Source of the DNA: an uncultured Reyranella sp.
GTDB lineage: Bacteria; Pseudomonadota; Alphaproteobacteria; Reyranellales; Reyranellaceae
Direction of reading: 5' to 3'
DNA length: 51,984 nucleotides
Assembly (NCBI GenBank): GCA_937915145.1
Contig: CALDNT010000188.1
Span: forward strand, 1 to 51,984
Made by a program: the position numbers and the translations under genes. Positions 1-51,984 of this stretch are shown here, piece after piece. Below the pieces are notes generated by a model. It had not been told where the DNA came from. It saw only the letters and a program-made list of their open reading frames with translations, and did no database searches. How positions within the stretch are numbered: the first letter of the stretch is position 1; every line of letters starts with the position of its first letter.

Positions 1-475
1 CCTTGTCCACGTCGAACCACAGAACATCTCTGAAGCCTTTGTAGTCGACGCGCTTGCGCCAGGTGAGGCCGATCCGCTTCATCACCGCCTGCGACGCCAG
101 ATTGTCCTTGAGCGTAATGGCGAAAATCAGCTTCAGGCCCAGCGTGCCGAAACCGAAGGCCAATGCCGCCCGCGCGACCTCTGTCGCATAGCCCTTGCCC
201 CAGGCGTCGGGATGCAGCGCCCACAACACCTCGGTTTCGGCAAACTCGGGTACGAAATTCAGCCCGCCGTGGCCGATCAGCCGGCCGTCGAGAAAGATAC
301 CCCACGGCGCATAGCCGCGCTCTCGCCATCCCTCAGCGAACCGGCCGATCGGATCGCCGGCGAGGGGCGACAGCCATTTTGCCACCTCGGGATGGCCGCG
401 CACGGCGGCGTAGGCCTCGGCGTCGTCCGCCGCCAGTGGCCGCAGCGTCAGGCGGTCGGTCTGTAGCGTGGTCAT
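1..475 (-). CDS. GNAT N-acetyltransferase, RimJ/RimL type (3' end outside window)
   Basis: The reverse strand from an ATG at 475 reads without a stop to the window edge, about 158 codons, so the C-terminus is missing. The protein opens MTTLQTDRLTLRPL, the usual start of RimJ/RimL-like GNAT enzymes that move an acetyl group from acetyl-CoA to an amine. A motif-A-like stretch (HPDAWGKGYATEVARAAL) should bind acetyl-CoA, followed by the typical later segment NLASQAVMKRIGL. The substrate cannot be told from sequence; family members act on ribosomal protein N-termini, antibiotics or small amines. It is divergent from the Spy-like gene at 571, leaving about 95 bp for both promoters. The family call is firm, the substrate unknown. 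Confidence 0.85.
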   Translation of the reverse strand, partial: MTTLQTDRLTLRPLAADDAEAYAAVRGHPEVAKWLSPLAGDPIGRFAEGWRERGYAPWGIFLDGRLIGHGGLNFVPEFAETEVLWALHPDAWGKGYATEVARAALAFGFGTLGLKLIFAITLKDNLASQAVMKRIGLTWRKRVDYKGFRDVLWFDVDK

Positions 476-570
476 CTTTACATAACTTTGCACGGCCGAG
501 ACGGAGGCGAAACCGCAGACCTCCATATCGCTGGAACGGGGAAGTTGACCCGAAACAGATGGAGACAGAC

Positions 571-1038
571 ATGACCACCCTCAGCATCAAGACAATGATC
601 GCGGCCCTCCTGGCCGGCAGCCTCGCGGTGACCGCGGGCGGCACGGCCTTCGCCCGCGGTGACGGCCCCGGCTTCGATCCGGCCAAGGCCCAGGAGCACA
701 TGGAGAAGCGCATCGACAAGGCGCTGAAAGACACCGACGCCACCGAGGAGCAGAAAAAGAAGATCTCGGAAATCCTCCAGGCGGCGTTCAAGGACATGAA
801 GCCGATGCACGAAAAGCGGGTCGAGGCCCGCAAGGCCCTGCAGGAAGCCATGCAGGCCCCGACCATCGACCCGGCCAAAATCGAGCAGATCCGCGCCGGT
901 CAGATGAAGTTGATGGACGATGCCTCCAAGCGCTTCACCAAGGCCTTGATCGACGCCGGCGGCGTGTTGAACGCCGAACAACGCCAAGCCTTCTTCAAGA
1001 AGTGGAACGAGCGCGGCCACGGCAAGCGCCACGGCTGA
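571..1038 (+). CDS. Spy/CpxP-like periplasmic LTXXQ-family protein
   Basis: A 155-residue protein with a clear Sec signal peptide (hydrophobic core around residues 8-25, likely cleavage after AFA near 28). The mature part is highly charged and helical. Two degenerate LTXXQ-type motifs, DATEEQKKKI and LNAEQRQAF, define the Spy/CpxP family of ATP-independent periplasmic chaperones and metal-stress sensors. ATG 571 was chosen because GGAG lies 8 bases before it; the open frame extends much further upstream but only as antisense to the acetyltransferase gene. The next two genes encode a response regulator and sensor kinase, matching the cpxP-cpxRA arrangement, so it may feed back on that kinase. 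Chaperone function is inferred from family. Confidence 0.8.
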   Translation: MTTLSIKTMIAALLAGSLAVTAGGTAFARGDGPGFDPAKAQEHMEKRIDKALKDTDATEEQKKKISEILQAAFKDMKPMHEKRVEARKALQEAMQAPTIDPAKIEQIRAGQMKLMDDASKRFTKALIDAGGVLNAEQRQAFFKKWNERGHGKRHG

Positions 1039-1083
1039 GCGTGACGAGTGACATCGGGGTTGCCCCGGCCCGATACTGAACCA

Positions 1084-1773
1084 ATGGCCGAGCGCATCCT
1101 GATGATCGACGATGACGGCCGTCTCGCCGGGATGGTTTCAGACTATCTCGGCGGGGCGGGCTTTCGCGTGACCGTCGCCGGCACCGGTCGCGACGGCGAG
1201 GCGCTGCTCAAGCGCGAGGCCTTCGACGCGGTGATCCTCGACCTTATGCTGCCCGACGCCGACGGCCTTGACCTCTGCCGCCGGCTGCGCGCCTCGACCG
1301 ACGTGCCGATCCTGATGCTGACGGCGCGCGGCGAGCCGATGGACAAGGTGGTCGGTCTCGAAATCGGCGCCGACGATTATCTCGCCAAACCGTTCGAGCC
1401 GCGCGAGCTGCAGGCCCGGCTGCGCGCCATCCTGCGCCGCAGGGGCGGGCCGGCGGCGTCCGAAGTCCTGCGCTTCGGCCGCCTCGAAGTCGACAAGGGC
1501 GCCCGCGTCGTGCGCATCGACGGCGAGGAGCGTCCCATCACCTCGTATCAGTTCGCGCTGCTGCTGGTGCTGGCCGAGCGCGCCGGCCGCGTACTGTCGC
1601 GCGACGCGCTGATGGATCTCCTGAAAGGCGAAAAGCTCGAAGCCTTCGACCGCTCGGTCGACGTCCACATCAGCCGCATCCGCGCCGCCATCGAGGACGA
1701 CCCGAAAAAGCCGCGGCGGATTTTGACGCTGCGCGGCGCCGGGTATGTGTTCGCCAAGGACCAGGACCGCTAG
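1084..1773 (+). CDS. OmpR-family response regulator (CpxR-like)
   Basis: A 229-residue two-component regulator. The N-terminal receiver domain (about 1-115) begins AERILMIDDDGRLAG with the acidic pocket, has the phospho-accepting aspartate in AVILDLMLPDADG, and the conserved lysine in DYLAKPFEP. The C-terminal winged-helix DNA-binding domain (about 130-225) ends with SVDVHISRIRAAIEDD and LTLRGAGYVFA, typical of OmpR/PhoB. ATG 1084 is preferred over 1048 because the receiver begins immediately after it. It lies 45 bp after the Spy-like gene and 129 bp before its partner kinase. The Cpx-like role rests on the neighbouring Spy/CpxP gene; the signal is unknown. Confidence 0.88.
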   Translation: MAERILMIDDDGRLAGMVSDYLGGAGFRVTVAGTGRDGEALLKREAFDAVILDLMLPDADGLDLCRRLRASTDVPILMLTARGEPMDKVVGLEIGADDYLAKPFEPRELQARLRAILRRRGGPAASEVLRFGRLEVDKGARVVRIDGEERPITSYQFALLLVLAERAGRVLSRDALMDLLKGEKLEAFDRSVDVHISRIRAAIEDDPKKPRRILTLRGAGYVFAKDQDR

Positions 1774-1797
1774 GAATGTTGTCGCAACGAAATCCCC

Positions 1798-1868
1798 GTC
1801 ATCCCGAGCGCCGCGAGGGATCTTTCGTGTGGCCTCAAAGGCCCCTCGGCCTGCGGCCTCGGGATGAC
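1798..1868. repeat. Intergenic palindromic element with 11-bp perfect inverted ends
   Basis: GTCATCCCGAG at 1798-1808 is matched exactly by CTCGGGATGAC at 1858-1868. The interior holds further partly paired sequence (AGGCCCCTCGGCCTGCGGCCT). It fills the gap between the response regulator and kinase genes. Dispersed elements beginning GTCATCCCGAG are common in alphaproteobacterial genomes as I remember them; no second copy is visible in this window. Confidence 0.65.
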
Positions 1869-1902
1869 AGTTTTCGCGGCGCACGCACCTCCCGCTAGAA
1901 AC

Positions 1903-3156
1903 ATGCAGCGCCTTTATCTCCAATTTTACGTCACCATCCTAGTCGTGCTGGCAGTGTTCGTGGGCGCGGCGGCGCTGTTGTGGCGGTTGGCCGACGACGA
2001 CAACCGCACGCCGCAGTATCTCGATGTCGCTGCCGAGCTGACCGGCGCCCTGCTGCCCGACTCCGACGCGTCCCAGGCCGAGCAGCGCCGGGCGGTCGAC
2101 GCGTTGCACCGCAAGCTGCGCTTCGACATCGCTCTCTATCGCGCCGATGGCGACGTCATCGCCGTGGCCGGCAAGCTGCCGCCACGCTTCGATCCCCGGC
2201 GCGCCCGCACGGGTTGGCGGCGCGGCCCGGGCGGACCCAACTTCACGCTACAACTTCCCGACGGCCGCTGGCTGGTGGCGCGCCAGGTGCGCGAGCGACC
2301 CAATCCCACATTCTGGATCGCTGCCTTCCTGGCGCTGGTCGGACTCGCGATCGCGGTGGGCGCCTATCCCGTGGTGCGCGGCCTCGGCCGGCGGCTGGAA
2401 CGCCTGAAAACCGGCGTCGATCGCCTCGGCGGCGGCGACCTTTCTGCGCGCGTCAAAGTCGAGGGCCGCGACGAGGTGGCCGCCCTCGCCACCAGCTTCA
2501 ACCGCTCCGCCCAGCGCATCGAAGAGCTGGTGGCGGCCCACCGCCTGCTGCTGGCCAATGCCAGCCACGAACTGCGCACGCCGCTTGCCCGCATTGCGCT
2601 CGCGGCCTCGCTGCTGGGCGACAAGGCCGACCCCAAAACCCGCCAGTCGCTCAAGGAGGACGTGGCCGAGTTGGACCAGCTCATCGAGCAGGTGCTGCTG
2701 GCCAGCCGCCTCGAAGCCATCCCCGATCTGGAACGGCGCGAGCCGGTCGACCTGCTGGCGCTGGCGGCCGAGGAGGCCTCACACTACGACCTCGAAGCCG
2801 CCGGCCAGTCCGTCACCGTCTCCGGTGATCGCACCCTGCTGCGCCGGCTGGTGCGCAACCTGGTCGAGAACGCGCGTCGCTATGGCGGCGAAGGACCTGT
2901 CACGATCTCCGTCACGCATGAGGGCGGACGCGCCGTACTGGAAGTCTCCGACCGCGGTCCCGGCGTGCCCGAGGCCGAGCGGCAACGCATATTCGAGCCC
3001 TTCTACCGTCTGGCCGGCGGCGCCGAGACCGGCCGCGGCAGCGGCCTCGGCCTCGCCCTAGTCCTCGATATCGCGCGCCGCCACGGCGGCGATGTGGTGT
3101 GCCTGGCAGCGGAGGGCGGCGGCAGCCGCTTCAAGGTGGATCTGCCAGCGGCGTAG
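1903..3156 (+). CDS. Sensor histidine kinase (CpxA-like)
   Basis: A 417-residue membrane kinase. A first TM helix lies at residues 5-25 and a second near 140-160, flanking a periplasmic sensor of about 110 residues. A HAMP linker follows (RRLERLKTGVDRLGGGDLSARV), then the dimerisation domain with the phospho-accepting histidine in ASHELRTPLARI, and an ATPase domain with N box (LVRNLVENARRYG), G1 (VSDRGPGVP), F box (FEPFYRL) and G2 (GRGSGLGLALV). ATG 1903 is chosen; the frame could extend to 1864, but that stretch is encoded by the palindromic repeat. It is the partner of the regulator at 1084 and is presumed to sense envelope or metal stress together with the Spy-like protein. Confidence 0.88.
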   Translation: MQRLYLQFYVTILVVLAVFVGAAALLWRLADDDNRTPQYLDVAAELTGALLPDSDASQAEQRRAVDALHRKLRFDIALYRADGDVIAVAGKLPPRFDPRRARTGWRRGPGGPNFTLQLPDGRWLVARQVRERPNPTFWIAAFLALVGLAIAVGAYPVVRGLGRRLERLKTGVDRLGGGDLSARVKVEGRDEVAALATSFNRSAQRIEELVAAHRLLLANASHELRTPLARIALAASLLGDKADPKTRQSLKEDVAELDQLIEQVLLASRLEAIPDLERREPVDLLALAAEEASHYDLEAAGQSVTVSGDRTLLRRLVRNLVENARRYGGEGPVTISVTHEGGRAVLEVSDRGPGVPEAERQRIFEPFYRLAGGAETGRGSGLGLALVLDIARRHGGDVVCLAAEGGGSRFKVDLPAA

Positions 3157-3246
3157 CTAGAAGCCCGATGTCCGACCCGTGCCTTCACCGGGGGCGGGCG
3201 GAGTGCTAGCGTTAGTGAACACGGTGGGTGAAGCGGGGAACGTAAG

Positions 3247-4668
3247 CTGAAGTATACTAGCGTTCTGATCGGCACGGGCATCGTCATCTGCGCAGCAGCA
3301 GCGCTCTATGGTTACGCTTACTACAAGTTTCCGCCGCGTAGCACTGCGCCCGTTGCCGAGCCGGCGGCAGCCTCCGCCCCTATTCCCTCGCCCGTGGCGC
3401 CATCGACGTCAGTTCCTGCACCGGCCGCGACGCTGCCCGCGGCAGCAGAAACACCCGCGCCCGCCACCACCAGCGCTGCGTACGACAGATGCGTACGCGG
3501 GGGTTTCCCTACGCTGGACGATGCTGAGCGGCGCAATGCCGACTGTTCCAAGGCAATACAGAGTCGCGAGCTCTCGCAGGAGCAGCTGGCACTGGCGCGG
3601 CTGGTCCGCGGCAGCGCGCGCATGGCGCTTGGTGCTGAAGCCGTGGGAGGAGACGACTACACTGACGCACTGAAACGCCATGACAGCATGTTCAATTCAA
3701 GGAATCCCGAAGCCCTGAACCTGTTTCGCCGCGCCGCGGCGGAGGATGCGCGCGGCAACACCGACAAGGCGCTCGACCTCTACAGGGAGGCCGTCCGGTT
3801 GGACTCCGGCACAACCTTGGCTTTCCTGGAACGCGGCATCGTGCTGGTGACCCACAAGCGCGCCTACGAACGGGCTATTGAGGATTTCGACAAGGTCCTT
3901 GTACTTGAGCCCGACAACGTGCTGGCCTTGATCCGGCGCGGCCAGGCCTTCAGTCAACTCGGCCAAACCGCGCGCGGGTTGGTCGATCTCGACCGCGCCA
4001 TCGCGCTCTCTCCCAACAGTTCGGAGACCTATTTCTACCGCGGCCTGATTCACGGCCGGCGCAACGAGACCGAGGCCGCGCTCAGCGACTACGACGCGGC
4101 CCTGGAGCGCTCCCCGCGCAATGTCGACGCGCTCGCAGGACGCGCGGCGATCTACTCCCACGAAGGCAAATTCGACCTCGCGATCGGCGACCTCAATGCA
4201 GCGATCGCCATCGATAGTCGGAACCCGATCGCCTTCTATAATCGCGGCTACGCCCATTTCGCCAAGGCGGAGTACCAGAAGGCGATTGCCGACTACACCA
4301 CGGCCATCGGAATCGACGAGAACTTCGGGCTGGCCTACAACAACCGCTGCCTGACGCGCGCCATCACCGGCCAGGACCTCCTAAAGGCGCTCGCCGATTG
4401 TGACGTGGCGCTGAGGCTCATGCCGGTCAATCTCGACGTTCGCGACACGCGCGGCTTCACCTATCTCAAGCTGGGCGATGATGCGCTTGCATTGAACGAG
4501 TACAATATTGCCCTCGAAAAGGACCTCAACCGTGCGACCGCACTGTTCGGCCGCGGCCTGGCGAAGATCAGGACCGGCGACATTGCGGGCGGCGAGGCCG
4601 ACCAGGCCGCCGCGCGGCGGATCAATCCCAAGATCGCCGAGGAGTTCACCGTCTACGGGCTGAACTAG
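3247..4668 (+). CDS. Membrane-anchored TPR protein, apparently with a CTG start
   Basis: A tetratricopeptide protein of up to 473 residues. About nine TPR units fill residues 150-470 (for example AFYNRGYAHFAKAEYQKAIADY), forming a helical scaffold for protein contacts. The first ATG/GTG-type start in frame is GTG 3394, but the frame is open back to the TGA at 3229 and the extra part encodes a lysine followed by a strong hydrophobic helix (YTSVLIGTGIVICAAAALYG) and a Pro/Ala linker. This is a typical single-pass anchor, so I place the start at CTG 3247, preceded by AGCGGGGAA. If GTG 3394 is used, the protein is 424 residues and soluble. Partner and function are unknown. Confidence 0.7.
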   Translation: MKYTSVLIGTGIVICAAAALYGYAYYKFPPRSTAPVAEPAAASAPIPSPVAPSTSVPAPAATLPAAAETPAPATTSAAYDRCVRGGFPTLDDAERRNADCSKAIQSRELSQEQLALARLVRGSARMALGAEAVGGDDYTDALKRHDSMFNSRNPEALNLFRRAAAEDARGNTDKALDLYREAVRLDSGTTLAFLERGIVLVTHKRAYERAIEDFDKVLVLEPDNVLALIRRGQAFSQLGQTARGLVDLDRAIALSPNSSETYFYRGLIHGRRNETEAALSDYDAALERSPRNVDALAGRAAIYSHEGKFDLAIGDLNAAIAIDSRNPIAFYNRGYAHFAKAEYQKAIADYTTAIGIDENFGLAYNNRCLTRAITGQDLLKALADCDVALRLMPVNLDVRDTRGFTYLKLGDDALALNEYNIALEKDLNRATALFGRGLAKIRTGDIAGGEADQAAARRINPKIAEEFTVYGLN

Positions 4669-4706
4669 GGCGGGGGCAGAGAAGAAGATCAGGCCTCATA
4701 GCGACC

Positions 4707-4730
4707 GGTGGCCGAAGGCCGGAGGGGGTC
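4707..4730. repeat. Possible half-copy of the 6060-6143 palindromic element
   Basis: GGTGGCCGAAGGCCGGAGGG, extended to 4730, closely resembles the left arm of the element at 6065-6089 (GGTGGCGCGCAGCGCCGGAG). No matching right arm is seen. It lies between the TPR gene and the acyl-CoA dehydrogenase gene. Confidence 0.4.
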
Positions 4731-4771
4731 TTATGGTGCGGTGAACGACCGTTCATAAGAGGAAGCGCGCC

Positions 4772-6040
4772 ATGGATTTCACCGTTCCCGCCGACATCGC
4801 GGCCTATATCGCCGAGCTCGATGCCTTCATCGAGCGCGAGATCCGGCCGCTGGAGCAACAGGACGACAACATCCGCTTCTTCGACCACCGCCGCGAACAT
4901 GCCCGCACCGATTGGGACAATGACGGCCAGCCACGGCACGAATGGGAAGAGCTTCTGGCCGAGATGAAGCGCCGTGCCGACAAGGCCGGGCACCTGCGCT
5001 TCGGCCTGCCCAAGGCGCTGGGCGGCAAGGACGGCTCCAACCTCGCCATGGCGCTGATCCGCGAGCATCTCGCGCATAAGGGGCTGGGGCTGCACAACGA
5101 CCTGCAGAACGAGAGCTCGATCGTCGGCAATTTCCCGGTGGCGCTGCTGCTGCATCGCTTCGGCACCCAGGAGCAGAAGGACCGCTACATCGAAGGCATG
5201 TTCCGCGGCACCGAGCGCATCGGCTTCGGCCTCACCGAGCCGCTGCACGGGTCGGACGCGACGTTCATGGAGACGGCCGCCGCCAAGAAGGGCTCGGACT
5301 GGGTGATCAACGGCATGAAACGGTTCAACACCGGCATGCACACCGCCACCGTCGATCTCGTCTTCGCCCGCACCTCGGGCAAGGTCGGCGAGCCGCGCGG
5401 CATCTCGGCCTTCCTGGTGCCGGTGAAGACGCCGGGCTTCAAGATCGAATACATGTGGTGGACCTTCAACATGCCGTCGGACCATGCCGAGGTCTCGCTC
5501 ACCGACGTGACGGTGCCGGGCTCGACCATGCTGGGCGAGGAAGGCCGCGGGCTCGACGTGGCGCAGACCTTCGTGCACGAGAACCGCATCCGCCAGGCCG
5601 CCTCCAGCCTCGGCGCGGCGCAATACTGCATCGACATGTCGGTAGCCTATGCCCGGAACCGCAAGGTGTTCGGCAAGGCGCTGGCGACCAACCAGGCGAT
5701 CCAGTTTCCGCTGGCGGAGCTGCACACCGAGGCCGAGATGACGCGCGGGCTGGTGCGCAAGACGGCGTGGCATCTCGACCGCGAACACCACATGAGCGTG
5801 AGCGAATGGGTGGCGATGTCGAACTACCGCGCCAACCGCCTGGTCTGCGACGCCGCCGACCGCGCCATGCAGGTCCATGGCGGCATCGGCTATTCGCGCC
5901 ACACGCCGTTCGAGCACATCTATCGCCACCACCGCCGCTACCGTATCACCGAGGGCTCGGAGGAGATCCAGATCCGCCGTGTCGCCGGCACACTGTTCGG
6001 CTTCTGGGGCGCGCAGAAGGCATCTACGGCGCCGCGTTGA
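4772..6040 (+). CDS. Acyl-CoA dehydrogenase family flavoprotein
   Basis: A 422-residue FAD enzyme that oxidises an acyl-CoA at the alpha-beta bond and passes electrons to an electron-transfer flavoprotein. The N-terminal helical domain starts MDFTVPADIAAYIAELDAF. The middle beta domain carries the signature GFGLTEPLHGSDAT. The C-terminal domain has MQVHGGIGYSRHTPFEHIYR and then ITEGSEEIQIRRVAG, where the glutamate of EGSEE is at the usual catalytic-base position. Length suits the long-N-terminus subfamily (about 410-430). GAGGAAG precedes the ATG at good spacing. The chain length of the substrate cannot be predicted, and no beta-oxidation genes are adjacent. Confidence 0.9.
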   Translation: MDFTVPADIAAYIAELDAFIEREIRPLEQQDDNIRFFDHRREHARTDWDNDGQPRHEWEELLAEMKRRADKAGHLRFGLPKALGGKDGSNLAMALIREHLAHKGLGLHNDLQNESSIVGNFPVALLLHRFGTQEQKDRYIEGMFRGTERIGFGLTEPLHGSDATFMETAAAKKGSDWVINGMKRFNTGMHTATVDLVFARTSGKVGEPRGISAFLVPVKTPGFKIEYMWWTFNMPSDHAEVSLTDVTVPGSTMLGEEGRGLDVAQTFVHENRIRQAASSLGAAQYCIDMSVAYARNRKVFGKALATNQAIQFPLAELHTEAEMTRGLVRKTAWHLDREHHMSVSEWVAMSNYRANRLVCDAADRAMQVHGGIGYSRHTPFEHIYRHHRRYRITEGSEEIQIRRVAGTLFGFWGAQKASTAPR

Positions 6041-6059
6041 ATCTACTCCTCTGTCGTCA

Positions 6060-6143
6060 GGGGAGGTGGCGCGCAGCGCCGGAGGGGTCATGAGAAGACG
6101 ACCGGTAGCCAATGACCCCTCCGCCCCTGCGGGGCACCTCCCC
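6060..6143. repeat. Nested palindromic repeat element
   Basis: The outer arms GGGGAGGTG (6060-6068) and CACCTCCCC (6135-6143) and the inner arms GGAGGGGTCAT (6081-6091) and ATGACCCCTCC (6112-6122) pair perfectly. The small inner stems GGCGCGCAGCGCC and GCCCCTGCGGGGC could make side hairpins, so the whole would fold as a branched structure. It overlaps the candidate ATG of the EamA gene. Confidence 0.7.
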
Positions 6144-7061
6144 TCGTCGAACGAGGGGACGAGAAAGAGATGGACCGGCGACATCGTGACCTTCGGCGCG
6201 GCCATTCTGATGGGGTCGAGCTATCCCTTCGCCAAGGATGTGCTCGAGGTCATGAGCCCGCTGCTCTACAGCGCCTCGCGCTACCTGGTGGCAAGCCTGT
6301 TCCTGTTCGCGGCCATGGTGGTCCTGCGCCGGAAGATGACACTGCAACGCCGCGACTGGCTGCCGATGCTGCTGCTGTCTCTGGTCGGCGTCACCCTGTT
6401 CCAGGCCTGCTGGGGGCTCGCCATGGCCCGCAGCGCGCCCAGCCTGGGCTCGATCGTCATGACCACCACGACCGCCTTTTCGGCGATCATTGCCTGGCTG
6501 GGCGGGCGGCGGCTGCCGGCGCTGGGCTGGGCCGGCATCGCGATCGCTTTCGCGGGCGTGGTGGTGGTGGTGAACAACAGCCTCGTCGCGATCACGCTGG
6601 CCGATGTCAGCCCCGGCGGCACCCTGCTCTGGCTCCTCGCCGCCTTTGCCTGGGCGCTCTATGTCGACCGGGGCGCGCCCTACAACCGGCGGCTGGGCGC
6701 CCTGCCCGTAATGGCCTGGACGACCCTGCTGGGCTCGCTGGTGCTGCTGCCGATCTCGCTGCTGTTCGACTCGCCGGGCGAATTCGCCTTGCTCGACGAC
6801 CGGCTGCTGGGCTTCTGGCTCTACACCGCGATCTTCCCGGTGGGCGTGGCGTACCTCGGCCTCACCGCCGGGCTCGATCGCCTCGGGGTAAGCCGGGTCA
6901 TGGTCTATATGTATCTGATCCCGGTGGCGGGCGTCGGCCTGTCGGCGGCATTCTTCGGAGATCCGCTGACGGTGGCCCGCGTGCTGGGCGGGCTGGTCGT
7001 GCTGACCGGCGTCATTCTGACGCGCGTTGCGCTCGACCGGGCCGCCCGCGTTCCTGTATGA
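6090..7061 (+). CDS. EamA/DMT-superfamily transporter
   Basis: A drug/metabolite transporter with about ten TM helices in two EamA repeats. The first repeat begins [18 protein letters not shown] and the second near [20 protein letters not shown]. Members export or import small metabolites such as amino acids; the substrate is unknown. The start is ambiguous. ATG 6090 has GGAGG four bases upstream, but start, Shine-Dalgarno and the first 20-odd residues are encoded by the palindromic repeat, giving 323 residues. GTG 6186 gives 291 residues, closer to the family's usual length, but trims the first helix. It is followed 26 bp later by hisB, with no obvious functional link. Confidence 0.85.
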
Positions 7062-7087
7062 ACGGAACGCAATCAAGAGGACTCGAA

Positions 7088-7762
7088 ATGGCCCGCCAGG
7101 CCTCCAGGAAGACCGTCAAGAAAAGCCCCTCCAAGGCTGTCGCGATCCAGACGCTCACCACGCCGGGCGTCGGCGGACGGCGCGCGTTCGTGGCACGCGC
7201 CACCAAGGAGACCCGCATTGCCGCCGCCATCAATCTCGACGGCACCGGCAAGTACGACATCAAGACCGGCATCGGCTTCCTCGACCACATGCTGGAGCAG
7301 CTCAGCCGCCACAGCCTGATCGACATCACGCTGCGCGCCGAGGGCGACCTGCACATCGACTATCACCACACCACCGAGGATTCGGGCATCGTGCTGGGCG
7401 AGTGCCTGGCCAAGGCGCTAGGCGACCGTGCCGGCATTCGCCGCTACGGCAGCGCGGTGATCCCGATGGACGAGACCCTGACCGAGGTGGCGCTCGATGC
7501 CTCGAACCGGCCGTACCTCATCTGGAAGGTGAATTTCTCCAAGCCCAAGCTCGGCACCATGGACACCGAGCTGTTCAAGGAATGGTTCCAGGCCTTCGCC
7601 CAGCTCGGCGGGCTCACGCTGCACGTGTGGAACCACTACGGCGACAACAACCACCATATCGTCGAGAGCTGCTTCAAGGGCATCGCCCGCGCGCTTCGCG
7701 TCGCGGTCGAGATCGACCCGCGGCAGACCACGGCGGTGCCCAGCACCAAGGGCGTCCTCTAG
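7088..7762 (+). CDS. hisB: Imidazoleglycerol-phosphate dehydratase
   Basis: A 224-residue protein catalysing the sixth step of histidine synthesis, dehydration of imidazoleglycerol phosphate to imidazole-acetol phosphate. The two metal-binding signatures are present: [15 protein letters not shown] in the first half and [18 protein letters not shown] in the second. It also has GIGFLDHML and the terminal PSTKGVL. About 25 residues precede the usual family start (Lys/Arg/Ser-rich), so this is the monofunctional IGPD with a short extension and not the fused phosphatase form. AGAGGA lies 7 bases before ATG 7088. hisH follows 24 bp downstream, but hisA and hisF are absent here because convergent pqi genes begin at 8459. 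Confidence 0.97.
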
Positions 7763-7786
7763 GCGACAGACCATGACCGTCGCCCC

Positions 7787-8428
7787 ATGACTGTTGCCAT
7801 CGTCGATTACGGCTCGGGGAATCTCCGTTCCGCCGCAAAAGCCTTCGAGCGTGCCGCCCGTGAGGCCGGCACGCATGAGCGCGTGCTGGTGACATCGAAC
7901 CCGCGCGATGTCGCCGAGGCCGACCGCATCGTGCTGCCGGGCGTCGGCGCCTTCGCCGACTGCCGCGCCGGCCTCCATGGCGTACCGGGCATGGTCGAGG
8001 CGCTGCAGCGCGAGGTGATCGAGCGCGCCAAACCGTTCCTCGGCATCTGCGTCGGCATGCAGCTCATGGCCACCCGGGGCGTCGAATACGGCGTCCATGC
8101 CGGCCTCGACTGGATCGCGGGCGATGTGGTGCGCATCGCGCCCGGCCCTGCGCACCTCAAGATTCCGCACATGGGCTGGAACGAGCTGCGTGAGCTCAAG
8201 CCACACCCGTTGCTCGACGGAATCGCCGACCGCGACCACGCCTACTTCGTGCACTCCTTCCAGCTCCAGGCGAGCCGGGCCGACACTGTGCTGGCGGTCG
8301 TCGACTACGGCGGGCCGGTCACTGCCATGGTCGGGCGCGACAATCTCGCCGGCACGCAGTTCCATCCCGAGAAGAGCCAGGCGACCGGCTTGCGTCTCAT
8401 CGCCAACTTCCTGCGCTGGACGCCCTGA
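7787..8428 (+). CDS. hisH: Imidazole glycerol phosphate synthase, glutamine amidotransferase subunit
   Basis: A 213-residue class I glutaminase that supplies ammonia to HisF for imidazole-ring formation. Catalytic residues are visible: Cys88 in [11 protein letters not shown], and His193 and Glu195 in FHPEKSQ. The oxyanion-strand motif PGVGAF is also present. The sequence just before the start (7773-7786) is a near copy of the first 14 bases of the gene and makes a five-codon ORF, MTVAP, whose TGA overlaps the hisH ATG, so start choice or coupling may be affected. It converges with pqiA, 30 bp separating the ends. Confidence 0.97.
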
Positions 8429-8458
8429 GTGACCTGGGCCTCGAGTTAGCAGCAAAAT

Positions 8459-9805
8459 CTATGTCGCCTGCGGAGTGCCCCACGCGCGCCGCAGTGCCGT
8501 CGGCCGGTGGGCATTGCGTTGCGCGGCATCCCACATCAGACGTGGGTCAAAGGCCTCGGCAGCGAAAATGGTGACGAAGACCACGGCGCAGAAGGCGAGC
8601 GCGCCCACGCCGGGTTCGATGGTCACCACGCGGCCAAACTGGACCAGTGCACCCAGCAGCGACTCCATGAAAATGTCGACCATCGACCAGCGCCCGATCC
8701 AGGCGACGGCGTAATAGAGCATCGTCCGTTCGCGCAGGAAGGCGGCGGCCGTCGCCTGCGTTGTCACCATCATGACGGCCATCAGCATGACGGCAAGGCC
8801 GATCAGCTTGAACACCGGCACCAGGATGCTGGCAAAGAACACGAGCAGCGCCAGCGGATACATCTTCGATGCCAGCAGCTCCTCGACGCCGCCCAGGATT
8901 GTGCTGGGCTGGCCGGCGCCGGCCTGTATGACGGTGAGCACGGGATAGATGTTGGCCGGGACGTAGAGAATGACCCCGGCAATCACCAGCGCCCAGGTGC
9001 GGTTGAGACTGTTCGGCTTGCGCTGATGCAGAGCCGACCCGCACCGCAGGCAGTGCGGATCATGCTCGGCCGGCACCGCAACCAGGCCGCAGCCCTCGCA
9101 GCTCACCGCGCCCGGCCGGAAGTCGAGGAGGCCCGGGGGCATCGGAGCATGGGTCTGGCCGCGGCGTTCGATCTCGTCCCACACTGCGTCCGGATCGAGC
9201 GCGAGTTCGGCCCACACTACGACGACGGAGTAGATGCCCAGCGCATAGACCGCTGGGCCGATGTCGATCGTCACCAGATCGCCCATCTTGGTGTAGGCGA
9301 CGAACACGCCCAGCAGCAGTACGTCGAGCATCGCCCAGACCTTCATGCGCCGGGCGAGCAGGAAGACGCCGCGGAGATTGCGCGGCATGGTGCTCATTTG
9401 CAGGCCAACCAGCACGTAGATCGTCCCGGCGAGCTTGATCAGCGGCGCGAGCACGGTGGTAAACGCGACGGCGATCGCCAGCGGCCACAGGCCGCGCTCG
9501 ACCAGCTCAAGCGGACCCGACGCCAGGTCGGTCTCGCGCACGATGCCGGCTGCCGAGACCTTCATAAGCATGGTGAGCCACAGCACGGCGAACAACACCA
9601 GGGCAGCGGCGGTGAGCGCCAGGCAGCGGTGCAGCGGATCGGTCCGGGTGATGCGCAGCATGGTGCCGCAGCGCCCACAGTTGGAGCGCATTTCGGGAGC
9701 GAGCGACGGCACGATCTGGAACAGGCCGCAGCCCGGACACTCGCGAAGCTGCGGTCTAGTCTCCGGCACTCCGGCTTGCCGCGGCAGGGCCTCGGCGCGC
9801 AGCAT
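8459..9805 (-). CDS. pqiA: Paraquat-inducible protein A (PqiA), membrane component of an MCE system
   Basis: A 448-residue inner-membrane protein with two PqiA modules, each a rubredoxin-like zinc ribbon followed by about four TM helices. Zinc-ribbon cysteines are C23/C26 and C43/C46 (CPGCG, CGRCG), repeated in the second half as CEGCG and CLRCG. PqiA partners the MCE protein PqiB in lipid traffic between inner and outer membranes. The ATG at 9805 is chosen because it starts one base after the pqiC stop and just before the first zinc ribbon; the frame is open further upstream only as antiparallel shadow of pqiC. It is last in the pqiB-pqiC-pqiA operon. Confidence 0.9.
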   Translation of the reverse strand: MLRAEALPRQAGVPETRPQLRECPGCGLFQIVPSLAPEMRSNCGRCGTMLRITRTDPLHRCLALTAAALVLFAVLWLTMLMKVSAAGIVRETDLASGPLELVERGLWPLAIAVAFTTVLAPLIKLAGTIYVLVGLQMSTMPRNLRGVFLLARRMKVWAMLDVLLLGVFVAYTKMGDLVTIDIGPAVYALGIYSVVVVWAELALDPDAVWDEIERRGQTHAPMPPGLLDFRPGAVSCEGCGLVAVPAEHDPHCLRCGSALHQRKPNSLNRTWALVIAGVILYVPANIYPVLTVIQAGAGQPSTILGGVEELLASKMYPLALLVFFASILVPVFKLIGLAVMLMAVMMVTTQATAAAFLRERTMLYYAVAWIGRWSMVDIFMESLLGALVQFGRVVTIEPGVGALAFCAVVFVTIFAAEAFDPRLMWDAAQRNAHRPTALRRAWGTPQAT

Positions 9806-9806
9806 C

Positions 9807-10403
9807 TCAGGGCTGCAGCAGGGCGGCGATTCCGTCCGCGAGTTCGCCGACGGCGTCGCTGGCCGCGGCCACCTGGCCCGCCACGTCCGGCGTCGGCAGA
9901 GGTTTGGCAATGCTGAAGTTGCGCGCCGCCTGGCGCTTGGGGCGGTTGAACTCCACCGCCGCTTGCGCCAGCAGCAACAGCATGCCGGACTTGTCGGTGT
10001 CGAGGCGCTGGATATTGACGCCGACCACGGCGTTGGGGTCGGCGTTGATGGCGCCGCTTTCGCTGTAGATCTTGCTGTTGGGCAGACGCTGCGACAGCTC
10101 GACGGAGAGAATGCGACCGAGCAGCGAGCCCAGCGGCTCGCCCCACCAGCTGTTGGACATGACGCCGAGCTTATAGTCCTCGGAAGTCCGCACGATCTCC
10201 TTGCGGTCGAGGTAGCTGGCGAGGCCGATGTCGCGCAGCTGCACCACTTTCGGACCAGCGGGAAAGGTCGGCCCGGAGCGGACGGCGATGGTGTAGAGGA
10301 CCGGATCGGGCGAGGCTCCGCAGGCACCGACGAGGCCTGGCAGGGCAAGCGCCGGAAACGCCAGCGCGGTCAGACGACGGCGGCCGATGGTCATGTCGGT
10401 CAT
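9807..10403 (-). CDS. pqiC: PqiC-like outer-membrane lipoprotein (ABC-type transport auxiliary, YmbA family)
   Basis: A 198-residue lipoprotein. The signal peptide ends in a lipobox (LVGAC), so the cysteine near residue 28 would be lipidated. The mature domain has family features YTIAVRSG, VVQLRDIGLASYLDRKEIVR and WWGEPLGSLLGRILSVELSQRLP. PqiC sits on the outer membrane and receives the PqiB tube that bridges the periplasm. Its ATG overlaps the pqiB stop as ATGA; a second ATG three codons on (10394) also fits a signal peptide. No metal or enzyme motif is seen. Confidence 0.85.
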   Translation of the reverse strand: MTDMTIGRRRLTALAFPALALPGLVGACGASPDPVLYTIAVRSGPTFPAGPKVVQLRDIGLASYLDRKEIVRTSEDYKLGVMSNSWWGEPLGSLLGRILSVELSQRLPNSKIYSESGAINADPNAVVGVNIQRLDTDKSGMLLLLAQAAVEFNRPKRQAARNFSIAKPLPTPDVAGQVAAASDAVGELADGIAALLQP

Positions 10404-12091
10404 TCCTTGCCGGTATTGGTGCGGCCCTTGATCAGGGCCTCAGGGTGCCGCGCCAGCAGGTCGCTGAGCGCGCGGATCGAACGTGCCGTTTCGGTGATCT
10501 GCGGCATCAGGCGGTCGATGTCGCGATGGAACTTCGACTGATCGCCATATCCCTTTTCGATCGACCCGATCAGATGGTTGGCCTTGGTCACCGACTCCTG
10601 GAGCTGGGCGGCGATTGCGGGCAGCCGCTTGAGCGCCGGTGCGGCGTCCTTGTCGAGGGTGCGGACGAAATCCTGCGCCTCGACCATCGTCCCCTCGAGC
10701 GCGGCAAGGGTCTTCTTGAGCTGCTCGCCATTGACGATGTTGTCGAGTCCGACGACGGCGCCGGACAGGTTCTTACCGATGCGGTCGAAATCGATGCGGT
10801 TGATCTTGGACAGAAGCTCGTTGGCCGAGCGGGTGATGCTGTCGAAGCCGCCGATCTCGGACGACGGCACGATGTAGACTCCGTCGTCCTCGGTCAGTTC
10901 GGCCGGCGGCGCATCGGGTACGATCTCCAGCGCCACAATCTTCTGTCCGGTGATCAGGCTCGGGGCCTGCAGGGTGGCGCGCAGACCGCGTTTGACCAGT
11001 TCGTTGGCCAGCACTCCCGGGCGAAGTCCCTGGGCCGTCGAGATGCCGGTGATCCGCTCTGCCTCGATCCGGTAGCTTACCGGTGCCACGATGCGCTGCT
11101 GCTTGGGTTCATAGACAAGGCTGACGTCGGTGACCTCGCCCACCTTTAGCCCGTACAGCGTAACATCGGCGCCTATGGCAAGACCGGCGACCGATCCAAC
11201 GAAGTTCGACCGCAACTGCAGCTGACGGCCGAACCCCGCCGACTTGGCGACTTCCTGACTGGTATAGAGCGGAAAGCTGTGGAGCGACGGCGCCACCGGC
11301 GAATTCGCTCGAGGTGCCGTGTCGAAGGCGATGCCGCCCAGCAGCAAGGCTTTGAGCGATTCGAACTGAACGTCGATGCCGCTGGCACCTAGCTTCATCG
11401 AGATGCCCGAGGCGTTCCAGAACGATGAATCCTCGAGAACGAACTGATCGTACGGGGCGCGCACGAAGGCGTTGATGGTGACGTCGCTGGCCAGGTCTCC
11501 GATATCCCAGCCGAGCACTGTGCCGACGTCGAGATCGCGGAAGAAGATCGGCGAACCGAGGCTGATCGAACCCAGGCGCTTGCTCTTCAGCTTGTAGGTG
11601 GTGCCCTTGGCCGAGGCCGCGAGGACCGGCGGGTCGCGCTGGCCGATGAAACTGCGCTGCGACTTGCCCTTCTCGGTCGAGGGACGCATGCCAATGTAGG
11701 ATCCCGACAGCAGCGTATCGAGGCCGGTGACGTTGCCGGCGAAGAGCTGCGGCTTTACCACCCAGAAGATCGCCTTGTCGGTCAGCAGCTGTTCGGCCTC
11801 GCGTACGGTTTCGACCGTCACAATGACCTTGGACAGGTCGGGCGCGATGGCGATGGTCTTGACGGTCCCCATCACCACATTTCTATACTTGAGCTGGGAC
11901 TGACCGGCCGTCAGGCCGGCTGCGCTTTCGAAGGCGATGGTGATGGTCGGTCCGCGGTGGGAAAACGTGTCCCACGCCAGCCAGGCGGCGATCAGACCAG
12001 TGAGAATCGGGACGATCCAAATCAGCGGTATGCGGCGCCGGTGCTGCACGCCCGCCGTTGGCAGGTCAATCGGCCCTCCGTTATCGCTCAT
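10400..12091 (-). CDS. pqiB: PqiB-like protein with three MCE domains
   Basis: A 563-residue protein with an N-terminal TM helix (residues 21-40, IPLIWIVPILTGLIAAWLAW). Three MCE/MlaD domains follow at roughly 45-140 (TITIAFESAAGLTAGQSQLKYRN), 160-220 and 285-390 (VGSVAGLAIGADVTLYGLKVGEV). The C-terminal part is helical and repetitive, the region that forms the needle in E. coli PqiB. Such proteins assemble as hexamers with a central channel that carries lipids across the periplasm. It is first in the operon, unlike E. coli, where pqiA comes first. A short upstream reading frame ends with a TGA that overlaps its ATG. Confidence 0.92.
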   Translation of the reverse strand: MSDNGGPIDLPTAGVQHRRRIPLIWIVPILTGLIAAWLAWDTFSHRGPTITIAFESAAGLTAGQSQLKYRNVVMGTVKTIAIAPDLSKVIVTVETVREAEQLLTDKAIFWVVKPQLFAGNVTGLDTLLSGSYIGMRPSTEKGKSQRSFIGQRDPPVLAASAKGTTYKLKSKRLGSISLGSPIFFRDLDVGTVLGWDIGDLASDVTINAFVRAPYDQFVLEDSSFWNASGISMKLGASGIDVQFESLKALLLGGIAFDTAPRANSPVAPSLHSFPLYTSQEVAKSAGFGRQLQLRSNFVGSVAGLAIGADVTLYGLKVGEVTDVSLVYEPKQQRIVAPVSYRIEAERITGISTAQGLRPGVLANELVKRGLRATLQAPSLITGQKIVALEIVPDAPPAELTEDDGVYIVPSSEIGGFDSITRSANELLSKINRIDFDRIGKNLSGAVVGLDNIVNGEQLKKTLAALEGTMVEAQDFVRTLDKDAAPALKRLPAIAAQLQESVTKANHLIGSIEKGYGDQSKFHRDIDRLMPQITETARSIRALSDLLARHPEALIKGRTNTGKE

Positions 12092-12184
12092 CTGGCCTTC
12101 TGTTTCATTGCATCCGGTTCCATTGCATCTCCGGCGGAAGGTAGCTCAATTCATCCGGCCCGCCACTATCGCCGCGGGCGCCGG

Positions 12185-13402
12185 TCAAGCGGCCGGCGGC
12201 TTCGTTGCCCAAGGGTAGCCGCGCCGCGACTGCCGGTAGGCATAGTCGAAGAGTGCGCGCATATACCCCGGATCGAACGGTTCCGGCAGCACTTCGTTGA
12301 AATCCCGCCCCATGTAGGCAAGGTTGTAGCCAATGCCGTCGCGCCGGGTGGTGTTGTAGATGCGGATCATGTCATTGACGCTGGCGGCGGCGATCATGGT
12401 CGAGATGGCGCGGCCGGCAATGCCGAGCGTTCGGCGCTCCACTCTGGCCCATTCAGGATCCAGCCGGCCGTTGCGGATGATGAAGGCCCGCGCCTCGCCG
12501 ACCGGCTGGCCCGCGCGCATGCGCTGCCGGCGCTTCGCGGTGAGTGCCGAAGGATATAGGAAGGCCTGGGCGAAGGTGCCGCCATCGACGTGCATTTCCT
12601 GGTATATTTTCCCGTCAAGCGTCACCTCGATCATGGTCGGCGGAAACGCGGCGGGAACCGCGGCAGATGCCAGAAGTATCCGGCGAACGGTGTCTACCGC
12701 CCGGGGATGTCCGCTCTTGGCGATGGCGCCGATGTTCCAGACCACCGGAATCTGCGCGTCGAGGTCGGTCGACACGACCATCAGCAGACGCCCGGTGTCG
12801 TAGGCTGCCGCGATGTCGGCCAGCATCCGGTCGTCCACATAGCGCGAGATGGTCTCGAAAAGAGGCGCGTTATCGGCCAGGGCATCGTCGAACAAGGCGG
12901 CCGTGATGGAGCGCTTCGACAGTACTTCGTTCGGCTTGATTTCGGTATAGACGGCGCGGAGTTGCGGGTCGTAGCGCGACCCCAGGAAGGCGAATGGCGC
13001 GGTGAGCGCGCCGGTGCTGATGCCGGTCACGAGGTCGAACGTGGGACGGCTGCCCAGCTCGGTCCAGCCGCACAGCAGCCCGGCGCCAAAGGCGCCGTTC
13101 TCGCCGCCGCCTGAAATGGCAAGAAGTTGCAACGGCGGCAGGCCTGCCAGCGTCGCAAGGCCGCGGGCGTGGCGTTGGCGTTCCATGGCCGCCATGAACT
13201 CCGCATCCATGAGGCTGGTACCCTCGCTCGGGAGGAACCGCTCATTCGCAATGCCCAGCACAGACGCCTCGCCGGCGCGACCGGCCGGGACCGGCGGTCC
13301 CCGGTCGGGCAGGGCGCAACCGGGCAGGCTGGTGGCCAGCACTCCGCCCGCGGCCATTCGGAGGAGTCCGCGTCGCGACCGCAGGACGACCGTTACGCTC
13401 AC
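12185..13402 (-). CDS. Patatin-like phospholipase, probable Tat-exported lipoprotein
   Basis: A 405-residue serine acyl hydrolase, read from GTG 13402. It carries the oxyanion loop GGGENGAFGAG (98-108), nucleophile motif GISTG with Ser129, and catalytic-dyad Asp273 in HVDGGTF. The N-terminus has a twin-arginine motif (SRRGLLR) and a lipobox LPGC with the cysteine at 29, so the enzyme is probably exported folded and lipid-anchored. Family members release fatty acids from phospholipids. It lies 4 bp after ftsK on the same strand and about 90 bp upstream of pqiB, so with pqiBCA it may serve envelope-lipid turnover (inference). Confidence 0.85.
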   Translation of the reverse strand: MSVTVVLRSRRGLLRMAAGGVLATSLPGCALPDRGPPVPAGRAGEASVLGIANERFLPSEGTSLMDAEFMAAMERQRHARGLATLAGLPPLQLLAISGGGENGAFGAGLLCGWTELGSRPTFDLVTGISTGALTAPFAFLGSRYDPQLRAVYTEIKPNEVLSKRSITAALFDDALADNAPLFETISRYVDDRMLADIAAAYDTGRLLMVVSTDLDAQIPVVWNIGAIAKSGHPRAVDTVRRILLASAAVPAAFPPTMIEVTLDGKIYQEMHVDGGTFAQAFLYPSALTAKRRQRMRAGQPVGEARAFIIRNGRLDPEWARVERRTLGIAGRAISTMIAAASVNDMIRIYNTTRRDGIGYNLAYMGRDFNEVLPEPFDPGYMRALFDYAYRQSRRGYPWATKPPAA

Positions 13403-13406
13403 GCCA

Positions 13407-16196
13407 CTACCGCTCCCGGTCGTCGATATCGCGCGCCAGGACCTCTCGCTTGCCGACATGATTGGCCGAGCTGACGACGCCTTCGCGTTCCATGCGTTCG
13501 ACGATGCGGGCGGCCCGGTTGTAGCCGATCTGCAGATAGCGCTGGATAAAGCTGGTGCTGCACTTTCGCTCGCGCGCCACCAGGGCGATCGCCTGGTCGT
13601 AGAGTTGATCGCTCTCGCCGCCGTCGCCGTCGCCCGGCAGGCCCAGTCCCTCGACCTCGGCGTCGGGGTCGTCGGTGACCGATTCGATGTAGGCGGGCGC
13701 CCCTTGGGCACGCAGGTGGCGGACCACCTCCTCGACCTCGCTGTCCGACACGAACGGCCCGTGCACGCGGGCAATCTTGCCACCACCCGCCATGTACAGC
13801 ATGTCGCCCTGGCCAAGAAGCTGCTCGCCGCCCTGCTCGCCAAGGATGGTGCGGCTGTCGATCTTCGACGTCACCTGGAAGGAGATGCGGGTTGGGAAAT
13901 TGGCCTTGATGGTGCCGGTGATGACGTCGACCGACGGCCGCTGCGTCGCCATGACGACGTGAATGCCGGCGGCGCGCGCCATCTGGGCAAGACGTTGGAC
14001 GGCGCCTTCGATTTCCTTGCCTGCCACCAGCATCAGATCGGCCATCTCGTCGATGATGACGACGATGAACGGCAGCGGGTTGAGATCGATATCTTCGTCC
14101 TCGAACTGCGGCTTGCGCGTCTCGGGGTCGATACCGGTCTGCACCTTGCGCGTGAGCGACTGGCCCTTACGGGCGGTCTCGACCAGCTTCTCGTTGTAGC
14201 CCGCGATATTGCGCACGCCGACCGAGCTCATGGCGCGGTAGCGGTCTTCCATCTCGCGCACCACCCACTTCAGCGCCACGATCGCCTTGCGCGGTTCGGT
14301 GACGACGGGCGTGAGCAGATGGGGGATGTCCTGGTAGACGCTGAGTTCCAGCATCTTCGGATCGATCATGATGAAGCGGCAACGATCCGGCGGAAGCCGA
14401 TAAAGCAACGACAGGATCATGGTATTGACCGCCACGGATTTGCCCGAGCCGGTGGTGCCGCCGATCAGCAGGTGCGGCATGCGGGCAAGATCGGTGATCA
14501 CCGGATCGCCGCCGATGTCCTTGCCCAGCGCCAGCGGCAGACCTAGCCGATTGTCCTCGTAGTGGCGGGTCGACAGCAGCTCGCGCAGGAACACCGTCTC
14601 GCGCCTGGCGTTGGGTAATTCGATGCCGATCACGTTGCGCCCCGGAACCGTGGCGACACGCGCCGAAACGGCACTCATCGAGCGGGCGATGTCGTCGGCA
14701 AGGCCGATGACGCGGCTCGACTTGGTGCCGGGCGCGGGCTCGAGCTCGTAGAGCGTAACGACCGGGCCCGGCCGCACCTTCACGATCTGACCTTTGACCC
14801 CGAAATCTTCGAGCACGGTCTCAAGCAGTCGGGCGTTCTGTTCCAGCGCCTCTTCATCGATCTTGGTCTCGGTGCTGATCCGCGACGGCAGCGACAGGAT
14901 GTCGAGTGGCGGCAAGCGATACTCGCCGGTCGCGAGGTCGAGTTCCTTCTGGCCGGCCTTGGCGGCGCGCTTGCCCTGCGTGATGCCGCCGGTCTTGCGC
15001 GGGACGATCTTCACCGCACTCGCCGCCGCGGCTGCAGGGTCCGGTTCCTCCGACAGCGCATCGGGCGCAAACGGGTTTTCGTCATCGGCCACTGACTCGT
15101 CGCCGGCAACGGACGGTTCGGGCAGCGACACCGGCGGCGCGAAGGCGATTTCCTCCTGCGGCGGTTCCGGTTCGGCAGGCTCCGCCGACTGGACACCGCG
15201 GCGGGCCAGGAACGGCTCGATGCGCAGGCCGGCCAGACGATCGAACAGGGTGCGATCGCGTATCGAATCGGCAGCCGACTGCGGCGGCGCATGCGGTTCG
15301 AGCGGAACCGGCGAATCGGGGATCTCCGATGCCGGCCGCTCGATCGGAGCATAGGGCGCATCGACCAGCAGCGAGTCGCGCGGCGGCATCGGCGTGCCCT
15401 CGTCGGGGATCTGCTCGACGCGCGCCTCGAAACGCGCGGGGTCGTACTGGCTGGCATCGATCTCGCCCGGAATCTCGGCATAGCCGATCGGCGGCAGGTC
15501 GGCATCTTCGTCAACCGCCGGGGGCTTGCCGCGCCACAGCCCGATTCCAGCCCGGACCAACCACATACCCCACAGGAAGGGTGCGCGTAGGATGCGGAAG
15601 ATCAACGGCAGGTCCGTACGGTTCATGCCGAGCGCCGGCGCCATGGCGATCAGGGCCAGCGCCGCACACACAGGCTCGATCAAAGCAAGGCTGCCGCCGC
15701 TCGAATGAGTCAGCACCAGTTCGCGGAAACGGCCGACCAGGGCGAGACCGACCAGTCCGCCCGGTCCGGCGTGGGTGGCGGCGCCACCGACGTCGCCCAG
15801 GCCGACACAAGCCACGCTCATCATCAGCAGCGCCAGCAGAAGCAGTGAGAGCCTCAGTCCGAAGAAGCCGAGATGGTGGGTGCGTACCATGCGCACGCCC
15901 CAGGTGATCAGCGCCACGGGGACAAGCACGATCGCGAGACCGAACGTCTGCAGCAGCAGGTCCGAAATGTAAGCACCGGGCATGCCGAGCAGGTTGTGCG
16001 GCGCGCGGCCGGTCGCATGGTTGAGAGAAGGATCGGCCGGGCTGTAGGTGAACAACGCCATCAACAGCATGAGGCCAAAGGCGGCGACGGCAACGCCGAC
16101 CAGCTCCATCATGCGACGGCGCAGGAAGTCGCGTCCGCCTTCCGGCAGAATCGTCGTCTTGTGAGCCATCGCCGAAGAGACGCCAAGCATGGCCAT
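13407..16196 (-). CDS. ftsK: DNA translocase FtsK
   Basis: A 929-residue septal DNA pump that clears chromosome dimers at division. The N-terminus has about four TM helices (residues 30-190), then an acidic Pro-rich linker (about 225-400). The RecA-like motor follows, with Walker [10 protein letters not shown] near residue 580 and Walker [16 protein letters not shown], plus the conserved [22 protein letters not shown]. The C-terminal gamma winged helix ([24 protein letters not shown]) reads polar KOPS sites and activates XerCD. Alternative starts at 16190 and 16169 lie within the first ten codons. It is 15 bp after the aminotransferase gene's stop in genome order but upstream of the lipoprotein gene in transcription. 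Confidence 0.97.
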
Positions 16197-16211
16197 CGTA
16201 CTACCGGCCTC

Positions 16212-17417
16212 CTAAAGCACCCCGGCGAGGCGGGTCATCGCCTCGCGGGTGGTGTTCTCGTCGTGTACCAGTGCCACGCGGATGTAACGCTGGGCAGTGT
16301 TGATGCCGCCGGTTTCCCGGCAGACATAGTCGCCCGGCAGCACCTTGAGATGCGCCTCGGCCCACAGCCTGCGGGTGGCCTCCTCGCCGTCACCGACGTC
16401 GAGCCACAGGAAAAAGCCGCCGCCTGGCGTGTAGTAGCTGAAGCGGTTGTGCAGGATCTGCTCGGCAACGCGGAAGTTCTTGCGATACCATTCGCGCGTT
16501 GCGACCGGGTGGGTCTCCTCGCGCCACAACGCCGCCGACGCCTTCTGGACGGCGAAAGGAATCTGCGGCCCGCCATAAGTACGCCAGCGCAGCATCATCG
16601 CCACGAGTTTGGGATCTCCGGCCATGAAACCCGAGCGAAGGCCGGCAGCATTGGAGCGTTTGGACAGCGAATGGAAAACTGCGAGGTTGCGGAACGGATC
16701 CTTGCCGCCGGTCTCATCCATCGCCAGCGCGGCTTCGAGGCCGCCGACCGGCGGCTTGTCCGTATATATTTCAGCGTAGCATTCATCGAGCGCGAGGACG
16801 GCGTCATGCTTGCGGCACAGCCGAAGCAGATTCTGCAGGTAGTCCATGCCGGCAATGGCACCCTGCGGGTTGGCCGGCGAACACAGATAGACGACCGACA
16901 TTCGGTTCCACGTCGCCTCGTCGATCCTGTCGAATTCCGGCAAGAAACCGTTCGCGGCCTCTGCGTTGACCAGCAGCGGCTCGCCACCGGAAAGAACCGC
17001 GCCACCGAGATAGGCTTGGTAGAAGGGATTCGGAAGCGCCACGACTGGTTTGCCGCCCCCCTTCTCCTGCGGCGTGGCCACCGTGGCGATGATGTAGACG
17101 CCTTCCTTGCTGCCGGCAGTTGGATGGCAATGCTGTGCCGGGTCGAGCAGGCCACTGGGCAGCCTGTAGCGCCGGGTTAGCCACTCGCAGATTGCAACGT
17201 TGAGGTCGGGAAGGCCCTGATTGGGAGGATACCGGTTCCAGCCGTCAACTTCGTCGATCACGATCTGACGGGCAAAGGCCGGCATCGCCCCCTGCGGCTC
17301 ACCCACCGACATGTTGATCATCGCCAAATGGGCTGGCGGGGCGATAGGCGCCAACAGCGCGTTCAGCCGCGCGAACGGAAAGTCGGTCAGCGTCTCCGTC
17401 AGGCGCGGGTTGAACAT
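16212..17417 (-). CDS. dapC: PLP aminotransferase, DapC-like (succinyldiaminopimelate transaminase type)
   Basis: A 401-residue fold-type I aminotransferase. The Schiff-base lysine is in FHSLSKRSNAAGLRSGF; other class I features are MSVGEPQG, YPPNQGLPDLN, CSPANPQGA and the final arginine region RYIRVALVH. The SLSKRSN context and the start NPRLTETLTDFPFARLNAL match the DapC branch, which makes N-succinyl-diaminopimelate for lysine and peptidoglycan. Substrate assignment is by similarity only; aspartate or alanine transaminases are alternatives. Its upstream region contains a good promoter (17502-17530) followed by a strong hairpin with a U-tract. Confidence 0.85.
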   Translation of the reverse strand: MFNPRLTETLTDFPFARLNALLAPIAPPAHLAMINMSVGEPQGAMPAFARQIVIDEVDGWNRYPPNQGLPDLNVAICEWLTRRYRLPSGLLDPAQHCHPTAGSKEGVYIIATVATPQEKGGGKPVVALPNPFYQAYLGGAVLSGGEPLLVNAEAANGFLPEFDRIDEATWNRMSVVYLCSPANPQGAIAGMDYLQNLLRLCRKHDAVLALDECYAEIYTDKPPVGGLEAALAMDETGGKDPFRNLAVFHSLSKRSNAAGLRSGFMAGDPKLVAMMLRWRTYGGPQIPFAVQKASAALWREETHPVATREWYRKNFRVAEQILHNRFSYYTPGGGFFLWLDVGDGEEATRRLWAEAHLKVLPGDYVCRETGGINTAQRYIRVALVHDENTTREAMTRLAGVL

Positions 17418-17453
17418 TGCAAGCCATCCACTGGGCCACGGGCCGGCCGAGTC

Positions 17454-17490
17454 AAAACGACGAACCGGCCGGAAGGGATTCCGTCGGTTC
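17454..17490 (-). terminator. Hairpin plus U-tract in the dapC leader / downstream of amt
   Basis: On the minus strand GAACCGACGGAA (17490-17479) can pair with TTCCGGCCGGTTC (17474-17462) with one mismatch, and TTTT follows at 17457-17454. It could end the amt transcript (stop at 17607) or act as an attenuator, because the predicted dapC promoter lies just upstream of it. Confidence 0.5.
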
Positions 17491-17501
17491 GCTATGGCTT
17501 C

Positions 17502-17530
17502 ATTGTATGAGACAAATTAGCCAATCACAA
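17502..17530 (-). promoter_or_regulatory. Sigma-70-type promoter for the dapC-like gene
   Basis: On the minus strand TTGTGA (17530-17525) and TACAAT (17507-17502) are separated by 17 bp. The predicted transcription start is near 17495, about 80 bases before the dapC ATG. Confidence 0.55.
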
Positions 17531-17606
17531 CAAAGGAATAGGCTGCTTTCCTCATGCAAAGAAGCGCTTTGTGACGCGCCCTTGCATCGGCCACCAACCC
17601 TCGGGG

Positions 17607-18923
17607 CTATTGCACCCGCTCTCCATGAAGAGCGGTGTCGAGGCCCTCGACTTCCTCGTCGCGCGTGACCCGAAGTCCGACCATGGCATCGACGATCTTA
17701 AGGATCACCCAGGTGGCGACCGCACAGAACGCGCCGATGACCACAACGCCGTAGAGCTGGGTCAGGATCTGGCCGGGATTGCCGTCAACCAGGCCAACCG
17801 GCTGGCCTTTGGCGACATCGTTGATCACCTTGGTCGCGAATACACCAACCAGGATCGAGCCCAGAATGCCTCCGACGCCATGCACGCCGAAGACGTCGAG
17901 TGAATCGTCATAGCCCAGGCGGGTCTTGAGGATGACCGAGGCCCAGTAGCAGACCGTGCCGGCGGCAGCACCGATCAGGAGCGCGGCCCACGGTTCGACA
18001 TAGCCGGCAGCGGGCGTGATGGTGCCGAGACCCGCGATCGCACCGGTCAGGATGCCGAGCACCGAAGGCTTGCCGCGGCTCGTCCATTCGATCGCCATCC
18101 AGGCGAGAGCCGCCGTAGCCGCTGCGATATGTGTATTGAGCATGGCATTACCCGCCAGCTCGCCCGATGCCAGCGCCGAACCGGCGTTGAAGCCGAACCA
18201 GCCGACCCACAGCAGCGAGGTGCCGATCAAGGTGAGCACCAGGTTGTGCGGCGCCATGTTTTCGGTGCCGTAGCCGTGGCGCTTGCCGATCACGATGCAG
18301 CAGACCAGACCTGCGATGCCGGCGTTGAGATGGACCACCAGGCCACCGGCGAAATCGAGCACGCCTGCCGCGCCAAGGAAGCCGCCGCCCCATACCCAGT
18401 GCGCCACCGGCACGTAGACGAACAGAACCCACAGCGCCATGAACCACATCATCGCCGAGAACTTCATGCGCTCGGCGAAAGCCCCGGCGATGATCGCCGG
18501 GGTGATGACCGCGAACGTTGCCTGGTACATCAGGAAGACATTTTCCGGCACCGTCTTGGCGAGCTCATGCACACTGCCCTGCAGCCCCTTCCCGACTGCT
18601 CGCGACAGCGAACCAATGATGCCGTTCAGACCGCCGCCATCGGTGAAAGCCAGCGAGTACCCGACCACGAACCACAGGACCGTTACCAAAGCCGCGACGG
18701 CAAAGGCCTGGACGGCGGTTGCCAGCACGTTCTTCTTGCGCACCATGCCGGCATAGAAAAGCGCCAGGCCGGGGATGTTCATCATCAGCACCAACACGGT
18801 GGCCATCAGCAGCCAAGCGGTATCGCCGGTGTCGATCTGAGGCTTGTCCGCGGCCTCTGCGGTCGTAGCCGCCGCGGCGGCAAGCATCGCCGGCACGCCT
18901 ATGCGTGCAATCGTCTTGAGCAT
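17607..18923 (-). CDS. amtB: Ammonium transporter (second copy)
   Basis: A 438-residue Amt/Rh channel with a cleavable signal-like N-terminus (to about residue 25) and eleven predicted TM helices. Twin pore histidines sit in LVVHLNAGIAG and DVFGVHGVGG; the conserved DFAGG aspartate is also present, as is the Amt signature KFSAMMWFMALW. It conducts ammonium or ammonia across the inner membrane and is shut by unmodified PII docking. Its own PII gene ends 57 bp upstream, so the two are probably co-transcribed. It is clearly related to the copy at 19504 but diverged, for example in the extracellular loop GGGLNGIIGSLSRAVGKGLQ. Confidence 0.95.
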   Translation of the reverse strand: MLKTIARIGVPAMLAAAAATTAEAADKPQIDTGDTAWLLMATVLVLMMNIPGLALFYAGMVRKKNVLATAVQAFAVAALVTVLWFVVGYSLAFTDGGGLNGIIGSLSRAVGKGLQGSVHELAKTVPENVFLMYQATFAVITPAIIAGAFAERMKFSAMMWFMALWVLFVYVPVAHWVWGGGFLGAAGVLDFAGGLVVHLNAGIAGLVCCIVIGKRHGYGTENMAPHNLVLTLIGTSLLWVGWFGFNAGSALASGELAGNAMLNTHIAAATAALAWMAIEWTSRGKPSVLGILTGAIAGLGTITPAAGYVEPWAALLIGAAAGTVCYWASVILKTRLGYDDSLDVFGVHGVGGILGSILVGVFATKVINDVAKGQPVGLVDGNPGQILTQLYGVVVIGAFCAVATWVILKIVDAMVGLRVTRDEEVEGLDTALHGERVQ

Positions 18924-18980
18924 CGCTTCCCCCGTGTCGTCTTCTTGCTTGTTCTTATTTTCGAATGTCTTGTTTCGTAC

Positions 18981-19424
<444 letters not shown>

Positions 19425-19503
19425 TCAGGTTCCCGCCGCGACATGGAAGCGGCGGGAGAGAGGGAACCAGGGGAGACGGGTTCCCGACAGTCGGCAGAGA
19501 GGC

Positions 19504-20814
19504 TTAGTGGACCGTCTCTCCATGGAGGTTGATGTCGAGACCCTCAATTTCCTCTTCGTTGGTCACGCGCAGGCCGATCATCGCATCGACGACCTTGAGG
19601 ATGATGAAGGTACCGATCGCGCACCAGGCGATGACGACGAGCGTGCCCCAGAGCTGGGTCAGAACCTGGCCGGCGTTGCCGTCGATCAGGCCCTTCTTGC
19701 CTTCGCCACCGATCACCTCCACCGCGAAGACGCCAGTCAGGATGGCACCGACGAAACCGCCGATGCCGTGAACACCGAAGGCATCGAGCGAGTCGTCGTA
19801 GCCCATTGCCTTCTTGAGGCTGGTGGCACCCCAGAAGCAGACCAGGCCAGCGACGATGCCAATGGCAAGCGATCCCATCGGATTGACGAACCCGGAGGCC
19901 GGGGTAATGGCGACAAGGCCCGCAACCGCACCCGAGATGATACCGAGTACCGACGGCTTGCCGCGCGTCGCCCACTCCGCGAACATCCAGGCAAGCGCCG
20001 CAGCCGCCGTTGCAAACTGCGTCACGGCCATTGCCATGCCGGCGTTGGCGCTGGCTCCGGCCGCCGAGCCGGCATTGAAGCCGAACCAGCCAACCCACAG
20101 CAGCGAGGCACCGATCACCGAATAGACCAGGTTGTGCGGCGCCATGTTCTCGGTGCCGAAACCCTTGCGCTTGCCGATGACCAGCGCGCAGACCAAACCG
20201 GCGACGCCGGCATTGATGTGGACGACGGTGCCGCCGGCGTAGTCGAGCACACCCCACTCGCCGAGGAAGCCGCCGCCCCACACCCAATGGGCGACCGGCG
20301 CGTAGACGATCAGCGACCACAACGCCATGAACCACATCATCGCCGAGAATTTCATGCGCTCGGCAAAGGCACCGGTGATCAGTGCCGGCGTGATGATGGC
20401 GAAGGTGAGCTGGAAGCACATGAAGACCGTTTCCGGAATGGTCTTGGCAAGATCATGGACGCCGTCGAGCGTCAGCCCCGCCATGAAGATCCGACTGAGG
20501 CCGCCGACGATAGTGCTGCCGGACGTGAAAGCGAGACTGTAGCCGACAATCAACCAGAGGACCGAGATCATGCAGGTGATGGCGAAGCTCTGCATGATGG
20601 TGGCGAGCAGGTTCTTCTTGCGCACCATGCCGCCGTAGAACAACGCAAGACCCGGAATCGTCATCATCAGGACGAGCGCCGTCGAGGTGAGCATCCAGGC
20701 GGTGTCGCCTGTGTCGAGCTTGGGCGCTTCATCTGCCGCCAGTACCAGGGTCGGGAGCAGCAGCGTGCCGGCCGCCCCCAGGCCCGCAATCACCGAATTG
20801 GATTTGAGTCTCAT
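19504..20814 (-). CDS. amtB: Ammonium transporter (first copy)
   Basis: A 436-residue Amt/Rh channel with a signal-like N-terminus ending near TLVLAADEAP and eleven TM helices. Pore histidines are in TVVHINAGVAG and DAFGVHGIGG. The remaining framework (DTGDTAWMLTSTALVLMM, ENMAPHNLVYSVIGASLLWVGWFGFNAGSA) is shared with the other copy. It follows its glnK by 45 bp, downstream of a sigma-54-type promoter, the classical nitrogen-limitation arrangement. A strong terminator lies just after the gene. Confidence 0.96.
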   Translation of the reverse strand: MRLKSNSVIAGLGAAGTLLLPTLVLAADEAPKLDTGDTAWMLTSTALVLMMTIPGLALFYGGMVRKKNLLATIMQSFAITCMISVLWLIVGYSLAFTSGSTIVGGLSRIFMAGLTLDGVHDLAKTIPETVFMCFQLTFAIITPALITGAFAERMKFSAMMWFMALWSLIVYAPVAHWVWGGGFLGEWGVLDYAGGTVVHINAGVAGLVCALVIGKRKGFGTENMAPHNLVYSVIGASLLWVGWFGFNAGSAAGASANAGMAMAVTQFATAAAALAWMFAEWATRGKPSVLGIISGAVAGLVAITPASGFVNPMGSLAIGIVAGLVCFWGATSLKKAMGYDDSLDAFGVHGIGGFVGAILTGVFAVEVIGGEGKKGLIDGNAGQVLTQLWGTLVVIAWCAIGTFIILKVVDAMIGLRVTNEEEIEGLDINLHGETVH

Positions 20815-20859
20815 CGTTCTTCCCTCATGGTCTTGAGTTGGTTGAGTTGGCGCGCGGGA

Positions 20860-21309
<450 letters not shown>

Positions 21310-21354
21310 TCACCCCTGGTGGAATGAAACTTTCAAGTATCGGGGGTGGTCGTG

Positions 21355-22182
21355 GTGCTTAAGAAATTTGCCGTTTTGGGGTTTGCGCTGCTCACAATCT
21401 GTGCGTCGGGTTCGGCTATTGCCCAAGGCACGCCCGATCCGGCGACACCGCCAGCGACCGAGCCGGAGGCATGGAAGGCACCGTTCGGCGGCACCTTCAC
21501 GGCCGGTTTCGGCTTCTTCAACGATTACTCGTATCGCGGCATCTCGCAGACGCAGCTTCAGGTCGCCGCCCAAGCCAGCGTCGGCTACGAGACCGCGGCC
21601 TTCAGTGAAAACGTCCCCTTGAGCGCCTATATCGGCGGCTGGGGCAGCAACGTCTATTTTCCCAACACCGGCACCATCGCTGAAATCGATCTGCTGGCCG
21701 GCTTCAAGCTCAAGACATTGCAGGACAAGCTTACCTTCGACCTGGGCTATATCCGCTACAACTACCTCGGCGCACCCTCCAACCTGTTCTATGATTTCAA
21801 CGAGTTCGGTCTGGTCGCCGGCTACGACTTCGGTGTTGCCCAGCTCAGCGCCGCCCTGCGCTACAGTCCCAACTTCTATGCCAACTCCGGCATCGCCTGG
21901 TACAAATGGGCCCAGCTCACCGTGCCGATGCCATTCATCAAGGTGAACGAGAACGTCGCCTTCAAGGCATATGCCAACATCGGCAATCAGTACATCGAGC
22001 GGTTCGCCAACTACGGCATTCCGGCCGACAATTACTGGGACTGGCAGATCGGCCTGGTGGTTTCGGTCTACGGCTTCGACCTCTCCGCCGCCTATACCGA
22101 CACCAATATCGACATCGCCGGCTGCGCAAACACTCTGAACTGCCAGGGCCGGGTCATCTTCGGCGTCAGCAAGTCGTTCTGA
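21355..22182 (+). CDS. TorF-family putative outer-membrane porin
   Basis: About 275 residues with a Sec signal peptide (KKFAVLGFALLTICASGSAIAQ). The mature part alternates aromatic and polar residues in beta strands, and ends in phenylalanine (GVSKSF), the C-terminal signal for outer-membrane insertion. Blocks such as FTAGFGFFNDYSYRGISQT and YIGGWGSNVYF match a family of proteobacterial 8-strand-sized beta-barrels called TorF or Gcw_chp; no substrate is established. Several GTG codons compete as start (21346, 21352, 21355); the last has the best spacing from GGGGG. It has its own sigma-54 promoter back to back with that of glnK-amtB, suggesting uptake of a nitrogen compound (inference). Confidence 0.8.
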   Translation: MLKKFAVLGFALLTICASGSAIAQGTPDPATPPATEPEAWKAPFGGTFTAGFGFFNDYSYRGISQTQLQVAAQASVGYETAAFSENVPLSAYIGGWGSNVYFPNTGTIAEIDLLAGFKLKTLQDKLTFDLGYIRYNYLGAPSNLFYDFNEFGLVAGYDFGVAQLSAALRYSPNFYANSGIAWYKWAQLTVPMPFIKVNENVAFKAYANIGNQYIERFANYGIPADNYWDWQIGLVVSVYGFDLSAAYTDTNIDIAGCANTLNCQGRVIFGVSKSF

Positions 22183-22256
22183 GCGCCCTCCTGCACCGGC
22201 CATAGAAGGTCGCCGTCCGGCTTGCAGCAGAGCCGGGCGGCTGCCATCTAGGGCGG

Positions 22257-23531
22257 ATGAGTACCGATCGGTTCGATCTCGCGGTCGTGGGTGCCGGCCT
22301 CAACGGCAGCCTGCTGGCCCTTGCCGCCGGCGACGCCGGACTTCGCACGGCCTTGATCGACCGGGTACCCTTGAAATCCCTGACCGAGGCCGGTTTCGAC
22401 GGCCGCACGACGGCCATCGCCTACACAAGCCAGCGCCTGTTCGCGGCGCTGGGCGTCTGGGACGCGGTGGCTGGCGACGCCGAGCCGATCCGCGATATCC
22501 GGATTTCCGACGCCGGCCACGACGGGCGGGCAAGCCCACTCCATCTCCATTTCGACCATCGCGAGGCAGCACCCGATGTCCACGATCCCGCGCCGATGGG
22601 CTGGATCGTCGAGAATCGCTTTTTGCGCGCCGCGTTGCTCCAGCGATTGGCAGATTGCCCCAAGGTTGAGCTGGTGGCGCCCGACGAGGTGATCGAAACG
22701 ATCCGCGAGACCGATGGCGCCGAGCTCACCCTCAAGAGCGGCCGTCGCCTACCGGCGCGGCTGGTGGCATCGGCGGAAGGCCGGTTCGGCTCGATGCGCG
22801 AGGACGCCGGGATCGGCGCACGGTCGTGGTCGTACGGCCAGATCGCGATCGTGCTGGTCGCGCACCATGAACGTCCGCACCGCGGCGTGGCGCAGGAAAA
22901 GTTCCTGCCCGGCGGTCCCTTCGCCATCCTGCCGATGACCGATGAGCCGGCTCGCGACGGGCTGGCGGGCGCCCATCGCTCGTCGATCGTATGGACCGAG
23001 CGCGCCGACATCGCCCGCCGCCTGCTCGAACTCGATGCACCACGCTTTCAGGCCGAGTTCACCCGGCGCTTCGGCGATCATCTCGGCTATGCCGAGCCGG
23101 CCGGCCCGCGCTGGTCGTATCCGCTCGGCCTGATCCACGCCGACCGCTATGTCGACACGCGGCTGGTGCTGGTCGGCGACGCCGCCCACGGCATCCATCC
23201 CATCGCCGGCCAGGGCTACAATCTCGGCGTGCGCGACGTCGCGGCCCTCGTCGAGGTGCTGATCGACAGCAAACGCCTCGGCCTCGATATCGGCGCGGCA
23301 GACACGCTGGAGCGCTACGCACAATGGCGGCGGGCCGACAATTTTGCCATGGTCGCCGCCACCGATCTGCTGAACCGGCTGTTTTCCAACGACAGCAAGC
23401 CGCTGCGTCTGGCGCGTGACCTTGGCCTCGCGGCCGTCAACCGCGTGCCGGCGCTGCGCCGCTTCTTCGTGCGCCACGCCATGGGCCTGGTCGGCGACCT
23501 GCCCAAGCTGGTTCGCGGCGAAAGACCCTAA
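22257..23531 (+). CDS. UbiH/UbiF/VisC-family FAD hydroxylase (ubiquinone biosynthesis)
   Basis: A 424-residue class A flavin monooxygenase. The FAD-binding GAGLNGS motif lies at residues 12-18, and the second FAD motif reads LVGDAAHGIHPIAGQGYNLGVRDV, the hallmark of ubiquinone-ring hydroxylases. FDGRTTAIAYTSQRLFAALGVWD also matches this family. The mid-protein DG motif is AEGRFGSMRE, with Glu in place of the usual Asp. It likely hydroxylates one ring position of the ubiquinone precursor, but UbiH, UbiF, UbiI and UbiL cannot be separated by eye. It stands alone, 66 bp before the CobW gene. Confidence 0.88.
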   Translation: MSTDRFDLAVVGAGLNGSLLALAAGDAGLRTALIDRVPLKSLTEAGFDGRTTAIAYTSQRLFAALGVWDAVAGDAEPIRDIRISDAGHDGRASPLHLHFDHREAAPDVHDPAPMGWIVENRFLRAALLQRLADCPKVELVAPDEVIETIRETDGAELTLKSGRRLPARLVASAEGRFGSMREDAGIGARSWSYGQIAIVLVAHHERPHRGVAQEKFLPGGPFAILPMTDEPARDGLAGAHRSSIVWTERADIARRLLELDAPRFQAEFTRRFGDHLGYAEPAGPRWSYPLGLIHADRYVDTRLVLVGDAAHGIHPIAGQGYNLGVRDVAALVEVLIDSKRLGLDIGAADTLERYAQWRRADNFAMVAATDLLNRLFSNDSKPLRLARDLGLAAVNRVPALRRFFVRHAMGLVGDLPKLVRGERP

Positions 23532-23597
23532 AACGCCGACCCTAGACTCCCGTGGTCGGCGGCCCTATCTCAAGGGCCAATTCGTGAGGACATTTCC

Positions 23598-24563
23598 ATG
23601 GCTCAAGCACAAGTACCGGTGACCGTGCTGACCGGCTATCTCGGCGCCGGAAAGACGACCCTGCTCAACCGCATCCTGAGCGAACAGCACGGCAAGAAAT
23701 ACGCCGTCATCGTGAACGAATTCGGCGAACTGGGCGTCGACAACGACCTCGTGGTCAACGCCGACGAGGAAGTCTTCGAAATGAACAACGGCTGCATCTG
23801 CTGCACGGTGCGCGGCGATCTGATCCGCATCATCGAAGGCCTGATGAAGCGCAAGGACAAGTTCGACGGCATTCTGGTCGAGACCACGGGCCTGGCCGAC
23901 CCCGGCCCGGTGGCGCAGACCTTCTTCACCGACGACGATGTGAAGGCCCGGACCCGGCTCGACGCCATCGTGACGGTGGTCGACGCCAAGCACTTCCTCG
24001 GCCAGCTCGGCCAGGGCTCCGAGGCCGAGGAGCAGGTGGCGTTCGCCGACGTGATCCTGCTCAACAAGACCGATCTCGTGAGCCCGGAAGAGCTCGCGAA
24101 GGTCGAGGGCAAGATCACCGCGATCAACCCCTACGCCCGCATCCACAAGACCCAGAAGAGCCAGATCGAGCTCGCCGCCATCCTCGACAAGGGCGCGTTC
24201 GACCTGAACCGCATCCTCGAGTTCGAGCCCGACTTCCTCGAGCATGGCCACGATCACAACCACGAGGAAGAGGTGAAGAGCCTGTCGATCACCTCGGACC
24301 GTTCGGTCGATCCGGAGAAGTTCCAGAAATGGATGGGGGCGCTGCTGCAGCTGCGCGGCGCCGACATCTTCCGCAGCAAGGGCATCCTTGCCATCGACGG
24401 CGCCCCCCGGCGCTATGTCTATCAGGGCGTTCACATGATGATGGACAGCGACTGGGGCTCGCCCTGGAACGCGAACGACAAGCGCGCCAGCAAGCTGGTC
24501 TTCATCGGCCGCAACCTCGATGGCGACAACCTGAAGCGCGGCTTCGAAGACTGCCTGAAGTAG
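23598..24563 (+). CDS. CobW/COG0523 family G3E GTPase (putative metallochaperone)
   Basis: A 321-residue P-loop GTPase. Walker A is GYLGAGKT (13-20), the metal-binding CxCC is GCICC (65-69), G4 is LNKTDLV, and the switch contains VETTGLADPGP. A histidine-rich loop HGHDHNHEEE links the GTPase to the C-terminal CobW_C domain. Family members load zinc, cobalt or iron into client proteins, or serve nitrile hydratase; the client here is unknown. No Zur site or cobalamin gene is adjacent. The next gene (WD40) begins 4 bp later, so the two are probably translated together. Confidence 0.9.
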   Translation: MAQAQVPVTVLTGYLGAGKTTLLNRILSEQHGKKYAVIVNEFGELGVDNDLVVNADEEVFEMNNGCICCTVRGDLIRIIEGLMKRKDKFDGILVETTGLADPGPVAQTFFTDDDVKARTRLDAIVTVVDAKHFLGQLGQGSEAEEQVAFADVILLNKTDLVSPEELAKVEGKITAINPYARIHKTQKSQIELAAILDKGAFDLNRILEFEPDFLEHGHDHNHEEEVKSLSITSDRSVDPEKFQKWMGALLQLRGADIFRSKGILAIDGAPRRYVYQGVHMMMDSDWGSPWNANDKRASKLVFIGRNLDGDNLKRGFEDCLK

Positions 24564-24567
24564 TGGC

Positions 24568-25611
24568 GTGAAGATCGACCTCTCAAATCCGGCCTGGCGC
24601 CAGACCCTGCCGCCGGCCCGCTCCATCGCGGCCGATGCCCCGGTCGCGGCCACAGCCTTCAGCCGCGACGGCACCTCTGTCGCCTTCGCTCTGGGCGACG
24701 GCTCGGTGCGCATCCTGCCCGCCGACATCGCAGCACCTGCCGCAGGTGCGGCGGACCCGGTGCACGGCGGCGCCGTGCTGGCAGTGGTCGCCGACCCGGC
24801 GGGCGACGGCTTCGTGAGCGGCGGCGACGACGGCCGGCTGCTGCGCCTGGCAGCCGACGGCACCGCGACCGAGTTCTTCCACCAGAAAGGCAAGTGGATC
24901 GACCATCTCGCCGCCCACAAGGCCACCGGCGCGATCGCCGCCTCGGCCGGCAAGAGCGCCTTCGTCGTGAAGGACGGCGAGGTCCGCGAGTTCGGGCCGC
25001 ACCAGAGCACCGTCGCCGACCTCGATTTCAGCAAGGACGGCGGCCGCCTCGCCTGCGCCCATTACGGCGGCGTCACGGTATGGAGCATCGGTCAGGTCAC
25101 CCTGCCGCCGCGCCGCTTCGCCTGGCGCGGCAGCCATGTGGCGCTGCGCTGGAGCACCGACGGCAAGTTCATCGCCACCGGCACCCAGGAGAACGACATC
25201 CACGTCTGGCGCATGGCGCAGGCCACCGACATGCGCATGCAGGGCTATCCCGCCAAGGTGAAGTCGCTGTCGTGGACCGCCGACGCGCGCTTTCTCTACA
25301 CCTCCTCGCAGCCGGTGTTCACCGCCTGGTCGTTCTCCGGCAAGGGGCCGGAGGGCAAGCCGCCGCTGCAGTTCGGCGAGGAGGGCGCCGGCCTCCTGAG
25401 CGTGGTGGCCGCCCACCCGACCGCCGAGTTCGTGGCCGGCGGCTACGACTCAGGCGAGCTGCAGTTGGGCGACATCAAGACCAAACGCTCCGTCGCCCTC
25501 AAGATGGCCGACGGCTCGGCCATCACCTGCCTCGCCTGGTCGCCCGACGGATTTAGGCTCGCCGCCGGCAACGAGCGCGGCGATCTTCTGGTCGTCGACC
25601 TGCGCCGGTAG
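24568..25611 (+). CDS. WD40-repeat protein
   Basis: A 347-residue beta-propeller protein from GTG 24568. Repeated WD40-like units include TAFSRDGTSVAFALGDGSVRIL, VADLDFSKDGGRLACAHYGG, VALRWSTDGKFIATGTQENDIHVW and ITCLAWSPDGFRLAAGNERGDLLVVD, giving probably seven blades. There is no signal peptide or TM helix, so it is cytoplasmic. It starts four bases after the CobW-type GTPase gene. A WD40 protein directly after COG0523 genes suggests a scaffold or client-binding role, but no function is established here. Confidence 0.85.
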   Translation: MKIDLSNPAWRQTLPPARSIAADAPVAATAFSRDGTSVAFALGDGSVRILPADIAAPAAGAADPVHGGAVLAVVADPAGDGFVSGGDDGRLLRLAADGTATEFFHQKGKWIDHLAAHKATGAIAASAGKSAFVVKDGEVREFGPHQSTVADLDFSKDGGRLACAHYGGVTVWSIGQVTLPPRRFAWRGSHVALRWSTDGKFIATGTQENDIHVWRMAQATDMRMQGYPAKVKSLSWTADARFLYTSSQPVFTAWSFSGKGPEGKPPLQFGEEGAGLLSVVAAHPTAEFVAGGYDSGELQLGDIKTKRSVALKMADGSAITCLAWSPDGFRLAAGNERGDLLVVDLRR

Positions 25612-26035
25612 AGGCACGGATCGACGGGCCCAACCTTGCGGAACGGGCCCAAATCGACCGACCGAAATCAGGCTCTTCAACCGCCGAAGAGCCAGCAAAC
25701 AGGGGCTTTTCCCCGCCCCAGCGGACCCACTTGAACGATCGGAATGTTGGGCCCAGATGTGTGCCCGGACGTGTGTCCGAACATGCACGCGACTATCCGT
25801 CCACGATTCGCGGCGTGGCTCTTTTCCCCGTTGGTGCCGGCGCCGCCGGCACGAAGCCCTTTGGGCTGGATGGACTGTGTCTCCCCCTGGGTCAGGACCC
25901 AGGGCGGCTGCACCAAGCGCATAGCGCGAACCCGCGGACGGCCGCGGGCAGGTCTTGCCAGATATGAAAAGAGCCGGCGCAGTCCAAGCGCCAGCTTATC
26001 GGAAATATAGCCAAAACTCTGCTGAACTTGCAAGT
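25612..26035. other. 424-bp gene-free block with seven stem-loops between convergent genes
   Basis: No credible coding frame is seen. Perfect hairpins are at 25671-25693 (GGCTCTTC/GAAGAGCC), 25702-25714 (GGGG/CCCC with TTTT in the region), 25801-25818 (CCACG/CGTGG), 25834-25852 (GTGCCGGC/GCCGGCAC), 25855-25867 (AGCCC/GGGCT), 25885-25904 (CCCTGGGTC/GACCCAGGG) and 25931-25948 (CCCGCGG/CCGCGGG). Some may terminate the WD40 and exporter transcripts; the block could also be a structured RNA or accumulated palindromic repeats. Confidence 0.6.
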
Positions 26036-27295
26036 CTAGCTGCGCGGCACCAGCAGCCGATTCGACAGCAGGCACAGGATCCCCGCCAGGCCCATGGCCG
26101 TGGTCATGGGTGCGATGGTGCCGTCCAGCGCCTGGCCGACCGCGGCGCCGACGGCGGCGCCCAGCCCGAACGTGATCACCCCCATCAGCGAGGAGGCGGT
26201 TCCCGCCATGTGGGGATAGTGCTGCAGTGCCAGCGCCATGGAGTTGGCGCCGATCACGCTGATGGCGGCGATCTGCAGCGCGAAGCACAGCAGGAACGGC
26301 CACAGGCCGATGGCGCCCGATCCGGCCTCGATCCAGCCCATCGCCATCGCCGCGGCGCCGGCGACCGCCGGCAAGATCACGCCGTAGCGCAGGATCCGCC
26401 CGGCGCCGAACACCGGCGCGAACCGGGCGTTGAGCAGGCTGCCCACGGTCATGAACACGATCATGCCGCCGAAGATCAGGCCGAAGTGGCGCGGCGCCAC
26501 GCCGTAGCGCTCGATGAACACGAAGGGCGCGCCCGACAGGAACGAAAACAGCGCGGCGAACTGGAACGCGCCGGTGAGGGCGTAGCCCATGAAGGCACGG
26601 TGCCGGAAAAGCTCGGCGAAACGCTTCAGCACCGACGACAGGACCAGCGGCTGGCGATGCTCCGGCCGCAGCGTCTCGGGCAGGCGCCACCATGCGGCGC
26701 CCAGCGCCACCACGCCGATCGCCGCCAGGACCCAGAAGATCGCCCGCCAGCCCAGGAACCAAAGGATCTGCCCGCCGATCAGCGGTGCCAGCATGGGCGC
26801 GAGCGAGGAGCAGGCGTGCATCAACGACATGGCGCGGGCCGCCTGGTCCTTCTCGGCAAGGTCGCGGACCATGGTGCGCGCCAGCACCACGCCGCCGCAT
26901 GCCGCCAGACCCTGGAGGAAGCGCAGGCCGACCAGCTGGCCGGCTTCGCCCGCGAAGGCGCAGCCGGCGCTGACCACGACATAGACCGCGAGGCCGACCA
27001 GGATCACCGGCCGCCGGCCGAAGCGGTCGCCGGCCGGGCCATAGAAGATCTGGCCGAGCCCGAAGGCGATCATGAAGGCCGACAGGGTGAGCTGGATGTC
27101 GCCGGAGGTCGCTCCCAGATCGGCGGCGATGGTGGGCAGTGCCGGCAGGTACATGTCGATCGACAGCGGCGTGAACGCCGACAGCAGGGCCAGCAGGATC
27201 AGCAGGACCGGCGTCAGGGTCGGGCGGGGCGCGGTTGGAGTTCCGGGCGAATTTGGGGGCGAAGTCGAGGTCATCGTGCCCGCTCTATCAGCCAT
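26036..27295 (-). CDS. MFS multidrug exporter, Bcr/CflA family
   Basis: A 419-residue twelve-TM antiporter. Features of the Bcr/CflA branch are SIDMYLPALPTIAADLG in TM1, GQIFYGPAGDRFGRRPVILVG (motif A) after TM2, and RFLQGLAACGGVVLARTMVRD in TM4. The central loop lies near ETLRPEHRQPL. Members use the proton gradient to expel drugs such as bicyclomycin, sulfonamides or chloramphenicol; the substrate here is unknown. The start may instead be the ATG at 27274, seven codons in. It diverges from the MoeB-like gene at 27327. Confidence 0.9.
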   Translation of the reverse strand: MADRAGTMTSTSPPNSPGTPTAPRPTLTPVLLILLALLSAFTPLSIDMYLPALPTIAADLGATSGDIQLTLSAFMIAFGLGQIFYGPAGDRFGRRPVILVGLAVYVVVSAGCAFAGEAGQLVGLRFLQGLAACGGVVLARTMVRDLAEKDQAARAMSLMHACSSLAPMLAPLIGGQILWFLGWRAIFWVLAAIGVVALGAAWWRLPETLRPEHRQPLVLSSVLKRFAELFRHRAFMGYALTGAFQFAALFSFLSGAPFVFIERYGVAPRHFGLIFGGMIVFMTVGSLLNARFAPVFGAGRILRYGVILPAVAGAAAMAMGWIEAGSGAIGLWPFLLCFALQIAAISVIGANSMALALQHYPHMAGTASSLMGVITFGLGAAVGAAVGQALDGTIAPMTTAMGLAGILCLLSNRLLVPRS

Positions 27296-27326
27296 TGGGC
27301 CGCAGGTCTCATGCTATAAGCAGGCC

Positions 27327-28100
27327 ATGACGTCGCTGCCCGACCTCACCGAACCGCAGATCCGCCGCTACGCCCGCCACATCGTGCTGCCCGAGATCGG
27401 CGGCGTCGGACAGGCGCGTCTGATCGCGGCGCGCGTGCTGGTGGTCGGCGCCGGCGGGCTTGGCGCGCCGCTGCTGCAGTATCTGGCCGCCGCCGGGATC
27501 GGCACCCTGGGCGTCATCGACGACGACAGGATCGACCTTTCCAATCTGCAGCGCCAAGTCATCCACCGCACCGCCGACGTCGGCCTTGCCAAGGTCGAAA
27601 GTGCCCGGCGCGCACTCGCCGAGATCAATCCCGAGGTGACGGTACGTCCGCATGCCGAGCGCCTGACGCCACACAATGCCGAACGCATCCTCGCTGGCTA
27701 CGACATCGTGGCCGACGGCAGCGACAACTTCGCCACGCGCTACCTGCTGAACGACGCCTGCTATCGCCTCAAAAAAATTCTGGTTTCCGCGGCGATACTA
27801 CGCTTCGACGGCCAGATCTCGACCTACAAGGCCTTTGAGGGACCGGGCCATCCCTGCCTGCGATGTATCTTTCCCGCCGCGCCCTCCGAAGATGCCGTCC
27901 CGAGCTGCGCCCAGGCAGGCGTTCTGGGCGCACTGGCGGGCACGCTGGGGGCGCTGCAGGCCACCGAAGTGGTGAAGGAAATCCTCGGCGTCGGCCGCTC
28001 GCTGTCGGGCCGGCTGCTGATGTATGACGCCCTGGCGGGCACCTTCGACGAGATGGCCATCGTCAAACGGCCGGATTGCCCGACGTGTGGTGAACGATGA
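27327..28100 (+). CDS. moeB: MoeB/ThiF-type adenylyltransferase
   Basis: A 257-residue E1-like enzyme that adenylates the C-terminal glycine of a ubiquitin-like sulfur carrier (MoaD or ThiS). It shows RYARHIVLPEIGGVGQ, the nucleotide loop VVGAGGLGAP, DDDRIDLSNLQRQ, the substrate region VADGSDNFATRYLLND, the active-site cysteine in VPSCAQAGVLG, and a zinc site made by CLRC and CPTC. It lacks the C-terminal rhodanese domain. MoeB (molybdopterin) and ThiF (thiamine) cannot be separated on sequence alone. Its stop overlaps the start of the DsrE-like gene (ATGA). Confidence 0.9.
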   Translation: MTSLPDLTEPQIRRYARHIVLPEIGGVGQARLIAARVLVVGAGGLGAPLLQYLAAAGIGTLGVIDDDRIDLSNLQRQVIHRTADVGLAKVESARRALAEINPEVTVRPHAERLTPHNAERILAGYDIVADGSDNFATRYLLNDACYRLKKILVSAAILRFDGQISTYKAFEGPGHPCLRCIFPAAPSEDAVPSCAQAGVLGALAGTLGALQATEVVKEILGVGRSLSGRLLMYDALAGTFDEMAIVKRPDCPTCGER

Positions 28101-28492
28101 AGACTCCGGAAGGTGGCTTGTCGGTGATCGTGCGCGCCGGTGACTATGAAAGCGTCCACTACGCGCTGGCGCTGGCCGCCGCGGCGCTGGCGGTCAACAA
28201 ACCCGCCGTCCTGTTCTTCACGATGAGCGGCATCCGCGCCCTGGCCGGCCCGCCGCCGGCACTCGACGACTGGGACCGCGATGCGCAGAACCGCCAGCGT
28301 GGCGTCGGCGATTTCGAAACGCTTCTGGAAGCCTGCGTCGAGCTTGGCTGCCGCTTCATCGTGTGCGAAATGGGCCTGCGCGCGCTCGACATCGACCGTG
28401 CCAGCCTGCGCACCGACGTTCCCTTCACCATCGCCGGGATCGTGACCTTGCTGGAAGAGACCAAGCCGGGCATGCACCTGCTCACCCTGTAA
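28097..28492 (+). CDS. DsrE/DsrF-family small protein
   Basis: A 131-residue alpha/beta protein of the DsrE-like peroxiredoxin/sulfur-carrier group. It opens SVIVRAGDYESVHYALALAAAAL with VNKPAVLFFTMSGIRAL following, and has cysteines in LLEACVELGCRFIVCEMGL, where the family's reactive cysteine usually lies. Members move persulfide sulfur or bind peripheral membrane partners. It overlaps moeB by four bases and so is probably translated with it, suggesting a sulfur-relay role (inference). Confidence 0.8.
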   Translation: MKTPEGGLSVIVRAGDYESVHYALALAAAALAVNKPAVLFFTMSGIRALAGPPPALDDWDRDAQNRQRGVGDFETLLEACVELGCRFIVCEMGLRALDIDRASLRTDVPFTIAGIVTLLEETKPGMHLLTL

Positions 28493-28524
28493 CGACCTCA
28501 CTCAGCAGCGATATTGGAGACTTC

Positions 28525-29502
28525 ATGACAGCCGCCGCCTTCGACGTCCTGGGAATCGGCAACGCCATCGTCGATGTCATTTCACGTTCCAGCGAGGCCT
28601 TCCTCGGCCAGCATGGCCTGGTGAAGGGCAGCATGATGCTGATCGACGAGGCGCGGGCGGAAGCCCTCTACGCCGCCATGGGCCCCGGCATCGAAGTCTC
28701 CGGCGGTTCGTGCGGCAATACCATGGCGGGCGTCGCCTCGTTCGGCGGCAAGGGCGCCTATATCGGCAAGGTGCGCAACGACCAGCTTGGCGGCGTGTTC
28801 GGCCACGACCTCAAGGCGACCGGCGTGTCGTTCGAGACCGCAAGCGCTACCGAGGGCCCCGCCACCGCGCGCTGCCTGATCCTGGTGACGCCCGACGCGC
28901 AGCGCACCATGAACACCTATCTTGGCGCCTGCACCGGCCTGGGATCGCAGGACATCGACACCAAGCGTGTGGCGTCGGCTCAGGTGACCTATGTCGAAGG
29001 CTATCTGTGGGACGCGCCGGCCGCCAAACAGGCCGTGCTGAAAGCGTTCGACGCCGCCCATGCCGCCGGCCGGCTGGTGTCGATCACACTTTCTGACTCG
29101 TTCTGCGTCCATCGCTACCGCGACGAGTTCCGCACCCTGATCCGCGACAAGGTCGACATTCTTTTCGGCAACGAGGCCGAGATCAAATCGCTCTACCAGG
29201 TCGACACTTTCGAGGAAGCCATGGAAGCGACGCGCAAGGAAGCCAGGATCGCGGCGCTGACCCGCAGCGAGAAGGGTTCCGTCGTGATCAAGGGCAGCGA
29301 GACCTACGAAGTGCCGGCCGCACCGGTGGCGAAGGTCGTCGACACCACGGGTGCAGGAGATCTCTATGCCGCCGGCTTCCTGTTCGGCTTCACGCACGCC
29401 AAGCCGCTTGCCGAGTGCGCGCGCCTGGGTGGCATCGCCGCCGCCGAAATCATCTCCCACGTCGGCGCGCGGCCCGAGCAGGCGCTGAAGGCGCTGATTT
29501 GA
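28525..29502 (+). CDS. PfkB-family carbohydrate/nucleoside kinase
   Basis: A 325-residue ribokinase-fold kinase. The N-terminal substrate region is VLGIGNAIVDVISRS, followed by SGGSCGNTMAGVASFGGKGAYIGKVRND. The C-terminal PfkB signature DTTGAGDLYAAGFLFG holds the anion hole and catalytic aspartate. The AIVDV/GGSxGN style is like adenosine kinase and related bacterial sugar kinases; the substrate is not certain. GGAG lies 7 bases before ATG 28525, so the long upstream extension of the frame is rejected. Between this gene and the AmpG-like gene sits a large palindromic element. Confidence 0.9.
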   Translation: MTAAAFDVLGIGNAIVDVISRSSEAFLGQHGLVKGSMMLIDEARAEALYAAMGPGIEVSGGSCGNTMAGVASFGGKGAYIGKVRNDQLGGVFGHDLKATGVSFETASATEGPATARCLILVTPDAQRTMNTYLGACTGLGSQDIDTKRVASAQVTYVEGYLWDAPAAKQAVLKAFDAAHAAGRLVSITLSDSFCVHRYRDEFRTLIRDKVDILFGNEAEIKSLYQVDTFEEAMEATRKEARIAALTRSEKGSVVIKGSETYEVPAAPVAKVVDTTGAGDLYAAGFLFGFTHAKPLAECARLGGIAAAEIISHVGARPEQALKALI

Positions 29503-29511
29503 GACGACAAC

Positions 29512-29647
29512 AACCTCATGCTGAGTTGGGCGGGGTAACCCCCGCCCTGTACCGCGCGCAGCGTGGGTCTCGAAGCATGGGCTACACGCGCGGTGCTGGT
29601 TCCCATGCTTCGAGACGGCTGCTTCGCAGCCTCCTCAGCATGAGGTT
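29512..29647. repeat. 136-bp composite palindromic element
   Basis: Outer arms AACCTCATGCTGAG (29512-29525) and CTCAGCATGAGGTT (29634-29647) are perfect over 14 bp. Inner arms GTCTCGAAGCATGGG (29567-29581) and CCCATGCTTCGAGAC (29602-29616) are perfect over 15 bp. A small hairpin GGGCGGGG/CCCCGCCC sits at 29528-29547. The element would fold as a branched cruciform and resembles short non-coding mobile repeats seen in alphaproteobacteria. Confidence 0.75.
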
Positions 29648-29674
29648 TATCGAACATGGAAGTCCGATAGTCTC

Positions 29675-31063
29675 ATGAGCGACGCGCAAGACCGAAGCTG
29701 GCGTGAGGCGCTGGCGACCTACACGCATCCGCGCGTCGTTACGCTGCTGTTCCTCGGCTTCTCGGCCGGGCTGCCGTTCCTGCTGGTTTTCTCGACCCTG
29801 TCGGCGTGGCTGCGCGAGTTCGGCATCAGCCGCACCGCCATCGGCTTCATAAGCTGGATCGGCATCACCTACTCCTTCAAGTTCGTATGGTCGCCGGTGG
29901 TCGATCGCGTGCCGCTGCCGCTGCTCTCGCGCTGGCTGGGGCGGCGGCGCGCCTGGATGCTGCTGGCGCAAGCCGGCATCGCCACGGGCCTGCTCGGCAT
30001 GTCGTTCTGCGACCCGCGCCTTGAACTGTGGTGGTTGGTCGTGCTGGCGCTGGTCGTCGCCTTCTCCTCGGCAACGCAGGACATCGCCCTCGATGCCTTC
30101 CGCATCGAGGCGACCGGCGAAAGCCTGCAGGGCGCAACCGCCGCCACCTACCAGCTCGGCTACCGCATCGCCGTGCTGGCCGCCGGCGCGGGCGCGCTCT
30201 ACATCGCCGAGTTCTTCTCCTGGCCAACCGCCTACCGCACGATGGCGGCCCTCGGCCTGGTCGGCATCGTCACCACCTTCATCATTTCCGAGCCCGAACG
30301 GCGCAGTGGCGCCGGCACCGCCGAGCTCGAAGGCAAGGTCGCGGCCTTTGCCGCCGGCCTCGGCGCGATGCCCGACTGGGCGCGCCAGGCTTTGATTTTC
30401 ATCTATGGGGCGATCGTCTGCCCGTTCGTGGATTTCTTCGCGCGCTACGGCTGGATGGCGGTCGTATTGCTGCTGTTCATCGGACTGTTCCGCCTCTCCG
30501 ACATCGCCATGGGCGTGATGGCGAACCCCTTCTACATCGACATGGGATTCTCGCTGTCGCAGATCGCCAACGTGTCCAAGATCTACGGCTTCGTGATGTC
30601 GATCCTGGGTGCGCTGCTGGGCGGCGCGCTGGTGTTTCGGATGAGCGCCGCGCGGCTGCTCGCGCCGGCAGTATTCCTGATCGCGGCGAGCAACCTTACC
30701 TTCGCCTGGCTCGCCTGGGTCGGCCAGCCGGATACGCTGATCCTCACGGTGGCGATCAGCATCGACAATCTGGCCGGCGGCATGTCGGGCTCGATCTTCA
30801 TCGCCTTCCTGTCGGGCCTCACCAACACCGCCTACACGGCAACGCAGTACGCGCTGTTCACCTCGATCATGACTTTGCCCGGCAAGCTGATGGGCGGTTC
30901 GTCGGGCTGGATCGTCGACCGGCTGCAGGCGGATTTCTCCGCCACCCACAAATTCGGCGGTTATGCGATCTTCTTCGTCTACACCGCCCTGCTCGGCTTG
31001 CCCGCCCTGGTGCTGGCCTTCGTGGTCCGCCGCCGCTTTGAAAAAGAAACCCCTCCTTCCTGA
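29675..31063 (+). CDS. ampG: AmpG-family MFS permease
   Basis: A 462-residue MFS protein of about 12-14 TM helices. AmpG features include THPRVVTLLFLGFSAGLPFLLVFSTLSAWL at the start, KFVWSPVVDRVPLPLLSRWLGRRRAWMLLAQ after TM2, and SSATQDIALDAFRIE. AmpG imports anhydromuropeptides (GlcNAc-anhMurNAc peptides) from the periplasm for cell-wall recycling. No ampD or ampC is nearby, so some reserve about substrate remains. The last codons (TPPS and stop) form one arm of a hairpin that has a T-tract on the opposite strand. Confidence 0.85.
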   Translation: MSDAQDRSWREALATYTHPRVVTLLFLGFSAGLPFLLVFSTLSAWLREFGISRTAIGFISWIGITYSFKFVWSPVVDRVPLPLLSRWLGRRRAWMLLAQAGIATGLLGMSFCDPRLELWWLVVLALVVAFSSATQDIALDAFRIEATGESLQGATAATYQLGYRIAVLAAGAGALYIAEFFSWPTAYRTMAALGLVGIVTTFIISEPERRSGAGTAELEGKVAAFAAGLGAMPDWARQALIFIYGAIVCPFVDFFARYGWMAVVLLLFIGLFRLSDIAMGVMANPFYIDMGFSLSQIANVSKIYGFVMSILGALLGGALVFRMSAARLLAPAVFLIAASNLTFAWLAWVGQPDTLILTVAISIDNLAGGMSGSIFIAFLSGLTNTAYTATQYALFTSIMTLPGKLMGGSSGWIVDRLQADFSATHKFGGYAIFFVYTALLGLPALVLAFVVRRRFEKETPPS

Positions 31064-31075
31064 AGGAAGGAGGGG
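31041..31075 (-). terminator. Terminator for phoB, embedded in the end of ampG
   Basis: CCCCTCCTTCC (31050-31060) and GGAAGGAGGGG (31065-31075) form an 11-bp stem with loop TGAA. On the minus strand the stem is followed by TTTCTTTTT, as in a Rho-independent terminator. The ampG stop codon lies in the loop. Confidence 0.75.
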
Positions 31076-31220
31076 CAGTAAATCGGCGTCGGGGTGCTCT
31101 CCGCGCCGGGGGTCCGGTCCGTTCCGATGCAGGGCGTGGGGTTGCCGGCCGGGAACGGACACCACCCGTTTACGGGTGCGAAGCTACAAAACCATGACTG
31201 GCGATGTGGAAAACCGGCCG

Positions 31221-31922
31221 TCAGCCCGGCGTGGCATCAAGCGCATAGCCGGCAGCGCGGACGGTGCGGATCAGGTCGGCCTGGCTGTCGCCGTTCAGCG
31301 CCATGCGCAGGCGACGGATATGGACGTCGACGGTACGGGCCTCGACATAGACGTCCTTGCCCCACACCGAGTCGAGCAACTGCTCGCGCGAGAAGACCCG
31401 GCCCGGATGTTCCATGAAGTGGCGCAGCAGGCGAAATTCGGTAGGCCCGAGGTGGAGCGGCTTGCCGGCCCGCGTCACGCGGTGAGCGACCAGGTCCATG
31501 ACGATGTCGGCATAGCCCAACGCCTCGTCGGCAAGTGCGGGACGAATGCGCCGCAGCACGGCGCGAATGCGCGCCACCAGCTCGGTCGGCGAAAATGGCT
31601 TGGGCACATAGTCGTCGGCGCCAGCGTCGAGACCGCGGACCCGGTCGCCCTCTTCGCCCCGCGCCGTCAGCATGATGATCGGCACGTTGGCCGTCGCGGT
31701 CAGCCGGCGAAGCTGGCGGCAGACCTCGATGCCCGACATCAGCGGCAGCATCCAGTCGAGCAGAATGAGGTCGGGCACGTCCTCCTGGGCCGATGCCAGC
31801 GCCTCCTCGCCATCGCCGGCGACGGCCACGCGAAACCCCGACTGCTCAAGATTGTAGCGCAGCAGCTCGACCAGCGCGGTCTCGTCCTCGACGATCAGCA
31901 CGCGCGGCTTCATCGACGACAT
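31221..31922 (-). CDS. phoB: Phosphate regulon response regulator PhoB
   Basis: A 233-residue OmpR-family regulator. The receiver domain starts KPRVLIVEDETALVELLRYNLEQSGF, the phospho-aspartate is in LILLDWMLPLMSG, and the lysine in DYVPKPFSP. The DNA-binding winged helix has LGPTEFRLLRHFMEHPGRVFSREQLLD and TVDVHIRRLRMAL. It activates pho genes by binding Pho boxes such as those at 36567-36595. The frame can extend to GTG 31964, where GTG overlaps the phoU stop, but ATG 31922 gives the normal family length. It is the last gene of pstSCAB-phoU-phoB; its kinase phoR is 15 kb away. Confidence 0.93.
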   Translation of the reverse strand: MSSMKPRVLIVEDETALVELLRYNLEQSGFRVAVAGDGEEALASAQEDVPDLILLDWMLPLMSGIEVCRQLRRLTATANVPIIMLTARGEEGDRVRGLDAGADDYVPKPFSPTELVARIRAVLRRIRPALADEALGYADIVMDLVAHRVTRAGKPLHLGPTEFRLLRHFMEHPGRVFSREQLLDSVWGKDVYVEARTVDVHIRRLRMALNGDSQADLIRTVRAAGYALDATPG

Positions 31923-31960
31923 CTGGGTGTCGCGCCTGGACGTCGCGGTACCCGCCAAAC

Positions 31961-32671
31961 TCACGGCACGTTGCCGGTCGCATAGAGCGCGGCGCTGCCC
32001 TTGGGCCGGGCTTCGTCGAAGCCATGGCCGGTGGAACGGAAGCTCACCAGTTCGGCGATGTTGGTGACATGGTCGCCGGCCCGCTCGATGTTCTTGGCCA
32101 TGAACAGAAGATGCGTGCAGGCGGTGATCGTGCGCGGATCCTCCATCATGTAGGTCAGCAATTCACGGAACAGCCCGGTGTAGACTTGGTCGATTTCCTC
32201 GTCGCGCTGCCAGACGTCGCGTGCCTTGGCGACATCGCCGTGCGCAAACGCATCGAGCACATCCTTGAGCGCCGTCCGCACCAGGCGACCCAGCCGGTCG
32301 ATGCCGTTCACGGCCGCAGTCGGCGCCGAGCCCTGCGACAGCACGATGCTGCGCTTGGCGGTGTTCTTGGCGTAGTCGGCGACGCGCTCCAGCGCCGCCG
32401 CGATCTTGATCGACGACAGGATGACGCGAAGATCGACGGCCATCGGCTGGCGCAGCGCCAACAGCCTGACGGTCTGCTCCTGCACGGCCAGATCGAGCGC
32501 ATCGACGCGGGCGTCGTCGGCGATGATCCGTTCGGCGATGTCGGTGTCGCGTTCGCGCAGCGCCACCAGCGATTGCGCCAGTTGCGCCTCGGCCAGGCCG
32601 CCCATCTCGCTGATGGTGGCGCTCAGCCGTTCCAGCTCCTCGTCGAACCGCTTCAGGGTATGCTCGGGCAT
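31961..32671 (-). CDS. phoU: Phosphate signalling protein PhoU
   Basis: A 236-residue all-helical protein with two PhoU repeats. Each has a metal-binding E/DxxxD-type stretch, for example EEIDQVYTGLFRELLTYMMEDP in the second half. Family hallmarks are AIIADDARVDALDLAVQE-like text (here IIADDARVDALDLAVQEQ) and FMAKNIERAGDHVTNIAE. PhoU links the Pst transporter state to PhoR and prevents uncontrolled phosphate uptake. It is 29 bp after pstB and overlaps a possible phoB start by four bases. Confidence 0.95.
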   Translation of the reverse strand: MPEHTLKRFDEELERLSATISEMGGLAEAQLAQSLVALRERDTDIAERIIADDARVDALDLAVQEQTVRLLALRQPMAVDLRVILSSIKIAAALERVADYAKNTAKRSIVLSQGSAPTAAVNGIDRLGRLVRTALKDVLDAFAHGDVAKARDVWQRDEEIDQVYTGLFRELLTYMMEDPRTITACTHLLFMAKNIERAGDHVTNIAELVSFRSTGHGFDEARPKGSAALYATGNVP

Positions 32672-32700
32672 GGTTCGTCCCTTCTTCTTGCCGCTGGCGA

Positions 32701-33531
32701 TCAGCCGAACCGGCCGGTGATGTAGGCCTGCGTGCGCTTGTCTTGCGGCGTCGTGAAAAGTGTCTCGGTCGCGCCGAATTCGACCAGCTCGCCGAGATAC
32801 ATGAAGGCGGTGAAATCGGAGACGCGCGCCGCCTGCTGCATATTGTGGGTAACGATGACGATCGTGTAATCCTTCTTCAGTTCGTCGATCAGCTCCTCGA
32901 TCTTGGCGGTCGAGATCGGATCAAGCGCCGAGCACGGCTCGTCGAACAGGATGACCTCGGGCTTCACCGCCACCGTGCGGGCAATGCAGAGTCGCTGCTG
33001 CTGGCCGCCGGACAGGCTCTGGCCGTTGGCCGCAAGCTTGTCTTTGACCTCGTCCCAAAGCGCCGCACGGCGCAACGCCTGCTCCACCCGGGCGTCGAGT
33101 TCGGATCGCGGCAGGCGCTCGTAGAGGCGGATGCCGAAGGCGATGTTCTCGTAGATCGTCATCGGAAACGGCGTCGGCTTCTGGAACACCATGCCGATGC
33201 GCGCCCGCAGCAGGTTGATGTCCTGGCCTTCCTTGAGAAGATTGTCGCCGTCGAAAAGGACCTCGCCGGTGGCGCGCTGGCCGGGATAGAGATCGTACAT
33301 GCGGTTGAGGACGCGCAGCAGGGTCGACTTGCCACAGCCTGACGGGCCGATGAAAGCCGTGGCTTTGTTGGCGTAGAGCGACAGGCTGATGCCCTTCAGC
33401 GCGCGACTGTCACCATAGAAGAACTCGAGATTGCGCAGCACAATCCTCTCGGTGAGCCCGGCGGTGTCGACGCTGGCATGCGCCGCGACCGGGGTGGCGA
33501 CAGTCGGGGCATGGGTAGAAGCCATGGTCAT
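32701..33531 (-). CDS. pstB: Phosphate ABC transporter ATPase PstB
   Basis: A 276-residue ABC ATPase. Walker A is GPSGCGKS, the Q-loop region [20 protein letters not shown], the ABC signature [17 protein letters not shown], Walker [14 protein letters not shown] and the H-loop [14 protein letters not shown]. The [14 protein letters not shown] opening and [11 protein letters not shown] are diagnostic of PstB. ATG 33531 overlaps the pstA stop as ATGA; a further ATG is at 33525. It powers high-affinity phosphate import and can also admit arsenate. Confidence 0.97.
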
Positions 33532-34385
33532 GACGACTTTCTCGTTGAAGTGAGGGAGCGGGCAATGATGCTGAGCGCCAGCACCGTCACGGTAATGAGA
33601 AGCGCGCCGGTCCAGGCCAGGCTCTGCCATTCCTCGTAGGGCGACAGCGCGAACTGAAAGATGACCACCGGCAGGCTGGGCATCGGCGCGTTCATGTTCG
33701 TGCTCCAGAACTGGTTGTTGAGGGCCGTGAACAGCAGAGGCGCGGTCTCGCCGCTGATGCGTGCTACCGCCAGCAGGATGCCGGTGACGATACCGGCCTG
33801 GGCAGCGCGGTAGGCGATGCGGATGATCATGTGGGCGCGCGGCAGGCCGATCGAGGCCGCCGCCTCGCGTAGCGTGTCGGGCACCAGGGTCAGCATGTCC
33901 TCGGTCGTCCGCACGACGACCGGGATCACGATCACGGCCAGCGCCACGGCGCCGGCCCAGCCGGAGAAATGTCCCATCGGTGCCACCATGACCTCGTAGA
34001 CGAACAGGCCGATGACGATCGACGGTGCGCTCAGCAGGACATCGTTGATGAAACGCACGACGCTGGAGAGTTTGTCGTGGCGACCGTACTCGGCGAGGTA
34101 GGTGCCGGCGAGAACGCCGATCGGCGTGCCGATCAGCACCGCCAGGCCGGTGAGGATCAGGCTGCCGACGATGGCGTTCAGCAAGCCGCCGGCGGCGCCG
34201 GGCGGCGGCGTCATTTCGGTGAAGACCGAGAGGGAAAGACCGCCGAGGCCCTCGTAGAGCAACACGCCCAGGATCAGGACCAGCCAGCCCAGTCCCAGCG
34301 CGGTCGCCGCGAGGGCCAGCCCCTTGGCGATCACGTTGCGGCGTCGGCGGCCGGCGTAGAGTGCGTTGTTCGCGGCTTCCGGCAT
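33528..34385 (-). CDS. pstA: Phosphate ABC transporter permease PstA
   Basis: A 285-residue inner-membrane permease with six TM helices. The cytoplasmic EAA loop reads [28 protein letters not shown], which docks on PstB. Other PstA text is [24 protein letters not shown] and [16 protein letters not shown]. It pairs with PstC as the transmembrane channel. It starts 4 bp after the pstC stop and overlaps pstB. Confidence 0.96.
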
Positions 34386-34389
34386 GGGG

Positions 34390-35382
34390 CTATCCGATCC
34401 GCCGTTGCAGGCGCATCAGCATGTAACGCGCTGCAGCGAGCACGACGAAGGTGATGAGGAACAAGATCAGGCCGAGTGCGATCAGCGAGGAGGTGTAAAT
34501 GTCACCCACGGCTTCGGTGAACTCGTTGGCGATCGAGGCGGAAATCGTGGTGCCGGGCGCCAGAATCGAGGCGGAAATCTTGTGAGCATTGCCGATCACG
34601 AAGGTGACGGCCATGGTCTCGCCGAGCGCTCGGCCGAGCCCCAGCATGAAGCCGCCGATCACGCCGACGCGCGTGTAGGGCAGGATGATATTGCGAAAGA
34701 CCTCCCAGGTGGTGCAGCCGACGCCGTAGGCCGCTTCCTTCAGGACCGGCGGCACTGCATCGAACACGTCGCGCGAAATCGAGGTGATGAAGGGCAGCAC
34801 CATGATCGCCAGGATCAGGCCAGCGGTCAGCATGCCGATGCCGTAGGGCGGGCCCTCGAACACCGTGGACAGCACCGGAATGTTGCCGAAGGCGTCGATC
34901 AGAAAGGGTTGGACATAACGCTGCAGAAACGGCGCGAAGACGAACAGGCCCCAGATGCCGTAGATGATGCTGGGGATGCCGGCCAGCAGCTCGATGGCGA
35001 TACCGATCGGCCGGCGCAGCCAACCCGGGCAGAGTTCGGTCAGGAAGAAGGCGATCATCAGGCCGATCGGAACCGCGATCGCCATGGCAATGAATGAGGT
35101 GACGAGGGTGCCATAGATCGGCGCCAGGGCTCCGAATTTCTCGGTCACCGGGTTCCACGACTCGGTGGTGAAGAAGGAGAAGCCGAAGGCGCGAAAGGCC
35201 GGCGCCGAGCCGATGACGAGCGAGGCGATGACACCGCTCAGCAGCAGCAGCACCGCGATCGCCGCCGCCCGGGTCAACCCATGGAACAGCGCATCGCTCG
35301 TCCGCATGCGCCGCAGCAGGGCGGCTCTCGACGGTGTCTCGCCCGTCCGCAACTCGGCGTTGTTCAAGGTCACTTCGGACAC
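34390..35382 (-). CDS. pstC: Phosphate ABC transporter permease PstC
   Basis: A 330-residue permease with six TM helices. The EAA loop is [27 protein letters not shown]. Signatures include [27 protein letters not shown] and [17 protein letters not shown] cytoplasmic N-terminal stretch of about 30 residues precedes TM1. It is separated from pstS by 78 bp that contain a perfect GC-rich hairpin, probably controlling the ratio of binding protein to permease. Confidence 0.96.
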
Positions 35383-35411
35383 ATTACACCTCTTCGGTGT
35401 CCCCGCTCCAA

Positions 35412-35435
35412 CCCTCCCCCGTCGCCGGGGGAGGG
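35412..35435. repeat. Perfect hairpin between pstS and pstC
   Basis: CCCTCCCCCG (35412-35421) and CGGGGGAGGG (35426-35435) form a 10-bp stem with loop TCGC. No T-tract follows on the minus strand. In transcription order it lies just after pstS, where such structures often stabilise the upstream mRNA or reduce read-through. Confidence 0.65.
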
Positions 35436-35460
35436 CCTGGGGAAAGCCTCAGCCGATCGA

Positions 35461-36507
35461 TCAATGCGTCATCGTGTAGAGCGGTTTGCCGCTCGCGTCC
35501 TTGATCTCGGCCGACCACATCTTTTCGATGTCGCCCACGACCTTGTCGGGCATCGGCACGTAGTCCAGTTCCTGGGCCATCTTGTCGCCCTTGGCATAAG
35601 ACCAGGCGAAGAATTTGAGCGCCTCGGCGGCGACCGCGGGATCCTGCGGCTTCTTGTGAATGAGGATCCAGGTGGCGGCCGTCATCGGCCACGACATGTC
35701 GCCGGGCTGGTTGGCCAGGATGACGCCGTAGCCGGGCTTGGAGTTCCAGTCGGCGTTGGCGGCAGCGGCCTGGAAGCTCTCCGAGGTCGGTGCCACGGTC
35801 TTGCCGGCCTTGTTGATCATCTTGGTGTAGGTGAGCTTGTTCTGCTTGGCGTAGGCGTACTCGACATAGCCGATCGCGCCGCGCGTCTGGGCAACATTGT
35901 TGGCGACACCTTCGTTGCCCTTGGCGCCGATGCCGCCGGGCCATTGCACCGCCGTGGCGACGCCGACCTTGGACTTCCAGTCCGGACTCACGTCGGCCAG
36001 ATAGTAGGCGAAGTTGTAGGTCGTGCCCGATCCGTCCGAGCGATGGACCACGGCAATGGCCTGGCTCGGCAACTTGGTGTTGGGGTTGAGCTTGGCGATG
36101 GCGGGATCGTCCCAGCGCTTGATCTCGGTAAGGAAGATCCTGGCGATCGTCGGACCATCGAGCGTGAGTTCGCCGGGCTTGATGCCGTCGAGATTCACGA
36201 CCGGAACGATGGCGCCCATCACCATCGGGAACTGGGCGAGGCCGGCGGCTTCGAGATCCTTGCCGGAAAGCGGCGCATCGCTGGCGCCGAAAGTCACGGT
36301 CTTGGCCTTGATCTGCTTGATGCCACCGCCCGAGCCGATCGACTGGTAGTTCAAGCCGATGCCGGTTTCTTTCTTGTAGGCGTCCGCCCACTTGGCATAG
36401 ATCGGATAGGGGAAGGTGGCGCCGGCGCCGGAAATGTCGGCGGCATGGGCCGTCCAGGACGTCAGGGCGAGCGCGGTGGCTGCCAGGGCAATTTTGGTGA
36501 TTTTCAA
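35461..36507 (-). CDS. pstS: Periplasmic phosphate-binding protein PstS
   Basis: A 348-residue binding protein. I place the start at TTG 36507, which has GGAGGAA six bases upstream and gives a normal signal peptide ([21 protein letters not shown]); the first ATG upstream (36555) would add 16 unlikely residues. The mature protein begins [22 protein letters not shown]. Phosphate-contact regions are [25 protein letters not shown] and [11 protein letters not shown]. PstS captures phosphate for PstCAB, and its selectivity also governs arsenate entry. It is the first gene of the operon, downstream of three Pho-box repeats. Confidence 0.96.
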
Positions 36508-36566
36508 GAGTTCCTCCGTGGTGCGAGCGCGAGGCGAGTCCAGTAGGCGCCGCACATCACTCTCCT

Positions 36567-36595
36567 ATGACGGATAAATGACACTCTGATGACAG
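36567..36595 (-). promoter_or_regulatory. Pho box: three PhoB half-sites at 11-bp spacing
   Basis: On the minus strand CTGTCAT (36595-36589), GTGTCAT (36584-36578) and CCGTCAT (36573-36567) are direct repeats spaced exactly 11 bp. This is the PhoB-binding pattern. They lie 60-88 bp before the pstS start. Confidence 0.9.
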
Positions 36596-36651
36596 TCGGG
36601 CCGGGCTTGAGGATTGATAGGCGTCAACGATCCGGAAAATTTCTATTTCTA

Positions 36652-36665
36652 TATTTCCGGAAATA
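36652..36665. promoter_or_regulatory. 14-bp palindrome, candidate ArsR operator
   Basis: TATTTCCGGAAATA is a perfect palindrome 38 bp before the arsR start. CCGGAAA at 36632-36638 repeats half of it. A TTGACA at 36669 could be part of the arsR promoter. Winged-helix ArsR repressors bind such AT-rich palindromes. The region is shared with divergent pstS. Confidence 0.55.
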
Positions 36666-36703
36666 CCGTTGACAGAACGAATGGCCTGTCCTAGGTGGAT
36701 TCC

Positions 36704-37024
36704 ATGAACCTCGACGACGCCGCCGCCCGCCTGGAAGCCTTGGGCAACCCGACCCGCCTCCGCATCTATCGCATCCTCGTGCGGGCCGGCGCGGAAGGCC
36801 TGTCTGTCGGGCGCCTGCAGGCCAAGATCGACATCGCCGCCTCGACCCTGTCGCATCACCTGAAGTCACTGGTGGTCGTGGGGCTGGTGACGCAGACACG
36901 CGGCGGCACGACGCTGGTGTGCCATGCCAACTACGACATCATGCGCGACCTGCTGGGCTACATGGTCGAGGAATGCTGCGCCGAGGGAAGCTGCGCGCCG
37001 ATCGAGCTGCCCAAGGTGGCCTGA
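36704..37024 (+). CDS. arsR: ArsR-family metalloregulator (first gene of plus-strand ars operon)
   Basis: A 106-residue winged-helix repressor. The recognition region is AASTLSHHLKSLVVVGLV and the wing TQTRGGTTLVCHAN. The alpha-3 site used by plasmid ArsR (ELCVCDL) is absent; its place reads GLSVGRL. Instead a C-terminal cluster Cys91, Cys92 and Cys97 (EECCAEGSC) resembles the arsenite site of the Acidithiobacillus-type ArsR. ATG 36704 is preceded by AGGTGG. It would release the operator at 36652 on binding trivalent arsenic, controlling the four genes that follow and possibly nearby pstS. Confidence 0.88.
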   Translation: MNLDDAAARLEALGNPTRLRIYRILVRAGAEGLSVGRLQAKIDIAASTLSHHLKSLVVVGLVTQTRGGTTLVCHANYDIMRDLLGYMVEECCAEGSCAPIELPKVA

Positions 37025-37074
37025 GTTTTTTTGACCCAGTATTTCGATGATTCCGGAAGGACAGGAGTAGAAAG

Positions 37075-38427
37075 ATGCCCGACTCGATCGCCAGGACCAA
37101 GACCGTCGCCATTCTGGGTGCCGGCCCCGTCGGTCTCGCCGCCGCCGCCCATGTGCTGGAGCGTGGTCTCGAACCGGTCGTGCTCGAGGCCGGACCCACC
37201 GTCGGCCACGCCGTGCGCCAGTGGAGCCACGTGCAGGTCTTCTCGCCCTGGGAATACAACATCGACAAGGCTGCCGAGCGGCTGCTGGCCGAGACCGGCT
37301 GGAACAAGCCGCAACCCGACCACTATCCGACCGGCGCCGAACTGCTGGAGCAGTATCTCGAGCCGCTGGCTACACGGACAAGACTCAAGGACCGCATCCG
37401 CACCGCGAGCACGGTGACCAGCGTCGGGCGCGTGGGCTTTGACAAGGTGAAGACCAAGGGCCGCGAAGCCGCGCCGTTCGAGATTCGCTATCAGAATGGC
37501 AAGGGACCCGAGACGTTGCGCGCCGATGCCGTGATCGACGCCACCGGAACCTGGTTCTCGCCCAACCCGGCCGGCGCCAACGGCCTGCCGGCGATCGGCG
37601 AAAGCGAGGTGCAGGATCGCATCGCCTACGGCATGCCCGACGTATTGGGCCGCGACCGCGCGCGCTACGCCGGCCGCAGCGTCGCCGTGCTGGGCGGAGG
37701 ACACTCCGCGATCGGCACGCTGATCGATCTCGCCAAACTCAAGGACGAAGCGCCGACCACGGAGATCGTCTGGCTACTGCGCGGTGAGAATCCGGAGAAG
37801 TCCTTCGGCGGCGGTGCCGCCGACCAGCTTGCCGCGCGCGGCGCCCTGGGCAGCGCCTTCGGAGCCCTCGTGGCGGCCGGCAAGATCAGGAGCGAGACCG
37901 GGTTCCGGGTCTCGCACGTCAGCCGCGATGGCGAGCACCTGCGCATCGGCGGCGGCTCGGCCTGCTGCGGCCGCTATGTCACCGTAAACGAGCTGGTTGT
38001 CTCGACCGGCTTCCGGCCTGACCTCGATTTCCTGCGCGAGGTCAGGCTGTCGCTTGATCCCTCGCTTGAATGCCCGCCCAGCCTAGCGCCGCTGATCGAT
38101 CCCAACCTGCACAGTTGCGGCACCGTGCGCCCGCACGGCGCGCGCGAACTGGCGCAGCCCGAACCTGGCTTCTACTTCGCCGGCATGAAGTCCTACGGCC
38201 GCGCGCCGACGTTCCTGATGCTGACCGGCTACGAACAGGTCCGCTCGATCGCCGCCGAGATCGCCGGCGACCATGAAGCGGCACGCCGCGTCGAACTGGT
38301 GTTGCCCGAGACCGGCGTGTGCAACGGCCCGGCGCCCTCAGCTTCGCCCGAGGCGGCGGCCTCGTCCTGCTGCGCACCCCAGGCCGAAACGACAGTCGCG
38401 CCGAAGAGCGGCGCCTGCTGCGGATGA
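37075..38427 (+). CDS. FAD/NAD(P)-binding oxidoreductase with cysteine-pair tail (arsenic-linked flavoprotein)
   Basis: A 450-residue two-dinucleotide-fold flavoprotein. The FAD motif is ILGAGPVGLAAAAHVLE (13-29), an ATG motif reads VIDATGTWFSP, and a second dinucleotide fold is VAVLGGGHSAIGTLIDLA. It resembles flavin monooxygenases and thioredoxin-reductase-like proteins found in ars operons (ArsO and, as I recall, ArsV types). Unusual are an internal Cys297-Cys298 pair and a C-terminal tail with Cys416, Cys432-Cys433 and Cys448-Cys449 (SSCCAP, GACCG), well suited to bind As(III). It is second in the arsR operon with AGGAG before its ATG. The precise substrate is unknown; oxidation of trivalent organic arsenic is my leading guess. 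Confidence 0.75.
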   Translation: MPDSIARTKTVAILGAGPVGLAAAAHVLERGLEPVVLEAGPTVGHAVRQWSHVQVFSPWEYNIDKAAERLLAETGWNKPQPDHYPTGAELLEQYLEPLATRTRLKDRIRTASTVTSVGRVGFDKVKTKGREAAPFEIRYQNGKGPETLRADAVIDATGTWFSPNPAGANGLPAIGESEVQDRIAYGMPDVLGRDRARYAGRSVAVLGGGHSAIGTLIDLAKLKDEAPTTEIVWLLRGENPEKSFGGGAADQLAARGALGSAFGALVAAGKIRSETGFRVSHVSRDGEHLRIGGGSACCGRYVTVNELVVSTGFRPDLDFLREVRLSLDPSLECPPSLAPLIDPNLHSCGTVRPHGARELAQPEPGFYFAGMKSYGRAPTFLMLTGYEQVRSIAAEIAGDHEAARRVELVLPETGVCNGPAPSASPEAAASSCCAPQAETTVAPKSGACCG

Positions 38428-39509
38428 GCGCCGCAGCACCGGCAATGCCGAAAGGGCCGCTCGGCGGCTCCTTCGCCTGGCAGGCCGAGGCCTTCCACGA
38501 CCACGCTTCCTGGGCGATGCAGGTGACGCCAGAGGACATCGCCGAGATCGAGGCCGCCGTGGCGGCGACCCGGGCGGCCGGTCTCGACATCCGCAAGATC
38601 GAGCGCGAGGACTTCCCGCTGCCCGGCCTCGCGCCAAGGCTGACCACGCTCCGGCAGCGCATCCTGGGCGAGCTGGGCTTCGGCTATGTCCGCGGCCTGC
38701 CCGTCGAGCGCTGGGATCCCGAGTTCCGCATGAGGGTCTATTGGGGACTCTCGCGCCACATCGGCGATCCGGTGCCACAGAACCGCAACGGCCACCTGAT
38801 CGGCCACGTGATCGACATCGGCACCTCCGTCGCCGACGTCAACAAGCGCATCACCCAGACCAATGCAGAGCTCTCGTTCCATGTCGATTCCTGCGACGTT
38901 GTGGCGTTGCTTTGCCTGGCGACGTCACAATCGGGCGGCGAGAGCGCGATCGTGAGTGGCGTCGCTGTCCACGACGAGATGATGCGCACCAGGCCTGACC
39001 TCTGCGCCGCCCTCTACGGACCTATCCCAATGGACCGCCGCGGCGAGGTGCCGGCCGGTGGGAACGGCTGGTACGAGATGCCGCTGTTCCACTGGAACCG
39101 CAATTCCTTCACCGGCTTCGCACCGGTGCGCCAGTATGTCGAATCGGTACGCCGCTTTCCCGACGCGCCGCCGCTCACGCCGATCCTCTCGGAGGCGCTC
39201 GATCTCTTCTACGAGCTCTGCGCCGATCCGCGCTTTTGCTTGATGATCCCGTTTCGGCCGGGCGACATCCAGTACATCCACAATCACGTCGTGTTCCACG
39301 CCCGCACGGCCTACATCGACCACCCGCCGCCCACGCCGAAGCGCCACCTGATGCGGCTGTGGCTGTCCGCTGCCGACGGCCGCGAGCTGCCACCGGCACT
39401 GCTGGCGAAGTGGCCGGTCGTCGAACGTGGCAAGTTGCGTGGTGGCGCCGTCATCGCTCCGGACCGCGAGTGGGTGGTGCCACTTGAGCCGGAGACGCCC
39501 GCCTATTGA
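38424..39509 (+). CDS. TauD/TfdA-type Fe(II)/2-oxoglutarate dioxygenase
   Basis: A 361-residue non-heme iron oxygenase. Iron ligands are His153 and Asp155 in FHVDSCD and His292 in VVFHARTAY; Arg311 in LMRLWLS fits the 2-oxoglutarate-binding arginine. The fold text GFGYVRGLPVERW and NNHVVFHAR-like block (here IHNHVVFHAR) is typical of TauD-like enzymes of the larger type. ATG 38424 overlaps the flavoprotein stop (ATGA), so the two are translationally coupled. A flavin monooxygenase and dioxygenase pair next to arsR is reminiscent of ArsV-ArsW, described for methylarsenite resistance as I remember it. Taurine or other sulfonate use seems less likely here. Confidence 0.8.
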   Translation: MSAAAPAMPKGPLGGSFAWQAEAFHDHASWAMQVTPEDIAEIEAAVAATRAAGLDIRKIEREDFPLPGLAPRLTTLRQRILGELGFGYVRGLPVERWDPEFRMRVYWGLSRHIGDPVPQNRNGHLIGHVIDIGTSVADVNKRITQTNAELSFHVDSCDVVALLCLATSQSGGESAIVSGVAVHDEMMRTRPDLCAALYGPIPMDRRGEVPAGGNGWYEMPLFHWNRNSFTGFAPVRQYVESVRRFPDAPPLTPILSEALDLFYELCADPRFCLMIPFRPGDIQYIHNHVVFHARTAYIDHPPPTPKRHLMRLWLSAADGRELPPALLAKWPVVERGKLRGGAVIAPDREWVVPLEPETPAY

Positions 39510-40732
39510 TGGGCAAATCCGTCGCCGCCACTTCGTCGACCACCAGCGGCAGCATCGTCGCCGTCGCGGCATTGATCGGCGTGTTCGCCACCACGCCCGG
39601 CCAGACCGTCGGCGTGTCTGCCTTCGTCGATCCGATCGCATCGGATCTCGGTCTTGGCCGCACGCATGTTCTGGTTCTCTACAGTGCAGGAACATTCCTC
39701 GGCATCCTGACGGCGCCGTTCGTCGGTCGGCTGATCGACCGGTTTGGGCCGCGCCGCCTGATCGTGCCGGCGGTCGCAGCCGTCGCCGCAGCCTGCGGCG
39801 TCATGAGTCTCGCCGGCGATGCCTGGTCGCTCGGTTTCGGCTTCCTCGTCCTGCGCGCCGCCGCCATCGCCGGCCTCAGCCTCGTCACCATGCAGATGGT
39901 CAATCTCTGGTTCGACCGCTTTCGCGGCCGCGTCACCGCGCTCGCCATGATGGGACTGGCGCTGGGCGGGCTCGTCATCCCGCCCCTGATCGAACCGATC
40001 ATTCAGGGTCCCGGTTGGCGCACCGCCTACATTGTGCAGGCGGCTGGCGTGCTCGCGATCATGCTGCCGGTGGGGCTGGCGTTCTATCGCAACAAGCCGG
40101 AGCAATATGGCGCTGCCCGCGATTTCGGTCGCGCATTAGCCGGCACCACTGCCATGCCGGCGATCGGCTTCACGCTGGCGCAAAGCCTCCGCACCAATGC
40201 GTTCTGGTACTTCAGCGCCCTCACCGTGTTATCAAACGGCGTCGGTACCGCGCTCATGCTCGATCATGTCCGCGCCATGGCTGAGGCTGGCGTCGCGCGC
40301 GACAGCGCCATCCATCTGCTGGGCGCGATGACGACAGTGCAGGCGATTGCCACGCTGTGCAGCGGCTCACTCATCGACCGCTTCGGAGCGCGCCCGGTCG
40401 GCCTCCTCGGTCTCGGCCTCCTCGGCTTTTCCGTCACCTGCCTGTGGATCAACCCTTTGCTCGCCGGTGGCCTTGCCTACGCCATGACACTAGGCGCCAT
40501 GATCGGCACGCTGCAGATCGTCTATTCGGCCGGGCTTGCGGAGTCTTTCGGCCTCACGCACCTCGGCACTATCCGCGGCACCCTGTTCGTGGTCGGCGTT
40601 TCCGGCGCGGCCGCAGGACCGCTGGCGTTCCTGTGGTCACCGGTGGCGGCCTACGCGATTTTTCTTGGGATCGCCGCCGTTGCTGCCACACTCGGTCTCG
40701 TCGGCATGCGGTTCGGGGCCAAAGGGACGTGA
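39509..40732 (+). CDS. MFS transporter 1 of the plus-strand ars operon
   Basis: A 407-residue twelve-TM transporter. Motif A after TM2 reads GRLIDRFGPRRLIVP, and the repeat in the second half is GSLIDRFGARPVGLLG. The start shares one base with the dioxygenase stop (TGATG), and its end overlaps the next MFS gene by four bases. It resembles monocarboxylate or organic-anion MFS proteins rather than ArsJ or ArsP. Context suggests export of the oxidised arsenic product, but import of the substrate is equally possible. Confidence 0.78.
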   Translation: MGKSVAATSSTTSGSIVAVAALIGVFATTPGQTVGVSAFVDPIASDLGLGRTHVLVLYSAGTFLGILTAPFVGRLIDRFGPRRLIVPAVAAVAAACGVMSLAGDAWSLGFGFLVLRAAAIAGLSLVTMQMVNLWFDRFRGRVTALAMMGLALGGLVIPPLIEPIIQGPGWRTAYIVQAAGVLAIMLPVGLAFYRNKPEQYGAARDFGRALAGTTAMPAIGFTLAQSLRTNAFWYFSALTVLSNGVGTALMLDHVRAMAEAGVARDSAIHLLGAMTTVQAIATLCSGSLIDRFGARPVGLLGLGLLGFSVTCLWINPLLAGGLAYAMTLGAMIGTLQIVYSAGLAESFGLTHLGTIRGTLFVVGVSGAAAGPLAFLWSPVAAYAIFLGIAAVAATLGLVGMRFGAKGT

Positions 40733-41997
40733 CGGGGACAAGCGGAATACAGTCGGGGGCGAAACTCGTCGCGGTCGTCTGTACGGCGCAGATCTTCGTG
40801 CAGATCGGCGCCGGCTTCTGGCCCGCATTGCTGCCGCAGATGATGCAGCTCTGGCAGCTTACCAATAGTGAAGCCGGCTGGATTACCGCGATATTCTTCG
40901 GTGCCTATATGGTCTCGGTGCCAGTGCTCGTGACGCTCACCGACCGCGTCGACGCCAAGCGCATCTATCTATTCGGTGTCGCCTGCACCGTGGCTGGCCA
41001 TCTCCTGTTCGGCCTCTACGCCGACGGCTTCTGGTCGGCTTTTGCCACGCGCGCGCTCGCCGGCGTCGGCTGGGCGGGTACCTACATGACCGGGCTGAAA
41101 CTACTCGCCGACCAGGTCGATTCGAAGATGATGTCCCGCGCCGTCACGGGACACGCCGCCAGCATCGGCATCTCCGGCGCCGTCTCCTTCCTGCTGGGCG
41201 ACGTGCTGGCGGAGCATTTCGGCTGGCGCACGGCCTTCACCATCTCCGCCAGCACGGCCTTCGTCGCCTGGCTGATGGTGGCGCTTGTCGTGCCATGGCG
41301 CGCGGCACCTCCTCCGCGGGCGAAAGGCCCGATGGGAAAAGAGGGGGCCGGACAGCAGCCCGCGTTGTTCGATTTCCGTCCCGTGGTGCGCAACACGTCG
41401 GCTTTTGCCTATTCCGTCGTCTATTGCGTGCATACGCTCGAAATGAGCGCGCTGCGCGGTTGGGGCGTGGCCTTCCTCGCCTTCGTGGCGGGCTACACCG
41501 GCCTCGCCGACGAGACCCTGTCGCCGGCACTGGTCGTCACGCTGCTGGCGCTGCTCGGCACTGCCACAAGTATCGTGGGCAACGAAGCCTCGATCCGCTT
41601 CGGCCGCCGGCGTCTGGTTGCCACGGCGATGATCCTGTCGATCCTGTTCGCAGCCGTCATCGGCTTCCTCGGATCCATCAACTACTGGCTCGCCGTGGTG
41701 CTGCTGATCGCCTACGGCATGGTGGTGTGGCTGGATTCGTCGTCGGTGACGGCCGGTGCGGCCGGCAATGCCGAGCCGTCGCGGCGCGGCGCCACGCTCG
41801 CGGTCCACTCGACCCTGGGCTACGCAGGCGGCTTCGTCGGACCTCTGGTCGTCGGCTGGACGCTCGATCTTGCCGGCGGCATGTCGCCGATGGCCTGGGG
41901 CCTCGCCTTCCTCGTCGTGGCGCTGCTGATGCTTCTGGCGCTGGGCGCGTTTCTCATGCTGCGGCCGCGCGAACTTGAGGGCGACCGAGGCCGCTGA
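40729..41997 (+). CDS. MFS transporter 2 of the plus-strand ars operon
   Basis: A 422-residue twelve-TM transporter from GTG 40729, which overlaps the previous stop (GTGA) and has AAAGGGA just upstream. It begins GAKLVAVVCTAQIFVQIGAGFWPALLP and has LTDRVDAKRIYLFG after TM2 and NEASIRFGRRRLVATAM in the second half. It is not a close duplicate of its neighbour. The long central loop (about 190-215) is Pro/Gly-rich. Two unlike MFS genes in one operon may form an import-export pair or serve two products. It converges with the CusF-like gene, 8 bp apart. Confidence 0.78.
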   Translation: MTGTSGIQSGAKLVAVVCTAQIFVQIGAGFWPALLPQMMQLWQLTNSEAGWITAIFFGAYMVSVPVLVTLTDRVDAKRIYLFGVACTVAGHLLFGLYADGFWSAFATRALAGVGWAGTYMTGLKLLADQVDSKMMSRAVTGHAASIGISGAVSFLLGDVLAEHFGWRTAFTISASTAFVAWLMVALVVPWRAAPPPRAKGPMGKEGAGQQPALFDFRPVVRNTSAFAYSVVYCVHTLEMSALRGWGVAFLAFVAGYTGLADETLSPALVVTLLALLGTATSIVGNEASIRFGRRRLVATAMILSILFAAVIGFLGSINYWLAVVLLIAYGMVVWLDSSSVTAGAAGNAEPSRRGATLAVHSTLGYAGGFVGPLVVGWTLDLAGGMSPMAWGLAFLVVALLMLLALGAFLMLRPRELEGDRGR

Positions 41998-42005
41998 GGG
42001 TCCCC

Positions 42006-42377
42006 TCAGTTACTGTTCACGATGCGCTTGACGATGAAAGCCCGGCCTTCGCGTTCGACCTCAAAGCGCACTTTGTCGCCGGGCGTGAGGCCGGTCAGCA
42101 CCGTGGCATCCTGGACAGCAAAATTCCGGGTGCCGCCCTCCAGCAGGAGCTGCGGGATCGGTGAATAGTCTAGGGTGATCTTGCCGGCGATGCTGTCGAC
42201 GGCGACGACGCGACCAGCCGCGAGCGGCATACTTGCTGCCGGCTGCACTGAACCGGCCATTTCGTCATCATAGGAATAGGGCCAAGGGTCGGCCATCGTT
42301 TCTGCTACTGCGACAGACCCGGCCAAGCCGATCGTCGCAGCCAACGTGAGTATTCCGAAAGTCGCTTTAAGGGGCAT
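42006..42377 (-). CDS. CusF-like periplasmic protein lacking the copper ligands
   Basis: A 123-residue exported protein from ATG 42377, which has GGAGAG six bases upstream (the ATG at 42383 is too close). Signal peptide residues 1-26 end at AVAETM. The core GRVVAVDSIAGKITLDYSPIPQLL and TGLTPGDKVRFEVEREGRAFIVKRI matches the CusF OB-fold. The segment that should carry the copper-binding Trp-x-x-Met-x-Met is replaced by LEGGTRNFAVQ, so copper binding as in CusF is unlikely. It may be the last gene of the minus-strand ars unit (141 bp after arsJ). Confidence 0.75.
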   Translation of the reverse strand: MPLKATFGILTLAATIGLAGSVAVAETMADPWPYSYDDEMAGSVQPAASMPLAAGRVVAVDSIAGKITLDYSPIPQLLLEGGTRNFAVQDATVLTGLTPGDKVRFEVEREGRAFIVKRIVNSN

Positions 42378-42518
42378 TGTCATCTCTCCGTAACCCCATT
42401 TGGGAACTCCCGGGCCGATTGCCAGAGGTTTCAGGAGAGTGACCGCTGCGCCTTCCCTCACATTCTCGGGAGCACGCGATGACTTGAGAGGCGGCGACGG
42501 TGGCCGTCGAGATGCCGG

Positions 42519-43757
42519 TTACGCCACCTGCTTGGTGTCGTTGATCCCGGCGTGGACGGGCAGCAGGAACGTGATCGCCCAGCAGATCGCCAGCATGATC
42601 GTGGATCCCACGAGACAGGCCGCAATGCCGCCGAACTGATAGAGGGCGCCGGAGAGAAGGATGCCGAGCAAGCGGCCGGTCGCGTTGGCGGCGTAGTAGA
42701 AGCCGACATCCTCGGCGGCCTTTTCGGAGCCCGCATAGGCGAGGATCAGATAGGAGTGCAGCGAGGAGTTGACGGCGAACGGCAGGCCAAAGAGCGCAAG
42801 GCCCAGGACCACCACGATGTCGGGACGCCAGAGGTCCGGGCTCTGCAGGAGCAGCACGAGCACCAGCGGGATAGCGACGAGGAGGCCGGCCCAGAGCCGC
42901 GAATTCGGCACCTCGCGACTGAGCCCGTCGGCACTGCGGGCGACCAGGGCAGGCGCAAACGCCTGGATACCGCCATAGGCGATCGTCCAGGCCGCCAGGA
43001 AGGCGCCGACTTCGACGAAACGCCAGCCGGCGGCATAGAGAAAGACTGGCAAGCCGACGACGAACCAGACATCGCGTGCGCCGAACATGAACACTCGCGC
43101 CGCGGCCAGGAGATTGACGCCGCGCGACTTGGAGAACAGTTCGCGCATCGTCCTGGAAGACTTTGCCTTGCCGAGTTGGCGGGGCAGCAGCAGCAGGCCC
43201 GCCACCAGAACGACGCCAATCAGGGTAGCCATCAGCCAGAGTGCCGGAATGAAGCCCGTCGCGTCGAGCAGCAGACCGCCGACGAAGAAGCCCACGCCCT
43301 TCATCGCGTTCTTCGAGCCGGTGAACCAGGCCACCCACTTGAAGAGCTGGCCCGAACCGTCGGCCGCCGCGGCCTTGATGGCCGACTTCGAAGCCGTCTT
43401 GGTAAAATCCTTGGCCAGACCGGCGATGCCCTGCGCGGCGACGACCCAGGCAACGGACGCAGCCGCGGTCCAGGCCGGGTCGAGGGCCGACAACATGACG
43501 AGCCCGAGGATCTGGAGAAACTGGCCGACCGCCAGCATGCGCGGAATGCCGAAGCGCGTCGCCAGCCAGCCGCCGGCAAGGTTGGCGACGATGCCGGCGA
43601 ACTCATAGAGCAGGAACAGGAAAGCCAGGGTGAACGGCGAGTACCCGAGCTTGAAGAAGTGCAGCAGCACGAGCATCCGCAAGGCGCCGTCCACCAGGGT
43701 GAAGCCCCAGTAGGACGCCGTGACAATGAGATAGTCGCGCGCCGCCGGCGTCATCAC
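42519..43757 (-). CDS. arsJ: Organoarsenical efflux permease ArsJ
   Basis: A 412-residue MFS protein. The text [43 protein letters not shown] and [18 protein letters not shown] is typical of ArsJ. With a dedicated GAPDH, ArsJ exports 1-arseno-3-phosphoglycerate, which then breaks down outside to arsenate; this is an established route for arsenate resistance without reduction. Its start overlaps the end of the GAPDH gene (ATGA). Confidence 0.93.
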
Positions 43758-44797
43758 GCACCCGCTTCGATCACCATGTTGGCGAGATCCACCATCCGGC
43801 AGACATAGCCCATCTCGTTATCGTACCACGCGTAGACTTTCAGCAGTGTGCCATCCGTCACCATGGTGCTCGGCGCGTCAATGATCGAGCTTCGCGTGTC
43901 GTTGCAGTAGTCGGCCGACACCAGGGGCCGTGTCTCGTAGCCCAGGATCCCGGCCAGAGAGCCCTCGGCCGCGGCGGCGAAGAGGCCATTGACCTCGGCC
44001 TCGGTTGTCGGACGCTTGAGCTCGAAGACGCAGTCGGTGAGGCTGGCGTTGAGCACCGGAGCGCGCACGGCGTGGCCATTCAGCTTGCCCTTGAGCTCCG
44101 GATAGATCAGCGCGATGGCCGTGGCGCTGCCGGTCGTCGTCGGCTGGAGCGAGAGCATGGCCGACCGTGCCCGGCGCAGGTCCTTGTGCGGCGAATCGAC
44201 GACGACGTTCGTATTGGTCGGATCATGAATGGTGGTGATCTGGCCATGCCTGATCCCAATGGCCTCCTGGATCACCTTGACCACCGGCGCCAGGCAATTG
44301 GTGGTACAGGACGCCGCCGTCAGCAGGCGATGACGCCCGGGATCGTACTGCCGGTCATTGACTCCGACGACGATGTTGAGCGCGCGGTCGTCCTTGACCG
44401 GAGCCGCGACGATGACGCGCTTCACGCCGCGGTCGAAGTAGGTCTGCAGCTGCTCGGGTTTCAGGAACTTGCCGGTGCACTCAAGAACGATGTCGCAGCC
44501 GAGATCCCCCCATGGGACATCGGACGGCACGGACTCGGAACTGAAGCCGAGATACTTGCCGCCAACCGCAATGCCTTTTTCACCGTCGACCTCGAAGGAA
44601 GTCCGCCAGGGCCCATGGATACTGTCGAATTCGAGAAGGTGCGCAGCCGTCGCGGCGCCGCCCCTGATTTCGTTCAGGTGCACGACCTCGAGGCGATTGC
44701 CGGCGCGGGGATCGTCCGTTGTCCGGTACACGCAGCCCAACGCCGCGCGAAGCGCCAATCGGCCCATCCGGCCCATGCCGTTGATGCCAACCCTCAT
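43754..44797 (-). CDS. gapdh: Glyceraldehyde-3-phosphate dehydrogenase, ars-linked
   Basis: A 347-residue GAPDH. The NAD fold starts [17 protein letters not shown], the catalytic cysteine is Cys164 in [11 protein letters not shown] and the base His191 in [10 protein letters not shown]; the C-terminus has [16 protein letters not shown]. The insertion after [23 protein letters not shown] is typical of the ars-operon branch. It would use arsenate in place of phosphate to form 1-arseno-3-phosphoglycerate, exported by ArsJ. ATG 44797 is preceded by GGAGAA. It starts 11 bp after the arsR-arsC stop. Confidence 0.93.
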
Positions 44798-44808
44798 GTC
44801 ATTCTCCG

Positions 44809-45660
44809 CTACGCCGACGCCATGGTGCTGTCGCCCAGTTCGTCGAGGCGCTTCCTGAGTGCCATCCGATCGAGCGAGGCGTAGGGCAGGTTGATGAAGA
44901 TCTCGAGCCGCCGGCGGATCATCCCGTAGAGTTCGTTGATCATCGTGGCGCGTTCGATCGCCGTTCCGGAGAATTTGGCCGGGTCGGGAAGAGGCCACGC
45001 GGCCGTGACGGGCTTCTCGCCGAAATCCGGGCACCGCTGGCCCTGGAGTGTGTCGCAGAGTGTGATCACGAAATCCATCCGGGGTGCATTGGGCCCGGCA
45101 AAGTCGTTCCACGACTTACACCGCAGCCTGGAGACGTCGTGACCGAGTGTGTTCAATTTCTCGATCACCTCCGCCATGGGGCCCTGCGCCGGCTCAGAGC
45201 CTGCAGAGTAGGCGTTGAACTTTCCCTTCCCGATCTGGTTGAGGATGACCTCGGCCATTTGCGAGCGGGCGGAATTGTGCGTGCACAGGAACAGGACGTT
45301 GAATGCGGGTGTCATACTTTCATCCTCCAGCGTTTCCTCAGGCAGCAGCCGCGCCAGGTCTCCACACAACTCGGGTCGCCCCGAACAACAGGTCTCGGTC
45401 AGAAAACTGAAAAGCGCGCGCAGCCCGGCGATACGCACCGCGTATATGACGTGCCGTCCCTGGCGGGTGGACTGCAACAGACCCGCCTGTTCGAGCGCCG
45501 ACAGATGGAATGACAGTGTCGATGGCGCCTGCCGCAGCTTGGCGGCAAGATCGCCGGCCGCCATGCCGGAAGCACCCCTGGTCGCCAGCAGCCGCATGAG
45601 TCCTAGACGCGTCTCCTGCGAGAGCGCCGCAAACCCGAGGGCCGCATCCGTTGCTTCCAT
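44809..45660 (-). CDS. arsC: ArsR-ArsC fusion: As(III) sensor plus arsenate reductase
   Basis: A 283-residue two-domain protein. Residues 1-105 are an ArsR winged helix ([18 protein letters not shown]) with Cys91-Cys92 and Cys99 ([10 protein letters not shown]). Residues 119-270 are a low-molecular-weight phosphatase-type ArsC with P-loop CTHNSAR (Cys126-Arg132) and the redox pair Cys202 and Cys210 ([11 protein letters not shown]). It reduces arsenate to arsenite for Acr3. An internal ATG at codon 116 (45315) has a perfect GGAGG eight bases upstream, so a free ArsC may also be made. Confidence 0.9.
45315..45328 (-). promoter_or_regulatory. Internal ribosome-binding site and start for stand-alone ArsC
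   Basis: On the minus strand GGAGG (45328-45324) is followed after 8 bases by ATG (45315-45313), in frame, exactly at the junction of the ArsR and ArsC domains ([11 protein letters not shown]). Confidence 0.6.
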
Positions 45661-45700
45661 TCTTCTGGAATAGTCCAACGGTATGACAGGGCCGTTACAA

Positions 45701-46762
45701 TTAGGGCCCCTTTGTTGCCTCGACTCGCCGCGCGACGGCGGGGCCGGCCTCGTACCAGCCCTTGCTGGCATTCACGATCTTGACGACCGACAGCATGACC
45801 GGGACTTCGATCAGGACGCCGACCACAGTGGCCAGCGCCGCGCCGGAGGAGAATCCGAACAGGCTGATCGCCGCGGCGACCGCGAGTTCGAAGAAGTTGC
45901 TGGCGCCGATCAGGGCAGACGGTGCCGCGACGCAGTGGGCTTCACCGGTCGCCCGGTTCAGGAAATAGGCGAGGCCCGAGTTGAAGTAGACCTGGATCAG
46001 GATCGGCACGGCCAGCAGCGCGATGATCAGCGGCTGTTCGATGATCTGTTCACCCTGGAAACCGAACAGCAGCACCAGCGTGGCCAGAAGCGCCACCAGC
46101 GAGGCCGGCTGCAGGCGCGCGAGCAGCCGTTGCAGGCCAGACTGCCCACGGCGCGACAGAACACTGACCCGCAGGAGCTGCGCCAAAGCGACGGGCACGA
46201 CGATGTAGAGGCCCACCGAGAGCAGGAGCGTCTGCCACGGCACGGTGATGGCCGACAGGCCGAGCAACAGGCCCACGATCGGCGCGAACGCAAACACCAT
46301 GATCGAGTCGTTGAGGGCGACCTGGGTCAGTGTGAAATCGGGTTCGCCGTCGGACAGGTTGCTCCAGACGAACACCATTGCCGTGCAGGGTGCCGCCGCC
46401 AGCAGGATCAGGCCGGCGATGTAGCTGTCGATCTGGTCGGCCGGCAGCCACGGCGCGAACAGGTAGCCGATGAACAGCCAGCCCAGCGCCGCCATCGAGA
46501 ACGGCTTTACCGCCCAGTTGATGAACAACGTCACGCCGATGCCGCGCCAGTGTTCGCGGACCTTGCCGATGGCCGCGAAGTCGACCTTGACCAGCATGGG
46601 GATGATCATCAGCCAGACCAGGACGGCGACGGGCAGGTTGACGTGCGCGACCTCGGCCGAACCGACGGCGTGGAAGACCGCGGGAAAGAAATGGCCCAGC
46701 GCGATACCCACGACGATGCACAGCGCGACCCAGAGGGTCAGGTAGCGTTCGAAGAGCGACAT
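45701..46762 (-). CDS. acr3: Arsenite efflux transporter Acr3
   Basis: A 353-residue ten-TM BART-superfamily carrier. The essential cysteine is Cys126 in LLAAAPCTAMVFVWSNLSDGE, and the second conserved region is IGASNFFELAVAAAISLFGFSSGAALATVVGVLIEVPVML. The opening SLFERYLTLWVALCIVVGIALG is characteristic. It expels arsenite using the proton gradient. Its ATG shares one base with the arsR stop (TGATG). It is followed after 40 bp by the ArsR-ArsC fusion that supplies its substrate. Confidence 0.96.
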   Translation of the reverse strand: MSLFERYLTLWVALCIVVGIALGHFFPAVFHAVGSAEVAHVNLPVAVLVWLMIIPMLVKVDFAAIGKVREHWRGIGVTLFINWAVKPFSMAALGWLFIGYLFAPWLPADQIDSYIAGLILLAAAPCTAMVFVWSNLSDGEPDFTLTQVALNDSIMVFAFAPIVGLLLGLSAITVPWQTLLLSVGLYIVVPVALAQLLRVSVLSRRGQSGLQRLLARLQPASLVALLATLVLLFGFQGEQIIEQPLIIALLAVPILIQVYFNSGLAYFLNRATGEAHCVAAPSALIGASNFFELAVAAAISLFGFSSGAALATVVGVLIEVPVMLSVVKIVNASKGWYEAGPAVARRVEATKGP

Positions 46763-47130
46763 CAGCTGGGCCGGGCCGGCCGCGCCGCGCGCCGGCGCAC
46801 GAGCGTCGCGGATTGGGGTTCGCATACCGGGACGCGACAGGAGCCGTCGCCGCCGCAGCAGTTGTCGGTGAGAAATTCCATCAGCCCATTCATGGCATCG
46901 TAGTTCACGGTGTAGATCAGCGAGCGGCCGTCGCGCCTGACCTGCAGCAGTCCCGCATGCTTCAGCTGCGCCAGATGGAACGAGAGCGTTGGCGGCGCGA
47001 TCTTCAGACGCTCGGCGATCTGGCTGGGCGGCAGACCCTCGAGGCCGGCCTGGACCAGCAGACGGAACATCTCCAGCCGATGCTCCTGAGCGAGCGCTGC
47101 CAAGGCCGGCACGGCTTCGTATGATTTCAT
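46762..47130 (-). CDS. arsR: ArsR-family arsenic repressor (first gene of minus-strand ars operon)
   Basis: A 122-residue winged-helix repressor. The recognition helix is APPTLSFHLAQLKHAGLL and the wing VRRDGRSLIYTVNYDAM. The As(III) site is C-terminal: Cys91, Cys92, Cys98 (NCCGGDGSC) with an extra Cys103. The C-terminal Arg/Ala tail is not typical and may be disordered. It heads the acr3 operon and lies 58 bp downstream in genome order from phoR's stop, with a candidate operator in that gap. Confidence 0.92.
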   Translation of the reverse strand: MKSYEAVPALAALAQEHRLEMFRLLVQAGLEGLPPSQIAERLKIAPPTLSFHLAQLKHAGLLQVRRDGRSLIYTVNYDAMNGLMEFLTDNCCGGDGSCRVPVCEPQSATLVRRRAARPARPS

Positions 47131-47133
47131 AAT

Positions 47134-47166
47134 TCGACAACTATCAAACTATCGGCTGTTTGTCGA
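47134..47166. promoter_or_regulatory. Candidate ArsR operator upstream of the acr3 operon
   Basis: TCGACAA (47134-47140) and TTGTCGA (47160-47166) are perfect inverted repeats; between them AACTATC occurs twice in tandem (AACTATCAAACTATC). This AT-richer stretch is the only spacer between arsR and the phoR stop. Confidence 0.5.
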
Positions 47167-47188
47167 GACGTTCGACCAGGCAGGATCG

Positions 47189-48574
47189 TCAGTCGGCTGC
47201 GGACAATGTCACCGTAAAGGTCGAGCCCTTGCCGGGCGTGCTTCGGATGTCGAGCCGGCCACGATGGCGGTTGACCACGTGCTTCACGATGGCGAGCCCC
47301 AGGCCGGTACCGCCGAGCTGGCGCGAGCGCGCGGTGTCGACGCGGTAGAAGCGTTCGGTGAGACGCGGCAGGTGGGCGGCCGGAATGCCGTCGCCCTCGT
47401 CGCTCACGGCCACGAAAACGCTGCCCTGCCCGTCGGGACCTGCGGCCACCCGTACGACGGTCGACGGCCTGGCATACTTGATCGCATTGTCGATCAGGTT
47501 CTGGAACACGATGGTGAGTTCGTCGTGATCGCCGATCGCCCTGGGCAGGCCGGCGGCGACGGCGAGCTCGATCCTCACGCTCCGCGACGAGGCCTTGAGC
47601 TGCAGGAGGTCGAGGACGCCGCGCAGCACGCGGTCGAGATCGATCTCGCGGTCGGGCCGCGCATGCTCGTGCTGTTCGATGCGCGACAGCATCAGAAGAT
47701 CGTCGACCAGGCGGCGCATGCGGTCGGCCTGTTCGGCCATGATGCCGAGAAAGCGTTCGCGCGCCCCGGCGTCGTCGCGCGCCGGGCCGCGCAGGGTTTC
47801 TATGAAGCCGGCGAGGCCGGCAATCGGCGTCTTGAGTTCGTGGCTGGCGTTTGCCACGAAATCGGCGCGCATGCGTTCGGCACGTCGCTGCGCCGTGGTG
47901 TCGTGCAGCACGATCAGCGCCAGCGACCCGTCGGCAGCAGCCCGCGACAGACGCCTGAGCTGGGCAATGACATCGCGCTCGGGTGGACCGGCCAGCGCGA
48001 ACTCGACGGCGCTCTGATCGACGCCGGTGAAATTGCCGTCGGCACCGGTTTCAAGCAGCGAATCGACGGCTGCCAGGAGTTGCGGATGGCGCAGCACCGT
48101 CGACAGGTCGCGCTCGGCGCCGACCGGACCGAGCAGCGCCGCTGCCGCCAAATTCGTCCGCACGATGCGGCGCTGGCGGTCGACCGCAATCAACGGATCG
48201 GGCAGACCGTCAACGATAGCCTGCGCCGAGGCCGCGAGATTGTCGATCGAGGCGCGCTGGCGGCGCCAGCCGGCCGACAGCGTGGCCGCCGCCGTCGCCA
48301 GTTCCTCGGTCGCGGGCGCGAAGGACAGACGTGGCATCACCGGTTCGCGTTCATCCGACAGGTTGCCGACGAAGCGGGCAAACTGCGCCAGCGATCCGAG
48401 ATAGCGCTGAACCAGAAGAGCCGTCACCACCGCGATGCCGGCCGCCGCGATCAACGCCGGACGGCCGGCCAATGCGCCCGTCCAATAGAGCGTGGCGAGC
48501 GCGACATATGATGGCGCCAGAGCCACGGCGTTGGCCACGAGATAGCGGCGCAGGGGAACCGGCCGGTCGGCCAT
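47189..48574 (-). CDS. phoR: Phosphate regulon sensor kinase PhoR
   Basis: A 461-residue kinase. Two short TM helices lie in residues 12-55 without a large periplasmic loop, as expected of PhoR. A PAS domain follows (VDGLPDPLIAVDRQRRIVRTNLAAAALLG), then the phospho-accepting histidine in NASHELKTPIAGLAGFIETLRG, typical of PhoR, and an ATPase domain (FQNLIDNAIKYA, VSDEGDGIP, GGTGLGLAIVKHV). It senses Pst/PhoU state and phosphorylates PhoB. It is cut off from pstS by the arsenic island. Confidence 0.92.
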   Translation of the reverse strand: MADRPVPLRRYLVANAVALAPSYVALATLYWTGALAGRPALIAAAGIAVVTALLVQRYLGSLAQFARFVGNLSDEREPVMPRLSFAPATEELATAAATLSAGWRRQRASIDNLAASAQAIVDGLPDPLIAVDRQRRIVRTNLAAAALLGPVGAERDLSTVLRHPQLLAAVDSLLETGADGNFTGVDQSAVEFALAGPPERDVIAQLRRLSRAAADGSLALIVLHDTTAQRRAERMRADFVANASHELKTPIAGLAGFIETLRGPARDDAGARERFLGIMAEQADRMRRLVDDLLMLSRIEQHEHARPDREIDLDRVLRGVLDLLQLKASSRSVRIELAVAAGLPRAIGDHDELTIVFQNLIDNAIKYARPSTVVRVAAGPDGQGSVFVAVSDEGDGIPAAHLPRLTERFYRVDTARSRQLGGTGLGLAIVKHVVNRHRGRLDIRSTPGKGSTFTVTLSAAD

Positions 48575-48584
48575 CGTCGCCCGT

Positions 48585-49244
48585 CTACGAACCCGGACGC
48601 GGCATGAACAAACGGATGGCGGCGAGACCGTAGACGAAGCCGCCAATATGGGCGGTCCAGGCGACCGGATCGCCGCCGGCACCCGGTGTGCCGCCAAAGA
48701 CGCCGAAGAAGACGTTGATGGCGATCCAGACGATGGCGACCGGCAGCAGCGACGTTAGGCTGCCGACGTACCGCATCAGCATCAGGACGGCACCGAACAC
48801 GCCACTGATGGCGCCGGATGCGCCGACCACCGGATCCGCCGAGTCGGGAAAGAAAAACACATGGACGAAGCCCGCAAACACTCCGGCCGAAAGATAGAAC
48901 AGGATGAAGCGGCGGGTCCCCAGCATGCGCACCACGGGCACGCCGAAGGCGGCCAGCATCACCATGTTGATGCCGAGATGCACCCAGCCGCCATGCAGGA
49001 ACTGGTAGGTGATCGGCGCAATCAGCAGCGACAGCAGATCGGAACTGGCGCCCGACGTGTAGGCGGCCGGCACAAGGCCAAATTGCTGGACGATGTCCAT
49101 GTCCGCCGCATCGCCCAGCGTTTCGCGGCCAAGCTGGACGGCCACGTTGATGCCGATCAGCCACACCAGCACAGGCGGCAGATTGACCGCCCGTTCGCCC
49201 GTACCCCGTTGCGGCCCGGGCTGGCGGCTCTCGTCGAAAGGCAT
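48585..49244 (-). CDS. Rhomboid-family intramembrane serine protease
   Basis: A 219-residue protein with six TM helices. The nucleophile is Ser143 in GASGAISG and the base His199 in AHIGGFVYG. The oxyanion region FLHGGWVHLGINM before TM2 is also present. It cleaves membrane proteins within the bilayer; substrate unknown. The stop is 10 bp before the phoR start, so they may be co-transcribed. Confidence 0.92.
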   Translation of the reverse strand: MPFDESRQPGPQRGTGERAVNLPPVLVWLIGINVAVQLGRETLGDAADMDIVQQFGLVPAAYTSGASSDLLSLLIAPITYQFLHGGWVHLGINMVMLAAFGVPVVRMLGTRRFILFYLSAGVFAGFVHVFFFPDSADPVVGASGAISGVFGAVLMLMRYVGSLTSLLPVAIVWIAINVFFGVFGGTPGAGGDPVAWTAHIGGFVYGLAAIRLFMPRPGS

Positions 49245-49307
49245 CGGAAACTCCGTTATCGGGTGAGACTAGCCGCCTCGGCCCGACGGCGCACCGTTCT
49301 TATCGGA

Positions 49308-50564
49308 TCAATTCCCCGATTCACCCTGCCCGATCGCGCGCAGTCGGAGCCTGAGGGCGTTCAGCTTGATGAAGCCTTCGGCATCGCGCTGGTTGTAGGC
49401 ACCTTGATCTTCTTCGAACGTGACATGCTGCATCGAGTAGAGCGAGTGGGGCGACTTGCGGCCGACCACCGTCGTGTTGCCCTTGTAGAGCTTGAGCCGC
49501 ACGGTGCCGGTCACGTTCTCCTGGCTCTTGTCGATCAGCGCCTGCAGCATCTCGCGCTCGGGCGAGAACCAGAAGCCGAAATAGACCAACTCGGCATACT
49601 TCGGCATCAGCTCGTCCTTGAGATGGCCGGCGCCGCGGTCGAGCGTAATCGATTCTATGCCGCGATGGGCAGCATGCAGGATGGTGCCGCCCGGCGTCTC
49701 GTAGATGCCGCGACTCTTCATGCCGACGAAGCGGTTCTCGACCAGGTCGAGGCGGCCGATGCCGTTTGCCTTGCCGAGTTCGTTGAGTTTGGTCAGCAGC
49801 GTCGCCGGTGACATCTTCACGCCGTCGATGGCCGTGGCATCGCCCTTCTCGAAGTCGATCGTGATGTAGGTCGCCTTGTCGGGTGCGGCTTCCGGCGAGA
49901 TGGTGCGCTGATAGACGCTCTCGTCCGCTTCCTCCCAGGGATCTTCTAGGATCTTGCCTTCGCTGGAGGAGTGCAGGAGGTTGGCATCGACCGAGAACGG
50001 CGCCTCGCCGCGCTTGTCCTTGGCGATCGGAATCTGATGCTTCTCGGCGAACTCGATCAGCTTGGTGCGCGAGGAAAGATCCCACTCGCGCCACGGCGCG
50101 ATCACCTTGATGTCGGGCTTCAGCGCGTAATAGGCGAGTTCGAAGCGGACCTGGTCGTTGCCCTTGCCGGTGGCGCCATGACAGACGGCATCGGCGCCGG
50201 TCTTGCGGGCGAGCTCGATCTGGTGCTTGGCGATCAACGGCCGGGCGATCGAGGTGCCGAGCAGGTACTGGCCTTCGTAGAGGGCATTGGCACGGAACAT
50301 CGGGAAGACGAAATCCTTCACGAATTCCTCGCGCACGTCGCCGATGACGATGTTCTCGGGCTTGATGCCCAGCAGCTCGGCCTTCTTGCGCGCCGGGCTG
50401 AGTTCCTCGCCCTGACCGAGGTCGGCGGTGAAGGTCACGACCTCGCAGTCATAGGCGGTCTGCAGCCACTTCAGGATGACCGAGGTGTCGAGGCCACCGG
50501 AATAGGCCAGGACGACCTTCTTGATATCGCCCTTCTTGTGGGGGCCGGTATAAGTAATGCTCAT
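49308..50564 (-). CDS. argG: Argininosuccinate synthase
   Basis: A 418-residue enzyme joining citrulline and aspartate with ATP in arginine synthesis. The PP-loop is [18 protein letters not shown]; other signatures are [36 protein letters not shown] and [22 protein letters not shown] 50564 is the family start (SITYTG). A promoter with TTGCCC and TATATT lies 45-72 bp upstream. Confidence 0.98.
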
Positions 50565-50608
50565 GGCTCGCCTCGCCGCCGTCGGTGTCTGTTCCGTGAA
50601 AGCGCGCG

Positions 50609-50636
50609 AATATAGCGACCGACCCCGCCCGGGCAA
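50609..50636 (-). promoter_or_regulatory. Sigma-70-type promoter for argG
   Basis: On the minus strand TTGCCC (50636-50631) and TATATT (50614-50609) are 16 bp apart. The divergent methyltransferase gene may use TATAGT at 50653-50658, for which no good -35 box is seen. Confidence 0.5.
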
Positions 50637-50679
50637 GCGGCTGCAAAGCTGCTATAGTGCGACCCTAGATTTGCTCATC

Positions 50680-51711
50680 ATGCCAACCGCCCTCGATCGC
50701 CTGACCTACGCCGCCCGCCAGACCGCGCGGGTCGCCTGGTATGCCGGCCACTACGCGGCGGGACGGCGCCTGCTGAAGCCGATGCCCAAGCCCGATTTTC
50801 CCATCGGGCCTACGCCCAGCCGCGCCGAACTGACCGCCGACATGCGCGCACTGTTCGAACGCGAATGGCGCGACATTGCCGCCGGCCTGTTTCCGGCACC
50901 GCGCGCGCTGGGGCCGGAGCCCGCCGAGTTCCTGCGCCGCAGCCTGCTCTATTTCCGCGACCTGCCGCAGGTCGACGCCCGGCGCCACGGCGCGCTCGAC
51001 GACGCGCTGCCGCCGGGCAGCCAGGCCGACGGCCTGCCCGACTACTATCGCCAGAACTTCCATTTCCAGAGCGACGGCTGGCTCTCGGAGCACTCTGCCG
51101 CGCTCTACGACACACAGGTCGAGGTTCTGTTCACCGGCGCTGCCGACGCCATGCGCCGGCGCGCGCTGGCACCGATCGCCACGTGGCTGCAGCAACGCAA
51201 CCAGCGTGACGTCCGCGGCCTCGACATCGGCTGCGGCACCGGGCGCCTGCTCGCCTCCCTGCACCGGGCATGGCCCGGCATGAGGCTCACCGGCATCGAC
51301 CTTAGCGCGCCCTATCTCGAGGAAGCACGCCGCCTGATCGGCCGCACCGCGCGTGTGAAACTCGAGGAAGCCGCCGCCGAATCTCTGCCGTTCGACGACG
51401 CGAGCCTCGATCTCATAGTTTCCTCGTTCCTGCTGCATGAGCTGCCAGCCACGATCCGCGACAGGGCGTTCGCCGAAATCTCCCGTGTCATGAAGCCCGG
51501 TGGCCTTGTCGTGATCGTGGATTCTCTACAGAAAGGCGACCGGCCCGAATGGGATGGTCTGCTTGACCTCTTCCCCCATTACTTCCACGAGCCGTACTAT
51601 GCGGAGTATGTCGAGGGCAGCACGGAGAACTGGTGTGCGGCGGCTCGATTGACCCCAGTGCAAAGCGAGTGCGCTTTCCTGTCGAAGGTCGTCGCGGCTA
51701 CACGGGCGTGA
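50680..51711 (+). CDS. SAM-dependent methyltransferase (class I)
   Basis: A 343-residue protein with an N-terminal region of about 170 residues and a class I methyltransferase core. Motif I is [15 protein letters not shown], motif [18 protein letters not shown], and the post-motifs are [21 protein letters not shown] and [16 protein letters not shown]. The N-terminal part ([23 protein letters not shown] and [25 protein letters not shown]) is characteristic of a poorly studied bacterial group. The substrate is unknown. Its end overlaps the convergent rlmN gene by 14 bp. Confidence 0.85.
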
Positions 51712-51984
51712 TGACCTTCTCGCGCCGGCCGCGAAGGCTCGCACTCTTGAGCTGGCCGCAGGCGGCAAAGATGTCACGACCTCTTGGCGTGCGCACCGGC
51801 GCGCTGAGACCGCCGTCGTTCACGATCTCGGCGAAGCGATGGATGCGGTTGTTGGAACTGCACTCATAGGGCGCGCCTGGCCAGGGATTGAACGGAATCA
51901 AATTCACCTTGGCGTGGATCGGGGTCAGGAGGCGCACCAGCTCGCGCGCGTCGGCGTCGCTGTCGTTGATGCCCTTTAGCATGG
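51698..51984 (-). CDS. rlmN: 23S rRNA (adenine2503-C2)-methyltransferase RlmN, C-terminal part
   Basis: The visible 95 C-terminal residues run from the window edge to the stop at 51698. They match Rlm[38 protein letters not shown] and [18 protein letters not shown], where the cysteine of AACGQL is the methylated catalytic residue of this radical-SAM enzyme. The radical-SAM cluster region lies outside the window. Confidence 0.95.

Follow-up and report, generated by a model that had tools for sequence, protein, structure and literature searches.

The window analysed here, a stretch of 51,984 nucleotides from a Reyranella-like genome (98% complete), contains an arsR-led operon next to an acr3/arsC/arsJ unit, and raises the question of which form of arsenic, if any, this second system handles and what role a dioxygenase encoded within it might play. 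The host is a soil and water bacterium. The operon lies on the forward strand and comprises genes for an ArsR/SmtB repressor (arsR, 36704-37024; NF033788, 64 bits, cut-off 55), a flavoprotein with two dinucleotide domains that is a candidate ArsV-type enzyme (37075-38427; Pyr_redox_3, 58 bits), a TauD/TfdA-family Fe(II)/2-oxoglutarate dioxygenase (38424-39509; PF02668, 116.7 bits, or 117 when rounded, gathering score 27) and two MFS transporters, MFSa (39509-40732; MFS_1, 80 bits) and MFSb (40729-41997, GTG start; MFS_1, 125 bits). A gap of 50 bp separates arsR from the flavoprotein gene, and the following junctions overlap by 4 bp (flavoprotein/dioxygenase), 1 bp (dioxygenase/MFSa) and 4 bp (MFSa/MFSb), with an alternative in-frame TTG start for MFSa possible at 39506. 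These coordinates confirm the five genes, their order, the 50-bp gap and the 1-4 base overlaps described in an earlier note on this DNA. Since the gene order recurs in relatives and pairwise dN/dS values against the window range from 0.08 to 0.32 for all five genes, the arrangement is not attributable to chance.

The arsenic link proposed in the earlier note holds across genomes, with arsR lying directly upstream of the flavoprotein gene in 76 of 80 related loci, so that homologous clusters are not found mainly without this repressor. In the remaining loci, an ArsR-like or contig-cut arsR gene precedes the flavoprotein (L073, L097 and L084) or none does (L089). An even sample of the phylum (398 genomes) yielded 18 genomes carrying the flavoprotein, 16 of them with arsR directly upstream; flavoprotein genes without an adjacent arsR were observed in L178, L182 and L141 (the Streptomyces FR-008 plasmid). 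Matches to Acr3, ArsJ or ArsC were present in 42 of the 54 flavoprotein loci spanning at least 15 kb, as against 0 of 14 loci harbouring dioxygenase paralogues. Flavoprotein copies were also identified on plasmids, beside aioBA/arsH in Nitrobacter, beside arsJ in Neotabrizicola, beside arsR-acr3-arsO and arsC-trxB in Streptomyces FR-008, and followed by a true ArsK (513 bits) in Ensifer. Contig ends truncate part of this set of 80 loci, with five gene runs stopping within 1.2 kb after the flavoprotein, and the operon compositions reported for the set are hence lower bounds; the PstS and PstC query labels in the locus comparisons are names given by eye.

A perfect palindrome, TATTTCCGGAAATA (36652-36665, forward strand), is located at -52 relative to arsR and recurs upstream of related arsR genes, which makes it a probable ArsR operator. 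Allowing up to two mismatches, it is the sole match to TATTTCNNGAAATA within the window, and the same pattern was detected in 70 of 104 arsR upstream regions (window counted), with 65 of these 70 instances at -51 to -53, compared to 0.35% of shuffled sequences. The window ArsR contains cysteines at positions 73, 91, 92 and 97. In an alignment of 103 ArsR sequences, the window included, C91 and C92 are invariant and C73 is conserved in 102, whereas C97 is present in 54 and missing from 49. The methylarsenite-selective SpArsR reportedly has a C-terminal cysteine pair without a third cysteine; the aligned ArsRs resemble it in that all keep the pair and the third C-terminal cysteine is not conserved, but the window protein is among those that do possess it. 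The triad reported for AfArsR is Cys95-Cys96-Cys102, whereas in the window protein (C91, C92, C97) the third cysteine lies five residues on rather than six. Given its Cys97, the window ArsR may respond to As(III) in the way AfArsR does. The assignment of this repressor as As(III)-type in the earlier note is uncertain.

The flavoprotein is an FAD/NAD(P)H two-domain protein of the monooxygenase type, as indicated by the Pyr_redox_3 match and by its predicted structure (AF2, mean pLDDT 77), which adopts a YpdA/FMO-like fold and matched YpdA, FMO and N-hydroxylase folds. Its C-terminal tail is rich in cysteines, and an alignment of 115 sequences (window included) revealed that C348 and C416 are conserved in all of them and the CC432-433 pair in 114. 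The comparison with ArsO suggested in the earlier note shows that the protein is not ArsO (NF040505, 48 bits against a curated cut-off of 425). It resembles ArsO as an NAD(P)H flavoprotein of ars operons, but a separate annotated ArsO occurs near a member of the flavoprotein family on the FR-008 plasmid. No ArsV model figured among the NCBIfam matches of the window proteins. ArsV and ArsW are reportedly a flavin monooxygenase and an efflux transporter involved in methylarsenite resistance. The earlier note had described them as a monooxygenase-dioxygenase pair, which is at odds with published accounts in which ArsW acts as an efflux transporter and not a dioxygenase. By description, the arsR-flavoprotein-MFS core probably corresponds to the described ArsV-type oxidase and its exporter: both combine a flavin monooxygenase-like protein and an MFS protein in an arsR-led operon, such systems are found in many soil bacteria, and the arsR-flavoprotein-MFS set is also present on a Paracoccaceae plasmid. 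The window operon differs in its TauD dioxygenase and in having two MFS proteins, neither of them ArsK-like.

The dioxygenase is the unusual part of the operon. It belongs to the same family as TauD/TfdA, FrbJ and the solved protein 7n7v, with an HxD...H iron triad, a 2-oxoglutarate arginine and a complete set of Fe/2-oxoglutarate residues. H153, D155, H288, H292, R307 and R311 are conserved in at least 97% of 35 homologues, and we take H153, D155 and either H288 or H292 to form the triad and R307 or R311 to be the 2-oxoglutarate arginine. The closest solved chains are 7n7v ("predicted hydroxylase") and then FrbJ (5eqn), a phosphonate-antibiotic enzyme; the structure model of the window protein itself is unusable (pLDDT 36, 10-row alignment). 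The earlier note had not singled this enzyme out. What distinguishes it from these relatives is its genomic setting, with close orthologues (at least 84% identity) located inside this arsR-flavoprotein operon in all 10 family genomes having one. These represent 10 of 61 family genomes and 10 of the 80 flavoprotein loci, the gene being missing from the other 70, some of which are contig-cut, and thus dispensable. The dioxygenase is under purifying selection in 10 of 10 comparisons (dN/dS 0.09-0.17). It has been gained or lost several times on the flavoprotein tree, where about six state changes are an approximate figure owing to weak inner forks and long branches joining at the base, and a remnant persists in L038. 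The window's own row was left out of this tree and placed by its 81-91% identity to the 10 dioxygenase-bearing rows.

Paralogues of the dioxygenase (53-59% identity) reside in loci without a match to the ars proteins used (12 of 12), adjoining LysR regulators and in some cases also an ABC importer, which suggests ordinary catabolic substrates. Cys157 was considered as an arsenic-specific cysteine because it adjoins the HxD motif, and was rejected upon finding that the column is also Cys in paralogues outside ars loci; as the cysteines of the enzyme are common to these paralogues, no arsenic-specific site is visible in it. In another family, two genomes (loci L186 and L187) present the flavoprotein divergent from a dioxygenase-arsR-arsC set, and the dioxygenase homologue in them falls in a different subclade from that of the window. 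The third homologue returned by the class-wide search (L188) showed no ars match. A TauD gene on Streptomyces plasmids was not counted as a further recruitment, given that it lies approximately 4 kb from the flavoprotein gene with other genes between, is 39% identical and sits on a far branch. Since distant relatives seem to have added a dioxygenase independently, this protein may be an undescribed arsenic-processing enzyme. A literature search for a published arsR-flavoprotein-dioxygenase operon returned none, with most subscription papers beyond its reach.

The neighbouring unit lies on the reverse strand and encodes ArsJ (42519-43757; NF033734, 520 bits, cut-off 400), an ArsJ-associated GAPDH and ACR3, all above their curated cut-offs, together with an ArsR-ArsC fusion whose HTH part exceeds the NCBIfam cut-off and whose phosphatase-like part exceeds that of Pfam. 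The operon is distinct from this unit, as had been proposed. In the genome as a whole, the ArsH and ArsI models gave no match above cut-off, the ArsI_CadI_VOC model no match at E 0.001, and NF008823, which we take to represent arsenite methyltransferase, no match above cut-off (best score 65.5 bits, cut-off 263). That best match, a 326-residue protein in which ArsR and a methyltransferase are fused, encoded on another contig, was not taken for ArsM because the next gene looks by eye like metF. ArsH or ArsI were present in 4 of 10 family genomes without the flavoprotein versus 2 of 51 with it (Fisher p = 0.005, uncorrected for relatedness), a pattern that suggests substitution. Their joint absence from the 10 dioxygenase-bearing genomes means little, as merely 6 of 61 family genomes have either.

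These results are best accounted for by an operon for arsenical detoxification that is under ArsR control and has an ArsV-type core, to which a dioxygenase acting on the organic part of the arsenical has been added, a reading to which we assign a probability of roughly two in three. The analysis establishes the gene structure, the arsR linkage, the operator-like palindrome, the conserved cysteines, the intact catalytic residues, the purifying selection and the recurrent dioxygenase-ars association; all substrates, as well as oxidation, export and attack on the C-As bond, are inferred. A trivalent arsenical would bind the ArsR cysteines and release the repressor from the upstream palindrome; the inducer would most likely be an organoarsenical such as methylarsenite, with As(III) or Sb(III) as further possibilities. 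The NAD(P)H/FAD flavoprotein would then bind the trivalent metalloid through its conserved cysteines and oxidise it to a less toxic pentavalent form, and the MFS proteins would export the product. In the Reyranella clade, the dioxygenase would have been inserted between oxidase and exporters, most likely to hydroxylate the organic group of its arsenical substrate. The carbon attacked may be the one adjoining arsenic, in which case the C-As bond would break down. TauD acts in this manner on taurine. The loss of this bond would yield an aldehyde and inorganic arsenic, the latter passing to the neighbouring Acr3/ArsC/ArsJ unit. The cysteine pair pattern of the ArsR family is in line with the earlier proposal that the operon handles another arsenical form, such as methylarsenite or an organoarsenical, with an organic or other trivalent arsenical as the likely substrate. 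A stronger version would make the TauD-family protein a new class of arsenic enzyme, brought into arsenic loci on two or more occasions: once an ArsV-type oxidase has converted MAs(III) to MAs(V), it would hydroxylate the carbon adjoining pentavalent arsenic and cleave the C-As bond, with formaldehyde and inorganic arsenic as products. This version appears rather unlikely. Its outcome would be that of ArsI, an iron dioxygenase breaking the C-As bond that belongs to another model, ArsI_CadI_VOC, and is to our knowledge the only C-As lyase. If correct, the pairing of a 2-oxoglutarate dioxygenase with an arsenical oxidase would constitute an added oxygen-dependent route acting on the pentavalent form, with a bearing on what becomes of arsenical herbicides and methylated arsenic, in oxic soils where pathways for organoarsenical demethylation and detoxification are incompletely known.

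The role of the dioxygenase could be more modest. In a plain ArsV/ArsW-type operon it might be a passenger whose substrate is some unrelated metabolite or an arsenic-stress by-product, outside arsenical chemistry. Its restricted distribution, its several gains or losses, the remnant in L038 and the LysR and ABC importer genes beside its paralogues all point that way, but its location in the operon in the 10 genomes with a close orthologue, the purifying selection on it and the second-subclade homologue linked to arsR-arsC next to this flavoprotein make this an improbable reading, if one with some claim. We regard as still less probable that the enzyme hydroxylates the side chain of a complex organoarsenical, such as the phosphonate-like antibiotic arsinothricin or an arsenosugar, without C-As cleavage, the two exporters serving two products. 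FrbJ as second closest solved relative is consistent with this, as is a 2-aminoethylphosphonate LysR model being the second-best match of the LysR neighbours of two paralogues, a weak hint since it scores far below cut-off and many other LysR models score nearly as high. Against it, none of the operon's genes was recognised as serving the biosynthesis or uptake of compounds of this kind, and the substrate guess is based on weak family matches.

Other readings concern the metalloid itself. The flavoprotein might oxidise As(III) or Sb(III), with the MFS proteins exporting inorganic species, as would fit Cys97 as a potential third ligand in the window ArsR, the related Ensifer flavoprotein with its true ArsK and the title of the ArsV paper, which names antimonite oxidation. 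Acr3, ArsC and ArsJ are known to handle inorganic arsenic, so the neighbouring unit should already do so, and C97 is missing from 49 of 103 family ArsRs; we consider an inorganic operon doubtful. ArsR-family proteins can also sense redox state or other metals, and 12 of the 54 loci spanning 15 kb or more lack Acr3, ArsJ and ArsC matches, as might be expected if an ArsR-family thiol sensor controlled an operon for redox stress or xenobiotics. The co-location of ars genes with the other 42 and with none of the 14 controls, along with the flavoprotein in plasmid ars islands, renders an operon unrelated to arsenic very improbable.

Regarding the transporters, neither MFS protein qualifies as ArsK or ArsJ by the curated cut-offs. 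MFSa scored 24.7 bits against ArsK (NF033733, cut-off 400) and MFSb had no match at E 0.001, whereas the MFS partner of the flavoprotein reaches 513 bits in Ensifer and, below cut-off, 200-220 bits in Nitrobacter, Neotabrizicola and L073. ArsJ was likewise rejected for both (no NF033734 match, cut-off 400; for MFSb, at E 0.001). Of the 80 loci, 56 have a homologue of MFSb (35-92% identical) within the gene run that follows the flavoprotein. The two-transporter version, which the earlier note had thought possibly new, is not special, as at least two MFS genes occur in 38 of the 80 related loci. The survey outlines a modular arsR-flavoprotein core that gathers up to three different MFS families, whatever the dioxygenase does.

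The five-gene arrangement described in the earlier note (36704-41997, + strand) was borne out together with its spacings: arsR is followed by genes for a flavoprotein (450 residues), a TauD-family dioxygenase (361 residues) and two MFS proteins, MFSa and MFSb. The divergent genes upstream of the operon are, by eye, pstS and pstC; a PhoU protein is encoded farther out. Downstream, the opposite strand carries genes for a CusF-like protein, ArsJ with its associated GAPDH, a fusion of ArsR and ArsC, and Acr3. The CusF-type copper-binding periplasmic domain protein (42006-42461, - strand) sits between both ars units of the window, and in L031, L036 and L043 such a protein is likewise encoded close to the operon. 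The fusion (44809-45771, - strand), in the arsJ unit, combines ArsR with a domain resembling ArsC (low molecular weight phosphatase), and a second, stand-alone ArsR-type gene occupies 46762-47130. The closest relatives of the flavoprotein in the genome collection come from Reyranella genomes, and the assembly containing the window is rated 98% complete.

The arsenic interpretation put forward in the earlier note stands, given the position of arsR and the co-location of ars genes. Scanning the genome collection for flavoprotein relatives yielded 278 stretches, and in 76 of the best 80, which were retained, a strict test placed arsR immediately before the flavoprotein gene. Among the remaining four loci, L073 and L097 present an ArsR-like gene upstream, L084 ends at a contig edge, and neither arsR nor an ArsR-like gene was seen upstream in L089. 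The flavoprotein was detected at E <= 1e-60 in 18 of 398 sampled genomes of the phylum, that of the window included, with arsR directly upstream in 16 carriers and not in the other two (L178 and L182). Matches to Acr3, ArsJ or ArsC were identified in 42 of the 54 retained loci of at least 15 kb, against 0 of 14 control loci with dioxygenase paralogues, which span 7.8 to 15 kb. ArsH or ArsI occurs in 4 of 10 family genomes without the flavoprotein versus 2 of 51 with it (61 genomes), a distribution hinting at functional replacement.

Relatives of the flavoprotein were also present on 135 plasmid records, six of which were examined. The gene adjoins aioBA and arsH in Nitrobacter and arsJ in Neotabrizicola, and the Ensifer plasmid shows the order arsR-flavoprotein-ArsK. 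Two Streptomyces plasmids carry it divergent from arsR and close to acr3 and arsC. On a further one, pSSFR1 of Streptomyces sp. FR-008 (L141), it adjoins arsR-acr3-arsO and arsC-trxB, its direct upstream neighbour being another oxidoreductase and not arsR. Since this relative, with an MFS gene, lies near a separate annotated ArsO, pSSFR1 holds two flavoprotein families in one island.

The flavoprotein of the window is likely ArsV, given that its family, context and partners match. Its predicted model (mean pLDDT 77, falling below 50 in the C-terminal tail and in stretches around C348) resembles flavoproteins with two dinucleotide domains, such as YpdA, FMO and N-hydroxylases. All 115 distinct sequences compared, including that of the window, have C348 and C416; 114 retain the CC pair at 432-433, 106 retain C448 and 107 retain C449. 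These conserved thiols would fit a trivalent metalloid substrate. An identity as ArsO was ruled out (48 versus 425 bits).

Three MFS families were found after the flavoprotein gene, namely MFSa, MFSb and MFSc, the last of which is ArsK-like (218 bits, with the ArsK cut-off at 400). Two or more of them occur in the ensuing gene run in 38 of the 80 loci, so the two-transporter version, previously regarded as possibly new, is ordinary in this flavoprotein family. All three families are present in five loci, and L039 and L047 combine them with the dioxygenase in one operon.

A perfect palindrome, TATTTCCGGAAATA, starts 52 bases before arsR, and no second match within 2 mismatches was found anywhere in the window. 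At this tolerance it recurs in 70 of the 104 distinct sequences upstream of arsR (counting that of the window), 65 of them at -51 to -53, versus a rate of 0.35% in shuffled sequences. The palindrome was not found at the neighbouring acr3 unit, and the two ars units therefore probably answer separately. In an alignment of 103 family ArsR proteins, Cys91-Cys92 is kept in all and Cys73 in 102, and a third C-terminal cysteine is present in 54, including the ArsR of the window. Passages of PMC11868830 and PMC13236881 describe AfArsR as sensing As(III) through a three-cysteine site, and SpArsR, in which the third cysteine is absent, as sensing MAs(III) only. With Cys91-Cys92 universal and the third cysteine variable, the residues required for MAs(III) are thus conserved in the family, and the sequence of the window's ArsR suggests that it could bind either As(III) or MAs(III).

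The interest of the operon lies in its dioxygenase, which is present in 10 of the 80 loci. All 61 family genomes contain a TauD-type match and 10 an orthologue with 84% identity or more, in every case within the arsR-flavoprotein operon. The 12 fetched loci with 53-59% identical paralogues gave no match to the ars proteins of the query set; their scanned conserved neighbours include LysR regulators (L154 and L155) and, in L154 and close relatives, an ABC importer. In the flavoprotein tree, a single group of 26 rows, mostly Reyranella, contains all 11 rows that bear the dioxygenase, and the presence or absence of the dioxygenase requires at least six changes of state; L038 retains a decayed fragment. 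In all ten pairwise comparisons with the window, dN/dS ranges over 0.09-0.17, and the enzyme is therefore under selection. Its iron and 2-oxoglutarate residues are intact, and among solved structures 7n7v and FrbJ are its nearest chains. On two Streptomyces plasmids (L164 and L165), a distant TauD gene is separated from the flavoprotein gene by about 4 kb containing other genes.

A class-wide dioxygenase search over 385 genomes (E <= 1e-110) matched five: the window's own, another genome of its genus whose paralogue lies outside ars loci, and three with a 57-60% identical homologue. In G622 and G709, from one genus of another alphaproteobacterial family, the homologue lies within an ars locus (L186 and L187) whose flavoprotein is 55-57% identical to that of the window. 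In L187, dioxygenase-arsR-arsC lies on the strand opposite to MFSc-flavoprotein-arsR. The flavoprotein gene of L186 follows an arsR whose translation, judged by eye, is of the CxC type, and dioxygenase-arsR-arsC (tblastn) and an aquaglyceroporin-like gene are divergent from the flavoprotein gene. The third homologue (L188, G584) adjoins LysR and LysE genes, with no ars match at the locus. On the dioxygenase tree, L186 and L187 form a group (100/100) with L188 and two paralogues from outside ars loci, separate from the Reyranella operon clade (100/99), the deeper fork being weak (81/42). The simplest reading is two separate recruitments to ars loci, G622 and G709 counting as one additional event since they share a genus. 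The Reyranella palindrome was not found before L186 or L187 (best, 5 mismatches).

The operon is a variation on a known type of arsenic system. The pairing given in the earlier note as ArsV-ArsW, a monooxygenase with a dioxygenase, needs correcting, ArsW being reported as an efflux transporter. In the proposed scheme, a trivalent arsenical would bind ArsR and release it from the operon, the flavoprotein would oxidise the arsenical, the MFS proteins would export the pentavalent product, and the dioxygenase would alter the organic moiety of the arsenical. Enzymes of the TauD type add a hydroxyl group to the carbon adjoining sulfur, and the bond then breaks; the same chemistry on an organoarsonate would free inorganic arsenic, which the adjoining Acr3/ArsC units could handle. 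There is a modest chance that the dioxygenase represents a new class of arsenic enzyme. Neither ArsH, ArsI nor NF008823 (arsenite methyltransferase) gave a match over cut-off in the genome of the window (98% complete), and this leaves a slot open without identifying the substrate. The same genome encodes a 326-residue ArsR-methyltransferase fusion (L189, contig C293, 1190-2170) with metF after it by eye, which is probably a methionine-cycle regulator and not an arsenic enzyme.
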